Shown piece by piece: positions 1 to 57,577 of a DNA stretch of 57,577 nt. Each line of letters opens with the position of its first letter. Position 1 is the first letter of the stretch. Origin of the DNA: Malaciobacter halophilus (lineage in GTDB: Bacteria; Campylobacterota; Campylobacteria; Campylobacterales; Arcobacteraceae); NCBI RefSeq assembly GCF_002837275.1, contig NZ_NXIF01000015.1, forward strand, positions 1 through 57,577, read 5' to 3'. Both the position numbers and the translations under genes were made by a program. A model generated the notes under the pieces. That model had not been told where the DNA came from, made no database searches, and saw only the letters and a program-made list of their open reading frames with translations.

Positions 1-47
1 CTTTTTATAAAAAATTAAAAGAAGATAAAAAAGTCTAAAAATTTCAA

Positions 48-78
48 AAAAATCCTCTCTTTTTTAGGGAGGATTTTT
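48..78 (+). terminator. Rho-independent terminator of a gene upstream of the window
   Basis: A 10-bp inverted repeat (48-57 with 69-78, AAAAATCCTC / GAGGATTTTT) with an 11-base loop that ends in a T run. No gene end is visible in the window before it, so it most likely ends transcription entering from the left. A short direct repeat (TCTAAAAATTTCAAAAAA) brackets it at about 34 and 87. Confidence 0.7.
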
Positions 79-515
79 ATTTAAAATCTAAAAATTTCAA
101 AAAATTTCAAAATTTATCAAAATTAAACTACTTATAAGATTATTGACAAAAAAATCACTCTTTTTTTTACTATAACTTTTTAATGTGCAAAAATGGCATA
201 TTTTTAAAATTATGATAGCTTGGGAATAGTAAAAAATCATAAAAAAAAGTAAATAAAAAGTAACCAAAAATATGTCAGGAAAGTTACACTTTTAAAGTGT
301 TTCTTTTATTAACACTTCTACTTTCATAACCCGATAAAGCTTATGTTTGACAATGCTAAACTAAGTTATCTTTAAAGAATCTATACTTACAATTAGGTAA
401 ATAAAAATTTACCAAAAGAAAAAAGATAATTTAAAAAATGGTAAAAAATATGACTAATATTGTCCTATTTAAAAGTCATGAAAAATTTACTTTTTTATTT
501 TGGCAAGGAAAAAAG
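79..515 (+). promoter_or_regulatory. Upstream regulatory region of the fdh operon
   Basis: This 437-bp stretch holds no convincing gene. It has a TATACT -10-like hexamer at 382-387, a Crp/Fnr-like element TGTCA-N6-TTACA at 273-288 (one mismatch from the perfect palindromes upstream of the hydrogenlyase operon), and three ACACTT/AAGTGT half sites between 286 and 317 that make two mutually exclusive inverted repeats. A TTGACA at 347-352 has no -10 at normal spacing. The promoter is not mapped; which of these elements works is inference. Confidence 0.5.
286..317. repeat. Overlapping inverted repeats ACACTT/AAGTGT
   Basis: ACACTTT (286-292) and AAAGTGT (294-300) form a perfect palindrome around one base. 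AAGTGTT (295-301) also pairs with AACACTT (311-317). The middle half site can pair with only one partner at a time. In the leader of the fdh operon this could be an operator with three half sites or alternative RNA stems. Confidence 0.5.
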
Positions 516-1283
516 ATGAAAGAACAAGAAGTTAATAAAGCAAGAGCAGTTTACTACAAAATATTTAGTAGCTTTTTTGTTTATCTTACAGATCAAAGTA
601 AATATTTTCAATTATTGAGTTTACTTGATATTGTAAAAAATAATCCTTTAGATAGTTCATCTGCACAAGCTTTTTTAAATCTTAGTAATAAGCTTCAAAA
701 AGATTCAAATGTGGCTTTATTACAAGAGTATGATGATATTTTTCATAATCCAGAAACAAAACAAGTAAGAACTACGGCATCTTATTATGATGAGCAAGTA
801 GAAAGTGGTAAAAAAAGAGTTCAAATGATTGACTTTTTAGCAAAAACAAAAATTAGAAGAGATGAAAAAAAATATTCAGAATATGAAGATAATATTGGTT
901 TTATTTTTGCTGTTTTATCAGAATTAGCTCATTTAGTAAGTGAAGGTCAAGAGAAGTACAAAACAGTTCAACACTGTATGTTTGCTGATATTTTAAATGA
1001 GTTTGTAGATGAGTTTTCAAAAGAAGTATATGAGCATGAAAAAGCGGATATATTTAAAGATGTGATTGTTGCATTACTATCTTTTATGGAGTTTGAAAGA
1101 TTATATTTACAAGTTTCAAGAGCAAAACCAAAACAGATTGTAAAAGAGCAAGCTTCTTGTGAAGAACCTATTTCTAAAGAAGAGATGGAAAGAAGAGCAA
1201 GAAATAAAGCTGCAAAAGCGGCAGGAGCAAAAAAACAAGATAATGATGTTTTTGTTACTTATGATGTAGAAAGTGACATTTAA
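516..1283 (+). CDS. TorD/DmsD-family formate dehydrogenase chaperone
   Basis: A 255-residue soluble, largely helical protein starting MKEQEVNKARAVYYK, of the TorD-type redox-enzyme maturation chaperones that bind Tat signal peptides and assist molybdopterin cofactor insertion. The family assignment rests on the aromatic-rich N-terminal helices (YYKIFSSFF), the 'LLQEYDDIFHNP' segment and position directly before a Tat-exported formate dehydrogenase. The reading frame is open from 438, but the ATG at 516 has an AAGGA ribosome binding site 7 bases upstream and matches family starts. The C-terminal about 45 residues are charged and Ala/Lys rich. A strong hairpin separates it from the structural genes. 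Confidence 0.85.
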   Translation: MKEQEVNKARAVYYKIFSSFFVYLTDQSKYFQLLSLLDIVKNNPLDSSSAQAFLNLSNKLQKDSNVALLQEYDDIFHNPETKQVRTTASYYDEQVESGKKRVQMIDFLAKTKIRRDEKKYSEYEDNIGFIFAVLSELAHLVSEGQEKYKTVQHCMFADILNEFVDEFSKEVYEHEKADIFKDVIVALLSFMEFERLYLQVSRAKPKQIVKEQASCEEPISKEEMERRARNKAAKAAGAKKQDNDVFVTYDVESDI

Positions 1284-1293
1284 TTAAAAATTT

Positions 1294-1340
1294 TAAGAGG
1301 CCAAGAAAGAGTAATAAATTTACTTTTTCTTGGTCTCTTA
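1294..1340 (+). other. Long intercistronic hairpin (21-bp stem, 5-base loop)
   Basis: Bases 1294-1314 pair with 1320-1340 without a bulge, using two G-U wobbles, around the loop TAAAT. No T tract follows (next bases GAGACTG), so it is not a canonical terminator. It lies between the chaperone gene and the formate dehydrogenase genes and could stabilise the downstream message, be a processing site or attenuate read-through. The structure is seen; the role is inference. Confidence 0.7.
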
Positions 1341-1368
1341 GAGACTGAAAAAACAATAAGGATCAACT

Positions 1369-1572
1369 ATGCAAGACGATAGAAGACAGTTTGTCAAAAA
1401 AAGTGCAATGGTTGTTGGTGCAAGTGTAGCTGTTGGTGCTACTACACTAGCTGCAAGTGGAAAAAGCTATGAAGCGGATTCTAATGGTGTTACTGTAGGA
1501 AAATCTCCTAAAAAAGAGATTTTATACAAAAAATCAAAAGCTTGGGAAGAGTATTACAAACAAGCTAAATAA
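1369..1572 (+). CDS. Small Tat-targeted formate dehydrogenase region protein
   Basis: A 67-residue protein beginning MQDDRRQFVKKSAMVVGAS, a twin-arginine signal (RRQFVKK) followed by a hydrophobic Ala/Val/Gly stretch and a short hydrophilic tail ending SKAWEEYYKQAK. It matches the small 'formate dehydrogenase region TAT target' family known next to fdhA in Campylobacterota and related bacteria. Its function is unknown; co-export with, or anchoring of, FdhA is plausible. It ends 16 bases before fdhA and an AAGG ribosome binding site precedes its ATG. Confidence 0.85.
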   Translation: MQDDRRQFVKKSAMVVGASVAVGATTLAASGKSYEADSNGVTVGKSPKKEILYKKSKAWEEYYKQAK

Positions 1573-1588
1573 ATAAAAAGGTGTTAGT

Positions 1589-4417
1589 ATGTCAAATAGT
1601 ACATATGATGCATTAAAAGCTAAAGTAGGTAGAAGATCATTTATTAAAATGGCTGCTGTTGCTACGGCTTCTAGTGCTGTAAGCGCTTTTGCAAGCAATG
1701 ATGGTGTTACTAGAGAAGCTACTGCTGAAGAGGTAAAAAATCCTTTTCCAGGTTCTAAAAAAGTAAAAACTATCTGTACTGCATGTTCTGTTGGATGTGG
1801 TGTTATTGCAGAAGTTCAAAATGGCGTTTGGGTAAGACAAGAAGTTGCACAAGATCACCCTGTATCATTAGGTGGTCATTGTTGTAAAGGTGCTGATATG
1901 ATTGATATGGTTAGGTCTGAAGTTAGACTTAAACATCCAATGGTAAAAGAAAAAGGACAATGGAAAAGACTTTCTTGGGATGAAGCATATGATAGAATCG
2001 CTAAGAAAATGAAGGACTTAAGAGAAAAAGAAAGCCCTGATTCAACAATGTTCTTAGGATCAGCAAAAATGAGTACGGAGCAAGCTTATTATTTTAGAAA
2101 GTTTGCAGCAATGTATGGGACTAATAATATAGATCACCAAGCTAGAATCTGACATAGTGCAACAGTTGCCGGTGTGGCAAATACATGGGGTTATGGCGCT
2201 ATGACTAACTCTTTAGGTGATATACAAAATGCTAAAGCTATAATTATTTTTGGTGCTAATCCAGCGGTTAATCACCCAGTAGGATTTGGACACTTTCTTA
2301 AAGCAAAAGAGAGAAATAATGCACAAATGATTGTAGTGGATCCTGTATACACTAAAACTGCAGCAAAAGCTGATTATTTCTGTCAAATTAGACCAGGTAC
2401 TGATATTCCTTTTATGTATGGAATGTTGAATATTATTTTTAAAAATGGTTGGGCTAATGAAAGTTTCATAAAAGATAGAGTTTATGGAATGGAATTAATT
2501 AAAGAAGAAGCTAAAAAATGGACTCCTGAAAAAGTTGCTGATGTAACTGGTGTTCCTGCTGATAAATTAATTCAAATTACAACTGTTTATGCAAAAAATT
2601 CTCCAGGTACATTAATCTGGGCTATGGGTCTAACTCAACACACAATTGGTTCTTCTAATACAAGAATGGCTCCAATTTTACAACTTGCTCTTGGAAACAT
2701 GGGTAAAGCTGGTGGAGGAACAAACATTTTAAGAGGGCACGATAATGTTCAAGGTGCTACTGATATGTGTTGTTTATCACATACACTTCCAGGTTATTAT
2801 GGATTAGGTGATGGTTCATGGAAATATTTTGCACAACAATGGAAAGTTGACTATGGTTGGTTAACTAGACAATTTCAATCTCCTGAATGGATGAATAAAA
2901 ATGGATTTACACTTGCTAGATGGTGGGCTGGTGTATTAGATGGTAAAAATGGAAATGATAAATCACATAATGGTAAAACAAGTTTAAAAGCTCTTTTTGT
3001 AATGGGTAATGGTATTACATCTGTTGCTCAACAAGCAAAAATTAAAGAAGGTTTAGACAATTTAGAACTATTAGTTTTAGCTGATCCATTTGTAAATGAA
3101 GCAGCAGTATTAACTGATAAACAAGATGATGTTTTCTTATTACCAGCAGCAACACAGTTTGAAACAAGTGGTTCTGTTACTGCAACTAATAGATCTGTAC
3201 AATGGAGAACTCAAGTTGTTGAGCCATTATTTGAGTCAAAACCTGACCAAGAAATTCTATTTGAATTTGCAAAAAGATTAGGTTTTTACGATGAATATAC
3301 AGCTGCTATGAAAGATAGTAGTGGTAAATTTACTTGGCCAGAAGATGCAACAAGAGAGATTGCAAGAACATTAAAAACTATTGGTTTAACAGGTTGGACT
3401 CCTGAAAGAATCAAAAAGCATACAAAAAATTGGCATATGTTTGACCAAGTATCGCTTAGAGGTTATGGAGAAATGAAAGGTGAATATTATGGTTTACCTT
3501 GGCCTTGTTGGACAGAGAATCATGGTGGAAGTCCACTACTGTATAACACTAATTTAAGTGTAAAAGACGGTGGTATGGGATTTAGAAATAGATTTGGACT
3601 TGAACATGATGGTGTTTCTCAATTAGCAGGAAAAGGAAGTGCTCCTAAAAACTCAAAAGTTGATGGTGGATATCCTGAAATTACAAGAGATAACATTGAA
3701 GAAGTGTTAAATATCAAATTGACTGCTGATGAAAAGAAAAGAATTGGTAAAAACTGGAAAGTTGATACATCTAATATTATTGCAGAAAAATGTATGGAAG
3801 CAGGAATTGCACCATACGGAAATGCAAGAGCAAGAGCTAGAGTATGGACATTCCCAGATGAAATACCAATGCATAGAGAGCCTTTACACTCTCCAAGACA
3901 AGATTTAGTTAAAAAATATCCAGCATATGCGGATAAAGCTAATCATTATAGAGTTGATACACAATACATCTCTAAACAGTCAGAACAAAATTGGTCTAAA
4001 GACTTCCCTATTAACTTAGTAACAGGAAGACTTGTAAATATGAATGGTGCTGGTATGGAAAATAGAGCATCTAAATATCTTGCTGCGTTAAGTCCAGAAA
4101 TGTTCTGTGATATTAACCCAGAGTTAGCAGGTCAACTAGGTATTAGAGATGGAGATATGATCTGGATTCATGCTCCTGAAGGAACGAAGATTAAAGTTAA
4201 AGCTAAATACTCTTTTGCTGTTAGTCCAGATAGAGTATTTTTACCTTTCCACTTCGCAGGACACTTCCAAGGTGAAGACATTAGTCATAAGTATCCACAA
4301 GGAACAAAACCTTATGCTATTGGTGAAAGTGCAAATACTGTTACTAACTATGGTTATGACATTATTACACAAATTCCAGAGACAAAAGGCGGATTATGCC
4401 GAATAGAAAGAGCGTAG
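1589..4417 (+). CDS. fdhA: Periplasmic formate dehydrogenase catalytic subunit, selenocysteine-containing
   Basis: A 942-residue molybdopterin oxidoreductase that oxidises formate to CO2 in the periplasm. It has a Tat signal (GRRSFIK, residues 14-20), a [4Fe-4S] motif C-x2-C-x3-C near residues 62-69 with a fourth Cys in 'GGHCCKG', and an in-frame UGA at 2150-2152 (residue 188) in the context ARI-Sec-HSATVAG, the known active-site selenocysteine position. The frame stays open after the UGA to 4417 with family motifs throughout (for example 'LRGHDNVQGATDM', 'GRLVNMNGAG'), so this is one gene and not a frameshift or pseudogene. A SECIS stem follows the UGA. The metal can be Mo or W; the tungstate transporter genes nearby suggest W is possible. 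It forms a complex with FdhB and FdhC. Confidence 0.95.
2150..2190 (+). promoter_or_regulatory. Selenocysteine UGA and SECIS element of fdhA
   Basis: UGA at 2150-2152 is followed by a perfect 5-bp stem TTGCC (2166-2170) / GGCAA (2176-2180) around the loop GGTGT. The loop starts 18 bases after the UGA, the same distance as in the two other formate dehydrogenase genes here, whose loops are GGTCT. Bacterial SECIS apical loops bind SelB; the E. coli fdhF loop is also GGTCT. The loop variant GGTGT is unusual within this window. Confidence 0.88.
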
Positions 4418-4428
4418 GAGTTTAGGTT

Positions 4429-5034
4429 ATGAGTGAAATGTCAAGATTAAAATTCTATTGCGATGAGGGTAGATGTATTGAGTGTGACGGTTGTTCAATT
4501 GCTTGTGCCGAAGCTCATGAGTTACCAGCAGGAATCAATAGAAGAAAAGTAATAACATTAAATGAAGGTAAAGAGGGATTAGAATACTCTTTATCAATAG
4601 CTTGTATGCATTGTACAGATGCACCTTGTGAGCAAGTATGTCCAGTTGATTGTTTCTATATCAGAGAAGATGGAATAGTTCTTCATGATAAAGAGAAATG
4701 TATAGGTTGTGCTTATTGTTTATATGCTTGCCCATTTGGTGCTCCACAATTTCCAAGAGATGGAGCATTTGGTACAAAAGGTGCTATGGATAAATGTACA
4801 ATGTGTGCTGGTGGTCCATTAGAGACAAATAGTGAAGAAGAGAGACACATCTATGGTCAAAATAGAATCTCTGAAGGAAAAGTTCCTGTATGTGCAGCTA
4901 TGTGTTCTACAAAAGCACTATTAGTTGGTGATGCACAAGAAGTTAGTGCAATTTACAGAGAAAGAGTTCTAGCAAGAGGTCATGGTGTTCAAACTGCACC
5001 TATGACTTGGAGTAGAGCATACGGAGCAAAATAA
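4429..5034 (+). CDS. fdhB: Formate dehydrogenase iron-sulfur subunit
   Basis: A 201-residue ferredoxin-like electron transfer subunit with four cysteine clusters expected to hold four [4Fe-4S] centres: CIECDGCSIAC (about 16-26), CMHCTDAPCEQVCPVDC, CIGCAYCLYACPFG, and CTMCAGG paired with CAAMC near residue 155. It passes electrons from FdhA to the cytochrome b FdhC. It has no signal peptide and, unlike E. coli FdnH, no C-terminal membrane anchor, so it would be co-exported with FdhA. It begins 11 bases after fdhA. Confidence 0.93.
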   Translation: MSEMSRLKFYCDEGRCIECDGCSIACAEAHELPAGINRRKVITLNEGKEGLEYSLSIACMHCTDAPCEQVCPVDCFYIREDGIVLHDKEKCIGCAYCLYACPFGAPQFPRDGAFGTKGAMDKCTMCAGGPLETNSEEERHIYGQNRISEGKVPVCAAMCSTKALLVGDAQEVSAIYRERVLARGHGVQTAPMTWSRAYGAK

Positions 5035-5042
5035 GGCATATG

Positions 5043-5933
5043 ATGAAACGAAATATATTAATCATCTTTTTAGCTTTAACTACAGCAGCATTTGCTGCTG
5101 ATAGTGCTATTTATGGTGAAGAGTTAGTTACAAATATTTTAGGTTATGATAAAGAGGGCTCTTTACACTTAGGTCAGTGGTTTACAATACTTCAAGGTAA
5201 ATATTTTTCAATTGCATTTTTAGCTATATTATTTGGAGTACCTGCTGTATTTGCACTACACTATTTTATAATAGGACCAAAAGTATTTTCTCATGATAGA
5301 AAAAAAATTCATGTATTTAATTTATTTCATAGATTTATTCACTGGTTAGCGGGATTCTCATTTTTAGTATTGATTCCAACTGGATTTATTATGATTTTTG
5401 GTTCATTTTTTGGTGGAGGAACTTTTGTAGAGGTTAGTAAAGAGTTACATGCAATCTCAACAGTATTTTTTGCAATAGCAGTAGTTCCAATGACATTAAT
5501 GTGGATTAAAGAGATGCTTCCTACAATGGATGATGTAAAATGGATGATGATTCTTGGTGGATATTTAAGTAAAGTAAAAAGACCAATTCCAGCAGGAAAA
5601 TTTAATGCTGGACAAAAAATGTGGTTTTGGGTTTGTACTTTTGGTGGAATTGTTATGATTCTAACAGGTGCAGCTATGTATTTCCAAGATTTTGAATTGG
5701 CAATTATTAAGTCAATGGGACTATCTCAAATTGACTTTTTAAGATTAAGTGCCATTGTACATAATATATTAGGTATGGCAGTTGCAGCACTATTCTTTAC
5801 ACATGTTTATATGTCAATGTTTGCCATTAAAGGTGCAATACATTCGATGATTACAGGAGATAAAGAAGAAGAAGAAGTTGAAATTCTTCACAGCTCTTAT
5901 TATAAAGAATTAAAAGAAAATAATAAAATATAA
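5043..5933 (+). CDS. fdhC: Formate dehydrogenase cytochrome b subunit
   Basis: A 296-residue membrane protein with an N-terminal signal-like segment (MKRNILIIFLALTTAAFA) and about four further membrane helices. Histidines typical of di-haem b subunits are seen in 'HRFIHWLAG', 'KELHAIS', 'VHNILG' and 'FFTHVY'. It anchors FdhAB on the periplasmic face and reduces the quinone pool. Two adjacent ATGs exist (5040 and 5043); the second lies 6 bases after AAGG and is preferred. It is the last gene of the operon, followed by a terminator. Confidence 0.92.
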   Translation: MKRNILIIFLALTTAAFAADSAIYGEELVTNILGYDKEGSLHLGQWFTILQGKYFSIAFLAILFGVPAVFALHYFIIGPKVFSHDRKKIHVFNLFHRFIHWLAGFSFLVLIPTGFIMIFGSFFGGGTFVEVSKELHAISTVFFAIAVVPMTLMWIKEMLPTMDDVKWMMILGGYLSKVKRPIPAGKFNAGQKMWFWVCTFGGIVMILTGAAMYFQDFELAIIKSMGLSQIDFLRLSAIVHNILGMAVAALFFTHVYMSMFAIKGAIHSMITGDKEEEEVEILHSSYYKELKENNKI

Positions 5934-5935
5934 AG

Positions 5936-5971
5936 AAAAAACTGGTAAGATTAGACTCTTACTAGTTTTTT
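5936..5971 (+). terminator. Rho-independent terminator after fdhC
   Basis: A 15-bp stem (5936-5950 with 5957-5971; one G-U pair) with a 6-base loop, in which the right arm runs into T7. It separates the fdh structural operon from the fdhD gene cluster. Between it and fdhD I see no strong promoter, so partial read-through is possible. Confidence 0.8.
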
Positions 5972-6021
5972 AAAAATTTTGAAATATGCCCTTTAACCAT
6001 ATTTAAAAAGAGTGGAAAAGA

Positions 6022-6813
6022 ATGGATAATAACCAGAAGTATTTAAAGAGTGTAATAATAGATAAAGTTTCGGGAAATGAGGCCGTAGAATTTGATGATG
6101 TAACAATTGAAGAGTCAAGATTGAATCTTTACTTAAATGGTGAAAAAGCAATCTCTATGATGTGCATACCTATTGATCAAGATGCACATGCAGTAGGCTT
6201 TTTAATGAGTGAAAATGTTATATCAAGTATTGATGATGTTGAAGAGTTAACTGTAAGTGAGGATGGGTTAACTGTTGACATTAAAGCAAAAATCAATGAA
6301 GGTTCATTGGAAAATTTATATACAGAAAAAACTCTTGTAAGTGGCTGTGGTGGAGGAGTGACTGGAAATGTTGAAGGAAGTGTAGAAATACCTTTTAATC
6401 AAATTTCTTTTCAAGTGAAACCAGAAGTTATCTCAAGAGAAGTTAAAAAATTTTACGAAGAGAGCGAACTTTATAAATTAACAGGATGTGTACATAAAGC
6501 GATGATATATCTGCTTGATGGAACAACAGTAACTTCTGAAGATATTGGAAGACACAATGCAATTGATAAAGTTGTAGGTAAGTGTAAACTTAAAGGTTTA
6601 GATACAACAAAATCAGTTCTATTTGTAAGTGGAAGATTATCTTCTGAGATGGTTACAAAAGCAGTAATGCATAAAGTCCCTATTGTAGTTTCAAGAACAG
6701 CACCAACTTATCTTGGCGTACAAACTGCACATAAACATGGGGTTACATTAATTGGATTTGCTAGAGGCAAAAGAATGAATTTATACACACATCAAGGAAG
6801 AATAGATGTCTAG
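6022..6813 (+). CDS. fdhD: Formate dehydrogenase accessory sulfurtransferase FdhD
   Basis: A 263-residue member of the FdhD family, which takes sulfur from a cysteine desulfurase and sulfurates the bis-MGD cofactor needed for formate dehydrogenase activity. Family signatures seen are 'TLVSGCGGG' (Cys109), 'TGCVHKAMIY' (about 155-164), 'SEDIGRHNAIDKVVGK', 'LFVSGRLSSEMV' and 'APTYLGVQTAH'. The mobile-loop motif, CGxCG in E. coli, is here reduced to one Cys (SGCGGG). It is the first gene of a long same-strand cluster and overlaps the next gene by 8 bases. Confidence 0.93.
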   Translation: MDNNQKYLKSVIIDKVSGNEAVEFDDVTIEESRLNLYLNGEKAISMMCIPIDQDAHAVGFLMSENVISSIDDVEELTVSEDGLTVDIKAKINEGSLENLYTEKTLVSGCGGGVTGNVEGSVEIPFNQISFQVKPEVISREVKKFYEESELYKLTGCVHKAMIYLLDGTTVTSEDIGRHNAIDKVVGKCKLKGLDTTKSVLFVSGRLSSEMVTKAVMHKVPIVVSRTAPTYLGVQTAHKHGVTLIGFARGKRMNLYTHQGRIDV

Positions 6814-7222
6814 TATTGACGATAATATGGACATAAAACTTGATAATATACAAAAAGAGTTAATCTTAACAAATTTAGATGAAGACGGGAAACTGTCTTG
6901 TCTAAAAGCATTTAAAGTTGCTAGACTAATAGGTAAAAAACCTAAAGAAATGTCTGCAATTACTAAAAGTTTAGGCATCAAAATCACAAATTGTGAATTA
7001 GGTGTTTTTGGAAAACTAAAGTTTCATGATCCCCATATAGAAGTTTATAATAGATTAAAAAAGAATTATATGGGACATAAAGAGTTAGAGTGCAAAGTTT
7101 TATGGGATGAAGCTCAAAAATCTACATTAAGAACAGTTGGTTCAACTGTTAAAAACTCTGATATTGAAGTAACTCATTGCCAATTAGGCTGTTTTAGAGA
7201 GAAAAAGGGTCGTAAAAAATGA
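6806..7222 (+). CDS. Protein of unknown function with a tandem Cys-LG-F repeat
   Basis: A 138-residue basic protein that I do not recognise. It contains two similar units: C32...LGIKITNCELGVFGK (Cys63) and C96...SDIEVTHCQLGCFREKK (Cys125, Cys129). In each unit a Cys lies about 30 residues before a 'CxLGxF' motif. The spacing suggests an internal duplication of about 40 residues, perhaps a metal-binding or small DNA-binding fold. It lies between fdhD and a ModE-like regulator, overlapping both (8 and 4 bases), so translational coupling is likely and a role in Mo/W cofactor delivery or sensing is inferred. AAGGAAG precedes the ATG by 5 bases. Confidence 0.7.
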   Translation: MSSIDDNMDIKLDNIQKELILTNLDEDGKLSCLKAFKVARLIGKKPKEMSAITKSLGIKITNCELGVFGKLKFHDPHIEVYNRLKKNYMGHKELECKVLWDEAQKSTLRTVGSTVKNSDIEVTHCQLGCFREKKGRKK

Positions 7223-7590
7223 AAGTAAAAGTAAAAGTTTGGATAGAAGATGATGAAGAGAATCTAATTTTTGGAAGTGGTAAGACAGAAGTTTTAGAAA
7301 ATATAGATACTACTGGTTCAATTGCAGAAGCAGCAAAAAAAGTAGGTATGAACTATAAAAAGGCTTGGACACATATCAAAATTTTAGAAAAACATATTGA
7401 AGAAGATTTGGTTCTTAGATTCAAAGGTAGAGGTGAAAATAGTGGCACAACACTTACTCCAAAAGCAAGAGAAGTTATTCAAACATATAAAATACTAGAA
7501 CACGATATAAAGAAATATTCAGAGCAAAGATTTCAAGAACTATTCCATAAAGATGGGAAAGAAATACTTAGTCCAAAGGAGGATAAATAG
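7219..7590 (+). CDS. ModE-type winged-helix regulator, N-terminal domain only
   Basis: A 123-residue winged helix-turn-helix protein like the DNA-binding domain of ModE: 'TGSIAEAAKKVGMNYKKAW' is the helix-turn-helix and 'GGxxSGTTLTPKAREVIQTY'-like sequence (here GRGENSGTTLTPKARE) is the wing plus dimerisation helix. Full ModE proteins carry two C-terminal molbindin domains that bind molybdate or tungstate; this protein ends at the dimerisation helix. It may be constitutively active, sense indirectly, or work with the upstream repeat protein. It overlaps its neighbours by 4 and 1 bases. Confidence 0.85.
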   Translation: MKVKVKVWIEDDEENLIFGSGKTEVLENIDTTGSIAEAAKKVGMNYKKAWTHIKILEKHIEEDLVLRFKGRGENSGTTLTPKAREVIQTYKILEHDIKKYSEQRFQELFHKDGKEILSPKEDK

Positions 7591-8570
7591 TGTATAAATT
7601 AAATTTTTTATTGTATCCAAATGTGCAAAATTATCATATTACAAAAGATGACTCCCTTAATGTTTTAAGCAATAATGACACCTTTTATAGTTTAAAAAAA
7701 GAGTTTTTATTAAAATATAATTTTAATGATTTAAAAACAATAGATTTTTCAAAAGCAGGAGTTTTAGGCTTGTTTTTGGATTTGAAAGGAAAAATTGCTG
7801 TAAGTAAAGGAGAATCAGAAGCGATTATACAAGCAGCACAAGAGTATGAAAAGTTAGGTTTAGAAATAACTTGGCTTGAATTAAAAAAAGATGGAAGTGT
7901 TGATTTAAGTATTTTAGAACATAGAAAGCTTGATTATATATTTATCTCTTCTTATGTTATGGATACTTTTGTTAAAACAGAATTAAAAAATATAAAAAAG
8001 TTAAATAGTGCAAAAATTATTTCAAATTGTAGTGCTAATTTTGATGAAGTTTGTGATATTGCAATTTTTGATTGTTATAAACTTTGTGGATATACAAGTA
8101 GTGCTATAGTTTTATATAATGATGAGTTTGAAGAACAAAATATAGCAAATATAGACTCAATTGCAGTAAAACTCACATTACAAGCTTTAAAAGAGCAAAA
8201 ATTTAATACAACTAATAAAGAGATTTTTATAAAAGAGTTACAAGAAGTTTTTAAAGATGATTTATATTTTTTTGTAGATTATAAAACAACTTTAGATTAC
8301 TCTTTACACTTTGGATTAAAAGGTATTAAAGCAAGAGAACTTATAAGAACACTATCTTTATCAAATGTACTTATTACAAATGGTGAGGGCTGTTCTTTAG
8401 GTCTTTCTAAACCTTCAAGAATTATTCAAAGTATGGGTTATGATGAATTAACTAGTAGAAATGCAATCTCTTTATCATTTATTGAAGAGTATTCAAAAGA
8501 GGATATTCAAAAACTATCAAAACTTTTTTATAAGAAATATCGACAAATAAAGGTTTTAAATGAGCAATAA
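7590..8570 (+). CDS. Degenerate NifS/IscS-like cysteine desulfurase
   Basis: A 326-residue fold-type I PLP-enzyme homologue, shorter than IscS (about 400). Family landmarks are 'SKGESEAIIQAAQ' (like the TSGATExxN segment), a probable PLP lysine in 'DCYKLCGY' (Lys164), an active Cys candidate in 'TNGEGCSLG' (Cys268) and the C-terminal 'SRIIQSMGY..LTSRNAISLSF'. The usual H-x-D-A-x-Q PLP-contact segment is replaced by 'IISNCSANFDEV'. The likely role, by context, is a dedicated sulfur donor or carrier for FdhD, as IscS is in E. coli. The start is GTG at 7590 with AAAGGAGGA 7 bases upstream, overlapping the previous stop. Confidence 0.75.
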   Translation: MYKLNFLLYPNVQNYHITKDDSLNVLSNNDTFYSLKKEFLLKYNFNDLKTIDFSKAGVLGLFLDLKGKIAVSKGESEAIIQAAQEYEKLGLEITWLELKKDGSVDLSILEHRKLDYIFISSYVMDTFVKTELKNIKKLNSAKIISNCSANFDEVCDIAIFDCYKLCGYTSSAIVLYNDEFEEQNIANIDSIAVKLTLQALKEQKFNTTNKEIFIKELQEVFKDDLYFFVDYKTTLDYSLHFGLKGIKARELIRTLSLSNVLITNGEGCSLGLSKPSRIIQSMGYDELTSRNAISLSFIEEYSKEDIQKLSKLFYKKYRQIKVLNEQ

Positions 8571-9807
8571 ATTAACATATTTAGATTTTAATGAAGCAGT
8601 AAATAAAAGCTTGGAACTTGTTACTTCAACTACATTAACACAAATGGTTCCTTTATTAGAATCTTTAGGAAAAGTTGTTGCACAAGATATTATCTGTCAG
8701 AAAAATTTACCTTCATTTAACAATTCAGCAATGGATGGCTTTGCTTTTAAGTATGAAGATGCTGGAAAAACATTAAATATTAAAAGAGTAATTTATGCTG
8801 GAGATAAAGATGAAAAAGTTCAAGCAGATTTAAAAGAGGGTGAATGTTATAAGATTATGACAGGAGCACAAGTTCCAAGTGATGTTGATACAATTGTTCC
8901 AATTGAGAATTGTAAAGATGTTACAAAAGATTTAGTAACTTTACCAACTCAGATAAAAAAAGGAAGCAATTTACGATTAAAAGGTGAAGAACAAACAAAA
9001 GGTAATATTTTATTTAAAAAAGGTGAAGTAATTGACTCTTCACATATTACTTTGTTAGCTTCTCAAGGGATTGTAATGGTTGAAGTTTTTAAAGATATTT
9101 CAATTGCTGTTTTATCAACAGGAGATGAATTAAAAGAGCCATGGCAAACATCTAGTGAAGACGAGATTTATAATTGTAACTCATATGCGTTGATTTCACT
9201 TCTAAAAGAAAAAGGTTTTACTGCTACATATAGTGGTGTAATTCCAGATAACCTACAAAGTTCAAAAGAGTTTATTTCTAATTTAAAAAGTTATGATGTT
9301 GTTATAACAACAGGAGGTATCTCTATGGGAGATGCTGATTTTGTTGCTCAAGCTTTTTTAGAAAATGGATTACAAACAGCATTTCATGGAGTGAATGTAA
9401 AACCAGGAAGACCAATAATGATGGGGAAAATGGGTAAAACTACTGTAATGTCACTTCCTGGGAATCCCTTGACTGCAATGGTAAATATGCATCTTTTTGC
9501 AATACCTGTATTAAAAAAGCTTCAGGGGTGTCAAAACTTTTATCATGACATAATAAAAGCAACAAATAAAAAAGAGTTCAAAACTAAGCAAGGAAGAGTA
9601 AATGTAGTACTTGGACTTTGTGAAAATGGAGGTTTTAAGGTAACAAGAGATAATAAATATGGTTCGGGGATGATTACAGCTTTATATGAAAGTAATGCAT
9701 TATTAGTAACAAATAAACAGACTGATTGTATAAAATGTAATCAAGAGGTTGGTGTTATTAAATTTAATAACAAACTATTAAATAAACAAATAGATATTTT
9801 TAATTAA
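8560..9807 (+). CDS. moeA: Molybdopterin molybdenumtransferase MoeA
   Basis: A 415-residue MoeA, which inserts molybdate (or tungstate) into adenylylated molybdopterin. Motifs seen are 'NNSAMDGFAFKYED', 'KIMTGAQVPSDVDTIVPIE', 'LRLKGEEQTKGNILFKKG', 'LSTGDEL', 'ITTGGISMGDADF' and 'MSLPGNPLTAMVNMH', covering the linker, MoaB/Mog-like domain and C-terminal beta-barrel. Its start lies within the end of the desulfurase-like gene. Its placement before tungstate and molybdate transporters suggests it may be specialised for the metal used by the formate dehydrogenases; other moe genes would be expected elsewhere. Confidence 0.93.
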   Translation: MSNKLTYLDFNEAVNKSLELVTSTTLTQMVPLLESLGKVVAQDIICQKNLPSFNNSAMDGFAFKYEDAGKTLNIKRVIYAGDKDEKVQADLKEGECYKIMTGAQVPSDVDTIVPIENCKDVTKDLVTLPTQIKKGSNLRLKGEEQTKGNILFKKGEVIDSSHITLLASQGIVMVEVFKDISIAVLSTGDELKEPWQTSSEDEIYNCNSYALISLLKEKGFTATYSGVIPDNLQSSKEFISNLKSYDVVITTGGISMGDADFVAQAFLENGLQTAFHGVNVKPGRPIMMGKMGKTTVMSLPGNPLTAMVNMHLFAIPVLKKLQGCQNFYHDIIKATNKKEFKTKQGRVNVVLGLCENGGFKVTRDNKYGSGMITALYESNALLVTNKQTDCIKCNQEVGVIKFNNKLLNKQIDIFN

Positions 9808-9838
9808 ACAATTTAATTTTTTATAAAAAGGGAAAACA

Positions 9839-10660
9839 ATGAAATTCAATAAATTAACAATGCTTTTAGCATCAGTTTCAATGGTTGTATCAACAAACTT
9901 AATGGCAAAAGATTTAATGATGGCTACAACAACAAGTACAGATAATACTGGATTATTAGACTATTTAGCACCAAAGTTTCAAAAAGAGACTGGTACTACT
10001 TTAAAATGGGTTGCAACAGGAACTGGTAAAGCTTTAAAAATGGGGAAAAATTGTGATGTAGATATTCTTTTTGTTCATGCACCAGCAAGTGAAAAAAAAT
10101 TCGTAAATAGTGGATATGGAGTTAATAGAAAACAAGTTATGTATAATGACTTTGTAATTATTGGTCCAAAATCTGACCCTGCACATGTTGATGGTATGAC
10201 TCCAAGTAAAGCTTTAGCAAAAATTAAAGAAGCGAATGCAAACTTCTTTAGTAGAGGGGATAATTCAGGAACTAATAAAAAAGAGATTAGTTTATGGAAA
10301 AAAGCTTTATCAAAGGCTCCTGAAAAAGCATCATGGTATGTTCAAACAGGTCAAGGTATGTTAAGAACTATTAACATGGCTGCTGAAAAAGATGGATATA
10401 CAATGACAGATAGAGGAACTTGGATTAAATACCAATCTCAAAAAGCTGATAAAAATAGTATGAAAATTGTTGTTGAAGGTGATAAATCGTTATTTAATCA
10501 ATATAGTGTAATTACAATTAATAAACAAAAATGCTCTAATGTAAAACCTGAATTAGCAAAACAGTTTACAAACTGGATTATTAAAGATGAAACACAAAAA
10601 TTTATTGCAGATTTTAGATTATTAGGAAAATCTTTATTTATTCCTAATGCAGATAAATAG
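9839..10660 (+). CDS. tupA: Tungstate ABC transporter substrate-binding protein TupA
   Basis: A 273-residue periplasmic binding protein with a Sec signal peptide (residues 1-23, cleavage near NLMAKD). The 'ATTTSTDNTGLLDYL' segment carries the TTTS motif diagnostic of TupA, which binds tungstate with very high selectivity. 'HAPASEKKFV', 'FFSRGDNSGTNKKE' and 'MTDRGTWI' are other family motifs. In Campylobacter jejuni TupABC supplies tungsten for formate dehydrogenase, which fits this context. It starts 31 bases after moeA. Confidence 0.94.
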   Translation: MKFNKLTMLLASVSMVVSTNLMAKDLMMATTTSTDNTGLLDYLAPKFQKETGTTLKWVATGTGKALKMGKNCDVDILFVHAPASEKKFVNSGYGVNRKQVMYNDFVIIGPKSDPAHVDGMTPSKALAKIKEANANFFSRGDNSGTNKKEISLWKKALSKAPEKASWYVQTGQGMLRTINMAAEKDGYTMTDRGTWIKYQSQKADKNSMKIVVEGDKSLFNQYSVITINKQKCSNVKPELAKQFTNWIIKDETQKFIADFRLLGKSLFIPNADK

Positions 10661-10687
10661 TAAGTTTTTACAAGGTAAGAGTATAGG

Positions 10688-11383
10688 ATGAATCTTTTTA
10701 CTGATGGCTTTAATGAAGCTTTGAAGTTACTTGCATCAGGAAATGATAGTGTATATTCTGCAATTGCAGTAACAGTTACAGTATCTTCTTGGTCACTACT
10801 TATAAGCTTAATTATTGGCCTTCCTTTAGGGTTTTTGCTAGGGTATTATAATTTCCCTGGCAAACCAGCTGTAAGAACAGTTGTAGATACACTTTTAGCA
10901 CTTCCCACAGTTGTTATAGGATTAATAGCTTATACAATGCTTTCAAGAAGTGGTGTGTTTGGTGAATTTGGCTTATTGTTTAGTCAAAAAGCGATTATAA
11001 TTGGTCAAATTGTCTTAGGTCTTCCTATAATCATTGCCTTAACGGCAACTCAAGTAGAAGCAATTGATAAAAGATTATATACCTCTTTAAAAGGTTTAGG
11101 TGCAAATTCAAAACAGATTTTAATAGCAACATTAATAGAAGCAAGATTTGGTCTTATGACAGCTGCTATGACAGCTTATGGAAGAATTGTAACTGAAATT
11201 GGTATTTCTATGATGGTTGGTGGTAATATTAAATATCATACAAGAACTATTACAACTGCTATTGCACTTGAAACTGGAAAAGGTGAGTTTATTACAGGTA
11301 TTGCTCTTGGATTAGTTCTTTTTTGTGTTGCACTAATGGTTAATATTGCTTTATCTATGCTAAAAAGGAAATGGACACAGTGA
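10688..11383 (+). CDS. tupB: Tungstate ABC transporter permease TupB
   Basis: A 231-residue inner-membrane permease with five to six hydrophobic segments and the EAA-type cytoplasmic loop 'EAIDKRLYTSLKGLGANSKQ' that contacts the ATPase. Typical TupB sequence includes 'LLALPTVVIGLIAYTMLSRSG'. Its end overlaps the ATPase gene by 13 bases, which indicates translational coupling. Confidence 0.92.
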   Translation: MNLFTDGFNEALKLLASGNDSVYSAIAVTVTVSSWSLLISLIIGLPLGFLLGYYNFPGKPAVRTVVDTLLALPTVVIGLIAYTMLSRSGVFGEFGLLFSQKAIIIGQIVLGLPIIIALTATQVEAIDKRLYTSLKGLGANSKQILIATLIEARFGLMTAAMTAYGRIVTEIGISMMVGGNIKYHTRTITTAIALETGKGEFITGIALGLVLFCVALMVNIALSMLKRKWTQ

Positions 11384-12384
11384 ATCCTTTATATGAATTA
11401 AGAAATATAGAACACTTTCATGATGAAAAAAAAGTGTTGGACATAGATAAATTAATATTAGAACAGAGTCAAATCACAGGTGTGTTTGGACCAAATGGTA
11501 GTGGTAAATCTACTCTTTTTTCTCTTTTGTCTTTTGTCAATAAAGCTACTATTGGAACAATTTTATTTAATGGAATAGATAGTAAAAAACTTGAACAAAA
11601 AATAAAAAGAGATATTGTAATTCTTCCTCAAAATCCATATCTTTTAAAACGTAGTGTTTTTGAAAATATAGCATATGGATTAAGATTAAGAAATGATACA
11701 AAAGATTTAAGACAAAGAGTTGAAACTACATTAAAACAAGTTGGTCTTGAAAGCTCTTTTAAAAATAGGAAATGGAGTCAATTATCAGGTGGAGAAGCTC
11801 AAAGAGTAGCATTAGCTGCAAGATTAATATTAAAGCCAAAAGTTTTAATATTAGATGAACCTACTTCAGGAGTTGATACAAACTCTGCTCAATTAATAAA
11901 AGAGGCTATATTTTTAGCAAAACAAAAATGGGATACAACTTTATTTATTTCAAGTCATGACCATAATTGGTTAAATCATACTTGTGATAAAAAAGTTGCA
12001 CTTTTTCAAGGTAAGTTAGTTGAAAATGGAAGTATAAATTTACTTTTTGCTCCTTGGAAAAAAGATATAAATGGAAACTTAGTAAAAGAGTTTTTATGTG
12101 GACAAAAATTAGTATTTGAAGATAGTTTATATAAAAAAAGAGACTCTATTGTAATGTTAAACTCAGAAGATATTTATTTGAATAAAAAGAGTCAAAATAG
12201 TATTAAAGCTGTAATTACTTCAATACACAAACCAACTTGTGATGAGCAAATGCAAGTTGAGTTTATAATAGGCGGTATTACTTTAAATAGTAAACTTCCA
12301 AAAGAAGAAATAGAAAAGAAAAATTTACTTCCAGGAAGTGAAGTAGATGTAACAATTGATACAAGTAAAGCTTGTTGGATTTAA
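11371..12384 (+). CDS. tupC: Tungstate ABC transporter ATP-binding protein TupC with C-terminal TOBE-like domain
   Basis: A 337-residue ABC ATPase. Walker A is GPNGSGKST, the signature LSGGEAQRVALAARL, Walker B VLILDEPTSGVD and the H-loop SSHD. After the nucleotide-binding domain (about 1-230) a C-terminal part of about 65 residues (from 'NSIKAVITSIHKP' to the end) looks like a molbindin/TOBE domain, which in ModC-type proteins binds oxyanions and can inhibit transport. That would give feedback by intracellular tungstate or molybdate; this is inference. Confidence 0.9.
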   Translation: MDTVNPLYELRNIEHFHDEKKVLDIDKLILEQSQITGVFGPNGSGKSTLFSLLSFVNKATIGTILFNGIDSKKLEQKIKRDIVILPQNPYLLKRSVFENIAYGLRLRNDTKDLRQRVETTLKQVGLESSFKNRKWSQLSGGEAQRVALAARLILKPKVLILDEPTSGVDTNSAQLIKEAIFLAKQKWDTTLFISSHDHNWLNHTCDKKVALFQGKLVENGSINLLFAPWKKDINGNLVKEFLCGQKLVFEDSLYKKRDSIVMLNSEDIYLNKKSQNSIKAVITSIHKPTCDEQMQVEFIIGGITLNSKLPKEEIEKKNLLPGSEVDVTIDTSKACWI

Positions 12385-12400
12385 AAATAAAAGGAAAAAT

Positions 12401-13360
12401 ATGAAGAAAATTTTATTATCAGCAGTACTAGCTACTGCAATGGCAGCAACATCAGCAATGGCAAAAGAGAAAATTATAGTATTTCATGCAGGAAGCTTAT
12501 CAGTTCCTTTTTCTCAAATTGAAAAAGCATTTGAAACAAAATATCCACAATATGACGTTCAAAGAGAAGCTAGTGGAAGTAGAGCAGCAGCTAGAAAAAT
12601 ATCAGAAATTGGTAGAGCAGCTGATGTTATGGCAAGTGCTGATTATAAAGTAATTGATAATTTATTGATTCCAAATCACGCAAAATTTAATGCACAATTT
12701 GCAACAAATGAGATGGCAATTGCATATACTGCAAACTCAAAATACGCAAATGAAATTAATTCAAAAAATTGGCCAGAGATTTTTTTAAGAGATGGTGTAA
12801 AAGTAGGTCACTCAAATCCAAATATGGACCCTTGTGGATATAGAAGTATTTTAGTTACTAAATTAGCTGAAGATTTTTATAAAATTCCTGATTTTTATAA
12901 TAAATTATTAGGTTATGGAAAATCATATAAAGTTGGGGAAGAGAATAAGAAAAAAGTAATTGTTAGACCAAAAGAGACTGACCTTTTAGGTTTAATTGAA
13001 GCTAATGCATATGATTATTTATATATTTATAAATCAGTTGCTAAGCAACATGGATTAAAATATATTACTTTACCTAAAGAGGTTTCTTTAAAAGATAATG
13101 AAAATGCAGATTTTTATAAAACTGCAAAATTTGATATTGATGGTAAAAAACCAGGAACATTTATTACTAAAACTGGTGCATCAATGGTATATGGAATTAC
13201 AGTAGCACAAAATAAAAAATCTCCTGCAAATAAAGAAGGTGCTATTAAATTTGTAAATTTTGTTCTATCAAGTAAAGGACAAGAGATTATGAAGAAAAAT
13301 GGTCAAGGTGTAATAAACCCACCAAAAATAACTGGCGATGCTTCTATTTTAGGGAACTAA
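12401..13360 (+). CDS. wtpA: Molybdate/tungstate-binding protein, WtpA type
   Basis: A 319-residue periplasmic binding protein with a signal peptide (MKKILLSAVLATAMAATSAMA). 'VFHAGSLSVPF', 'QREASGSRAAARKISE', 'ADVMASADYKVID' and 'HSNPNMDPCGYRS' are motifs of the WtpA/ModA2 class, which coordinates tungstate or molybdate octahedrally. The frame is open from 12356 but the ATG at 12401 has AAGGA 5 bases upstream and starts the signal peptide. It is a second oxyanion-binding protein directly after tupABC. Its stop overlaps the start of the ATPase gene (TAATG). Confidence 0.9.
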   Translation: MKKILLSAVLATAMAATSAMAKEKIIVFHAGSLSVPFSQIEKAFETKYPQYDVQREASGSRAAARKISEIGRAADVMASADYKVIDNLLIPNHAKFNAQFATNEMAIAYTANSKYANEINSKNWPEIFLRDGVKVGHSNPNMDPCGYRSILVTKLAEDFYKIPDFYNKLLGYGKSYKVGEENKKKVIVRPKETDLLGLIEANAYDYLYIYKSVAKQHGLKYITLPKEVSLKDNENADFYKTAKFDIDGKKPGTFITKTGASMVYGITVAQNKKSPANKEGAIKFVNFVLSSKGQEIMKKNGQGVINPPKITGDASILGN

Positions 13361-14346
13361 TGAGCTATTTGAAATTAGAAAATTTATCAAGTACAATAGA
13401 TAATTTTGTACTTGATAATGTAAATTTAGAGATTGAAAAAAATGAGTATTTTGTACTTTTAGGGCAAAGTGGAAGTGGTAAAACAAGACTTTTAGAAACA
13501 ATTGCTGGTTTAAATAGTAGTAGTGGAAAAATAGTATATAAAAATGAAGATATTTCACAACTTCATCCAGAGCAAAGAGATATAGGATTTGTATATCAAG
13601 AGTTTGCATTATTTCCTAATTTAAATGTAGAAGAAAATATTAAATTTGCAGCAAAATATAAAAAAATTGATAACCAAAAAGAGTTATTTGATGATTTAGT
13701 AGAATTTTTAAAACTTGGTAAACTATTAAAAAGAGAAATTGAAAACTTAAGTGGTGGTGAAAAACAAAGAGTCGCAATTGCAAGAGCACTTTTTTCAAGA
13801 CCTAAGATTTTACTTTTAGATGAACCTTTAAGTGCAATTGACCCAACTTTTAGAAACTCTATTATGAAAAGTTTAAAAGATATACATAAAAGATATGATT
13901 TAACAACTATTCATGTAACACATAACTTTAGAGAGGCTTCATATTTAGCAAATAAAATAGCAATTATTATGAATGGGAAAATTCAGCAAGTAGGTAATAG
14001 TGAAACAGTATTGAATCATCCTGAGAATATTGAAGTTGCAAAGTTTTTAGGTTTTAAAAATATCTTTCCTTCTTCTTTACTTGGATTCTCTTCTTCTTCA
14101 AAGTTTTTTTCTGTTGACCCAAATGTTATACATGTATCAAATAAAAAAAGACCAAATTGTGATTATACTTTTGAAGCAATATTAGAAGATTGTATGGGAG
14201 TAGTTGACCATTATAAACTTTTTGTAAATGTTAAAAATCATCAATTTTTTATAAAAATACTTAAAAGAGAGTACGAAGGATGCTATGCAAATGGTGGTAA
14301 TAGAGTTTTTATTGGCTTTGATAAAAAAGATATAGGATTTATTTAA
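13360..14346 (+). CDS. wtpC: Molybdate/tungstate ABC transporter ATP-binding protein
   Basis: A 328-residue ABC ATPase with Walker A GQSGSGKT, signature LSGGEKQRVAIARAL, Walker B ILLLDEPLSAID and a C-terminal extension of about 100 residues from residue 230 with weak TOBE-like character ('YTFEAILEDCMGVVDHYKLFV'). It couples by TAATG overlaps to the binding protein before and the permease after it, so the three make one importer. The wtpC name is by gene order and binding-protein type; modC would be an equally fair label. Confidence 0.85.
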   Translation: MSYLKLENLSSTIDNFVLDNVNLEIEKNEYFVLLGQSGSGKTRLLETIAGLNSSSGKIVYKNEDISQLHPEQRDIGFVYQEFALFPNLNVEENIKFAAKYKKIDNQKELFDDLVEFLKLGKLLKREIENLSGGEKQRVAIARALFSRPKILLLDEPLSAIDPTFRNSIMKSLKDIHKRYDLTTIHVTHNFREASYLANKIAIIMNGKIQQVGNSETVLNHPENIEVAKFLGFKNIFPSSLLGFSSSSKFFSVDPNVIHVSNKKRPNCDYTFEAILEDCMGVVDHYKLFVNVKNHQFFIKILKREYEGCYANGGNRVFIGFDKKDIGFI

Positions 14347-15116
14347 TGCAAAAAAAATCATTTACAATTTTACTTATTGCACTTGCATTTATAATAGTTT
14401 TCTTTTTAAGTGTTCCTATTTTAAAAATGTTTGTGGGTGTTGGAAGTGATAAATTAATTGAAACAATAAAAGATGGAGAAGTTTTAGCTTCTATTTGGCT
14501 TACTATGAAAGTTTCAGCTTGGGCAATGATATTTGTTTTAATTACAGGATTGCCACTTGCCTATATTATTGCAAGATATAACTTTCCTGGAAGAAGTTTT
14601 ATTGAATCTATTATTGATATTCCAGTTATGATTCCTCACACAGCTGCTGGTATTGCTCTTCTTACAACATTTGGGGATACTTTTTTAGGTGATTTTTTTA
14701 AATTTTTTGGAATAGAGTTTGTAGGAACTGAGTATGGAATAATGATTGCAATGATGTTTTTATCTGCTCCTTTTTTAATCAATAGTGCAAAAGATGGCTT
14801 TAGAAAAGTAGATGTAAAACTTGAAAAAGTAGCAAGAACTTTAGGTGCTAGTCCTATTTCTGTATTTTTTAGAATCACTATTCCAAATGCTAAAAAGGAT
14901 ATTATTAATGGTGCCTTAATGATGTGGAGTAGAGGGCTTGGAGAGTTTGGTGCAGTAGTGATTTTAGTTTATCATCCAATGACAACACCAGTTTTAATTT
15001 TTGATAGATTTAATAGTTATGGATTAAGTTTTTCTGCTCCTGTTGCAGCAGTTATTATAGCTTTTTCAGTTGTGGTATTTTTAGCTGTAAGATTTGTTAC
15101 TTCAAAATTAAAGTAG
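14346..15116 (+). CDS. wtpB: Molybdate/tungstate ABC transporter permease
   Basis: A 256-residue permease with about six membrane helices and the EAA loop 'VDVKLEKVARTLGASPISVFF' (near 155-175). 'LPLAYIIARYNFPGRSFIESIIDIPVMIPHTAAGIALL' style ModB/WtpB sequence is seen. It is coupled to the ATPase gene by a TAATG overlap and ends 5 bases before tonB. Confidence 0.88.
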   Translation: MQKKSFTILLIALAFIIVFFLSVPILKMFVGVGSDKLIETIKDGEVLASIWLTMKVSAWAMIFVLITGLPLAYIIARYNFPGRSFIESIIDIPVMIPHTAAGIALLTTFGDTFLGDFFKFFGIEFVGTEYGIMIAMMFLSAPFLINSAKDGFRKVDVKLEKVARTLGASPISVFFRITIPNAKKDIINGALMMWSRGLGEFGAVVILVYHPMTTPVLIFDRFNSYGLSFSAPVAAVIIAFSVVVFLAVRFVTSKLK

Positions 15117-15121
15117 TTTTA

Positions 15122-15817
15122 ATGTCTAAGATTTTTTCTTTTTGTTTAATTTTTTTAACTGTTTTTTTAACTCATGTTTTTATTATTAGTTATGAGTTTA
15201 ATAAAGATACAAAAGTAAAAATAAAAAATTTAAGTAAAGACGTTACAAATATAGATTTTGTAAAACTTGAAAAAAAACAAGAGTTTGTATCAAATAAAAT
15301 TAAACCAATAAAAGAAGAAAAGACACAAAATAGAGTTTTAAAAAAAACAGTTATACCTAAAAAAAATTTAGTCAAAAAAGAGGATATAAAAAAAGAGTTA
15401 AAAAAAGAAGAAGTAGTTAAAAATAGTAAAAAATATATAAAAAAACAAGAAGTAAATAGAAGTAAAGATAAACTTCAACAAAAAAGCTTGGTTAAAAAAC
15501 AAAAAGAGAATAGTTTAGAAAAAAAGCATATAAAACTTTATATCTCTTATGTAAGAAGTGTTGTAGAAAAAAATAAATTTTATCCAAGAATTGCAAAAGC
15601 TATGAAGCTAGAAGGTAATTGTTTAATTAAATTGAAAGTTTTAAATAGTGGAAAGATTGAAACAGTTGAGTTTGAAAAACCTACACATTATAAAGTTTTA
15701 AATAAATCAACTTTAAAGATTTTTAAGAGTATTGAAAACTTTAAAGCTTTTCCAAAAGAGATTTCAAAAAAGTATTTAACATTAAGAGTACCTATAAGCT
15801 ATAAGATAAAAGGTTAA
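15122..15817 (+). CDS. tonB: TonB-family energy transducer
   Basis: A 231-residue protein with an N-terminal membrane anchor (about residues 4-24), a periplasmic linker of about 110 residues that is extremely Lys/Glu rich rather than Pro rich, and a C-terminal TonB domain from about 145 ('YVRSVVEKNKFYPRIAKAMKLEGNCLIKLKVL', ending YLTLRVPISYKIKG). It transmits proton-motive force from ExbBD to outer-membrane receptors. No exbBD is present here. Being inside the metal operon and next to a receptor gene suggests a dedicated TonB. Confidence 0.85.
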   Translation: MSKIFSFCLIFLTVFLTHVFIISYEFNKDTKVKIKNLSKDVTNIDFVKLEKKQEFVSNKIKPIKEEKTQNRVLKKTVIPKKNLVKKEDIKKELKKEEVVKNSKKYIKKQEVNRSKDKLQQKSLVKKQKENSLEKKHIKLYISYVRSVVEKNKFYPRIAKAMKLEGNCLIKLKVLNSGKIETVEFEKPTHYKVLNKSTLKIFKSIENFKAFPKEISKKYLTLRVPISYKIKG

Positions 15818-15819
15818 AG

Positions 15820-16827
15820 ATGCAGTCAATCTATTTTAAATTATTTTTAATACTTTTATTTACTATTTTTGTATCATTAGCTCTTGGAAAATATCCAATT
15901 AGTTTTGAGCAGATGTTAAACTATTTGTATTCACTTCTAATTTCAAATAGTTTAGATGAAAGTTTACAAATGATAGATAATATTATCATGGAAATAAGAC
16001 TACCTAGAGTTATCGCTGCTATTTTAATTGGAGCATCTTATGCTGTATCTGGAGCTTCCTTTCAAGCTATGTTTATAAATCCTTTAGTCTCTCCTGGAAT
16101 ATTAGGTGTTTTATCTGGTTCTGCTTTTGGAGCAGCTTTAGCAATTGCATTTTTTGATAGTTGGTTTCTTACTCAACTTTTTTCTTTTTCTTTTGGTATT
16201 TTAGCTGTGATTTTTGCAATTTTTGTAACTATGATTTATCAAAATAGGGCAAATAATAGTTTAATTTTAATACTTGGTGGAATAATTAGTGGCTCTGCCT
16301 TTTCTACTTTATTATCAATTGTAAAGTTTACAGCTGACCCTTATGAAAAACTTCCTTCAATAGTTTATTGGTTGATGGGTAGTCTTTCATATATTGAATT
16401 AAATCAAATTATTGTTGTTTTTTTTCCTATGCTTTTTGGGATTTTAACTCTTATTATGGTTTCAAAATATTTAAACATTTTAAGTTTTTCAGAAGAAGAA
16501 GCTAAAAGCATGGGGGTAAATACAAAACTAATTAGAACTATTGTTATTATAGTTGCAACATTTATTAGTGCAATAAGTGTTTGTTTAGCTGGTATGATAG
16601 GGTGGATTGGTCTTATTATTCCTCATTTTGCAAGACTTCTAGTAGGAGCAAATAATCAAGTATTATTACCTACTTGTGCATTTTTAGGAGCAATTTTTCT
16701 ACTTATTGTAGATAATTTTTCAAGAATGATTTTAGAATTTGAAGTTCCTATTGGAATATTAACTTCTGTAATTGGAATACCAATATTTATTTTTGTTTTA
16801 AAAAGTTCTAAAAAGGCTTTACAATGA
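15820..16827 (+). CDS. FecCD/BtuC-family ABC transporter permease
   Basis: A 335-residue permease with about ten hydrophobic segments. 'IRLPRVIAAILIGASYAVSGASFQAMFINPLVSPGILGV' is the classic FecCD/BtuC signature and 'LCLAGMIGWIGLIIPHFARLLVG' the C-terminal one. This class imports siderophores, haem, cobalamin and, in the Haemophilus influenzae MolBC case, molybdate and tungstate. The surroundings favour the last, but the sequence alone does not settle the substrate. It starts 2 bases after tonB and overlaps the ATPase gene by 4. Confidence 0.9.
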   Translation: MQSIYFKLFLILLFTIFVSLALGKYPISFEQMLNYLYSLLISNSLDESLQMIDNIIMEIRLPRVIAAILIGASYAVSGASFQAMFINPLVSPGILGVLSGSAFGAALAIAFFDSWFLTQLFSFSFGILAVIFAIFVTMIYQNRANNSLILILGGIISGSAFSTLLSIVKFTADPYEKLPSIVYWLMGSLSYIELNQIIVVFFPMLFGILTLIMVSKYLNILSFSEEEAKSMGVNTKLIRTIVIIVATFISAISVCLAGMIGWIGLIIPHFARLLVGANNQVLLPTCAFLGAIFLLIVDNFSRMILEFEVPIGILTSVIGIPIFIFVLKSSKKALQ

Positions 16828-17597
16828 TTGAAGTTAAGAACTTAAGTTTTAAATATACAGATAAATTGATTTTAGAAAATATTAATTTCAATATAAAAAA
16901 AGGTGATATTGTTGCTATTTTAGGAGAAAATGGAAGTGGTAAAAGTACTCTTTTGAAGCTTATTTTATCTTTTTTAAAACCTTTAAAAGGTGAAGTTTTA
17001 ATTGAAAATAAAAATGTTAATTCATATGATAAAAAAGCCTTAGCAAAAAAAATAGCATATGTACCTCAAAGTAGTAGTTTACCTTTTTCTTATACTGTTT
17101 TAGAAGTTGTTTTAATGGCAAGAATCTCTTATCAATCAATATTTTCTACATATTCAGCTAAAGATAAAGAAATAGCTATTGAATCTTTAAAGCAACTAGA
17201 AATACAAAACTTAAAACATAGATTTTTTAGTGATTTAAGTGGAGGACAAAAACAGTTAGTTTTAATAGCTAGAGCTTTAGCACAAGAAGCGCAAGTTTTA
17301 ATAATGGATGAACCAAGTTCTAGTTTAGACTACTCAAATGAATTAATGCTTTTAAATCAAATAAAAAAGCTTGCTAAAAGTGGATTTACTGTTATTCAAA
17401 CAACACACAATCCAAATCATGCTTTTTTTGTTTCTTCTAAAACTTTACTTCTTAAAGATAAAAAGGTTTTTGCTTTTGGAAATAGTGAAGATATTTTGAC
17501 TTCAAAAAGTATAAATAGTTTATATAATGTAGAAGTTGAACTTTATGAGAGTAGTGAAAAAATAAAATTTTGTATTCCAAAAATCCATAGGACATAA
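16824..17597 (+). CDS. FecE/BtuD/MolC-family ABC transporter ATP-binding protein
   Basis: A 257-residue ABC ATPase with Walker A GENGSGKSTLL, signature LSGGQKQLVLIARAL, Walker B VLIMDEPSSSLD and H-loop QTTHN. It pairs with the upstream FecCD-type permease (4-base overlap) and the downstream binding protein. 'IAYVPQSSSLPFSYTVLEVVLMAR' is the usual Q-loop region of the siderophore/B12/MolC class. Confidence 0.9.
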   Translation: MIEVKNLSFKYTDKLILENINFNIKKGDIVAILGENGSGKSTLLKLILSFLKPLKGEVLIENKNVNSYDKKALAKKIAYVPQSSSLPFSYTVLEVVLMARISYQSIFSTYSAKDKEIAIESLKQLEIQNLKHRFFSDLSGGQKQLVLIARALAQEAQVLIMDEPSSSLDYSNELMLLNQIKKLAKSGFTVIQTTHNPNHAFFVSSKTLLLKDKKVFAFGNSEDILTSKSINSLYNVEVELYESSEKIKFCIPKIHRT

Positions 17598-17598
17598 A

Positions 17599-18486
17599 AT
17601 GAAAATATTTTTACTTTTAGTTATTTTTTATTTTTATAGTTTTGCTAATGTTATAAATTGTAGTGATTATAAATTAAAAGTAAAAAATATAATAGGACAA
17701 TCTCCTCCTGTTAATATATTTTTACACTCTTTATATGAAACAAAATTTCCTAAAAAAATAGATAAAAAGGATAAAAGATTTTCAAAAATTCCAAGTGTTG
17801 AAGTTTTAGCTAAAAATGGTGTTGAGCTTGTAGTATTATATAATTCTCAAAATAGTTTTGAAAGTCTAGCAAAAAAATTGAAAAAAATAGATATTGATAC
17901 TTGCTATTTAAAACTTCACTCTATATATGATTATATAAATGCATATAAAAGTATAGGAAAGATTATAAATAAAGAACAAAGAGCACAAGAGATTTCTACA
18001 TATATAAAAAAAGAGTTAAATTTTTTAGAAAATATTACAAAAAATATAAAAGATGAAGTAACAATTTATTATGCCAAAACAGATACAGGTTTAGTAAGTA
18101 GTTGTAATAAATCAGCACATACAGAAGTATTTGATTTAATTAAAGCAAAAAATGTAGTCAAATGTGGTGATTTAGAGAAAAAAAGAGTTACTTTAAGTTT
18201 AGAGAATTTATTACTTTTAAATCCAGAAGTTATAGTAACAGATAATAAGAGATTTTATAAAGATATTTTTATAAATAAAAAATATAGGTTTTTGCAAGCA
18301 GTAAAAAATAAAAAAGTCTATCTTGTTCCAAAAAAACCATTAAACTATATAGATAATCCTCCTAGTTTTTTTAAGATTTTAGGAAGTTATTGGCTTGGAA
18401 AAAGAGTTTATAAACAAGAGTTTGAAAAAGTAGACTTTAAAAACAAAAAAAAAGCATTTGAAAAAATATTATTAAATAAGGAATAG
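17599..18486 (+). CDS. Periplasmic binding protein of a BtuF/MolA-like importer
   Basis: A 295-residue class III-type binding protein with a short signal peptide (about residues 1-16, MKIFLLLVIFYFYSFA). 'PSVEVLAKNGVELVVLYN' and 'LSLENLLLLNPEVIVTDN' are the two lobe segments typical of BtuF/FepB/MolA proteins, and 'YRFLQAVKNKKVYLVPKKP' the C-terminal one. No Cys lipobox is seen. The ligand is unknown; a metal oxyanion, a metal chelate, haem or a corrinoid are all possible. Confidence 0.82.
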   Translation: MKIFLLLVIFYFYSFANVINCSDYKLKVKNIIGQSPPVNIFLHSLYETKFPKKIDKKDKRFSKIPSVEVLAKNGVELVVLYNSQNSFESLAKKLKKIDIDTCYLKLHSIYDYINAYKSIGKIINKEQRAQEISTYIKKELNFLENITKNIKDEVTIYYAKTDTGLVSSCNKSAHTEVFDLIKAKNVVKCGDLEKKRVTLSLENLLLLNPEVIVTDNKRFYKDIFINKKYRFLQAVKNKKVYLVPKKPLNYIDNPPSFFKILGSYWLGKRVYKQEFEKVDFKNKKKAFEKILLNKE

Positions 18487-18489
18487 ATT

Positions 18490-19224
18490 ATGAATAGTTT
18501 TAAAACATATATTTGTATTGATGATACAGATGAAATAGGTTATGAAAAATCAACTGGTGAAATTGCAGAAGAGATAAAACAGTATATTGAAGATGAGTTT
18601 GATATTGCTTGTTCATTAGTGACTAGACATCAGCTTTTTTTACATGAAGATATTCCTTATACTTCCCATAATAGCTCAATGTGTTTTACATGTAATTTAA
18701 CACAAAATCAAAAAGAGCAAATTAAACAGTATATTATTTCATATTTAAATAAATATAGTGCTCCTACTTCTCAGCCTGGACTTTGTATTGGCTTTGAAAA
18801 AGATATTGCAAATAAAGAGGAGCTTATAAATTTTGGTTTAGATGCAAAACAAAAAGTATTAACTAAACAATATGCTTATGAAATGGCACAAAAACAAGGT
18901 TTAGATTTAAGTGAGCACAAAAATAAAGGACAAGGTGTAGTTGGAGCTTTAGCTGGTGTTGCTCTTAGAGTTTCAGGCTTTGATGGAAGAGTTAAAGGAA
19001 AGTTTGAAACAAATAAAGAGTTTATGAGTGTTGAAGAGTTATTACAATTTGATTTTATTGATGAAGTTAGATTTAAAAATGAAAAATTAGCTTCAAATGA
19101 TATTATTGTAAAAACTACTCAAGCTTTAAAAACTGTTTTTTTAGAACATAAATCAGTTTTATTAATTCAAAAGTGTGAAGAGGGATATGAAGTTGTTAAA
19201 AAAGAGGATTTAAAAAGTTACTAA
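18490..19224 (+). CDS. TiaS-like DDTD protein of unknown function
   Basis: A 244-residue soluble protein beginning MNSFKTYICIDDTDEIGYE. The 'CIDDTD' motif (10-14) followed by a Gly/Thr turn and helix is like the N-terminal kinase-type domain of archaeal TiaS, the tRNA(Ile2) agmatinylcytidine synthetase. 'GQGVVGALAGVALRV' near residues 146-160 is also like TiaS-type sequence. It is much shorter than TiaS (about 420) and lacks its OB-fold and Zn ribbon. Bacteria use TilS and not TiaS for that tRNA, so another role is likely. It is cotranscribed with the ABC importer, 3 bases downstream of it. Confidence 0.65.
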   Translation: MNSFKTYICIDDTDEIGYEKSTGEIAEEIKQYIEDEFDIACSLVTRHQLFLHEDIPYTSHNSSMCFTCNLTQNQKEQIKQYIISYLNKYSAPTSQPGLCIGFEKDIANKEELINFGLDAKQKVLTKQYAYEMAQKQGLDLSEHKNKGQGVVGALAGVALRVSGFDGRVKGKFETNKEFMSVEELLQFDFIDEVRFKNEKLASNDIIVKTTQALKTVFLEHKSVLLIQKCEEGYEVVKKEDLKSY

Positions 19225-19233
19225 AGGTTTAAA

Positions 19234-19437
19234 ATGTTTGAAAACATAGATAATAAAAAGATGTTTAAATATGGGAAAGAAGCATATACTAAGGCTATTT
19301 TGCAAGCAAAAGATTGTAAAAATTTTATTTTAGATAAAGATGAAGATGAACTTGTTACTTCTACAAATAAAAACTCTTGTTATAACTGTTTATATAGAAG
19401 ATGGACACAAAAAAGTTTTATGTGTATGGCTAAATAA
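19234..19437 (+). CDS. Small Cys-containing protein, unknown function
   Basis: A 67-residue protein with cysteines at 28, 49, 52 and 64. The C-terminal 'SCYNCLYRRW..KSFMCMAK' could be a small metal-binding knuckle. It is the last gene of the metal cluster, starting 9 bases after the TiaS-like gene with AAAGG upstream. I do not recognise the family. Confidence 0.65.
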   Translation: MFENIDNKKMFKYGKEAYTKAILQAKDCKNFILDKDEDELVTSTNKNSCYNCLYRRWTQKSFMCMAK

Positions 19438-19462
19438 ATAGGAGATTACTCCTATTTATTTT
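19432..19462. terminator. Bidirectional terminator
   Basis: A 13-bp perfect stem (19432-19444 with 19449-19461) with loop ATTA. It overlaps the stop codons of both the 67-aa gene and the converging TonB-dependent receptor gene, with A and T runs on either side, so it can serve both strands. Confidence 0.85.
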
Positions 19463-21398
19463 AAAAAGTATATTTTAAAGAAGCATAAAACTCTCTACCT
19501 TTTTCTGGATAACCTAAATCATATACATAATTTTTGTCAAATAGATTTTCAACTCCAACTTTAAAGCTTAATGCTTTAGAGTAGATATATTTTGCATTTA
19601 GATTTGTTAATGAAATATTTGATGCTTTTACATAATCTTTACTTACTTCATTTTCTAAATAGAAATCTTTTTTATAAGTATAGTTTGCTTCAAGAATAAT
19701 ATTTTTTAGTGGCTTATAATTTGCATAAATATAAAACTGGTGTTTAGGAAGTTTTTCAACTTCATCTTCTGAATCTTTTTTTATATTTGTGTATGTATAG
19801 TTTATCCCTGTACTAAACATTGATGTTTGATAATTAATAGATGCTTCAATTCCTTTATATCTTTCATCTGCACTATTTTGTTCTTGTCTTTTCCCATTGT
19901 CTAATGTTTTATTTATAATGGCATCTTTAACTTTTGTATAAAACAAAGCGTTATTAAATGTAAAATTATCTATTTCTATTTTATGAGATATTTCATAGTG
20001 TGTTGCAATTTCTGGGTCTAACTCAGGATTTGGTATAGCCTTACCTTTTTTGTCAGAATATCTTTCTTTCATAGTAGGTAAATGACTTTTTCTAGCAGCC
20101 GTTAAACTAACTTGTTGATTCTTTGTAATATCATAGAAAAAACCAATTTGAGGATTAAATGCACTATTTGATTTTTTTTCAACAGCAGTTGCTGTTGTAT
20201 CAACTTTTGAAGCTTTTGTATAATCATAGCTAGCTGATGTAATTATTTTTAAGTTTTCAGTTGCAAAGTAAATATCTTCAAAAGCAATAGAGTAAACATG
20301 GTCTGCTAAGTCTTCTTGTGTTGTTGTAAGCTTTCCTTTTTTATTGATATTTGTTTCTGTTCCAACATGAGAGTCTTTTTTATAAGAAATTGCAGTTTTT
20401 AATATATGATTATCTAAAAGTCCAAAGTTTGTATATTCTAATGATGTTCCTTTTGTATTATCATCTGAATCATAAAAACCTTTTGAAGTGCTATATGTTT
20501 TATCTTTATAATAGTCTGTTTTATATTCATAATCATTTCTATAAAGTTTAAATTTAACAGAACTATCAGTGTAATTTTTATTTGCAATAAAATACATTGT
20601 TCTAGTGTCCCAAACAGGCCATTTCCAATATTTTTCATTGCTAATTGTTGCATCAAGTGTAGGAGGTTGACCTTTTTGTGAATCCATATATGAGTAACCA
20701 AATACATATTCACTTGTATCATCAGGTGTGAATCCTACTTTTGCACTTACAGCTTTTTGTTTAGAATCACTATTTTGTCTTTCAAAATTGTTTACATTTG
20801 CATCATTTGATAATGTCCAGTGTTCTCTATCTTCTATTGTTCCATTAATTTGATAATAGTATTTGTCTTTTTTTGAACCAAGATAGATATTATACATATG
20901 ACTTGATTTTTCCCAATCACTATCTGCATTTATTTGAGTAGTAAAGCTACCTTCAAACTCTTTTGTTGGTTTTTTAGAAACTAAGTTTATTACTCCACCT
21001 AAAGTATTAGAACCATATAAAGATGAACTAAAACCTTTTGCAACATCAATTGAGTCTAATTGAGTAGTTAAGATTCTTGAATAGTCAAACTGTCCATCAT
21101 ATGGAACATAAATTGGAATACCATCTAAGAACATTCCTATTCTATTTGAATCAAAGCCTCTAATATTTACAGATTTTTCAACTCTTCCACCTCTATTTAC
21201 TAAAGTAATACCTGTGGTCTTATCTAATACCTCAGTAATATCTTTAGAAGCACTATTTTCTAAAGTTTGTGAATTGATTTTATTTGTGTCATATTTTACA
21301 CCATTGTTATCTTGTATTGAGATTTCTCCAAGTGTAAAGCTACTTTGAGCAAGTAATACACTTGAGGCAATACATGATAATACAAATAATTTTTTCAT
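19461..21398 (-). CDS. TonB-dependent outer-membrane receptor
   Basis: A 645-residue receptor with a signal peptide (MKKLFVLSCIASSVLLAQ), a possible TonB box near FTLGEISI, a plug domain (about 45-160; 'ITEVLDKTTGITLVNRGGRVEKSVNIRGF', 'SSLYGSNTLGGVINLVSKKP') and a 22-strand-type barrel ending in Phe (ASLKYTF). The start used is the ATG at 21398 with AAAGGA upstream, not an upstream in-frame ATG. The type is similar to siderophore, cobalamin or catechol receptors; ligand unknown. It converges on the Mo/W cluster that includes tonB. No Fur-box-like repeat is seen upstream. Confidence 0.9.
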   Translation of the reverse strand: MKKLFVLSCIASSVLLAQSSFTLGEISIQDNNGVKYDTNKINSQTLENSASKDITEVLDKTTGITLVNRGGRVEKSVNIRGFDSNRIGMFLDGIPIYVPYDGQFDYSRILTTQLDSIDVAKGFSSSLYGSNTLGGVINLVSKKPTKEFEGSFTTQINADSDWEKSSHMYNIYLGSKKDKYYYQINGTIEDREHWTLSNDANVNNFERQNSDSKQKAVSAKVGFTPDDTSEYVFGYSYMDSQKGQPPTLDATISNEKYWKWPVWDTRTMYFIANKNYTDSSVKFKLYRNDYEYKTDYYKDKTYSTSKGFYDSDDNTKGTSLEYTNFGLLDNHILKTAISYKKDSHVGTETNINKKGKLTTTQEDLADHVYSIAFEDIYFATENLKIITSASYDYTKASKVDTTATAVEKKSNSAFNPQIGFFYDITKNQQVSLTAARKSHLPTMKERYSDKKGKAIPNPELDPEIATHYEISHKIEIDNFTFNNALFYTKVKDAIINKTLDNGKRQEQNSADERYKGIEASINYQTSMFSTGINYTYTNIKKDSEDEVEKLPKHQFYIYANYKPLKNIILEANYTYKKDFYLENEVSKDYVKASNISLTNLNAKYIYSKALSFKVGVENLFDKNYVYDLGYPEKGREFYASLKYTF

Positions 21399-21435
21399 GT
21401 TTTTCCTTTGTAGATTTAAATAAAAATTGTTTCTT

Positions 21436-21532
21436 AAAATATGCTTTTTTTGCATATTTTTAATAGAAAAAGTATATATAATATAGATTTTTATATATTA
21501 AGAAACTATTTTAAGTAAAAGGAATTTTACTT
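21436..21532. promoter_or_regulatory. Inverted repeats between the receptor and hydrolase genes
   Basis: Three inverted repeats lie in this 213-bp divergent region: AAAATATGC / GCATATTTT (21436-21444, 21452-21460), TAATATA-N8-TATATTA (21479-21500) and AAGTAAAA-GGAA-TTTTACTT (21513-21532). A TATAAT-like sequence overlaps the second. They are candidate operators or leader hairpins. Because the DNA is very AT rich, each alone is weak evidence. Confidence 0.4.
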
Positions 21533-21611
21533 TTATAATTTTTTAATGGTGCTTAATAGTTTTAAAATTAAGTTATATTTTAGTTTGTAGATATTTTTGA
21601 TACAATTTTTT

Positions 21612-22292
21612 ATGCAAAAAAGTAAAATATACCTATTACCTGGACTAATGTGTGATAAAAGAGTTTTTAAAAATATTTATAAATCTTTAAAAGATGAGTA
21701 TGAGTTGGTTTATTTAGATATTCCTTTAAAAAGTAGTTTTAAAAAGATGTGTGAATCTTTATACTTTAAAGAAGATAAAATAAATCTTTTAGGATTTTCT
21801 ATGGGAGGATATTTAGCTACTTATTATGCATTACAAAATCCAAAGAGAATAGATAATATACTTATTGTTTCTTCTTCATGTTGTAGTTTATCAATTAATG
21901 AAATTGAATTTAGACAAAAAGCAATATCTTTTGTAAAAGAGTTTGGATTTAAGCCATTAAGTTCAAAAAAAGCAAAATCTTTGATTGAAAATAGTGATGA
22001 TGAAGAGTTAATTAAACTGATTCAAAATATGTATAATAGTATGAATGAAAAATATTTTTTAACCCAAATGCAAGCTAGTCTATACAGAAATGATTTAAGC
22101 AATGAGATTATAAATTCAAACTTACACTTTAATTTTTCATATAGTAAAAATGATAAATTGTTAAACCATGATTGGTTTGAAAAATTAAAAAGTGTAAGTA
22201 ATTGTAGTTTTAATACTTTAAACAGCTCGTCTCATATGTTAACTTTAGAGAAAAGTAAATTTATAGTTGATGAGATTAGAAGAGTTTTTTAA
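21612..22292 (+). CDS. Alpha/beta-hydrolase family protein
   Basis: A 226-residue alpha/beta hydrolase. 'IYLLPGLMCDKRVF' is the oxyanion region, 'LLGFSMGGYLA' holds the nucleophile elbow (G-x-S-x-G) and 'SSSHMLTLEKS' the probable catalytic His. The substrate is unknown; similar small hydrolases act on esters or as accessory thioesterases. An in-frame TTG start 15 bases earlier (21597) is possible, and neither has a good ribosome binding site. It converges with the Crp/Fnr regulator gene with a 1-base gap. Confidence 0.85.
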   Translation: MQKSKIYLLPGLMCDKRVFKNIYKSLKDEYELVYLDIPLKSSFKKMCESLYFKEDKINLLGFSMGGYLATYYALQNPKRIDNILIVSSSCCSLSINEIEFRQKAISFVKEFGFKPLSSKKAKSLIENSDDEELIKLIQNMYNSMNEKYFLTQMQASLYRNDLSNEIINSNLHFNFSYSKNDKLLNHDWFEKLKSVSNCSFNTLNSSSHMLTLEKSKFIVDEIRRVF

Positions 22293-22293
22293 G

Positions 22294-22932
22294 CTATTCG
22301 AAGTTTTCTAATTCATATAATTTATGAATTATATATTTATTTTTATCAATTTTTTCAATGATTTTTTTCTTTTTTAAATCATTTATTATTGTAGATACTG
22401 TTTGTCTTTTTGAACCAATAAAACTAGAAAGAGTTTTAATAGATAGATTTAAATCTAAAACATATTTTCCATCTCTTTTTTGGTCTTGTGTTGTAGCAAT
22501 TTCAATTAAAAATGAAGATATTTTTTTCTTACAACTTTTAAAAACAAGATTTTTTATAATATTTCTTTCTAATTCTGCTCTATGCTTTAATGAACGAATC
22601 ACAGAAGTAGAAAACTCTTTATTTGCAAATAGATTTGCAAACTTATCTGCATCAATTAAATAAACTTCACTATCTTCTAAAAATTCAATTGCGCATGATG
22701 TTTCAGGTATTATAATATTATTTGCTTTTAAAAAATAAAGAACAAACTCTTCCCCATCTTCATAAATCATTGCTTTTGCTTTTCCACTTTTAAATACATA
22801 AAGTGTTAAAGAACCATCTTCATATTCAAGATTACCTTTTTTGAACTTTTTTATCTTCAAAGATGAAAAATCTTCTTTTGATAAAATCTTAGATAAGTCA
22901 ATCGAGTCAATTCTTAATCTATTAGATTCCAC
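22294..22932 (-). CDS. Crp/Fnr-family regulator with a CooA-like recognition helix
   Basis: A 212-residue regulator: cyclic-nucleotide-like sensor domain (about 20-110), long dimer helix (110-135) and C-terminal winged helix with the recognition helix 'FIGSKRQTVSTIINDL' (171-186). This is close to the CooA helix (IGSSRQTTST), which reads TGTCR half sites, and exactly such sites lie between this gene and the hydrogenlyase operon. The sensor segment 'SCAIEFLEDSEVYLIDADKF' also resembles CooA, with Cys80 conserved, but the CooA haem ligand His77 is Glu here and Cys75 is not Cys. So it is probably not a CO-haem sensor; its signal is unknown (formate, redox or other). Start is GTG with AAGGGAAGGG upstream. 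Confidence 0.85.
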   Translation of the reverse strand: MESNRLRIDSIDLSKILSKEDFSSLKIKKFKKGNLEYEDGSLTLYVFKSGKAKAMIYEDGEEFVLYFLKANNIIIPETSCAIEFLEDSEVYLIDADKFANLFANKEFSTSVIRSLKHRAELERNIIKNLVFKSCKKKISSFLIEIATTQDQKRDGKYVLDLNLSIKTLSSFIGSKRQTVSTIINDLKKKKIIEKIDKNKYIIHKLYELENFE

Positions 22933-23086
22933 TTTTTTCCCTTCCCTTTATAGAATTAAAAACTAAATTTAAGCTCTAATAGCAAAATATTAACGATTTT
23001 ATACTTTTATTATACTAAATGAAAAGAATTAATAAAAAAATATTCAAAAAATTAAATTATTTTTCAATAATAAAAAAATAAATAAA

Positions 23087-23092
23087 ATTATA
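23087..23092 (-). promoter_or_regulatory. Candidate -10 of the Crp/Fnr regulator gene
   Basis: The minus strand reads TATAAT exactly here. Transcription would start near 23080, about 148 bases before the regulator's GTG. The distal palindrome would then be centred near -45.5, which would fit autoregulation. The AT-rich context makes chance matches common. Confidence 0.4.
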
Positions 23093-23117
23093 AAAATAGC
23101 AAAAAAAAAGATATTTT

Positions 23118-23133
23118 TGTCACATTGCTGACA
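23118..23133. promoter_or_regulatory. Distal TGTCA-N6-TGACA operator
   Basis: TGTCACATTGCTGACA: perfect 5-bp half sites with a 6-base spacer, the Crp/CooA-type geometry. Its centre is 105 bp (ten 10.5-bp turns) from that of the proximal site. It may serve the divergent regulator gene, or cooperate with the proximal site. Confidence 0.75.
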
Positions 23134-23222
23134 TATAATAATGTGCCTATTTAGAATATTATCTATTTGCAGAGCTCTTTGGAAGAAAATAATTTACGGC
23201 TTTTTTTGTGAAAAAACTTTTT

Positions 23223-23238
23223 TGTCATATCTATGACA
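23223..23238. promoter_or_regulatory. Proximal TGTCA-N6-TGACA operator of the hydrogenlyase operon
   Basis: TGTCATATCTATGACA: identical half sites to the distal operator with a different spacer, which shows the half sites are what is conserved. With the -10 at 23260-23265 and a start near 23272 it is centred at -41.5, the class II activator position. Confidence 0.8.
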
Positions 23239-23259
23239 GTTAAAACATTATTTTTTTAT

Positions 23260-23265
23260 TATGAT
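23260..23265 (+). promoter_or_regulatory. Candidate -10 element of the hydrogenlyase operon
   Basis: TATGAT, one mismatch from TATAAT. No -35 hexamer is needed if the regulator binds at -41.5. The predicted leader is about 65 bases. The start site is predicted by spacing and not measured. Confidence 0.6.
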
Positions 23266-23336
23266 TCTCTTGTTTATTAATTTTTTATTAATAAAATTAA
23301 TTAGTTAATAATTTAAAGTATACAAAGGGGAAAGTT

Positions 23337-25577
23337 ATGAAAAAAGTTCAAAATACTTGTCCTTATTGTGGAACTGGTTGTAATCTTGATTTACATGTAA
23401 AAGGTAATAAAATCAAAAAAGCAACACCTACAAAAGGACATCATGTTAATGATGGGGAACTTTGTCTAAAAGGTCTTTATGGTTGGGAGTATGTACACTC
23501 ACCTAGAAGACTTACAAGACCATTGATTAGAAAAAAAGATGGTGTATTTTCAAAAGAGGGGAAACTAGAAGAAGTAAGTTTTAAAGAAGCATATGAATTT
23601 GTTGCTTCAAGAATGAAATCAGCTATTGAAAAATATGGTCCAGATAGTATGATGGGATTTTCATCTGCTAGATGCTCAAATGAAGATAACTACACTTTTC
23701 AAAAACTATTTAGAATCTTAGGAACAAACAACATAGATCATTGTGCTAGACTTTGACATGGTCCAACAGTAGTCGGTCTGACTAAAACACTTGGAAATGG
23801 AACAATGACAAATGACTTAGTAGAATTCTCTACACATAGTGACGTATTAGTTTTAATAGGAACAAATACAAGTGAGTGCCACCCAATTATTGCAATGCAA
23901 ATGTTAAGAGGGATTGAAAGAGGCGCAAAAATGATTGTAATTGACCCTAAAAAAACAGATATGGCAAAAAAAGCTGACATATTTATTCAAACTCCAGTGG
24001 GATATAATATTCCATTCTTAAATGCTATGATTAATTGTATTATTGAAGAAGAACTATATGATAAAGAGTTTGTTAAAAACCATTCTCATGGTTTTGAATA
24101 TGTAAAAGAAGCAGTTAAAGAGTTTACTGCAAAAAGAGTTGAAGAAGAGACTGGAATCTCTGAAGAACTAGTAAAACAAGCAGCTAGAACATATGCAAAA
24201 GCTAATGCAGCAGCAATTTGCTACACAATGGGAATGACTCAGTTTATTGATGGAACATCAAATATATTCTCACTTTCAAATCTTGCAATCTTAACAGGAA
24301 ATCTTGGTAAAAAAGGCGCGGGTGTTAATCCTTTAAGAGGACAAAATAATGTTCAAGGTTCGTGTGATATGGGGGCTCTTCCAAATGTAGTTCCAAATGG
24401 ACCTGTAACAAGTAAAGAAGTAAGAGATCATATTAAAGATGTTTGGGGATATGAAATAAGCGATAAAGTTGGTTATCCATTGACAGTTGCACCTGAAAAA
24501 ATAGAAGAAGAGAAATTAAAATTATTATATGTTTTTGGGGAAAATCCTGTAATGAGTGACCCATGGACAGAACACTTTATTCATGCTGTTGAGCATTTAG
24601 AAACTTTTATTGTTCAAGATATCTTTTTAACTGAAACTGCTCAAAAAGCAGATGTTGTTTTACCTGCTGCTTCATGGGCTGAAAAAGATGGAACTTTTTT
24701 AAATACTTCAAGAAGAGTACAGTTAATTAGAAAAGCAGTTGATGCACCTAATAATTTGGAGCCAGATTGGAAAGTTGTTGCAAATATTGCAAAAGAGCTT
24801 AATCTTAAAGGTTTTGATTATACAAGTGCTGAAGATATTTGGAATGAAGTAAGAGAAGTAAATCCAAGATTCTTTGGTGGAATCAGTTATGAAAGAATAG
24901 ATAAAAACGATGGAATTAGCTGGCCTTGTCCTAACTTAGAACATCCTGGTACACCTGTATTATATGAAGGAAATAAATCAATGCTTCCTGATGGTAAATT
25001 TAAATTAGTACCAGTAATTTATGCACAAGATAAAGAGAAAAGAGCAGAGTTAGAAAAAGAGTTTATAGAAAAAACTAATATGCCAGAAGACTATCCAATT
25101 GGTTCTGGAGCATTAAGCGAAAAAGTAAATGAGTTATATCCTTGTTTATTTACAACAGGAAGAAAAGTATTCCATTATCATACAGGAACTATGACAAGAG
25201 AGTGTAAACCTTTAGAGCTTGGTTCAGATATTATGGGAGCAACTATTGAGGTAAGCGAAGATATTGCAAGAGAAAGAGATTTGGATGAAGGTTGTTATGC
25301 CGTAGTTGAGAATAAAAGAGGAAAAATTGCTGCAAGAGTAAATATAAATAGAGATTTACGACATGGAACAATTTTTACAACATTTCACTACGCAGAAGCA
25401 GATGGAAATGTACTTGCAAATGCAGAGGAAAAAGACCCATTATCTGGAATGAATCCTTTAAAAATGACAATTGCAAATATTAAAAAAATATCAGAAAAAG
25501 AGTTTATAGAAGTACGTAATCAAACAGATATACAAATGCACCCTTCAGAATTATATCGTGCAGTAAGGAGACAATAA
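23337..25577 (+). CDS. fdhF: Selenocysteine-containing formate dehydrogenase H (first copy)
   Basis: A 746-residue cytoplasmic molybdopterin formate dehydrogenase. The N-terminal [4Fe-4S] motif is CPYCGTGC (8-15) plus the Cys of 'GELCLKG', with no signal peptide. An in-frame UGA at 23754-23756 (residue 140) in the context ARL-Sec-HGPTVVGL matches the E. coli FdhF active site. The frame is open afterwards to 25577 with 'LRGQNNVQGSCDMG' and 'GENPVMSDPW' motifs and the C-terminal cofactor domain ('FTTGRKVFHYHTGTMTR'). As the first gene of the hyf operon it would feed electrons through HyfA to the hydrogenase. It overlaps hyfA by one base. Confidence 0.95.
23754..23790 (+). promoter_or_regulatory. 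Selenocysteine UGA and SECIS element of the first fdhF
   Basis: The UGA (23754-23756) is followed after 13 bases by the stem TAGTC (23770-23774) / GACTA (23780-23784) closing the loop GGTCT, identical to the SelB-binding loop of E. coli fdhF. The loop begins 18 bases after the UGA. Confidence 0.92.
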
Positions 25578-26143
25578 TGAGCTTACCACTTAAAAATAAA
25601 TATGTAATAGCAGATCCAAACGTATGTATTGGTTGTGCAACTTGTATGGCAGCATGTTATGAGTCTGCTTATGATAGAGGTAAATTAGCGGTTCCAAGAC
25701 TAATTGTAACAAGAACAAAAAGTGGAACAATGCCAAATCAGTGTAGACAGTGTGATGATGCTCCTTGTGCAAATGTTTGTCCTGTTGGTGCTTTAGAGTT
25801 TGAAAAAGATTGTATTGCTTTACATGAAGAGATTTGTATCGGTTGTAAAATGTGTACCGTTGCTTGTCCTTTTGGAGCAATTAGACCAGAAGCAGAGTTA
25901 ATGCCTTCAGTTGATTATACAATGGAGCCTAAATATAACTTAACAATACAATCTGAGATAGGTGTAAAATCAATAGCAGTTAAGTGTGACTTATGTGCAG
26001 GAAGAGAAGATGGACCTTCTTGTGTAGAAGTTTGTCCTACAAATGCCTTGTCTTTTCAAAATAGTTTACATAATAACTTTATAGAAGAGAAAGCGCAAAA
26101 AACTGTTGAGTCTTTTACTAAAGAAAAATTGAAATATATATAA
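25577..26143 (+). CDS. hyfA: Formate hydrogenlyase electron-transfer subunit (HyfA/HycB-like)
   Basis: A 188-residue polyferredoxin with four cysteine clusters: CIGCATCMAAC, CRQCDDAPCANVCPVG, CIGCKMCTVACPFG, and CDLCAGREDGPSCVEVCP. It is expected to carry four [4Fe-4S] clusters and to connect FdhF to the hydrogenase arm in the cytoplasm. Start overlaps the fdhF stop (TAATG). Confidence 0.92.
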   Translation: MSLPLKNKYVIADPNVCIGCATCMAACYESAYDRGKLAVPRLIVTRTKSGTMPNQCRQCDDAPCANVCPVGALEFEKDCIALHEEICIGCKMCTVACPFGAIRPEAELMPSVDYTMEPKYNLTIQSEIGVKSIAVKCDLCAGREDGPSCVEVCPTNALSFQNSLHNNFIEEKAQKTVESFTKEKLKYI

Positions 26144-26153
26144 AGGATACCTA

Positions 26154-28115
26154 ATGACACAAGTATATTTTTTGTATCTTATAGGTTGTATCATATCTTT
26201 ACTATTATATAAACAAAACAAACTTGCAGCAAAAGTAGGGTTTACAATCTCTGCTATTGCTTCAGCTTATGCAGTGTTTTATTTTTTAGTAAATTTAGAA
26301 CAAACAGTTAGTATTAATATGTTTGAAAGCTTACTTTACAGTCCTAAATTGGTTTTAAATCCATTAGGAAACTTTTTCTCATTTGTTGTAAGTTTAGTAT
26401 CACTTGCTTCATCTATTTATGCTATTCAATACTCTTTAGAGTATGAGAAAAAAGGAAGTTTAGCTGTAATGGCAGGATTATTTAATGCATTTGTATTATC
26501 AATGTTATTACTTGTTGCCTCTTCAGATGTATTTTGGTTCATTATCTTCTGGGAGTGTATGACAGTAATTTCAGCTTATTTAATCTGTTTTAATGATTCA
26601 AAAAGTTCATTAAAAGCAATTATGATTTATTTAGGAATTGCACACTTAGGAGCTATGTGTATTACAGCAGCATTTTTATTAATGTCTGCACAAACAGGTT
26701 CATTAGAGTTTAGTTCTTATGCAAATATTAAACTTTCACCTGTAATGGCAAGTATTATTTTCTTATTAGCTTTTATAGGTTTTGGTTCAAAAGCTGGAAT
26801 GTTTCCTATGCATGTTTGGTTACCAAAAGCGCACCCAGCAGCACCAACAAATGTATCTGCACTAATGAGTGGAGTTATGATTAAAGTTGCACTTTTTGGG
26901 ATAATAAAATTTTGTTTATGGTTACCTGTAATGCAATGGTGGGGATTACTAATTATTATTGTTGGTGCATTATCTGCACTACTTGGAGTACTTTATGCAC
27001 TTGTTCAACATGATTATAAAGCACTATTAGCATATCACTCAGTTGAAAATATTGGGATTATTCTTTTAGGTTTAGGAACTGGTGTTTATGCAATTGCAGC
27101 GGATATGCCAACACTTGCAGCTATTGGTTTTCTTGCTGGATTATTCCATATTTTAAATCACGCGACATTTAAAGGATTACTATTCTTAGGTGCAGGTAGC
27201 GTTTTATATACAACACATACTAAAGAGATGGATAATTTAGGTGGATTAGCAAGAAAAATGCCTTTAACTGCCTTTGCTTTTTTAATTGGTTCTTTAGCAA
27301 TTACTGCAATTCCTCCTTTAAATGGATTTGTTAGTGAATGGGTTACTTATCAAGGAATGTTCCAAGGTGCACTTTCAGAGTTTGCAAGTAGTAGAGTTGT
27401 TTTTTGTATAGCAATTGTTGCCTTAGCTTTAACAGGTGCTTTAGCAGTTATGTGTTTTGTAAAAGCATATAGTGTTATTTTTGGAGGAACGCCAAGGGAT
27501 GAAAAACTATTTAATAATGCAAGAGAAGTTCCTTTAACTATGGTAATTGGGATGTTTATTCTTGTAGCAGGATGTATAGCATTTGGACTTGGTGCAAATG
27601 TTGTAGTTAAAGATATTATGCTTGTTGTTTCATCTTTTTCAGGTAATTATGATGCTGTAAATTCAACAGTAATTAATTCACCTATTGGTTCAACAGTATC
27701 TCCTTTATTAATAGCAGCTGTTTTAGTTGTAACTGTATTAATTCCAGTTGTGATTTTAAAAGTAGCAAAAGCTAATAGAAAAGAACCAAGACAGACTGAT
27801 CCATGGGCTTGTGGTTTTAAATATAGTAGTAGAATGCAAATGACAGCTTCTCCTTTTACAGGAGATTTAAGAAGACTAGTTAATTGGTTATATAGAAGTG
27901 AAACAAAAGTTAAAGACCAAGGATATTTTGCACCAGTTGTTTATGAAACACATGCTAAAGATGTATGGTGGAGTATCTTATATGAACCAGTTATCAAGCT
28001 TACAGTTAATACTGCAAAAGTAGTATCAAAAATGCAAAATGGAAATGTAAATATGTATTCATTATATATATTAATCGCATTATGTCTTTTTGTTGGAATT
28101 AGTTACTTAATTTAA
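26154..28115 (+). CDS. hyfB: Hydrogenase-4 proton-translocating membrane subunit HyfB
   Basis: A 653-residue integral membrane protein of the NuoL/MrpA-like family (E. coli HyfB is about 670). Characteristic segments are 'GSKAGMFPMHVWLPKAHPAAPTNVSALMSGVMIKVALFG'-type sequence (about 218-256), 'HDYKALLAYHSVENIGII' and 'LFHILNHATFKGLLFLGAGSVL', with conserved Lys and His of the channel helices. It has a hydrophilic loop before the last helix. It is the main candidate ion-pumping subunit. Confidence 0.94.
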   Translation: MTQVYFLYLIGCIISLLLYKQNKLAAKVGFTISAIASAYAVFYFLVNLEQTVSINMFESLLYSPKLVLNPLGNFFSFVVSLVSLASSIYAIQYSLEYEKKGSLAVMAGLFNAFVLSMLLLVASSDVFWFIIFWECMTVISAYLICFNDSKSSLKAIMIYLGIAHLGAMCITAAFLLMSAQTGSLEFSSYANIKLSPVMASIIFLLAFIGFGSKAGMFPMHVWLPKAHPAAPTNVSALMSGVMIKVALFGIIKFCLWLPVMQWWGLLIIIVGALSALLGVLYALVQHDYKALLAYHSVENIGIILLGLGTGVYAIAADMPTLAAIGFLAGLFHILNHATFKGLLFLGAGSVLYTTHTKEMDNLGGLARKMPLTAFAFLIGSLAITAIPPLNGFVSEWVTYQGMFQGALSEFASSRVVFCIAIVALALTGALAVMCFVKAYSVIFGGTPRDEKLFNNAREVPLTMVIGMFILVAGCIAFGLGANVVVKDIMLVVSSFSGNYDAVNSTVINSPIGSTVSPLLIAAVLVVTVLIPVVILKVAKANRKEPRQTDPWACGFKYSSRMQMTASPFTGDLRRLVNWLYRSETKVKDQGYFAPVVYETHAKDVWWSILYEPVIKLTVNTAKVVSKMQNGNVNMYSLYILIALCLFVGISYLI

Positions 28116-28126
28116 AGGAGTAGATT

Positions 28127-29050
28127 ATGGACAGTATATTATTTATGATTTTACAAGTTGTTTCAATTGTTCTTATAGCTCCTTTATTTGACGGAATGGC
28201 AAGAAAGCTAAGAGCTAAATTACAATCAAGAGAAGGTGCACCTGATGTGTTTCAAACTTATAGAGATATTAAAAAACTTTTAAAAAGAAGTAGAACAGCA
28301 CCATCATGCGCACACTGGGTTTTTAAAGTAGGGCCTTTTGCTCTTTTTGCAGCAGGAGCAGCACTACTTGCAACAATACCTGTTACATATAGTACAAATA
28401 GTTTTGCTGGAGCCTATTCAGATATATTAGTATTTATCTATTTAGGAGCACTTTTAAGATTTGCATTTGGTGCAACATCAATTGATTCTGGAAATCCATT
28501 TGCAGGTGTAGGTGGAGGAAGAGAACAAATTTTAGGGATTTTTGTTGAACCTGTGATGATGATAAGTTTATTAGTAGTGATTTTATTAGCAGGAACTACA
28601 AATTTAGTTGAAATTCAACACTTAGTAAGAAGTGGAGAAGTTGGTTACCACACACCAGCTTTTGCAATTGCTTCAATATCATTTTTATGGGTAGTTTATG
28701 TGGAAACTGGAAGAAAACCATATGATGTTGCAGAAGCAGAGCAAGAGTTACAAGAGGGTGTTTTAGGAGAGTATTCAGGCTCAGATTTTTCAATAGCACA
28801 TGCTGCTTTAATATTAAAACAAGTTGCAATTATTGGATTGTTTTTAAGTATATTCGAACCATGGAATTTTGAAAATCCATTTTTAGCATTAATTGTTTTT
28901 ATCTTAAAAGTTGGAATTTTTTATGTTGCTGCTGTATTTATTGATAACTTTGGACCTAGATTTAAAGTATTAACAAGTCTTAAAAATAGTGCAATACCTC
29001 CATTAGTTATCTCTATTGTAGCACTTATTTTATATGTAGTAGGAGTATAA
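28127..29050 (+). CDS. hyfC: Hydrogenase-4 membrane subunit HyfC (NuoH/HycD-like)
   Basis: A 307-residue membrane protein with about eight helices that anchors the soluble arm. The NuoH/HycD signatures 'GAPDVFQTYRDIKKLLKR' (about 36-53) and 'VYVETGRKPYDVAEAEQELQEG' (about 190-210) are seen; the acidic loop lies at the interface to the large subunit. Confidence 0.94.
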   Translation: MDSILFMILQVVSIVLIAPLFDGMARKLRAKLQSREGAPDVFQTYRDIKKLLKRSRTAPSCAHWVFKVGPFALFAAGAALLATIPVTYSTNSFAGAYSDILVFIYLGALLRFAFGATSIDSGNPFAGVGGGREQILGIFVEPVMMISLLVVILLAGTTNLVEIQHLVRSGEVGYHTPAFAIASISFLWVVYVETGRKPYDVAEAEQELQEGVLGEYSGSDFSIAHAALILKQVAIIGLFLSIFEPWNFENPFLALIVFILKVGIFYVAAVFIDNFGPRFKVLTSLKNSAIPPLVISIVALILYVVGV

Positions 29051-29051
29051 A

Positions 29052-29699
29052 ATGATTGATTTATTAAGTATATTATCAATATTTTTAATTATTAGTTCAC
29101 TTAGTGTTTTTGGGATAAGAAACTATAAACTTGCTACATATGCGTACTCATTTCAGACGTTTATTCTAGTAATGATATTTCTTTTTCTTTATAAAACGTA
29201 TTCAGCAGATGAGTTAGGTGGTTGGGCGATTATTGCCTTTTTTACAAAAGTTCTTTTTGTTCCAGCTATCTTATTAAGACTTATTAAAAAATTAAATGTT
29301 GAACATGAAGATGAACCCGTACTTGGATTTTATGTAAGTCCAATAGTTGCTATTGCATTCTCTTTAGCTATTGCAATGGCTTTATATCCAATATATTTAA
29401 AATTTTCATTAATTAAAGAGCATATTCCTTTAATTGCATCAATTACAATCTTTATGATTGGAATTTTTGGATTTGTTTTAAGAAACTCAGCAATTAAACA
29501 AATACTTGCTTATTGTACTTTTGAAAATGGAATTCACTTATCTTTAGCATTGATGGCTTATAACTCGCCTGAAATTGTTGAGTTAGGTATTTTAACTGAT
29601 GCTTTATTTGCTGTAATAATTACATCTATTTTTGCGACTAGATTTTTTAAATATTTTGGCTCTTTAGATGTATCAAAAGCAACAGAGTTGAAAGGATAA
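29052..29699 (+). CDS. hyfE: Hydrogenase-4 membrane subunit HyfE
   Basis: A 215-residue membrane protein with about six to seven helices of the HyfE type; its C-terminal half ('LRNSAIKQILAYCTFENGIHLSL') is similar to NuoK. It lies directly after hyfC. In E. coli hyfD lies between hyfC and hyfE, and no hyfD is present here. Confidence 0.88.
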   Translation: MIDLLSILSIFLIISSLSVFGIRNYKLATYAYSFQTFILVMIFLFLYKTYSADELGGWAIIAFFTKVLFVPAILLRLIKKLNVEHEDEPVLGFYVSPIVAIAFSLAIAMALYPIYLKFSLIKEHIPLIASITIFMIGIFGFVLRNSAIKQILAYCTFENGIHLSLALMAYNSPEIVELGILTDALFAVIITSIFATRFFKYFGSLDVSKATELKG

Positions 29700-29702
29700 G
29701 AG

Positions 29703-31187
29703 ATGGACATTCAACAATTATTATATTTATTAATGGTTCTTCCAGTTATTGCATCAGTAATAATTTGGTTTTTACCAACAAATTATAAAGCATTAAGTAG
29801 CTTTCATATACTTGGCTCTATTGTAACTAGTATCGTAGGTTTATTAGCCGTATCAAAAGTAATTGATGGACAAACATATTTTATATTTGATGAGATGTTT
29901 TTCTTAGACTCTTTAGGGGCAGTTTTTGTTTCATTAATCTCTGTTACTGGACTTTTAGTAAATCTTTATTCTGTTAAGTATATGCAATGGGAAGTTCAAA
30001 AAGGTGAATTAACTGTAAAAGATACAAAACTATTTTTTAGTCTATTTCATTTATTTGTTTTTACAATGACTTTTTCAGTTTTAGCAAATAATATTGCTTT
30101 AATGTGGGTAGGTATTGAAGCTACTACATTATCTTCTGTGTTTATGGTTGCAATTCATAAGAGTAAAAAATCAACTGAAACAGGATGGAAATATATCATT
30201 ATTTGTAGTATTGGTTTAGCATTTGCTTTATATGCAACAGTATTACTTTATAGTGCAGGTTTTAATATTATAAATGATAGTCATAGTTCAATGTTATGGA
30301 CTACACTAATGGCTCATTCAAAAGAGATTGACCCAGATGCATTAAAACTTATTTTTGTATTTGCCTTAATTGGTTTTGGAACAAAAGCAGGTCTTGCTCC
30401 AACACATACATGGTTACCTGATGTTCACTCAGAAGGTCCAGCTCCTTCTTCAGCGATGCTTTCAGGAATACTTTTAAAATGTGCGATTTTAGGTCTTATT
30501 AGATATTACGCAGTAGTAGGAAACTCTTTAGCAGGTTTTGAATATGTACAATCACTTATGATTATAAGTGGATTAGTAACAATTTTTATTGCATCATTTT
30601 TCTTACTTATGCAACATGATGTTAAAAGAATGTTTGCATATCACTCAATTGCACATATGGGAGTTATTGCTTTTGGATTAGGAATTGGTGGAGCAGTAGG
30701 ATTATTTGCTGCATTATTCCATGCCTTAGCTCACTCAGTTACTAAAGCATTAGCATTTTGTGTTACAGGAAATATGATTCAAATTTATGGAACAAGAGAT
30801 ATGACAAAAATGGGTGGATTGATAAAAATAGCACCAATTACTGCAATTTTATTTGGTATAGCTGTTTGTTCTTTAGTAGGTGTGCCAGGTTTTGCTATTT
30901 TTGTAAGTGAATTTTTGATGATTAAACAATCAATTGTAAATGGACTAAACTTAGAAGTTACACTATTTATTATAGGTCTAATTATAATTTTTATTGCTGA
31001 CTTTTCACACTTTAATCTTGCGACATTTGGAAAAAGTAACTCAAAAGTTTTAACAAATGAGTTACCTTTAAGCGCAAACCTACCACTAATTGGACTTGCT
31101 TCATTGATTATAATTTTTGGGGTATTTACTATAAAACCTTGGTTTGCACTATTACACAATGCAGTAAATATTATTATGGGAATATAA
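29703..31187 (+). CDS. hyfF: Hydrogenase-4 proton-translocating membrane subunit HyfF
   Basis: A 494-residue NuoN/M-like antiporter-type subunit with about 14 helices. 'GFGTKAGLAPTHTWLPDVHSEGPAPSSAMLSGILLK' (about 222-257), 'HDVKRMFAYHSIAHMGVIAFG' and 'ALFHALAHSVTKALAFC' are the diagnostic segments. With HyfB it gives two antiporter-like subunits, as compared with three in E. coli hydrogenase 4. Confidence 0.94.
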   Translation: MDIQQLLYLLMVLPVIASVIIWFLPTNYKALSSFHILGSIVTSIVGLLAVSKVIDGQTYFIFDEMFFLDSLGAVFVSLISVTGLLVNLYSVKYMQWEVQKGELTVKDTKLFFSLFHLFVFTMTFSVLANNIALMWVGIEATTLSSVFMVAIHKSKKSTETGWKYIIICSIGLAFALYATVLLYSAGFNIINDSHSSMLWTTLMAHSKEIDPDALKLIFVFALIGFGTKAGLAPTHTWLPDVHSEGPAPSSAMLSGILLKCAILGLIRYYAVVGNSLAGFEYVQSLMIISGLVTIFIASFFLLMQHDVKRMFAYHSIAHMGVIAFGLGIGGAVGLFAALFHALAHSVTKALAFCVTGNMIQIYGTRDMTKMGGLIKIAPITAILFGIAVCSLVGVPGFAIFVSEFLMIKQSIVNGLNLEVTLFIIGLIIIFIADFSHFNLATFGKSNSKVLTNELPLSANLPLIGLASLIIIFGVFTIKPWFALLHNAVNIIMGI

Positions 31188-31197
31188 GGAGATAGTT

Positions 31198-32937
31198 ATG
31201 AAAGTAGGTCAAGAATTAATTGATAAAGTAAAAGAAAAAATTGCAATACAAGAGGTTTATAGACAGCCAGAAGATCAAATAACAATTACAGTAGATAGAA
31301 ATGATCTTCCTGAAGCAGTAAGAATTTTATATTATGATTTAGGTGGTTGGTTATCAACAATGATTCCAAATGATGAAAGACAAATAAATGGTAATTATGC
31401 TTTATATTATGTACTTTCTATGGAAGGTAATAAGATGTTTGAAGGGGATGAGTTACCACAAGAACAAAAGTGTTGGATTACTGTAAAAACTTATCTTCCT
31501 GCATCTGATTTAACTTTTCCTTCTGTTACATTAAAAGTTCCAGCTGCTGTTTGGTATGAAAGAGAAGCTTATGATATGTTTGGTTTAACAGCAGTTGGTT
31601 TACCAGATCCAAGAAGATTAATGGTATCAGATGATTGGCCAGAAGGATTATTTCCATTAAGAAAAGATTCAATGGATTATAGACATAGACCAGACCCAGT
31701 TGATCATAAAGATGAGCCAGATTATGAGTTTATGAAACCTCAAGGTGCAGGGGTTTTAGATGTACCTTTAGGGCCTTTACATATTACTAGTGATGAACCA
31801 GGACACTTTAGATTATATTGTGATGGTGATACTATTATTGATGCAGATTATAGACTTTTTTACCAACACAGAGGTATGGAAAAACTTGCAGAAAATAGAA
31901 TGAACTATGACCAAATGGGATATTTAGCAGAAAGAGTTTGTGGAATTTGTGGATATGCCCACGCCATTGCTTGTATAGAGTCTGCTGAAAAAGCAATAGG
32001 ACTTGAAATACCTTTAAGAGCTCAAGCTATGAGAGTTATTTGTTTAGAGATTGAAAGACTTCACTCTCATTTATTAAATATCGGTCTTGCTTGTGAAGTA
32101 ACTGGAAATATGAATGCTTTTATGCATATTTTTAGAATTAGAGAATTTTCTATGGAGTTAGCCCAATTAGTAACAGGTGGAAGAAAAACATACGGAAATG
32201 TTGTTATGGGTGGACTTAGAAGAGATATGACTGGTGATGAGATTAAAAAAAGTTTAGAACTTTTAAAAACTATCGAAAAACAGCTTCAAGAAGTTTGGGA
32301 TGCTGTAATGGATGATAAACATCAAGTTGCTAGATGGAAAGGTGTAGGTATTTTAGATAAACAAGTAGCAAGAGATTTCTCTCCTGTTGGTCCAAATGTA
32401 AGAGGAAGTGGATTTAAAAGAGATTCAAGATATGACCATCCATATGACTTCTTAGATAAATTAGATTTTAATATTCCAACAGAAGATGGTTGTGATGTAT
32501 TTGCAAGGGAAACTGTAAGATATAAAGAGCTATTAGAATCAATCTCTATTATTAGACAATGTTTTGAGATGATGCCAGGAGGACAAACTATTATTACTCC
32601 TCAAACAATGATTAAACCAGAAGCTTATGCTTTAGGAAATGATGAAGCACCAAGAGGTGAAAATATTCACTGGATAATGCATGGTAATGCTCAAAAAGTT
32701 TATAGATGGAGATGTAGAGCAGCTACTTATAATAACTGGCCATCTTTAAGATTTCAGTTTAGAGGAAATACTATTGCAGATGCAGCCTTGATTGTTTGTT
32801 CATTAGACCCTTGTTTCTCTTGTACAGAAAGAGTAACAGTTGTTGATGTTAATAGTAAAAAAACAAAAATATTAACACATAAAGACTTGAAAAGATATTC
32901 ACAATCTTTAAAAAGTCATCCATTGAAAAATATGTAG
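31198..32937 (+). CDS. hyfG: Group 4 [NiFe]-hydrogenase large subunit HyfG
   Basis: A 579-residue fusion of a NuoC-like N-terminal domain (about 1-170) and a NuoD/[NiFe] large-subunit domain. The nickel-binding cysteines are in 'ERVCGICGYAHA' (about 243-253) and 'DPCFSCTER' (about 538-546), both CxxC pairs intact, so this is a true hydrogenase and not a complex I relative. The tail after the second motif is about 33 residues and is the expected substrate for the HycI protease. AAGGAG precedes the ATG. Confidence 0.95.
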   Translation: MKVGQELIDKVKEKIAIQEVYRQPEDQITITVDRNDLPEAVRILYYDLGGWLSTMIPNDERQINGNYALYYVLSMEGNKMFEGDELPQEQKCWITVKTYLPASDLTFPSVTLKVPAAVWYEREAYDMFGLTAVGLPDPRRLMVSDDWPEGLFPLRKDSMDYRHRPDPVDHKDEPDYEFMKPQGAGVLDVPLGPLHITSDEPGHFRLYCDGDTIIDADYRLFYQHRGMEKLAENRMNYDQMGYLAERVCGICGYAHAIACIESAEKAIGLEIPLRAQAMRVICLEIERLHSHLLNIGLACEVTGNMNAFMHIFRIREFSMELAQLVTGGRKTYGNVVMGGLRRDMTGDEIKKSLELLKTIEKQLQEVWDAVMDDKHQVARWKGVGILDKQVARDFSPVGPNVRGSGFKRDSRYDHPYDFLDKLDFNIPTEDGCDVFARETVRYKELLESISIIRQCFEMMPGGQTIITPQTMIKPEAYALGNDEAPRGENIHWIMHGNAQKVYRWRCRAATYNNWPSLRFQFRGNTIADAALIVCSLDPCFSCTERVTVVDVNSKKTKILTHKDLKRYSQSLKSHPLKNM

Positions 32938-32946
32938 GAGTAAGAG

Positions 32947-33483
32947 ATGAAACTACTAGATATGACAAAAAAGTATGGAAGTGCAACACATAAATACCCT
33001 TTAGAACCTTATGAAGTAAATGAAGGTTTTAGAGGGAAACCTTCTTATACATATGAAAATTGTATAGGTTGTACAGCTTGTGGAGTTGCTTGTCCATCAA
33101 ATGCAATAAATGTGAAATTAAATGAAGAAAATACAAAACTTGTTTGGGAGTTTAATGCTGCAAGATGTATCTTTTGTGGAAGATGCGATGAGGTATGCCC
33201 AACAAGTGCTATTGTACTTTCAAAAGAGTTTGAATTAGCAGTTAAGTTTGATAAAAAGAATCTTTTAGAAAGAGGGGAACTTGATGTTCAATATTGTGAA
33301 GTTTGCAATAAACCTTTTACAACAAAGAAACTAATTGCTTATAACATAAATAGATTGCAAAAAGCTGGATGGGATAAAAAAAGTTTAGATAAAAAAGTTA
33401 AATATATAAGAACTTGCACTGATTGTAAAAGAAATCATGAAGTTGAAAATTTAACAAGTAATTTTAAAAGGGGTACAAAATGA
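32947..33483 (+). CDS. hyfH: Hydrogenase-4 ferredoxin-like subunit HyfH
   Basis: A 178-residue NuoI-type protein with two [4Fe-4S] motifs: CIGCTACGVACP (about 39-50) and CIFCGRCDEVCP (about 77-88). A C-terminal CxxC pair of pairs (CEVCNKPF and CTDCKRNHE) could bind an additional metal, probably Zn, as in HycF. It relays electrons to HyfI. It overlaps hyfI by 4 bases. Confidence 0.93.
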   Translation: MKLLDMTKKYGSATHKYPLEPYEVNEGFRGKPSYTYENCIGCTACGVACPSNAINVKLNEENTKLVWEFNAARCIFCGRCDEVCPTSAIVLSKEFELAVKFDKKNLLERGELDVQYCEVCNKPFTTKKLIAYNINRLQKAGWDKKSLDKKVKYIRTCTDCKRNHEVENLTSNFKRGTK

Positions 33484-34295
33484 ATAAAACATATGTAGTA
33501 CCAGAAGATATAAAAGAGGCTAATAATCTTGAGGCAAAATTAGAACACTTAAAAAATATTAAACAAAGTTTTAATGTTTATAGAGTCGATTGTGGTTCTT
33601 GTAACGGTTGTGAAATTGAGATTTTTGCAGCTATTACACCTATGTGGGATCCAGAAAGATTAGGTTTTAAGCTTGTTGCAAGTCCAAGACATGCAGATAT
33701 TTTAATATGTTCAGGTCCAGTTACTAGACAGATGTATTATCCTTTATTAAGAGCATATGAAGCAACACCAGATCCAAAAGTTGTAGTGGCAATTGGTGCT
33801 TGTGGTTCAAGTGGAGGTATTTTCCATGATGCATATAGTGTTTGGGGTGGAATTGATAAGGTTATTCCTGTGGATGTATATATTCCAGGATGTCCTCCAC
33901 ACCCTGCAACTATTGTTCATGGTTTAGCATCGGCTCTTGGAATTTTAGAACAAAAACTTGAGTATAAAGAGCATAAAGATGGCTCAGTTGAATCTCCTTT
34001 ATTAGAAGAGTCTTTAATGGGAAATATACTTTTTGAAAGGGATGTTTTAGCAGAGTCTAAAAGATTAATGAGTTACTACTTTGGTAGAAAACTTTATGAT
34101 AAGTATATGAATGCTTTAAAAAAAGTAAAAGATATTAAAAATATTCAAGAAGTAAAAAAAGTAATTGAGATTTACAGTGCTGAAGAGGAAGATGCAAGAT
34201 ATGAAGAGTGTATGAGAAGACTTCATAATAGTGTTTACTTAAAGTATATGAAACAGTTTACAATCATCAATGATGGGGATAAATTTAAAATTTAA
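33480..34295 (+). CDS. hyfI: Group 4 [NiFe]-hydrogenase small subunit HyfI
   Basis: A 271-residue NuoB-like small subunit with one [4Fe-4S] cluster: 'DCGSCNGCEIEIFA' (about 37-50), 'GACGSSGG' (about 107-114) and 'PGCPPHP' (about 138-144). It delivers electrons to the nickel-iron site of HyfG. The C-terminal about 90 residues extend beyond NuoB, as in HycG/HyfI proteins. Confidence 0.94.
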   Translation: MNKTYVVPEDIKEANNLEAKLEHLKNIKQSFNVYRVDCGSCNGCEIEIFAAITPMWDPERLGFKLVASPRHADILICSGPVTRQMYYPLLRAYEATPDPKVVVAIGACGSSGGIFHDAYSVWGGIDKVIPVDVYIPGCPPHPATIVHGLASALGILEQKLEYKEHKDGSVESPLLEESLMGNILFERDVLAESKRLMSYYFGRKLYDKYMNALKKVKDIKNIQEVKKVIEIYSAEEEDARYEECMRRLHNSVYLKYMKQFTIINDGDKFKI

Positions 34296-34305
34296 AGAAG
34301 TTAAA

Positions 34306-34653
34306 ATGATAGAAATATGTAAATTAACTAAAAGAAGAGTAGATCCTACATCACCTGATTTACCTGAAAAATATAAACAAGTGAAAATCTTTTCAATGGC
34401 TGTTGGTCATGGTGTGGGAACTGTAGATTTTATGGAGTGCATAAAAAAAATGCCAGAAGATGAGTATTTGCAAATTGTTAATAATTGTGATGAGTATGCT
34501 CAGTTTAAATTAGGAAACCTTACAAAATATTTTGAAATAGAGGTTTTCCCAGAGCATGCAAAACTTTTAGTACCGCAAATGCCAGATTGTTACTTAAAAA
34601 CACTTTTTTCTTCACTAGATGAAGGATTTATTGTAATAAGGAAAAGCATATGA
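34306..34653 (+). CDS. HycH-like formate hydrogenlyase maturation protein
   Basis: A 115-residue soluble protein beginning MIEICKLTKRRV, with 'KIFSMAVGHGVGTVDFMECIKK' resembling HycH/HyfJ, needed for hydrogenase 3/4 assembly. Frame is open from 34270, inside hyfI, but the ATG at 34306 follows the hyfI stop and gives the family's usual length. It overlaps hycI by 4 bases. Confidence 0.8.
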   Translation: MIEICKLTKRRVDPTSPDLPEKYKQVKIFSMAVGHGVGTVDFMECIKKMPEDEYLQIVNNCDEYAQFKLGNLTKYFEIEVFPEHAKLLVPQMPDCYLKTLFSSLDEGFIVIRKSI

Positions 34654-35105
34654 AAAAAGCAATTTTAACAATAGGAAATACATTAAGAGGCGATGATGGA
34701 GTTACTGCTTATTTAGGAAGTTTAATTGAAAAAGAAGACTCTTTAGATTGGCAGATATTTTATGGGGAAGATACTCCAGAGAGCCAATTTCATAAAATAA
34801 GAGAGTATGCACCTGATTTAATAATTGTAGCTGATGCTATGACAGGAATGAAAATAGGAAGTGTTGAAGTTATGGATTTGAGTGATGATAGGGATTATAT
34901 GTACTCTACTCATAACTTACCAGCACCAATATTAATTAGTTATTTAAAAGGATTTTGTAAAAGAGTTCTTTTTTTAGGATTAACAGTTGATATTGAGAAT
35001 GTATTAGATGTAAATGAAGAAGTTTCAGATGAAGCTAAACAAACAGCAAAAAGTGCTTTTGAAAAAGTAAAAGAAATAGATTCAATTTTTGATGATAATA
35101 ATTAA
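34650..35105 (+). CDS. hycI: Hydrogenase maturation protease HycI
   Basis: A 151-residue endopeptidase that trims the C-terminus of the hydrogenase large subunit after nickel insertion. The start 'ILTIGNTLRGDDGVTAYLG' carries the metal-sensing Asp (D16/D17 region), 'DAMTGMKIG' the second, and 'YSTHNLPAPILISYL' the His. Its target here would be HyfG. Confidence 0.92.
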   Translation: MKKAILTIGNTLRGDDGVTAYLGSLIEKEDSLDWQIFYGEDTPESQFHKIREYAPDLIIVADAMTGMKIGSVEVMDLSDDRDYMYSTHNLPAPILISYLKGFCKRVLFLGLTVDIENVLDVNEEVSDEAKQTAKSAFEKVKEIDSIFDDNN

Positions 35106-35119
35106 GGGAAGGAAGAGTT

Positions 35120-35974
35120 ATGTTATCACCAGCAGATACGGCACAGTCATTAGTAAAAGGTTTAGAGCATAAGGTAAAAATGCCAATAGTAAGTATTATT
35201 TTCTTATCTATTATGGCAGGAGGATCAATTGCAATGGGTGATATTTTTTGGGCCCATTCTACAGTAGGAGTAGCAGAAGCAAGTGCTCCAGGAATTGCAA
35301 ACTTCTTAGGAGGTCTTGCCTTTTCTGTGGGGCTTATGATGGTAGTGTTTTTTGGTGGACATCTATTTACTAGTTCATTAATGACAGGAGTTTCAACAAT
35401 CGAACATAAATTATCATTTTCTAAAATGATATTTTATTGGGTTATTGTATGGATTTTTAACTTTGTTGGGGCATTTGTAGTTGCTTATATGTATTACAAA
35501 ACACAGTTGCCTTTAAAATATGATGGAGCAATTTTACATCACTTTTTACATCTAGGAGTTGTAAAAAGTAATCTATCTTTTGAAGCAGCATTTATTAGAG
35601 GAATCTTTTGTAACGTATTTGTTTGTATGGCAGTATGGGCAGCAACAGGAGCATCTGATGCAGCTGGTAAAGTTTTATCAATCGCATTTATTATTGCAGC
35701 ATTTGTTGGTTCAGGTTATGAACACGTTGTTGCAAATATGTTTATTTTTAGTGAAGCACTTTTTGCAAAAGCGCATTATCTTAATGAAGCAGGAGGTACA
35801 ATTCAAGCATTAGCAGAGCATTCACATATAGCAGTAGATAAATTAGAACAATTAACTATGTTTAAAATTGTTCCAAATAATCTATTACCTGTAACTTTAG
35901 GAAATATAGTTGGAGGTTTATTTTTTGTTGGAGTGATTGGTTTTATGTCGCATAAAACTGATATGAAAAAATAG
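35120..35974 (+). CDS. focA: Formate channel of the FNT family
   Basis: A 284-residue pentameric formate/nitrite transporter with six helices. 'GGLAFSVGLMMVVFFGGHLFTSSLMTG' is the L2-type loop region and 'FIRGIFCNVFVCMAVWAATGASDAAGK' the second half-repeat; 'GSGYEHVVANMF' contains the conserved central pore His. It brings formate to the cytoplasmic FdhF enzymes or releases excess. It lies between hycI and the second fdhF. Confidence 0.92.
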   Translation: MLSPADTAQSLVKGLEHKVKMPIVSIIFLSIMAGGSIAMGDIFWAHSTVGVAEASAPGIANFLGGLAFSVGLMMVVFFGGHLFTSSLMTGVSTIEHKLSFSKMIFYWVIVWIFNFVGAFVVAYMYYKTQLPLKYDGAILHHFLHLGVVKSNLSFEAAFIRGIFCNVFVCMAVWAATGASDAAGKVLSIAFIIAAFVGSGYEHVVANMFIFSEALFAKAHYLNEAGGTIQALAEHSHIAVDKLEQLTMFKIVPNNLLPVTLGNIVGGLFFVGVIGFMSHKTDMKK

Positions 35975-35989
35975 AAGGAATAAAATAAA

Positions 35990-38236
35990 ATGAAAAAAAC
36001 AAACGTAATTTGTCCCTATTGTGGGACGGGTTGCGGAGTTAGTTTAACTTCGCATGAGAATAGAATAGTAAAAGCAAGAGGTATTAAAGACCATCCAGTA
36101 AATGAAGGTCATTTATGTTTAAAAGGTATTTATGGTTGGGATTATGTAAGTTCAAAAGAGAGATTAACAAAACCTTTAATTAGAAAAAAAGATGGAGTAT
36201 TCTCAAAAGATGGAGAGTTTGTAGAGTCTTCTTGGGATGAGGCACTTGATTTAGTTGTTTCTAAAATGAAAGAGATTAAACAAAAATTTGGTCCAGATGC
36301 AATTGCAGGAAATTTTTCAGCAAGATGTACTTTAGAAGAGAATTATGTGGCTCAAAAATTTATGAGAGCAATCATAGGTACAAACAATATTGATCACTGC
36401 GCGAGAGTTTGACATGCACCAACAGTAGCCGGTCTGGCTAAAACAATTGGTAATGGTACAGCTACAAACAGTTTCACAGAGATTGGAGAACATTCAAATT
36501 GTGTATTAATGATTGGTTCAAATCCAGAAAATGGACATCCAATTGCAGCAATGCATATACAAAGAGCAATATCAAGAGGTGCAAAATTAATAGTAATTGA
36601 CCCAATTAAAACTGAATTTGCACAAAAAGCGGATGTATTTATTCAGCTTCCTCCGGAGTATAATATTCCGGTTATAAATATGCTAATTTTGCATATTATT
36701 GAAAATAATTTATATGATAAAGAGTTTGTTGAAAAATATACTCATGGCTTTGAATACTTAAAAGAAGCAGTAAAAGAATACACTTCTGAAAAAGTATCAA
36801 AAATGACAGGAGTTGATGAAGAGTTATTAATTAAAGCAGCAGAAATTTATGCTACATCAAAACCTGCAGCTATTACTCATGGTATGGGTGTAACACACTT
36901 TAATCATGGAGTAGGTAATGTTTGTGATATTTCTAATTTGATGTTAATTACAGGAAATATTGGAGAGTTAGGAGCAGGAGATTTACCTCTTAGAGGTCAA
37001 CAAAATGTTCAAGGTGCTTGTGATATGGGAATTTTACCAAATATATTTCCAAATCTTAAACTTGTAACTAGCAAGGAAGCTAGAGAGTTTTTTGAAGAAC
37101 TTTGGGATTGTAAACAAGAACTTAGTTCAAAAATAGGTATTCATAAAACAGAAGTTCCAGATGCAATTTTAGATGGAAGAGTTAAGCTTTTTTATACAAT
37201 TGGTGAAAATCCAGTTATTTCAGAGCCTAATACTAACCACTTTTTAAAAGGAATTTCAAAACTTGATTTTTATGTAGTTCAAGATATATTTTTAACAGAA
37301 ACAGCACTTAAAGCAGATGTTGTTTTACCTGCTGTTAGTGTTGCAGAAAAACAAGGATGTTATTTAAATGCTGAAAGAAGAGTTCAATTAAATGAAAAAA
37401 CATTAGAACCAAAAGGAGATGTTAAACAAGATTGGGAAATTACTTGTGAACTTGCAAAAAGATTTGATGCAAAAGATTTTAATTATACAACACCTGAAGA
37501 AATTTGGAATGAAGTAAGAGTTGCAGACCCAATAAGATTTAAAGGTATTACTTATAAAAGATTAAGAGAAATAAATGGTATTGCATGGCCTTGTCCTAGT
37601 GAAGATCATCCTGGAACACCAAGTTTGTATATGGATAAAAAGTTTTTTACAAAAGATAAAAAAGCTAATTTAGTACCAGTTATTTTCATTGATGATAAAA
37701 ATGATACACAAAAAGCACAAGAGCAACTTCGTAAAAAGTTAAATTTACCTGAAGGTTATCCTTGTATGGTAGGTTCTGTGGATGAAAAAACAGATGAGAA
37801 ATTTCCTATTTCACTTCTTACTACAAGAAAAGTATATCAATATACTGTTGGAACAATGACTAGAAAGTCAAGAATTATAGAAGAGGGTGGAGATGCCCAT
37901 GGGCCAACAGCTGAAATAAATCCAGCTCTTGCAAAAAGATACAATCTTAAAAATAAAGATTTTATAAAAGTAGAGAGTAGATATGGATATATTGCAGTTT
38001 TAGTAGAGATTACTCAAACAGTACCTGATAATGTAATGCAAATGACTTTTCACTATTGGGAAGGTTTATGTAATGAATTAACAAGTTCTGGGTGGGATTA
38101 TACAACTAAAACACCTACATATAAAGCTGCTGTAAGAATGGAAAAAATTTCTCAAGAAGAGTATAGCCAGATTATGGAGATTAAAAAACTTAAGTTTAAA
38201 ACATCTAAAATTATTTATGATGATTATCATCATTAA
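35990..38236 (+). CDS. fdhF: Selenocysteine-containing formate dehydrogenase H (second copy)
   Basis: A 748-residue paralogue of the first fdhF of nearly equal length, also without a signal peptide. The [4Fe-4S] motif is CPYCGTGC (7-14). The in-frame UGA at 36410-36412 (residue 141) sits in ARV-Sec-HAPTVAGL, closer to E. coli FdhF (CARV-Sec-HGP) than copy one. Motifs after it include 'LRGQQNVQGACDMG' and 'TRKVYQYTVGTMTRKS'. It is the last gene of the operon, ending just before a terminator. Two catalytic subunits in one operon could exchange on HyfA, differ in metal (Mo or W), or differ in partner. Confidence 0.95.
36410..36446 (+). promoter_or_regulatory. Selenocysteine UGA and SECIS element of the second fdhF
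   Basis: The UGA (36410-36412) is followed by the perfect stem TAGCC (36426-36430) / GGCTA (36436-36440) with the loop GGTCT starting 18 bases after the UGA. It is compensatory to the TAGTC/GACTA stem of the first copy, which supports the structure. Confidence 0.93.
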
Positions 38237-38237
38237 A

Positions 38238-38261
38238 CAAAAAAGAGGACTTCCTCTTTTT
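38238..38261 (+). terminator. Rho-independent terminator of the hydrogenlyase operon
   Basis: A perfect self-complementary A6GAGG / CCTCT6 hairpin ending in a T run, a few bases after the stop codon of the second fdhF. It has A and T runs on both sides. Confidence 0.9.
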
Positions 38262-38290
38262 TGAAAAAAGTTCAAATTTAGTAAATAAAT

Positions 38291-38308
38291 CTTATAATAA
38301 TTTATAAG
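38291..38308 (+). promoter_or_regulatory. Candidate promoter with overlapping palindrome
   Basis: An exact TATAAT (38293-38298) lies inside the palindrome CTTATAA-TAAT-TTATAAG (38291-38308), about 80 bases before the YedF-like gene. The gene therefore probably has its own promoter after the operon terminator. AT-richness limits confidence. Confidence 0.4.
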
Positions 38309-38379
38309 CTTCTAGTATAGAAGAGAAAGCTACAAGAAAGCTTTTTTCAAACAAAACTTATGAAAAAAGGCAAACTATT

Positions 38380-38730
38380 ATGCAACAAGATACAAAAGAT
38401 AAAACAGTATTTTTAAAATCAGATAAAATTGGTGAAGGTGAACTTGGTTCTATGTTAATAAGAGGCTTTTTAAAAGCAATGGTAGAGCAAGAGAAGTTAC
38501 CAAGTAAAATAATTTGTGTAAATAGTGCAGTTTTATTAACTACAACAAATGATGAAAATGATGATGCACTAATTGCTTTAAAAGATTTACAGTCAAAAGG
38601 AGTAGAGATTTTTTCTTGTGGAACTTGTCTTGACTTTTATGAAAAAAGAGATGACTTAAAAGTTGGAGTTGCAGGAAATGCAATGGATACAATACAAACA
38701 CTTCTAAACACTAATACAGTAACTTTATAG
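38380..38730 (+). CDS. YedF-like selenium-associated DsrE-fold protein
   Basis: A 116-residue protein with the C-terminal DsrE-like domain of YedF-type 'selenium metabolism' proteins: 'LKSDKIGEGELGSMLIRGFLKAM' and 'LKDLQSKGVEIFSCGTCLDFYE' with a CxxC-like CGTC near residues 86-89. The N-terminal TusA-like domain of full YedF (about 200 residues) is absent. Such proteins occur with selenoprotein genes; position directly after three Sec genes fits a role in selenium or sulfur handling. Function is not established. Confidence 0.8.
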   Translation: MQQDTKDKTVFLKSDKIGEGELGSMLIRGFLKAMVEQEKLPSKIICVNSAVLLTTTNDENDDALIALKDLQSKGVEIFSCGTCLDFYEKRDDLKVGVAGNAMDTIQTLLNTNTVTL

Positions 38731-38745
38731 TAATCTTTCACATTT

Positions 38746-38773
38746 AACCTAAGAAACTATTTTCTTAGGTTTT
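38746..38773 (+). terminator. Rho-independent terminator
   Basis: AACCTAAGAAA (38746-38756) and TTTCTTAGGTT (38761-38771), an 11-bp perfect stem with loop CTAT followed by T's. It ends the YedF-like transcript. Confidence 0.9.
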
Positions 38774-38822
38774 ATTCACAAATAATTCACTTTTATTTTG
38801 TATATTTTTTAAAAGGTATATT

Positions 38823-40541
38823 ATGATTAATATTAAAAATTTCACTGATTTTAATTCTAAAGAGTTGTTTTTTAGATTCCCTTTAGTTTTTTTATTTATG
38901 TTTTCTTGTTTTATTCTTGCAATATTTGAAATTAATGAAATATTTTTTTTAGAGAAAAGTTTTCAAGGTAAACTTTTTTTAAGTAGTTTTAGTTTAATTG
39001 GATTTTGTTTGGGAATATATCTGTTTTTTCAAAGAAAACAGCTTGATAAAATAAAAAAAGTTCTTTTTTTCTTTGTTGCATTTTTAACCACTTATTTAGG
39101 TATTTTTTTATACGAAGACTCAGTTTTATATCTTATTTTTGCAGCTTTTTTAACTATAACTTTTTCAAACTTTTTAGCTGTTAAAAGTTCAAATCAATCA
39201 ATACTATCTTTTAATATGAAAATGAATTATAGTTTGGCTTTTGCTTTTTTTAGTTCTCTTATTTTAGCTTTGGGAATAAAGATGATTTTTTTGACATTAA
39301 ATTACTTATTTTCCATAACTTTTTTTGATAAGTTTATTGATGAAATGATGGTTTTTATAAGTATAATAGTCTTTCCTACTCTATTTTTAGCCAACATTCC
39401 TAAAAATATAGACCCCTTTATTCAAACTTTAGAGTTAAAAAAAGCAGTAGAACTTTTAATAAAAAATATTTTAACACCATTAATTTTAATATATACAGTT
39501 ATTTTATATGCATATTTTATAAAAATTATTATACTTCAAGAGTTACCTCAAGGTGATTTATCTTGGATAATTTGTACTTTTTTAAGTTTAGTTATTTTAG
39601 TTAAAGCCTTTTTAAAGTCCATTAGTAAACAAACAGTTTTTACGAATATTATTGATAAATATTTTGTATATATAATGATTTTACCTATTATATTTTTAGA
39701 TATTGCAATATATGCAAGGGTTAGTGAATATGGAGTTACACAATTAAGATATTGCTTGATACTTTTATCTATTTGGTTTACTTTTTTAATTGTTTTAGAG
39801 TTAGTTCAAAAGCAGTTTTGTATCAAAAGTAGTTTAATTTCAATGTTTCTTCTTCTTTTAGTTGCTTCAATTACTCCTTTAAGCTCTTCAAATATTTCAC
39901 TTAATTCACAATTTAATAGATTTAAAACATTTATTTTGCAGTATGAAAATCAAGAATTAAAAAAACAGTTTGATTTAAAAGAGTTAAAATTAGAAAAAAA
40001 AGTTGAATTAACTTCAATTATTAACTATTTATCAAGAAGCAAAAAAGGAATGAAACTCTTAAATAACTATTTTAATAAGGAGTTTAAAACTAAATCTGAA
40101 ATATTTAAATTTATAAATATGAAAGAGAGTTATTCCTCTTTTTCAAATCTAAGAAGTAAATATATTCAAGGCTTTGAGCTTTATAATATCTCTTATGATT
40201 CAAAAGGTTATACAAATGTCTTACCTTTAATGATTAGCGAACAAGATGAGAAAAAAGAGTATATTGTAAATAATAGCAAACTAAAAGCAGTATTAAAAGA
40301 CTCTGTTTTAAACTTAGAACTTAATAATAGTAGTGTAAGTTTTGATTTAAAAGATATTGTAAATAAGTGGTCTAAAAAAGGTATAAAAAGAATAGATAGT
40401 TCAAACTATAAAGAGGCAGTTTTTATAAAAGAAAATAACAATATAAGCTATAAGTTAAATCTTCAATTTTTAGATATTAATACAAAAGAACAGACTTTTA
40501 AAGTCTCATATATAAATGCTATTTTGATGATAAAAAAGTAA
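38823..40541 (+). CDS. DUF4153 multi-pass membrane protein
   Basis: A 572-residue protein with about ten to eleven membrane helices in its first 370 residues and a soluble C-terminal part of about 200 residues. 'ILPIIFLDIAIYARVSEYGVTQLRYCLILLSIW' is the DUF4153 signature. Function is unknown. It ends one base before the NagZ-like gene, so the two are likely cotranscribed; a cell-envelope role is inferred from that. Confidence 0.82.
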   Translation: MINIKNFTDFNSKELFFRFPLVFLFMFSCFILAIFEINEIFFLEKSFQGKLFLSSFSLIGFCLGIYLFFQRKQLDKIKKVLFFFVAFLTTYLGIFLYEDSVLYLIFAAFLTITFSNFLAVKSSNQSILSFNMKMNYSLAFAFFSSLILALGIKMIFLTLNYLFSITFFDKFIDEMMVFISIIVFPTLFLANIPKNIDPFIQTLELKKAVELLIKNILTPLILIYTVILYAYFIKIIILQELPQGDLSWIICTFLSLVILVKAFLKSISKQTVFTNIIDKYFVYIMILPIIFLDIAIYARVSEYGVTQLRYCLILLSIWFTFLIVLELVQKQFCIKSSLISMFLLLLVASITPLSSSNISLNSQFNRFKTFILQYENQELKKQFDLKELKLEKKVELTSIINYLSRSKKGMKLLNNYFNKEFKTKSEIFKFINMKESYSSFSNLRSKYIQGFELYNISYDSKGYTNVLPLMISEQDEKKEYIVNNSKLKAVLKDSVLNLELNNSSVSFDLKDIVNKWSKKGIKRIDSSNYKEAVFIKENNNISYKLNLQFLDINTKEQTFKVSYINAILMIKK

Positions 40542-40542
40542 G

Positions 40543-41625
40543 ATGAAAAAGTTTTTATTTATTTTTCTTTTATATAGTTTAAATTGTTTTGCAACAAGCT
40601 CTTTTAATGAAGAAGTTGTTAAAAAACAAATAGCAAAGATGTTAATAGTTGGTTTTGATAAAACATCAATAGATAATTTTTCTCAAATAGCAAAAGATAT
40701 AAAAAAGTATGAATTAGCAGGAGTTATTTTATTTGATAAAAATTTAGAAGATAAAACAAAACCTAAAAATATCAAATCTTTTGCTCAAGTAAAACAGTTA
40801 ACCAAAGATTTACAAAGTTTAGTGCCTTATAAACTTTTAATTGCCATTGACCAAGAGGGTGGTAAAGTTCAAAGATTAAAAAAAATATATGGTTTTAAAG
40901 AGACAAAAAGTGCAAAAGAAGTTGCTAAATTACCTATAAATAAAGTGAACGAAGAGTATAAAAACTTAGCTTTACAATTAAGTGATTTGGGAATAAATTT
41001 AAATTTTGCACCTGTTGTTGATTTGGCAATAAATCCAAATAATGAAGTTATTACTAAATTAGATAGAGCATACTCAAAAGATGCTAATGAGACTGTAAAG
41101 TATGCAAAATTATTAATTAAAGAACAAAGAAAAAAACATATTATAAGTGTTTTAAAACACTTTCCAGGTCATGGTTCATCTTTAAAAGATTCCCATAAAG
41201 GGTTTGTAGATATTTCAAATACTTGGAGTAAATATGAATTAAAACCATATGAAAAATTAATAAAACAGTGCAAAATAGATATGATTATGACAGCTCATGT
41301 TTTTAACAAAAACTTAGATGAAAATTATCCTGCAACTTTATCTTATAATGTAAATACAAAATTGTTAAGAGAAAAGTTAGGTTTTAAAGGAGTAATAATA
41401 AGTGATGATTTGCAAATGAAAGCTATATCTAAACATTATAGTTTAAATAAAACTGTAAGTTTAGCTATAAATTCAGGGGTTAATATACTTTTATTTGGAA
41501 ATCAATTAGCTAAATATAAAACTAGTGATATTATTAATACTATTTATGAAGAGCTTTTAAAAGGTAATATCTCTTATGAAAGAATTTTAGTTTCAAATAG
41601 ATTGATTAAATCAATAAGTAAATAA
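40543..41625 (+). CDS. Glycoside hydrolase family 3 protein, NagZ-like
   Basis: A 360-residue GH3 beta-N-acetylhexosaminidase type enzyme. A signal peptide (MKKFLFIFLLYSLNCFA) implies export, unlike cytoplasmic NagZ. Motifs: 'LLIAIDQEGGKVQRL' (about 101-115), 'VLKHFPGHGSS' with the catalytic His/Asp loop following ('DSHKGFVD'), and 'GVIISDDLQMKAIS' with the nucleophile Asp. It would remove N-acetylglucosamine from peptidoglycan fragments or other glycans. Confidence 0.9.
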   Translation: MKKFLFIFLLYSLNCFATSSFNEEVVKKQIAKMLIVGFDKTSIDNFSQIAKDIKKYELAGVILFDKNLEDKTKPKNIKSFAQVKQLTKDLQSLVPYKLLIAIDQEGGKVQRLKKIYGFKETKSAKEVAKLPINKVNEEYKNLALQLSDLGINLNFAPVVDLAINPNNEVITKLDRAYSKDANETVKYAKLLIKEQRKKHIISVLKHFPGHGSSLKDSHKGFVDISNTWSKYELKPYEKLIKQCKIDMIMTAHVFNKNLDENYPATLSYNVNTKLLREKLGFKGVIISDDLQMKAISKHYSLNKTVSLAINSGVNILLFGNQLAKYKTSDIINTIYEELLKGNISYERILVSNRLIKSISK

Positions 41626-41645
41626 GAGAAATCTCTTATTTACTT
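41616..41645. terminator. Bidirectional terminator
   Basis: A 14-bp perfect stem (41616-41629 with 41632-41645) with a 2-base centre, covering the stop codons of the NagZ-like gene and the converging EF-hand gene. Confidence 0.8.
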
Positions 41646-42036
41646 ATCTATTTTGGTTCATTCCTTGACCCATTCCTCTACCTTGACCTTGACCCATACC
41701 TCTGCCTTGACCTTTGTTCATGCCTTTGTTATTCATTCTATTTGACATTCTATTTATTTGAAAATCTTGTAATTCTTGTTTTGTTAGATTTCCATCTGCG
41801 TTTTTGTCAATTTCCTCAAAACTTGGTGCATTTTGAGCATTTCTCATTGGCATATTTTGATTTGCTTTTTGTGTCATTCTTTCAGCTCTTACATCATAAA
41901 ACTCTTTTGATGTTATTTTACCATCTGAGTTTGTATCATATGAGTTAAAAGGAATTGGTCCTCTATTTGTTAGATTTTGGGCACCTAGTAGCGTACATGT
42001 AGCTACAACAAGTGTAGCAATTTTTAAAGTTTTCAT
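41644..42036 (-). CDS. Exported EF-hand protein
   Basis: A 130-residue protein with a signal peptide (MKTLKIATLVVATCTLLGAQ) and two EF-hand loops: 'YDTNSDGKITSKEFYD' and 'IDKNADGNLTKQELQDF', both with canonical D-x-D/N-x-D-G spacing, so periplasmic calcium binding is likely. The tail is a low-complexity Gly/Met/Gln run made of GMGQGQGR-like repeats. The role is unknown. Confidence 0.88.
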   Translation of the reverse strand: MKTLKIATLVVATCTLLGAQNLTNRGPIPFNSYDTNSDGKITSKEFYDVRAERMTQKANQNMPMRNAQNAPSFEEIDKNADGNLTKQELQDFQINRMSNRMNNKGMNKGQGRGMGQGQGRGMGQGMNQNR

Positions 42037-42099
42037 CGCTTTTCCTTTTTTTAATCTTATTGAAATTATAACATTGCAATTTTAATGAATATTTAATAT

Positions 42100-42624
42100 T
42101 TAAGTCATATATAAGTAAATAGGAGTTTGATATAAGTTGCTAGTATATACTTTTTTCTTATGTTTTATATTTAAAAAAGAAAAAGTATTACTGATTATTA
42201 CAGTATTAATAGAGTCCTCAAATAGCTTGTTTTCTAGTCTTTTCATCCCTTCAAAATATAAATAACATACTAATGTAGCATCTTTTATATTCTCTTTTAA
42301 AAAATCTTTTTTATAAAAATGAAGATTTTTTAATCTTAATAGTTTTTTTAAGATTATAGAGATTAACCAAGGAAAAAATGATAATTCATACCCAATTATT
42401 TTTCTATTTGGAAAGTTAACAGCTAAATATATTGAAAGAGTACCAAATCCAGAACCTAAGTCTATTATAGTATTTGAGTTATTTAATTGTTTTAAATATT
42501 CTAATATAATTTTTTGTGATGCTTTTGAACTTGGCATTGGTGAGATACCAATCTTTAATGAAGCAATTACAATAAAGCAAACAATAATAAGTAAAAAAGT
42601 TAATAAATAAAATTCAAACATCAT
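42100..42624 (-). CDS. Membrane-anchored class I methyltransferase-like protein
   Basis: A 174-residue protein with an N-terminal membrane segment (about 4-24) and a SAM-binding motif I 'TIIDLGSGFGTLSIYLA' (about 56-72) with a motif-II-like 'KIIGYELSFFPWL'. The fold is shorter than typical Rossmann methyltransferases. Some homologues are annotated as lysine methyltransferases; substrate unknown. Two adjacent ATGs are possible starts. Confidence 0.78.
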   Translation of the reverse strand: MMFEFYLLTFLLIIVCFIVIASLKIGISPMPSSKASQKIILEYLKQLNNSNTIIDLGSGFGTLSIYLAVNFPNRKIIGYELSFFPWLISIILKKLLRLKNLHFYKKDFLKENIKDATLVCYLYFEGMKRLENKLFEDSINTVIISNTFSFLNIKHKKKVYTSNLYQTPIYLYMT

Positions 42625-42663
42625 AAAGATATTTTATAAGAAGCAAACTTAAATGTTTACTTC

Positions 42664-43425
42664 TTATAATTGTTTATATACTTCATACCCTGCAAGTGCA
42701 GAGCCAATTGCTCCAGCTAGTTGTGGATATTTAGAAGCAATTACTTCTTTATCTAGTTTTTTAGATACTAAATAAAGTAAAAAAGGGTTTAATGCTCCAC
42801 CACCAGAAAAGATTATTTTATCACTTTTTATAGCGAATTTTCTAGCCATTGAAGCTAACCTTGAAGCGATTGATTCATGTACTGCATAACATATATTTGA
42901 AGCACTCTCTTTTTTTGCAATTAAAGAGATTACTTCAGATTCTGCAAATACTGCACACATACTTGAAATACTTAATTCTTTTGTTGCTTCAAATCCAATT
43001 TTTGAAAACTCCTCAAGTTTTAAACCCATTCTATTAGAAGCAATTTCTAAAAATTTTCCTGTACCTGCTGCACATTTATCATTCATTTTAAAATCAATAA
43101 AACCACCTGATAAATCAAGTTTTATAACTTTACTATCTTGCCCACCTAAATCAATAACCATATCAGCATCATTTTGAAAATAGTAAGCTGCTTTTGCATG
43201 GGCTTTAATTTCACTAATAACTGGACATGAAAAAATCTCTTCAATCATATGTCTTCCATATCCAGTAGATACAAGCATTTCTACTTTTTTATCCTGTAAA
43301 TACTCTTTGACTATTTCATCTTGATTTACAATTGTTGGTATAATTTTTGTATCAATAATATTTTGACTATCGTCAAGACCACATATTTTTGTATATGTGG
43401 AGCCTATATCTACTCCCCAATACAT
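42664..43425 (-). CDS. ATP-dependent activase (HgdC/BadF/YjiL family)
   Basis: A 253-residue ASKHA-fold ATPase. 'GVDIGSTYTKICGLDD' is the phosphate-1 motif, 'DLGGQDSKVI' the second, and 'NDKCAAGTGKFLE' and 'SISSMCAVFAESE' hold the two cysteines that bridge a [4Fe-4S] cluster between the dimer subunits. It injects high-energy electrons with ATP hydrolysis into its partner, here the gene just upstream (the next gene ends one base before this start). Confidence 0.92.
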   Translation of the reverse strand: MYWGVDIGSTYTKICGLDDSQNIIDTKIIPTIVNQDEIVKEYLQDKKVEMLVSTGYGRHMIEEIFSCPVISEIKAHAKAAYYFQNDADMVIDLGGQDSKVIKLDLSGGFIDFKMNDKCAAGTGKFLEIASNRMGLKLEEFSKIGFEATKELSISSMCAVFAESEVISLIAKKESASNICYAVHESIASRLASMARKFAIKSDKIIFSGGGALNPFLLYLVSKKLDKEVIASKYPQLAGAIGSALAGYEVYKQL

Positions 43426-44751
43426 TTAATCATTTTTCTTTTTGAATGAAGCAGCTTTTTGTTTAAAGTTGATACTTTCTAAAAATGCTTCAACTCTTGT
43501 TTTTATTTGACCTGCATCTTCAGGTGAATAATCTGATTCAATTACTAAACAAGGTATTCCTTCTTTTTCAAGTGCTTGAGTAACTAAATGTGCTTCAACA
43601 TTGTAAGTATGACAAAATGATAAAGTATAATAAATAACTCCATTAGCTTGTCTATCTTTATACATTTTTAATATTTTATCAATTCTTGGTGCGTTTGGCG
43701 TAAAACATGCACAATCAACTGAACTATACTTATCTAATAATTTTTGCATTAATTCATCTTCAGTTTTAACATCATCTAAATCAACATTGTCTTTGTAATA
43801 TCTATGCCCAATACATGACTCTTCATTAATTATTGCACCACCACTTGTTTCAACTGCAGTGTGAAGTTTCCAGTTTGGAGGAGCAAAAGGAGTTCCTAAA
43901 ACCATAAGTCTTGGTGTATCTTTTTCAAATACACTAATTTTTTCTTCAACTCTTTTTTCTAATTCATCACAAAGTTCATTTACTTTTTGTGTATATCTAA
44001 CTGGGTCATCTAAAAATCCCATTTGAGTAACAAATAAACCATCTTTTCCACTAATTGGTACAACATCTTTATTCATACTTCTTAATCTATCAAGTCTTTG
44101 TAAAGCTTCTCTTTTTGCATTAACAATTTTCACTCCTTCTTTCATCTGTTCTAAAGATAACTCTTCTTGAGTGATTGTTTGAATATGTTCTTTAAACTCA
44201 AAAAGCTCTTCTTTCCAAAGTTTTAAATCCTTTTCTCTTTTCATATGAGGAATATTCATAACTTTAACAGGGTGATGTTTATTTAAAATTTCCCAAGTTT
44301 TTTTCTTTGCCTCACATGTTGTTTCTCCATAAATAAAATCTGAAGATTGAGTATATGCACATGTTTTTTGAAGTTTAAATCCATGTGCAGATTTAATTAA
44401 AGGACAGATATTTCTAGGAAGTTCTGTTTCTGCATCTGCAATAGTAGCTGGACTTCCTCCACAAAGACCAAAACATGCTCCTCCAGCTCCTACAATAATC
44501 TCTTCTGGAACAAATATACAAAATGCACCAATAGCTGGTTTTTTCTTTTTTCTAAGTTCATTTATTTCTGCTATTCTTTGACCTTGCATTTCACTCATAA
44601 ACCAATCAAAATATTTCATAGCTTCTGGTCTATTCTTTTGAGTCATAAATTGTGCTTTATAAGACTCTAAACCCATTTCCATCATTTTTGCGTGTCTATC
44701 AACATCTACTCCAATATCTTTTAGTAGACTTCTATGTTCTTGTACACCCAT
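43426..44751 (-). CDS. Double-cubane-cluster / 2-hydroxyacyl-CoA dehydratase family protein
   Basis: A 441-residue member of the HgdB/BcrBC/YjiM family. Conserved cysteines occur in 'GGACFGLCGG', 'LPRNICPLIKSAHG', 'CAYTQSSDFIYGETTCEAKKK', 'CACFTPNAPR' and 'LSFCHTYNVEAHLV'. A single-gene partner with a single activase matches the E. coli YjiM/YjiL and double-cubane [8Fe-9S] protein arrangement, in contrast to the two-subunit dehydratases. No CoA-transferase or acyl-CoA genes are nearby, which argues against amino-acid fermentation. Possible substrates are small unsaturated molecules; the physiological one is not known. Confidence 0.82.
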   Translation of the reverse strand: MGVQEHRSLLKDIGVDVDRHAKMMEMGLESYKAQFMTQKNRPEAMKYFDWFMSEMQGQRIAEINELRKKKKPAIGAFCIFVPEEIIVGAGGACFGLCGGSPATIADAETELPRNICPLIKSAHGFKLQKTCAYTQSSDFIYGETTCEAKKKTWEILNKHHPVKVMNIPHMKREKDLKLWKEELFEFKEHIQTITQEELSLEQMKEGVKIVNAKREALQRLDRLRSMNKDVVPISGKDGLFVTQMGFLDDPVRYTQKVNELCDELEKRVEEKISVFEKDTPRLMVLGTPFAPPNWKLHTAVETSGGAIINEESCIGHRYYKDNVDLDDVKTEDELMQKLLDKYSSVDCACFTPNAPRIDKILKMYKDRQANGVIYYTLSFCHTYNVEAHLVTQALEKEGIPCLVIESDYSPEDAGQIKTRVEAFLESINFKQKAASFKKKND

Positions 44752-44842
44752 TTTTTATTACCTTTTGAATTGTTGCTGTTAAAAGTAGAATTTTTACATG
44801 TAGAATAAAGCTTAAGTATTTTTGTAGTGCTTAATCATGTAT

Positions 44843-44858
44843 GTCTATAACCATAGAC
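44843..44858. promoter_or_regulatory. Palindrome in divergent region
   Basis: GTCTAT-AACC-ATAGAC, a perfect 6-bp inverted repeat with a 4-base spacer, lies in the 235-bp region between the divergent double-cubane-type gene (start 44751) and the DUF711 gene (start 44987). It is a candidate operator for either. The regulator is unknown. Confidence 0.4.
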
Positions 44859-44986
44859 CTAATATACAGCTTTCCTTAAAATTATAATATAATTATCTTA
44901 ATAAAGTAATTAATAAAGTTTATAAAAAAGCAATATCTGGCTTGATTATTTTTTAATTGTTTGATAATATTTTTCAAAGGACAAAG

Positions 44987-46210
44987 ATGAGTTATAAAAA
45001 TAAAAAATTATGTAAAATAAGAACAATTACGACATTTTTATCTTTGACAAAAGATAAAACAAAGTGGGAAGAAAAAATAAAAAATGCTTGTTGTTTTTGT
45101 GATGAATTAAGTACAAAATTTAATAATATAGATTATGAAGTACAATCAGTAAGAGTTGTAACAAATGCTTTTGAAGAGTATTTAAATATTAGTAGTATTG
45201 CTACTGCAAAAAAAGATTTAGCTTATATCTCTTCACTTTTAAATAAATACTCAAATGAAAACTTAAGAATAAGATTTGCAATTGGTGAAGCAAAAACAAA
45301 AGAACAAATTGAAATGTTACCTAAGTTAATAGCTTCATATGGTGATTTGTGCAATGCATGTGTAAATATAAAAAAAGATGAATTTGATATTTTAGATGAT
45401 GAAACTATTTTACAATGTGCTAAAGCTGTTAAAGATATATCTAAAATTACGCCAAGAGGAGAGGGAAATTTCAATTTTACAGTAAATTTTAATTGTAAGC
45501 CATTTATTCCTTATTTTCCTGCTTCTTATCACCAAAGTTCATTAGAAGATTCATATGTAATAGGTCTTGAAACACCAGATTTATTAGTGGATGTTTTAAA
45601 ATCAAATAAAAATAAATATAAAACACATAAAGATAAATTTAAAGGCAATTATGAAGCACTAAGTAAAGCACTTCAATATCATGTAGATAATATACTTACT
45701 ATAATAAATAGTTTTGAAAATAGTGATTTTAAATTTGTAGGAATAGATAGCTCAGCAGCACCTTCTAAAAATTGCTCTTCAATGGCAACTGTTTATGAAC
45801 TATTAGGGCTTGAGTACTTTGGTGCAGCAGGAAGTATTGAAGTATCTTCTTTTCTTACAAAAGTTTTTAAAAGTATAAAAAATGTACCTTTAGTGGGATT
45901 CTCTGGATTAATGCTTGCAGTAATAGAGGATTTAGGTTTAGCAGCAGGTACTAAAAATGAAAATTATGATATAAGAACTTTACTTATGAATAGTGCAGTT
46001 TGTGGAATAGGTCTTGATACTGTTCCTATTGAAGGAGATACTTCTATTGAAAAAATAGCATCAATTATGAAAGATACAGGAACAATGGCTTTTAGATTAA
46101 ATAAACCATTGACTGTAAGACTTTTTCCTTATCCTAATTTAAAACAAAAAGATATTACTTCATATGAAAGTGAAGATTTATGTAATTGTGCTGTATTAAA
46201 AATCTTGTAG
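44987..46210 (+). CDS. DUF711 (UPF0210) family protein
   Basis: A 407-residue protein with family segments 'CKIRTITTFLSL', 'GEGNFNFTVNFNC', 'KFVGIDSSAAPS', 'VGFSGLMLAVIEDLGLA' and 'NSAVCGIGLDTVPIEGDT'. DUF711 proteins are glycyl-radical-like in fold by structure prediction and have no assigned reaction. The frame is open from a TTG at 44957; the ATG at 44987 has AAAGGA about 8 bases upstream and begins the conserved region. Confidence 0.82.
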   Translation: MSYKNKKLCKIRTITTFLSLTKDKTKWEEKIKNACCFCDELSTKFNNIDYEVQSVRVVTNAFEEYLNISSIATAKKDLAYISSLLNKYSNENLRIRFAIGEAKTKEQIEMLPKLIASYGDLCNACVNIKKDEFDILDDETILQCAKAVKDISKITPRGEGNFNFTVNFNCKPFIPYFPASYHQSSLEDSYVIGLETPDLLVDVLKSNKNKYKTHKDKFKGNYEALSKALQYHVDNILTIINSFENSDFKFVGIDSSAAPSKNCSSMATVYELLGLEYFGAAGSIEVSSFLTKVFKSIKNVPLVGFSGLMLAVIEDLGLAAGTKNENYDIRTLLMNSAVCGIGLDTVPIEGDTSIEKIASIMKDTGTMAFRLNKPLTVRLFPYPNLKQKDITSYESEDLCNCAVLKIL

Positions 46211-46233
46211 AATTAAGAAATTTCTCTTAATTC
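46210..46233. terminator. Bidirectional terminator
   Basis: GAATTAAGA (46210-46218) pairs with TCTTAATTC (46225-46233) around 6 bases, between the converging DUF711 and small membrane-protein genes. Confidence 0.6.
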
Positions 46234-46625
46234 TCTTGTAGATAAAACTTGTGCTCTTTATTATTTTTGCAAATTACATACTGTTCATTTAGCTTTTTTA
46301 TTACTTTTAATTCCCCTTGACATTTAGGACAATTACCTTTTAATTTTGTAATATATAAATCTCCAGCACTTGAACACTCTATATTATAACTACCTATATA
46401 TAAGATTCTTTTTTGAATTAAAATTAGTATAAAAAATATTAAAATTAAAGGAATAATACCTAAAATCAAAGGAGTATAAGTTTTAATCTCATAATATAAA
46501 GCTACAAAATATATTAAAAAAGCTACAAGAATTAAGACTACTCTTGTTACTTTTAATTGTTTTCCAAAAACTTTTATTGGTTTTTCTATCTCTCTTGTTA
46601 ATTTTACTTTCTCATTTTTTTTCAT
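46227..46625 (-). CDS. Small membrane protein with C-terminal zinc-ribbon-like motif
   Basis: A 132-residue protein with two membrane helices (about 28-46 and 52-70) and a cytoplasmic tail holding 'CPKCQGELKV' and 'YVICKNNKEHKFYLQ', a likely zinc knuckle (Cys2-Cys/His). The family is not recognised. Confidence 0.75.
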   Translation of the reverse strand: MKKNEKVKLTREIEKPIKVFGKQLKVTRVVLILVAFLIYFVALYYEIKTYTPLILGIIPLILIFFILILIQKRILYIGSYNIECSSAGDLYITKLKGNCPKCQGELKVIKKLNEQYVICKNNKEHKFYLQEN

Positions 46626-46741
46626 ATATCTCTCTTTTTTTATTTTTATAATGATACAAAATTAGTTTTTAACTATTTATTATCTCCACAGATACTACAC
46701 AAAGATTTGCTAGAATATATAAAATTTATATGGAGTTTTGT

Positions 46742-47386
46742 ATGCAAAATAAGAAGATTGTATTTATTACAATAGTTAGTATATTAGTTGTGTTTATAGT
46801 AGGAGCATATATTTATAAACAACAAGAGTCTAAACAATATAATCAAATGGTTCAAGAAAAAGCAAAAAGCTTACAAAAAGAGCATTCAGTAGTAATTGGT
46901 AAAAGCGATGCAAAAGTTCAGCTTGTAGAGTTCTTTGACCCAGCTTGTGGTACTTGTGCTCAATTTCATCCTTATGTAAAAAAGATAATGAAAGATAATG
47001 ATGGTGAAATAAAATTAGTTTTAAGATATGCACCTTTTCATGAAAATTCTGATTTTGCAGTAAGAGTTTTAGAAGCTTCAAGAAATCAAGATAAGTTTAT
47101 GAATACTTTAGAGTTTATGTTTGCAACTCAACAATATTGGATAGAGCATCATGTTGTAAAACCAAAAATGTTATGGAGAATTTTACCAAAAGCTGGACTT
47201 GATATGGAAAAACTTTCAGCTGATATTGAAAAAGATGCTCAAAAAGTATCACAAATTATAAAAGAAGATTTAAGTGATGCTAAAGATTTAGGAGCTACAA
47301 AGACACCATCATATTTTGTAAATGGTAAACCTTTACAGACTTTTGGTCTTCAAAATTTAATTGATTTAATTAACTCTGAACTTTAA
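46742..47386 (+). CDS. DsbA-like thioredoxin-fold protein, membrane anchored
   Basis: A 214-residue protein with an N-terminal anchor or uncleaved signal (about 6-24) and a DsbA/thioredoxin domain from residue 50. The active site is 'FFDPACGTCAQFHPY' (C69-G-T-C72) and the cis-Pro loop is 'TKTPSYFVNG'. It is expected to be a periplasmic thiol oxidoreductase. The ATG at 46742 is preceded by GGAG 6 bases upstream; an in-frame ATG at 46730 is less likely. Confidence 0.88.
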   Translation: MQNKKIVFITIVSILVVFIVGAYIYKQQESKQYNQMVQEKAKSLQKEHSVVIGKSDAKVQLVEFFDPACGTCAQFHPYVKKIMKDNDGEIKLVLRYAPFHENSDFAVRVLEASRNQDKFMNTLEFMFATQQYWIEHHVVKPKMLWRILPKAGLDMEKLSADIEKDAQKVSQIIKEDLSDAKDLGATKTPSYFVNGKPLQTFGLQNLIDLINSEL

Positions 47387-47397
47387 ATAATTTGTAG

Positions 47398-47428
47398 TAT
47401 AAAAAAGAGATTATTTCTCTTTTTTATA
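47398..47428. terminator. Bidirectional terminator
   Basis: TATAAAAAAGAGA (47398-47410) pairs with TCTCTTTTTTATA (47416-47428) around a 5-base loop between the converging DsbA-like and efflux-like genes. Confidence 0.85.
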
Positions 47429-48076
47429 TAGCTTTTTTTTGATTTTTAAAACTAAAGCAGTAACTACAATAAATAATAAGATTATCCATACATATCTAGT
47501 GTCAAAAGCCAATAAAAACTCAATAATTTCATTTAAAAAAAGTCCCCAAAGTGTTATTGCAATAGTAGTTGCTATAAATACAATTAACATAATTGTATAG
47601 TGTTTTAAGCCAATTAAATAACCAATAATTGCTCCAACTATTGGTCCTGTCATCCAAAAAGGTATAAAAACAAAAATAAAAAGTCCAACTTTCCCATATT
47701 TTTCAAATTTTTCTTGATGCTGTTTTTTCTTTTCTTGAACTTGAGTAAAAAAATCTTCTAATGGTTTTATTTTTAGTATTCCTTTGAAACTAAAAATAAA
47801 CAAAGGGTATAAGCTTGTAACTAAAATAAGTTCTGTTACTATATTTACTCCAATTACAGTTAGATGCGATAGTTGCGAAGCATAACCTAATGATAAGGAA
47901 GGAACTCTCCCTACAAATAAGTTAGAAACAACTAATGCAGTAATTTTATTTGCTGATTTTGCATCAAAAATATATGTGATTAATATAGAAATAATAAGTA
48001 ATGTTGTTAGAAAAAGACTAAAGATAAAGATATTTCCCTCTTTGCCTTTAAAAATAATATTATAAACTTTTTTCAT
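47411..48076 (-). CDS. Putative small multidrug export family protein
   Basis: A 221-residue protein with about five membrane helices. 'HQEKFEKYGKVGLFIFVFIPFWMTGPIVGAIIGYLIGL' is typical of the small multidrug export protein family (Pfam Sm_multidrug_ex). The substrate is unknown. The C-terminus is Lys rich. Confidence 0.8.
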   Translation of the reverse strand: MKKVYNIIFKGKEGNIFIFSLFLTTLLIISILITYIFDAKSANKITALVVSNLFVGRVPSLSLGYASQLSHLTVIGVNIVTELILVTSLYPLFIFSFKGILKIKPLEDFFTQVQEKKKQHQEKFEKYGKVGLFIFVFIPFWMTGPIVGAIIGYLIGLKHYTIMLIVFIATTIAITLWGLFLNEIIEFLLAFDTRYVWIILLFIVVTALVLKIKKKLYKKEK

Positions 48077-48184
48077 TTTTCCTCTTTAAATTTTTATTTT
48101 AACACAAAAAAGAGAAATCTTTCATTTTGCAAGAAAATTAAAATTATGAATTATTTTTTTGTATAATTTTACAAAGGAGTTAAA

Positions 48185-48577
48185 ATGAGAGTTTGTGGTA
48201 TTGAGTTAAAAGCAAACAACACAATATTAACAGTAGTTGATAATAAAGAGTTTTTGAATTTAAAAATAAAAAAGATTACTTTAGAAGATGATGAGTGTCA
48301 AGATAGTATCAAAGAGTATTTTTCTAAAATAGAAGAGTTTCTTAAAGTAAATTGTATTGATAAGCTTATCTTAAAAAAAAGAGCGAAAAAAGGAAATTTT
48401 GCAGGTGGAGCAGTAACTTTTAAAATGGAAGCACTTATACAATTAAATAGTATTTGTAAAGTAAAGTTAATCTCTTCTCAATCATTAAGCTCTTTTGAAA
48501 AAAGAAATGAGATAGTTTTTCCTAAAGAGCTTAAAAAATATCAAGAGCAGAGTTATTTATGTGCTTTAAATGATTAA
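48185..48577 (+). CDS. DUF3010 family protein
   Basis: A 130-residue soluble protein starting MRVCGIELKANNTILTVVD with 'LKKRAKKGNFAGGAVTFKMEALIQL', matching DUF3010, a RuvC/RNase H-like-fold family of unknown function. AAAGGAG lies before the ATG. It overlaps the converging oxidoreductase gene by 4 bases. Confidence 0.82.
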   Translation: MRVCGIELKANNTILTVVDNKEFLNLKIKKITLEDDECQDSIKEYFSKIEEFLKVNCIDKLILKKRAKKGNFAGGAVTFKMEALIQLNSICKVKLISSQSLSSFEKRNEIVFPKELKKYQEQSYLCALND

Positions 48578-49542
48578 ACTCTATTTGTATTTTTTATGTG
48601 ATTTGTTATTATATATCCGTGATTTAGTGCTAAAGCAATAGAACCTCCTACATTGCTTCTTGCAATATCACCTGCTAAATAGATTCCATCTTGATTGTTT
48701 CTTAAATTTTCATCAACAACAGCGGAGTTATTTTCATCTAAAATCACAGAACATCTTTTTAGAAAATCTGTGGGATTAAAACCTCCTAATGCATAAACTA
48801 TTCTATCAAATAATTCAGTTTGTCCATTTGAAAAGTGTACTTCAATTTTTCCTTGATTATCTTCAAGTTTTTTAATATCTAAACTTAGTCTTAAATCAAT
48901 AATTCCTTTTTCTACATAGTCAAATAAATAGTGTAAGTTTGTAGGATTTACTCTTGAAAAACTCTCTTTTCTATAAGCTAAAGTTACTCTATTTTGATTA
49001 GCTGTATAATAAGCAAATTCAACAGCACTATCTCCTCCTCCTACAATTAGTAGTTTTTCATTTTGTGAACATTGACTAATATTGAAATTTATTTTTTGTT
49101 TTAAAGTTGGTGGAATTTTATATGATGGTTTATTGGGTTTTCCCATAGTTCCTATACTTATTACAATATTTTTTGCATAAAAACAGTTCTCTTTTGTAGT
49201 TGTTATTTTAAAAAGTTTATCTTCTTGTTTTTCTATACTATATACTTCTTCATTGAAGTATGCCTTTATATCTTCGTTTTTAACTAAAGTATCAAATAGA
49301 TTTAAAGTATTCTCTTTTGTTCCATCTGTAAAGTGTATATTTCCTCTTAATTCTACTTTAATACCTTTCCAATCTTTATCAACTCTTTTATTATCTTTAA
49401 AATATTTTCTAATAGTATCAGAGTGGTTTTGACTTTTTTCAAAGACCACTACATTTTTTAGACCTAATAATACAGCTTCTACTGAACTTGCTATTCCTCC
49501 AGGGCCTGCGCCAACTATTGCAATGTCAAAAATCTTATGCAT
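48574..49542 (-). CDS. NAD(P)/FAD-dependent oxidoreductase, YpdA-like
   Basis: A 322-residue flavoprotein with an FAD-binding 'IAIVGAGPGGIASSVEA' (about 8-24), a NAD(P)-binding 'LLIVGGGDSAVEFAYY' (about 164-179) and the C-terminal 'GIYLAGDIARSNVGGSIALALNHG'. The thioredoxin-reductase CxxC is missing, as in YpdA-type proteins and ferredoxin-NADP reductases. Substrate unknown. Confidence 0.85.
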   Translation of the reverse strand: MHKIFDIAIVGAGPGGIASSVEAVLLGLKNVVVFEKSQNHSDTIRKYFKDNKRVDKDWKGIKVELRGNIHFTDGTKENTLNLFDTLVKNEDIKAYFNEEVYSIEKQEDKLFKITTTKENCFYAKNIVISIGTMGKPNKPSYKIPPTLKQKINFNISQCSQNEKLLIVGGGDSAVEFAYYTANQNRVTLAYRKESFSRVNPTNLHYLFDYVEKGIIDLRLSLDIKKLEDNQGKIEVHFSNGQTELFDRIVYALGGFNPTDFLKRCSVILDENNSAVVDENLRNNQDGIYLAGDIARSNVGGSIALALNHGYIITNHIKNTNRV

Positions 49543-49685
49543 ACTTTAGTCCTTCATGTTAAGATAAAGCATAGGTGCTTAAAATAATTATAGCATTAAT
49601 TAATAAAATTACTATTTACTCCTTATTCTTTTTTAAACTGTATATTTTATATATATTATGTAAAAAAAATATGTATATATTTTGG

Positions 49686-49701
49686 TACAATATATATTAA
49701 A
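49686..49701 (+). promoter_or_regulatory. Candidate promoter of the antiporter gene
   Basis: A TACAAT-type -10 sequence lies about here in the 170-bp divergent region before the antiporter gene (49714), with an AAAGGAAAGGG ribosome binding site just before the ATG. The upstream DNA is nearly all A/T with ATATAT runs, so no operator can be called. Confidence 0.3.
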
Positions 49702-49713
49702 GGAAAGGGAAAA

Positions 49714-51306
49714 ATGCAAAGTATATTATTTACACTATTTTTAAGTATTGCAATCTCTACAATTTTTAATATAGTACTTAAAAAATTTGGTATCTCACAT
49801 ATTATAGGATATATTCTTACTGGTACACTTATAAGTTACATTTTTAATTTTAGTAGTATAGATATTCACTCTTTAGAGTTAATTGCAGAGTTTGGAATTG
49901 TTTTTTTAATGTTTACTATTGGTTTAGAAATGAGTATAGAAAGAATCAAAAAAATGAAAGAGATTCTTTTATTAAATGGTTTTTTACAAGTAAGTTTTAG
50001 TGCTATTTTGATTTTTCTATTTTCTCATTTTATTATAGGAATACAAATAGTACCCTCTGTAATAATTGCTCTTGCTTTTTCATTATCTTCTACTGCAATA
50101 GTATTAAGTTATTTAAAGCATTCAAAAGATATTTATACTCCATATGGAGAGAAGTCTACTGCAATTTTGATTTTCCAAGATTTAGCAGTAATTCCTATTT
50201 TATTATTAATCTCTTTTTTAGCAAATGACTCTTTAAGTGTTTCACAAATAATTGTAAATACTCTTTTTTCTGCATTTATTGTAATTTTATTTCTATTTAC
50301 AGTAGGAAAAAAGATAATGAACTGGCTTCTTAGATTCTCTTCAAATACTCAATTAGAAGAGTTGTTTTTAGGTTCAGTTTTTTCAATAGTAATGGGTGCA
50401 TCTATTTTAGCCCACGAAATGGGCTTTACATACTCTTTAGGAGCATTTATAGCTGGTATGATTATTGCTGAAACAAAATATAGAATTAAAGTAGAATCAG
50501 ATATCGCTTCATATAAAGATTTCTTATTAGGGGCATTTTTCTTTAGTGTTGGAACAAAAATAGATATACTATATTTTTTCAATAATATTCATTATATATT
50601 TATGATTTTTGTAGCAATAGTTTTAGTTAAAGCTTTTGTTATTTATTTTATTATTAGACGAAAATCTACTAAAAGTACTGCTGTAAAAGCTGCTTTATCA
50701 TTATGTCAAGTAGGAGAGTTCTCTTTTGCTATTTTTGCTTTAGCTTCAAATGATGGTTTACTTTCAAACGAGTTATCAAGTTTTCTTATTTTGGTTACAG
50801 TTTTATCTATGATATTAACTCCTTTTATAATAAGTAATATTTATAAAATTGCATCATATTTTGAAGTTGAGTTTTATGAATCTGATAAAATTACACCTAT
50901 TAAAGCCTCAAATCATGTTATTGTTTGTGGTTTTTCTACTTTAGGAAGAATTGTTGCTAGGACACTTTATCAAAATAATAAAAAATTCGTAATTATTTCA
51001 GATGATTTAAGACACGTATTACTTGCAAGAAAATTAGGTTATATGGCATATTTTGGACACTTAGATAAAAAGCCAGTATTAGAGTCTTTAAAAGTTGAAC
51101 AATCTTCAAGTATAATTATTACTTTATCTAATACAAAAAGAAAAAGATTGATTTGTGAAGCAATATTAGCATTTTATAGTGATGCAAATATAACACTAAA
51201 AATTAATTCAACGGAAGAAAGAAGAGATTTAAAAGATTTAAATATCAAAAACTTCGTTCATGCCCATAAAGAAGTAGCTAAACTTTTAATCAATAAATCT
51301 ATCTAA
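49714..51306 (+). CDS. KefB-like monovalent cation:proton antiporter with TrkA-N domain
   Basis: A 530-residue protein with about 12 membrane helices of the CPA2 antiporter family (about 1-385; 'IGYILTGTLISY', 'EFGIVFLMFTIGLEMS', 'SLSSTAIVLSYL') followed by a cytoplasmic Rossmann TrkA-N domain ('VIVCGFSTLGRIVARTLYQNN', about 402-500). It probably exports K+ or Na+ in exchange for protons and is gated by nucleotide binding. No TrkA-C domain follows. Confidence 0.9.
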   Translation: MQSILFTLFLSIAISTIFNIVLKKFGISHIIGYILTGTLISYIFNFSSIDIHSLELIAEFGIVFLMFTIGLEMSIERIKKMKEILLLNGFLQVSFSAILIFLFSHFIIGIQIVPSVIIALAFSLSSTAIVLSYLKHSKDIYTPYGEKSTAILIFQDLAVIPILLLISFLANDSLSVSQIIVNTLFSAFIVILFLFTVGKKIMNWLLRFSSNTQLEELFLGSVFSIVMGASILAHEMGFTYSLGAFIAGMIIAETKYRIKVESDIASYKDFLLGAFFFSVGTKIDILYFFNNIHYIFMIFVAIVLVKAFVIYFIIRRKSTKSTAVKAALSLCQVGEFSFAIFALASNDGLLSNELSSFLILVTVLSMILTPFIISNIYKIASYFEVEFYESDKITPIKASNHVIVCGFSTLGRIVARTLYQNNKKFVIISDDLRHVLLARKLGYMAYFGHLDKKPVLESLKVEQSSSIIITLSNTKRKRLICEAILAFYSDANITLKINSTEERRDLKDLNIKNFVHAHKEVAKLLINKSI

Positions 51307-51372
51307 TTTTTATAACAGATTTATGTAAACCGTGTATAATTGCTAAAATGTCATTTAAAGGTTACTAATTTT

Positions 51373-53217
51373 ATGAGAAAAAAGTTTACTTTTCAGTATT
51401 TGCTTATAGGTGTAGTTTTAACTATTTTAGTTACTACTTTAAGTCTTTATAATTTAAGAAATACAAATTTAAAGTCTTCTATTCAAAATGCACAAGTTAT
51501 TGCAAATGTAGTAAAAAGTGGTCTTACTTCTCATATGATTAACGGAAACATGAACCAAGTTGATACTTTTATTAACTCAGTAGCAAGTATGAAAAATATT
51601 GAAGAGCTTTGGTTAATTAGAAGTGATTTAGTAAAAAAACAGTTTGGAAAAGAAGAGCTTAGAAAACCAAAAGATGAAATTGATGTAAAAGCTATAAAAA
51701 CGGGCGAGTTACAGTATGAACTAAATGAGAGTTTTACTAAAACAAGTATGAGAGTTACTGTTCCTTATACTTCAATTTTAGAAAATGGAATTGACTGTAA
51801 TAAATGTCATAATGTTGAATATGGAGATACTTTAGGTGCAGTTTCATTAAAGATGGATATAAGTGATATTAAGCAAGTTGGTTTAGAAATAACTTATCTT
51901 ACTCCAGTGCTTATTTTAATCTCTATATTTATTATAATTGTTCTTGCTAGAAAAAATAGTGAACACTATATTTTAGTACTTGATAAGCTTGCAAAAAATA
52001 TAAAGCTTGCTATTGCAGGAAGATTTAAAGAAGTACCCCATGAATCTTCAAAAAATAATGAAATGGATGCGTTAATTGATGATTATAATAAATTAATGTC
52101 AACTTTTAGAGATACTTCTTTAGATATTGAAAGAAGACTTCAAGGGTTTATTGGACAAAAAGCAAACTCTTCACATATTAATCCTTTAGAGAAATCAAAA
52201 GATATTATTAAAAACCTTTCAAATTTATATCAGTTTAAAAAAGAGATAGAATTAGATAATACAAAAAATGAAATTTATGAAAGACTTGCACAAGTTTTTA
52301 AAAATCAGTTTGGTATTAAAAATTTTGCTTTTTTTGAGATTGATTATAGTAAAAATAAGATGAGTATTGAAAAGACTGTTGGAAATAGTCTTTACTGCAA
52401 ACATAACATATCTGAAGAACCAGAGCTTTGTAGATGTGCAAGAACAAAAAATGATGTAGTATCAGTAGATTATCATGATAGTTGTCCATATTTTCAAAAA
52501 GATGATAAGTTTCATTACTGTTTAAATGTAGAAATTAGCAAAAATGTATATTTGATTATAAATTTTATTTGTGATTCAAAAATTCAATTAGAAGAGTTAA
52601 AAGATAAAATCTCTTTTGTAAAAAGTTATATAAATGAAGCAGCCCCTTCAATTGAAGTTAAAATTTCAATGAACGCTTTACAAGAATCAGCTTTTGAAGA
52701 TGGATTAACAGGTTTATATAATAGAAAGTTTTTAGATGAACATACTAAAAAACTTGTTCCTCAAACAAGAAGAGAAAATCTAAATATAGGTGTACTTTTA
52801 CTTGATATGGATCATTTTAAAGCAGTAAATGATGAGTATGGACATGATATAGGGGATAAAGTTTTAAAAGAACTAGCTAGAATATTAAATGAATCAGTAA
52901 GAGAATCAGACTTAATAATCAGATATGGTGGAGAAGAGTTTATTGTTTTATTAGTCGGAGTAAATAGTGAAGAAGATGCTTTAAATGTTGCTAAAAAAAT
53001 AGCAAAAAAAGTAAGAGAAAATGAGATAGATGTTTATGCAGGAAATAAACTTAAAAAAACAGTTAGTATTGGTCTTTCAATGTTTCCTCAAGACTCTACT
53101 TCTCTTGAAGGTGTAATTAAAAATGCAGATATTGCACTTTATGAAGCAAAAAATAGTGGAAGAGATAAAGTAGTAAGATTTCATGAAAGTCAAATAACTA
53201 GTGTAGATTTATTTTAG
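51373..53217 (+). CDS. Diguanylate cyclase with periplasmic haem-c motif and Cys-rich GAF-like domain
   Basis: A 614-residue sensor. Order: membrane helix (8-28); periplasmic domain (29-175) with the c-type haem motif CNKCH (142-146); membrane helix (176-193); HAMP-like linker (195-250); a GAF-like region (about 285-440) with five cysteines between 'SLYCKHNISEEPELCRCARTK' and 'HDSCPYF..KFHYCLNVEI'; GGDEF domain (about 455-610) with an intact RYGGEEF active site and a RESD product-inhibition site five residues before it. It should make cyclic di-GMP in response to redox or ligand signals. The ATG at 51373 is used; the frame is open from 51340. Confidence 0.88.
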   Translation: MRKKFTFQYLLIGVVLTILVTTLSLYNLRNTNLKSSIQNAQVIANVVKSGLTSHMINGNMNQVDTFINSVASMKNIEELWLIRSDLVKKQFGKEELRKPKDEIDVKAIKTGELQYELNESFTKTSMRVTVPYTSILENGIDCNKCHNVEYGDTLGAVSLKMDISDIKQVGLEITYLTPVLILISIFIIIVLARKNSEHYILVLDKLAKNIKLAIAGRFKEVPHESSKNNEMDALIDDYNKLMSTFRDTSLDIERRLQGFIGQKANSSHINPLEKSKDIIKNLSNLYQFKKEIELDNTKNEIYERLAQVFKNQFGIKNFAFFEIDYSKNKMSIEKTVGNSLYCKHNISEEPELCRCARTKNDVVSVDYHDSCPYFQKDDKFHYCLNVEISKNVYLIINFICDSKIQLEELKDKISFVKSYINEAAPSIEVKISMNALQESAFEDGLTGLYNRKFLDEHTKKLVPQTRRENLNIGVLLLDMDHFKAVNDEYGHDIGDKVLKELARILNESVRESDLIIRYGGEEFIVLLVGVNSEEDALNVAKKIAKKVRENEIDVYAGNKLKKTVSIGLSMFPQDSTSLEGVIKNADIALYEAKNSGRDKVVRFHESQITSVDLF

Positions 53218-53227
53218 GTTTTATCAT

Positions 53228-53265
53228 AAGCTTGTAAGTTTACAAAGTTGTAAACCTACAAGCTT
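53228..53265. terminator. Bidirectional terminator
   Basis: An 18-bp stem with one mismatch (53228-53245 with 53248-53265) and a 2-base centre lies between the converging GGDEF and DJ-1 family genes. It contains AAGCTTGTA / TACAAGCTT at its base. Confidence 0.8.
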
Positions 53266-53272
53266 TTATACT

Positions 53273-53836
53273 CTATTTTAAAAGTTCATTAAATTTTGCT
53301 AACCATTGTGGGTGAGCAGGCCATGCAGCTGCTGTAACTAGATTTTTATCTACTAGTGCATCTTCAAAACCTATATCTTTCCATGTTCCACCATTTAAGT
53401 TTAAATCAGGAGCACAAGCTGGATAACAAGAACAAGTTTTCCCTTCAACAATATTTGCTGCTACTAAAACTTGAATACCATGACAAATTGATGCAATAGG
53501 TTTATTTTGAGAATTGAAATTTTTTACTATTTCAAGTACTCTTTGATTTAATCTAATATATTCAGGAGCTCTTCCTCCTGGAACAACTAAAGCATCATAA
53601 CTATTTTCATCTACTTCATCAAAAGTTGCATTTAATGTAAAGTTATGTCCTGGTTTTTCTGTATATGTTTGGTCACCTTCAAAATCATGGATTGCAGTCT
53701 TTATTTGTTCGCCTGCTTTTTTATCAGGGCAAACTACATCTACTTTATGTCCTAACATAAGTAAACATTGAAAAGGTACCATAAGCTCATAATCTTCTAC
53801 AAAATCTCCTGCTAAAACTAAAATTTTCTTTGACAT
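53273..53836 (-). CDS. DJ-1/PfpI family protein
   Basis: A 187-residue class I glutamine amidotransferase-like protein. The nucleophile elbow is '[12 protein letters not shown]' (Cys118-His119), with a Glu typical of the family in the N-terminal 'FVEDYE'. Members act as glyoxalase III/deglycase-like or stress proteins; the substrate is unknown. AAAAGGAG precedes the ATG. Confidence 0.9.
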
Positions 53837-53896
53837 AATTTTCTCCTTTTATTTGATTAGAAAATAGTATAAAAAAGAGTATTTAATATTAAAACT

Positions 53897-54118
53897 CTAT
53901 TTTATAACTCTTACTTCTTTTATAAATTTATCCATTCCATAAGCATCTGAAATGATAAAAACTATCTCATTTTCGCTTATGATTGCTTTCCCTTTTGCAA
54001 GCTCCACTCTATCCTCAGCATTATAATAATCTCTCTCAATATATTGAATAGTATAGATTTCATTCTCTTTAATTTCCATATTCTTCAATTCAGCTTGAGT
54101 GTGTGGTATAAACTCCAT
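53897..54118 (-). CDS. Small conserved-type hypothetical protein
   Basis: A 73-residue acidic protein with no recognised domain; the sequence suggests a small beta-rich fold ('NEIYTIQYIERDYYNAEDRVELAKGKAII'). The ATG has AGGAGAA upstream, immediately next to a 12-bp inverted repeat. Confidence 0.65.
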   Translation of the reverse strand: MEFIPHTQAELKNMEIKENEIYTIQYIERDYYNAEDRVELAKGKAIISENEIVFIISDAYGMDKFIKEVRVIK

Positions 54119-54126
54119 AATTCTCC

Positions 54127-54155
54127 TTTTACCATAATGACAAATTATGGTAAAA
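54127..54155. repeat. 12-bp perfect inverted repeat
   Basis: TTTTACCATAAT (54127-54138) and ATTATGGTAAAA (54144-54155) with the 5-base centre GACAA lie between the divergent 73-aa gene and the YitT gene, directly next to the former's ribosome binding site. It could be an operator for both or an RNA hairpin in the leader. Confidence 0.6.
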
Positions 54156-54208
54156 TAATGTTTATAGTCTTCTTATAAAAGTACTATAATTTTACTATTA
54201 GGAGAAGT

Positions 54209-55054
54209 ATGGATATATTTTACTTAAAAGGTGAACTTAAAAACTATTTTTTTATTTTATTTGGTTCTATTATTTTAGCTTTAGGTGTTGTTTGGTTTTT
54301 TATACCAAATGAGATTATTACAGGCGGTACAGCAGGTTTAGCACTTCTTTTACATTATGTAAGTTCATATAGTGTAGGTTTTTGGATGGTTGCTGTAAAT
54401 CTTCCTTTATTAATTTTTGGAATAAAATTTTTAGGTAAAGCTTTTGCTATTAAAACTATTTTTACCATAATTTTAATATCTGTATTAATTGATATTTTTT
54501 CACAAGTTTTTAAATTACAAGCAATAGTTTATGATACCATCCTAGCTTCAATTTTTGGAGGAATATTAATTGGTATAGGTTTAGCTTTTGTTATAAGAGC
54601 AAACTCATCAGCTGGAGGTTCAACTATTGTTGCAAGAGTAGTATCTTTAAAAACTGAAATTAAACCTGGGCAAGTTATTTTTATTATTGACTTTTTTATC
54701 ATACTTTCATCTTTATTTGTTTTTGATGATACTGCAAAAGTATTATGGAGTGTTGTAAGTATATATATTACTGCAATTACAATTGATAAAATTCTAACTG
54801 GAAATCTAAATAAAAAAGTAGTTCATTTAGTAACTAATGAAGTTGAAAAAATGAGTGATTTGATAAAAGAGCAAATAGGTCCTTATGGGACAATAATTAG
54901 TGGAACAGGCTTATACAATGAAGATAAAAAAATGATTTTAATTGTAATAGAAGTAACAAAATTACAACTATTAAGACAATTAGTACAAGATATTGACCCT
55001 GAAGCTTTTTTGATTATTAGTGAAGCAAATGAAATGCTTGGAAGAGGGCATTGA
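54209..55054 (+). CDS. YitT family membrane protein
   Basis: A 281-residue protein with five to six membrane helices ('ALGVVWFFIPNEIITGGTAGLALLLHY', 'GIGLAFVIRANSSAGGSTIVARVVS') and a C-terminal cytoplasmic DUF2179 domain of about 85 residues ('GPYGTIISGTGLYNEDKKMILIVI'). Function is unknown; some homologues are linked to transport. Confidence 0.88.
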   Translation: MDIFYLKGELKNYFFILFGSIILALGVVWFFIPNEIITGGTAGLALLLHYVSSYSVGFWMVAVNLPLLIFGIKFLGKAFAIKTIFTIILISVLIDIFSQVFKLQAIVYDTILASIFGGILIGIGLAFVIRANSSAGGSTIVARVVSLKTEIKPGQVIFIIDFFIILSSLFVFDDTAKVLWSVVSIYITAITIDKILTGNLNKKVVHLVTNEVEKMSDLIKEQIGPYGTIISGTGLYNEDKKMILIVIEVTKLQLLRQLVQDIDPEAFLIISEANEMLGRGH

Positions 55055-55077
55055 CCTTAAAGTTTAAAACTTTAAGG
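55055..55077. terminator. Bidirectional terminator
   Basis: CCTTAAAGTTT and AAACTTTAAGG, an 11-bp perfect inverted repeat around one base, between the converging YitT and nuclease-family genes. Confidence 0.75.
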
Positions 55078-56038
55078 TTGCTACTACTTGAGCATGGTCT
55101 GATTGTAAAATAGAACCATCTTTGTTTTTCAATAAATGTTCATTAAATAACTTATACTCTAAAACATCTATTTTTTTTGAAACAAAAATATAATCAATAA
55201 TATTTCCTATTGCTTTAAAGTATGAAGTTGGCTCTTTTTTATTTTTTTTGTTTAAAGCTTTTTCATATGAGTCAAATAAATAGTACTCTTTTTTATTCTC
55301 TATTTCTTTGAAAACTTTAAAATTTTCTACATCAAAAAGAGATTTATTTGTTAATATATCTACAATTAAAGAGTTTTGTCTATCATTTAAATCTCCTAAA
55401 GCAATAATAAAATCATTTTCATTTAAGTTTTTAATAATATCAAATGCAAGATGATATGCCTCAGCAACTCTTTGCTTTAGTGCTTTTGCGTTAAGATTAT
55501 TAATAGCATAGATTGATTTTTCAAGTTTTAAGTTTATATTTGTTGTCTTTTCAAATTTATATTCATACTCATTTAATCTATTTGATTTAAGATGAAATAC
55601 ATAAGTTAATAACTCTTTATTTTTAATTTTTATTTTTGCTTTTATTGGAAGTCGTGAAAAATAGAAAGACTCTTTTATATCAAGTAATTTTAAAACACTT
55701 TCATTTATTTGTAAACTGCTAATTTGTGTTATTTCATATTTTGATGCAAGTGCAACAGTTGTAGTAATAAAAACTTTGCTATTATTTTTATCTTTTTTAG
55801 CAAAATCTACTATTTTAAAATATTTAAAACCTACTTGTTTTGTCAACTCTTCTAAGGCCTCATGGGAAAATACCTCTTGAAAAGCAACTATGTCACAATC
55901 CATTTTAAGTAACTGTTTTTTGATAAATTCTGTTTTTTCTTCCCACTGTTCTTTTGTAAATCTATCTTTTTTAATATACCAAGAAAAAGGAGGTTGTACA
56001 AATTGGAAAAGATTAAATGTTCCTACTTTTATATTCAT
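55064..56038 (-). CDS. Endonuclease/exonuclease/phosphatase family protein
   Basis: A 324-residue protein of the EEP (DNase I-like) superfamily. 'VGTFNLFQF' holds the first conserved Asn, 'CDIVAFQEVFS' the metal-binding Glu, 'FIALGDLNDRQ' the Asp/Asn pair and 'LQSDHAQVVATL' the catalytic His. No signal peptide is visible. It could act on nucleic acid or phosphoesters. Confidence 0.85.
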   Translation of the reverse strand: MNIKVGTFNLFQFVQPPFSWYIKKDRFTKEQWEEKTEFIKKQLLKMDCDIVAFQEVFSHEALEELTKQVGFKYFKIVDFAKKDKNNSKVFITTTVALASKYEITQISSLQINESVLKLLDIKESFYFSRLPIKAKIKIKNKELLTYVFHLKSNRLNEYEYKFEKTTNINLKLEKSIYAINNLNAKALKQRVAEAYHLAFDIIKNLNENDFIIALGDLNDRQNSLIVDILTNKSLFDVENFKVFKEIENKKEYYLFDSYEKALNKKNKKEPTSYFKAIGNIIDYIFVSKKIDVLEYKLFNEHLLKNKDGSILQSDHAQVVATLKF

Positions 56039-56108
56039 AATGAAATTTTACTATATTAACTTTAAACTAAAAAATCTTAGTTATACTTCATTCTTAAAAG
56101 GAGATGTT

Positions 56109-56480
56109 ATGGATACTATTACATTAGATTATATTGATGTTTTTGATGATAATAAACAAAAGAAGTTGTGTTTTTCAAAAGATTTGTTACAAGAAAATAT
56201 AAATATCTCTTCTTTATTTGTTTTAAGAGTTGATGGAGAGTCTATGCAACCTGTTATAAATCATAAGGCTTTAGTTGTTGCTGATTTATCTCAAAAGGAT
56301 ATAATCAATAATAAGATTTATATACTCTATTATGAAAATAGATTATGGGTAAAAAAAGCAGTTATAAAAGATAACAAAACAGTCTTTGAATCAATAAATG
56401 ATGACTATAAACATCTTGTTTATGATATTAGTGATGTTCATGTAGTAGCAAAGGTTTTATTAACCTTTACTAAATTTTAG
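56109..56480 (+). CDS. Stand-alone S24/LexA-type peptidase domain
   Basis: A 123-residue protein that is only the C-terminal protease domain of LexA/CI-like proteins: 'LRVDGESMQPVINHKALVV' carries the nucleophile Ser45 and 'NRLWVKKAVI' the general-base Lys82. There is no helix-turn-helix N-terminal domain. The ATG at 56109 has AAAAGGAG upstream, which rules out the longer open frame from 55890 that runs through the divergent gene. It could be a self-processing remnant, a regulator partner or a signal-peptidase-like enzyme. Confidence 0.85.
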   Translation: MDTITLDYIDVFDDNKQKKLCFSKDLLQENINISSLFVLRVDGESMQPVINHKALVVADLSQKDIINNKIYILYYENRLWVKKAVIKDNKTVFESINDDYKHLVYDISDVHVVAKVLLTFTKF

Positions 56481-56650
56481 TTTTTTTCATCTGCTTCTTT
56501 TAATAAAGTTATAGCATCAATGAACTTTTGCTTCTCTTCTTCACTCATATCTTCAATTTGATTTATTTGCTCTTTTATCTCTTCATTTGGTAACTCTTTT
56601 AACATAGGAATTACCATTTTCATAAATTCATTAATTTCATTTTCTGTCAT
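56477..56650 (-). CDS. Small acidic helical protein
   Basis: A 57-residue protein beginning MTENEINEFMKMVIPMLKEL and ending LLKEADEKN, predicted almost entirely helical and very acidic. The ATG has AAAAAAGG 6 bases upstream. It converges with the S24 gene, overlapping by 4 bases. No family is recognised, but the good ribosome binding site and clean composition support a real gene. Confidence 0.6.
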   Translation of the reverse strand: MTENEINEFMKMVIPMLKELPNEEIKEQINQIEDMSEEEKQKFIDAITLLKEADEKN

Positions 56651-56693
56651 AATTAGCCTTTTTTCATATTATATTTAAAAATAGTAAAGTTTA

Positions 56694-57577
56694 CTATACT
56701 AAATTTGTAAGAATATCAAAACATAATATAACTTGATTTTCATTGATATTAATAACTTTAGAGTAAGTTCTACACATATTACCTGTTGCTTTTGATATAT
56801 ATTTTTGACTTAAGAACTCTTTTGTTTTAGACTCTTTAGTCATATAGTAATACTCTTTTAGATTGTGATTGTCATTGTGTTTTGAGGCTTGATAAAATCT
56901 ATTATGAATATTAGCAATTAAAGTATCATTTATTTGATTACCAGATGTAAAGTCAATTAGATAAATAGCTTCAATATTACTATTTTCTTTAAGGACAAGT
57001 TGAAGTTTTTCAAAACAAAACTCTTGTTCTTGAGAGATTAGTTTTACAGCATCTTTGGTAAGATGTTGCATCTTTTTTAAAATTGATTGTTTTGTTTTTA
57101 TATGTTTTTTTATTACATTTTTGTATTCAATACCAATTTTATTTATTTTACCAAAAAGTTTATTTTCGCAAATTTTATATAGATTTTCAATTGGTTTTTC
57201 AAAATAAAACCCTTGATAAATATCAATATGAGTTTTCATACATAATAAAATCTCTTCTTTTGTTTCAACTCCTTCTGCTAGTGTTAAAGCACCTATTTTA
57301 TTTGAAATATCTACTATTGATTTTAATATTGATGTATTAATATAGTTATTTTGTATATTTGAGATTAAACTTCTATCTATTTTTACTATATCTGGTTTAA
57401 TTATTGCTAATCTATCAAAACTTGAATATCCTGTCCCAAAATCATCAATTGCAATAATAAAGCCTAAATTTTTATATTTTTGACAAAAAATATTTAATGC
57501 ATTTATATCACAAATAGTATCTTCTTTTATCTCTAAAACAATATTATTCTTATTTATATTTAAAGTTTCAACTTCTT
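56694..57577 (-). CDS. EAL-domain cyclic di-GMP phosphodiesterase, C-terminal part (cut by window end)
   Basis: About 294 codons are visible; the 5' end is beyond 57577. Conserved EAL segments are 'IAIDDFGTGYSS', 'KIDRSLI' and 'LAEGVETKEEI', then 'HIDIYQGFYFEKPIE' closing the EAL domain. A following domain of about 160 residues ends with 'KYISKATGNMCRTYSKVI' and resembles a PAS/Cache-like sensor fold, as in YkuI, where it follows the EAL domain. An internal ATG at 57239 lies within the EAL domain and is not the start. It would hydrolyse cyclic di-GMP. Confidence 0.85.
   Translation of the reverse strand, partial: EVETLNINKNNIVLEIKEDTICDINALNIFCQKYKNLGFIIAIDDFGTGYSSFDRLAIIKPDIVKIDRSLISNIQNNYINTSILKSIVDISNKIGALTLAEGVETKEEILLCMKTHIDIYQGFYFEKPIENLYKICENKLFGKINKIGIEYKNVIKKHIKTKQSILKKMQHLTKDAVKLISQEQEFCFEKLQLVLKENSNIEAIYLIDFTSGNQINDTLIANIHNRFYQASKHNDNHNLKEYYYMTKESKTKEFLSQKYISKATGNMCRTYSKVININENQVILCFDILTNLV

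Follow-up and report, generated by a model that had tools for sequence, protein, structure and literature searches.

A CooA-like regulator without the haem histidine as predicted activator of formate hydrogenlyase genes in Malaciobacter halophilus and other Campylobacterota

Introduction

Which protein switches on the formate hydrogenlyase (FHL) genes of Malaciobacter halophilus? The question is raised by a 57,577-nucleotide stretch of contig NZ_NXIF01000015.1 (the window, meaning the whole stretch analysed), in which a gene for a Crp/Fnr regulator diverges from an FHL operon. FhlA with sigma-54 activates an FHL operon in E. coli but is of a protein class unrelated to this regulator. A preliminary description of the locus had proposed that the regulator stands in for FhlA and sigma-54, and the genome indeed lacks a convincing sigma-54 activator: matches to PF00158 reach at most 29.8 bits, with none above 30, and we attribute them to cross-matching by other AAA proteins. 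No -24/-12 promoter with two or fewer mismatches was found in the divergent gap, and Rfam gave no match in the window. Orthologues of ArcA, FNR, and NarP do not occur in Campylobacterota, according to a review of respiration (PMC6682613), and the part of another account considered here describes Campylobacterota FHL-type clusters without naming a regulator (PMC6242987). The literature searched, with most subscription papers outside its scope, contained no prior account of an FHL-linked CooA-like regulator. From sequence comparison, a relative of CooA without the haem histidine appears to be the dedicated on-switch of formate-to-hydrogen genes across much of the Arcobacter/Sulfurospirillum/Campylobacter phylum.

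The Formate Hydrogenlyase Operon

The FHL operon comprises 13 genes, fdhF1 to fdhF2 (23337-38236, plus strand), and unites FdhF, a group 4 hydrogenase, and a formate channel in one run of ORFs that overlap or lie no more than 16 bp apart. It opens with fdhF1 (23337-25577), a formate dehydrogenase gene with an in-frame TGA for selenocysteine (TIGR01591, 724 bits), followed by a gene for a hydN-like ferredoxin subunit (25577-26143), the hydrogenase genes hyfBCEFGHI with a hycH-like gene (26154-34653; subunit letters assigned from order and similarity), and a hycI-like maturation protease gene named by position and sequence (34650-35105). A formate channel gene of the FocA family (35120-35974; the match does not reach the curated threshold of FocA proper) and fdhF2, the second formate dehydrogenase gene with an in-frame TGA (35990-38236; 735 bits), complete the run. 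Just 3′ of these two TGA-containing formate dehydrogenase genes is one for a YedF-type selenium metabolism protein (38380-38730; TIGR03527, 127.8 bits). Because pyruvate formate-lyase was not found in the genome, formate is probably imported through the FocA-family channel.

A Regulator of the CooA Lineage

The regulator gene (22294-22932, minus strand), identified as an ORF with similarity to CooA, has a GTG start and encodes 212 amino acids. The nearest PDB chains are CooA-1 (8e-22; profile 5e-26) and R. rubrum CooA, with NtcA, CprK, and CRP far behind. The Campylobacterota regulators form one clade (100/99) that is sister to, not nested in, the CooA-type proteins; support for this branch is moderate (88/83), its branches are long, and only three CooA-type sequences were used. 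Alignment shows that CRP residues ~72-82 are missing in the regulator as in CooA, which requires this deletion for haem accommodation (PMC12937710, PMC12750200); the region of the phosphate-binding cassette of cAMP-type CRP is deleted. The CooA lineage proposed in the preliminary description is thus upheld by the closest PDB chains, the sister position, and the common haem-loop deletion, and the recognition helix (GSKRQTVST, against GSSRQTTST in CooA) is as reported there. Confidence in the structure prediction is modest (pLDDT 75.6, pTM 0.52), and the fold scores place CooA above CRP proteins in nominal rank only.

The protein resembles CooA of R. rubrum and C. hydrogenoformans in its CRP/FNR fold, short haem-accommodating loop, RQT-ST recognition helix, TGTC-N8-GACA operator, and predicted control of an energy-converting hydrogenase; unlike CooA, it lacks His77, its genome lacks CO dehydrogenase, and its predicted target is formate hydrogenlyase. 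HcpR and DNR are also CRP/FNR regulators in anaerobic metabolism, some of them haem-binding, but the loop that is short in CooA and the Campylobacterota regulators is extended in HcpR (PMC12750200). C. concisus 13826_2145, an unnamed protein that a respiratory survey of this species counts among putative CRP/FNR regulators (PMC6155014), is a possible counterpart of the Campylobacter orthologues.

Operators and Promoter Geometry

The divergent gap holds two perfect TGTCA-N6-TGACA palindromes, exactly where first described and 105 bp apart: a distal operator, TGTCACATTGCTGACA (23118-23133), which is kept in relatives of groups g1 and g3 and at locus L084, and a proximal operator, TGTCATATCTATGACA (23223-23238). 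They are the only perfect copies in the genome, and the reversed control pattern has none; this uniqueness alone is unremarkable because base composition leads one to expect ~2.3 perfect palindromes per genome. It is their placement, not their number, that is striking, the chance of two falling within one 404-bp gap being ~6e-8. The sites conform to the CooA operator consensus TGTC-N8-GACA (PMC7306483), which is present and conserved at the predicted regulator sites. TATGAT (23260-23265, plus strand), the predicted -10 of the FHL operon, begins exactly 21 bp past the proximal operator; with a predicted start at 23272, the operator centre (23230.5) falls at -41.5, as had been claimed. The combination of proximal operator, 21-bp spacer, and TAnnnT is the sole zero-mismatch match genome-wide.

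The proximal site recurs at FHL promoters of Arcobacter-type, Sulfurospirillum, Nautiliaceae-like, and Campylobacter genomes, so that the proposed operator is kept in relatives. TAnnnT starts exactly 21 bp after it in 14 of 14 FHL loci (mean at other offsets 1.07 loci, maximum 6), which bears out the class II (-41.5) geometry; the TGTC-N8-GACA core is intact in 13 of these, the remaining site, at L088, having been picked by eye with one changed outer base (CGTC). Within each genome the combination of operator and 21-bp spacing occurs almost uniquely, on FHL promoters, and controls give zero matches. At L080, L081, and L082 the first fdhF was undetected, and the operator directly precedes hydN. 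In Campylobacter FHL operons the operator precedes hydN-hyfB; six such loci came from a search that required the spacing, and L161 and L165 were found without that requirement, with degenerate outer bases (CGTC, GACG). Loss of the operator in Campylobacter, suggested by its absence from the regulator-fdhF gap, was rejected once the site before hydN-hyfB was found.

Sites found without using the spacing also display it in at least one direction: TGTC-N8-GACA at the torA-type Campylobacter loci L099, L100, L101, L103, L106, and L107, sites in Nautiliaceae-like genomes (L104, L130-L132) that neighbour rhodanese-like genes, and a site at the Rhodobacter cooA-like/cowN locus. The Campylobacter paralogues L099-L103 and L105-L107 adjoin a TAT-signal molybdopterin enzyme (torA-like) where inspected (L099, L100, L106). 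A Nautiliaceae-like paralogue clade (L089, L096, L098, L104, L130, L131) has an invariant Cys76 and, in the inspected loci, diverges from a rhodanese-like gene. Extra composite sites in group g10 genomes precede fdhD in G055 (FdhD, 302 bits) and a hydrogenase small-subunit gene in G067 (TIGR00391, 402 bits), which fits a putative formate/hydrogen regulon; for four others (L145, L146, L154, L159), two of which are intragenic, no clear connection is apparent. G067, whose regulator has Val77, also carries a strong CO dehydrogenase match (G067:C5:232421-234292, 766 bits), on a contig with no composite operator match. Many perfect palindromes in regulator-less genomes are one recurring sequence, and counts are otherwise like those of the reversed control; they look like background or an unrelated conserved sequence.

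The Distal Site

Ten helical turns had been proposed as the distance between operators. This describes the 105 bp of the window but is not a rule: spacings of 105, 104, 116, 116, 115, and 161 bp (9.9 to 15.3 turns) occur, with 104-116 bp in close relatives and 161 bp in another genus, and L047, L048, L050, L083, and L085 have one operator only. L086 (G161) has abutting tandem 16-bp operators upstream of fdhF, two intact and a third altered at one outer base. The distal operator is lineage-restricted and absent from most relatives.

The suggestion of autoregulation through the distal site is supported in part. The minus-strand TATAAT (23087-23092), a possible -10 of the regulator gene, is present but lies 25 bp from the distal operator, a spacing found again only in the close relative L079; on the regulator side, three of the six loci (L080, L081, L084) have TAnnnT 21 bp away, and L082 has it at neither 21 nor 25 bp. 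Adjusting expression of the regulator gene itself is the probable role of the distal site, and only in some lineages.

Distribution among Genomes

Regulator orthologues occur in eight of 104 Arcobacteraceae genomes, and HyfE in exactly these eight (~4e-12 counting the 104 genomes as independent, although such naive probabilities are overstated because genomes and loci have common ancestry). Six further family matches are weak (E 1e-4 to 1e-3, 26-29% identical); the four included in the tree group with other Crp/Fnr proteins. In Sulfurospirillum-type genomes the regulator accompanies the FHL-type cluster (HyfE 67-76% identical), and genomes with the other Hyf cluster alone (HyfE 56-58%) are without it. 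Sampling 397 genomes across the phylum gave 61 with a homologue, a count that takes in paralogues in other gene neighbourhoods. In Arcobacter-type and Sulfurospirillum genomes and in two Nautiliaceae-like ones, the gene and fdhF or hydN are divergently arranged.

The Haem Site and the Signal

Loss of the CooA haem ligands had been reported for this protein, and an ungapped alignment with CooA around the site agrees: the His77 column holds Glu77 and the Cys75 column Ile75. Cys75 is no criterion for CooA, because in Rhodobacter the CooA-like protein encoded next to cowN retains His77 with Val in the Cys75 column. Two Nautiliaceae-like orthologues at the same locus, L088 and L097, retain His77; the remaining FHL-linked orthologues have Glu or Asp, or in a few cases Val or Asn, together with Cys80. 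That the His77 proteins are imported CooA, and so group with CooA, was rejected (AU p 0.002). Parsimony requires two changes at this position, either two losses or two gains, and the common loop deletion favours losses, without proof. CooA has a further haem ligand in its N-terminal amine (Pro2); at residue 2, close relatives of the regulator carry Glu or Asp, and L083 and L084 carry Pro, but a sequence does not reveal amine coordination as such.

It is possible, though unlikely, that haem is still bound through Cys80 or another ligand and that CO, NO, or redox is sensed much as in CooA. The haem-accommodating deletion, the invariance of Cys80 in the Arcobacter/Sulfurospirillum set and the aligned Campylobacter FHL set, and the His77 of the two Nautiliaceae-like orthologues argue for such a site, against which stand the replacement of the proximal histidine in all other orthologues and the C-helix residues Lys116 and Arg118, invariant in alignment A1 but Gly and Ala in R. 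rubrum CooA. CO dehydrogenase, moreover, was found neither in the M. halophilus genome (best TIGR01702 match 36.5 bits, against a cut-off of 478 bits) nor in the two His77-bearing genomes. The conservation of Cys80 could also mean, in an equally doubtful reading, that this thiol, joined in some lineages by Cys134, senses oxidation and confines FHL production to reduced or anaerobic conditions. The hyf genes of C. concisus are indeed modelled as off under microaerobic conditions (PMC6155014), but that pattern is a model, not a measurement; Campylobacter orthologues lack Cys134, and Cys80 is missing from the His77 forms and most Campylobacter torA-type paralogues.

We think it improbable that allostery has been lost and the regulator is active whenever present, control then being exerted on its own expression. 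Some CRP/FNR proteins with salt-bridged pockets have been described as non-allosteric (PMC12937710), and the charged residues at the C-helix haem face and the autoregulation-like site in some lineages point the same way, but the strong conservation of residues around the pocket suggests a ligand. CRP/FNR proteins can repress as well as activate; repression here is nevertheless very improbable, as an operator fixed at -41.5 that overlaps the -10 in none of the 14 loci has the geometry of class II activation.

We therefore consider it likely, with some confidence, that the regulator is a CooA-lineage, dimeric class II activator that switches on the 13-gene FHL operon from TGTCA-N6-TGACA at -41.5 and has given up CO sensing through the canonical His77 haem. 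Family relationship, operator conservation, operator-promoter geometry, and co-occurrence with FHL all lend this comparative support; binding and activation are what we infer from them. The dimer would bind at 23223-23238 and, as a class II activator at the promoter at 23260-23265, would turn on fdhF1 to fdhF2. The protein keeps the short loop but has Glu77, the conserved Cys80, and the charged Lys116 and Arg118, and is probably no longer a canonical His77-ligated haem CO sensor. A different effector or a redox state is the likely trigger, perhaps tied to external formate or to scarce or missing electron acceptors; formate or redox, as named in the preliminary description, are guesses.

Implications

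Whether this is a phylum-wide branch of the CooA lineage that lost the haem histidine, kept the haem-shaped loop, DNA code, and promoter geometry, and came to control formate hydrogenlyase in response to a non-haem signal, with a His77 form surviving at the same locus in Nautiliaceae-like genomes, seems to us evenly balanced. The locus points to a single candidate regulator and a single operator code for FHL in much of the phylum, and the His77, Glu/Asp77, and Cys76 forms may serve as a natural series for studying signal change in a haem sensor.
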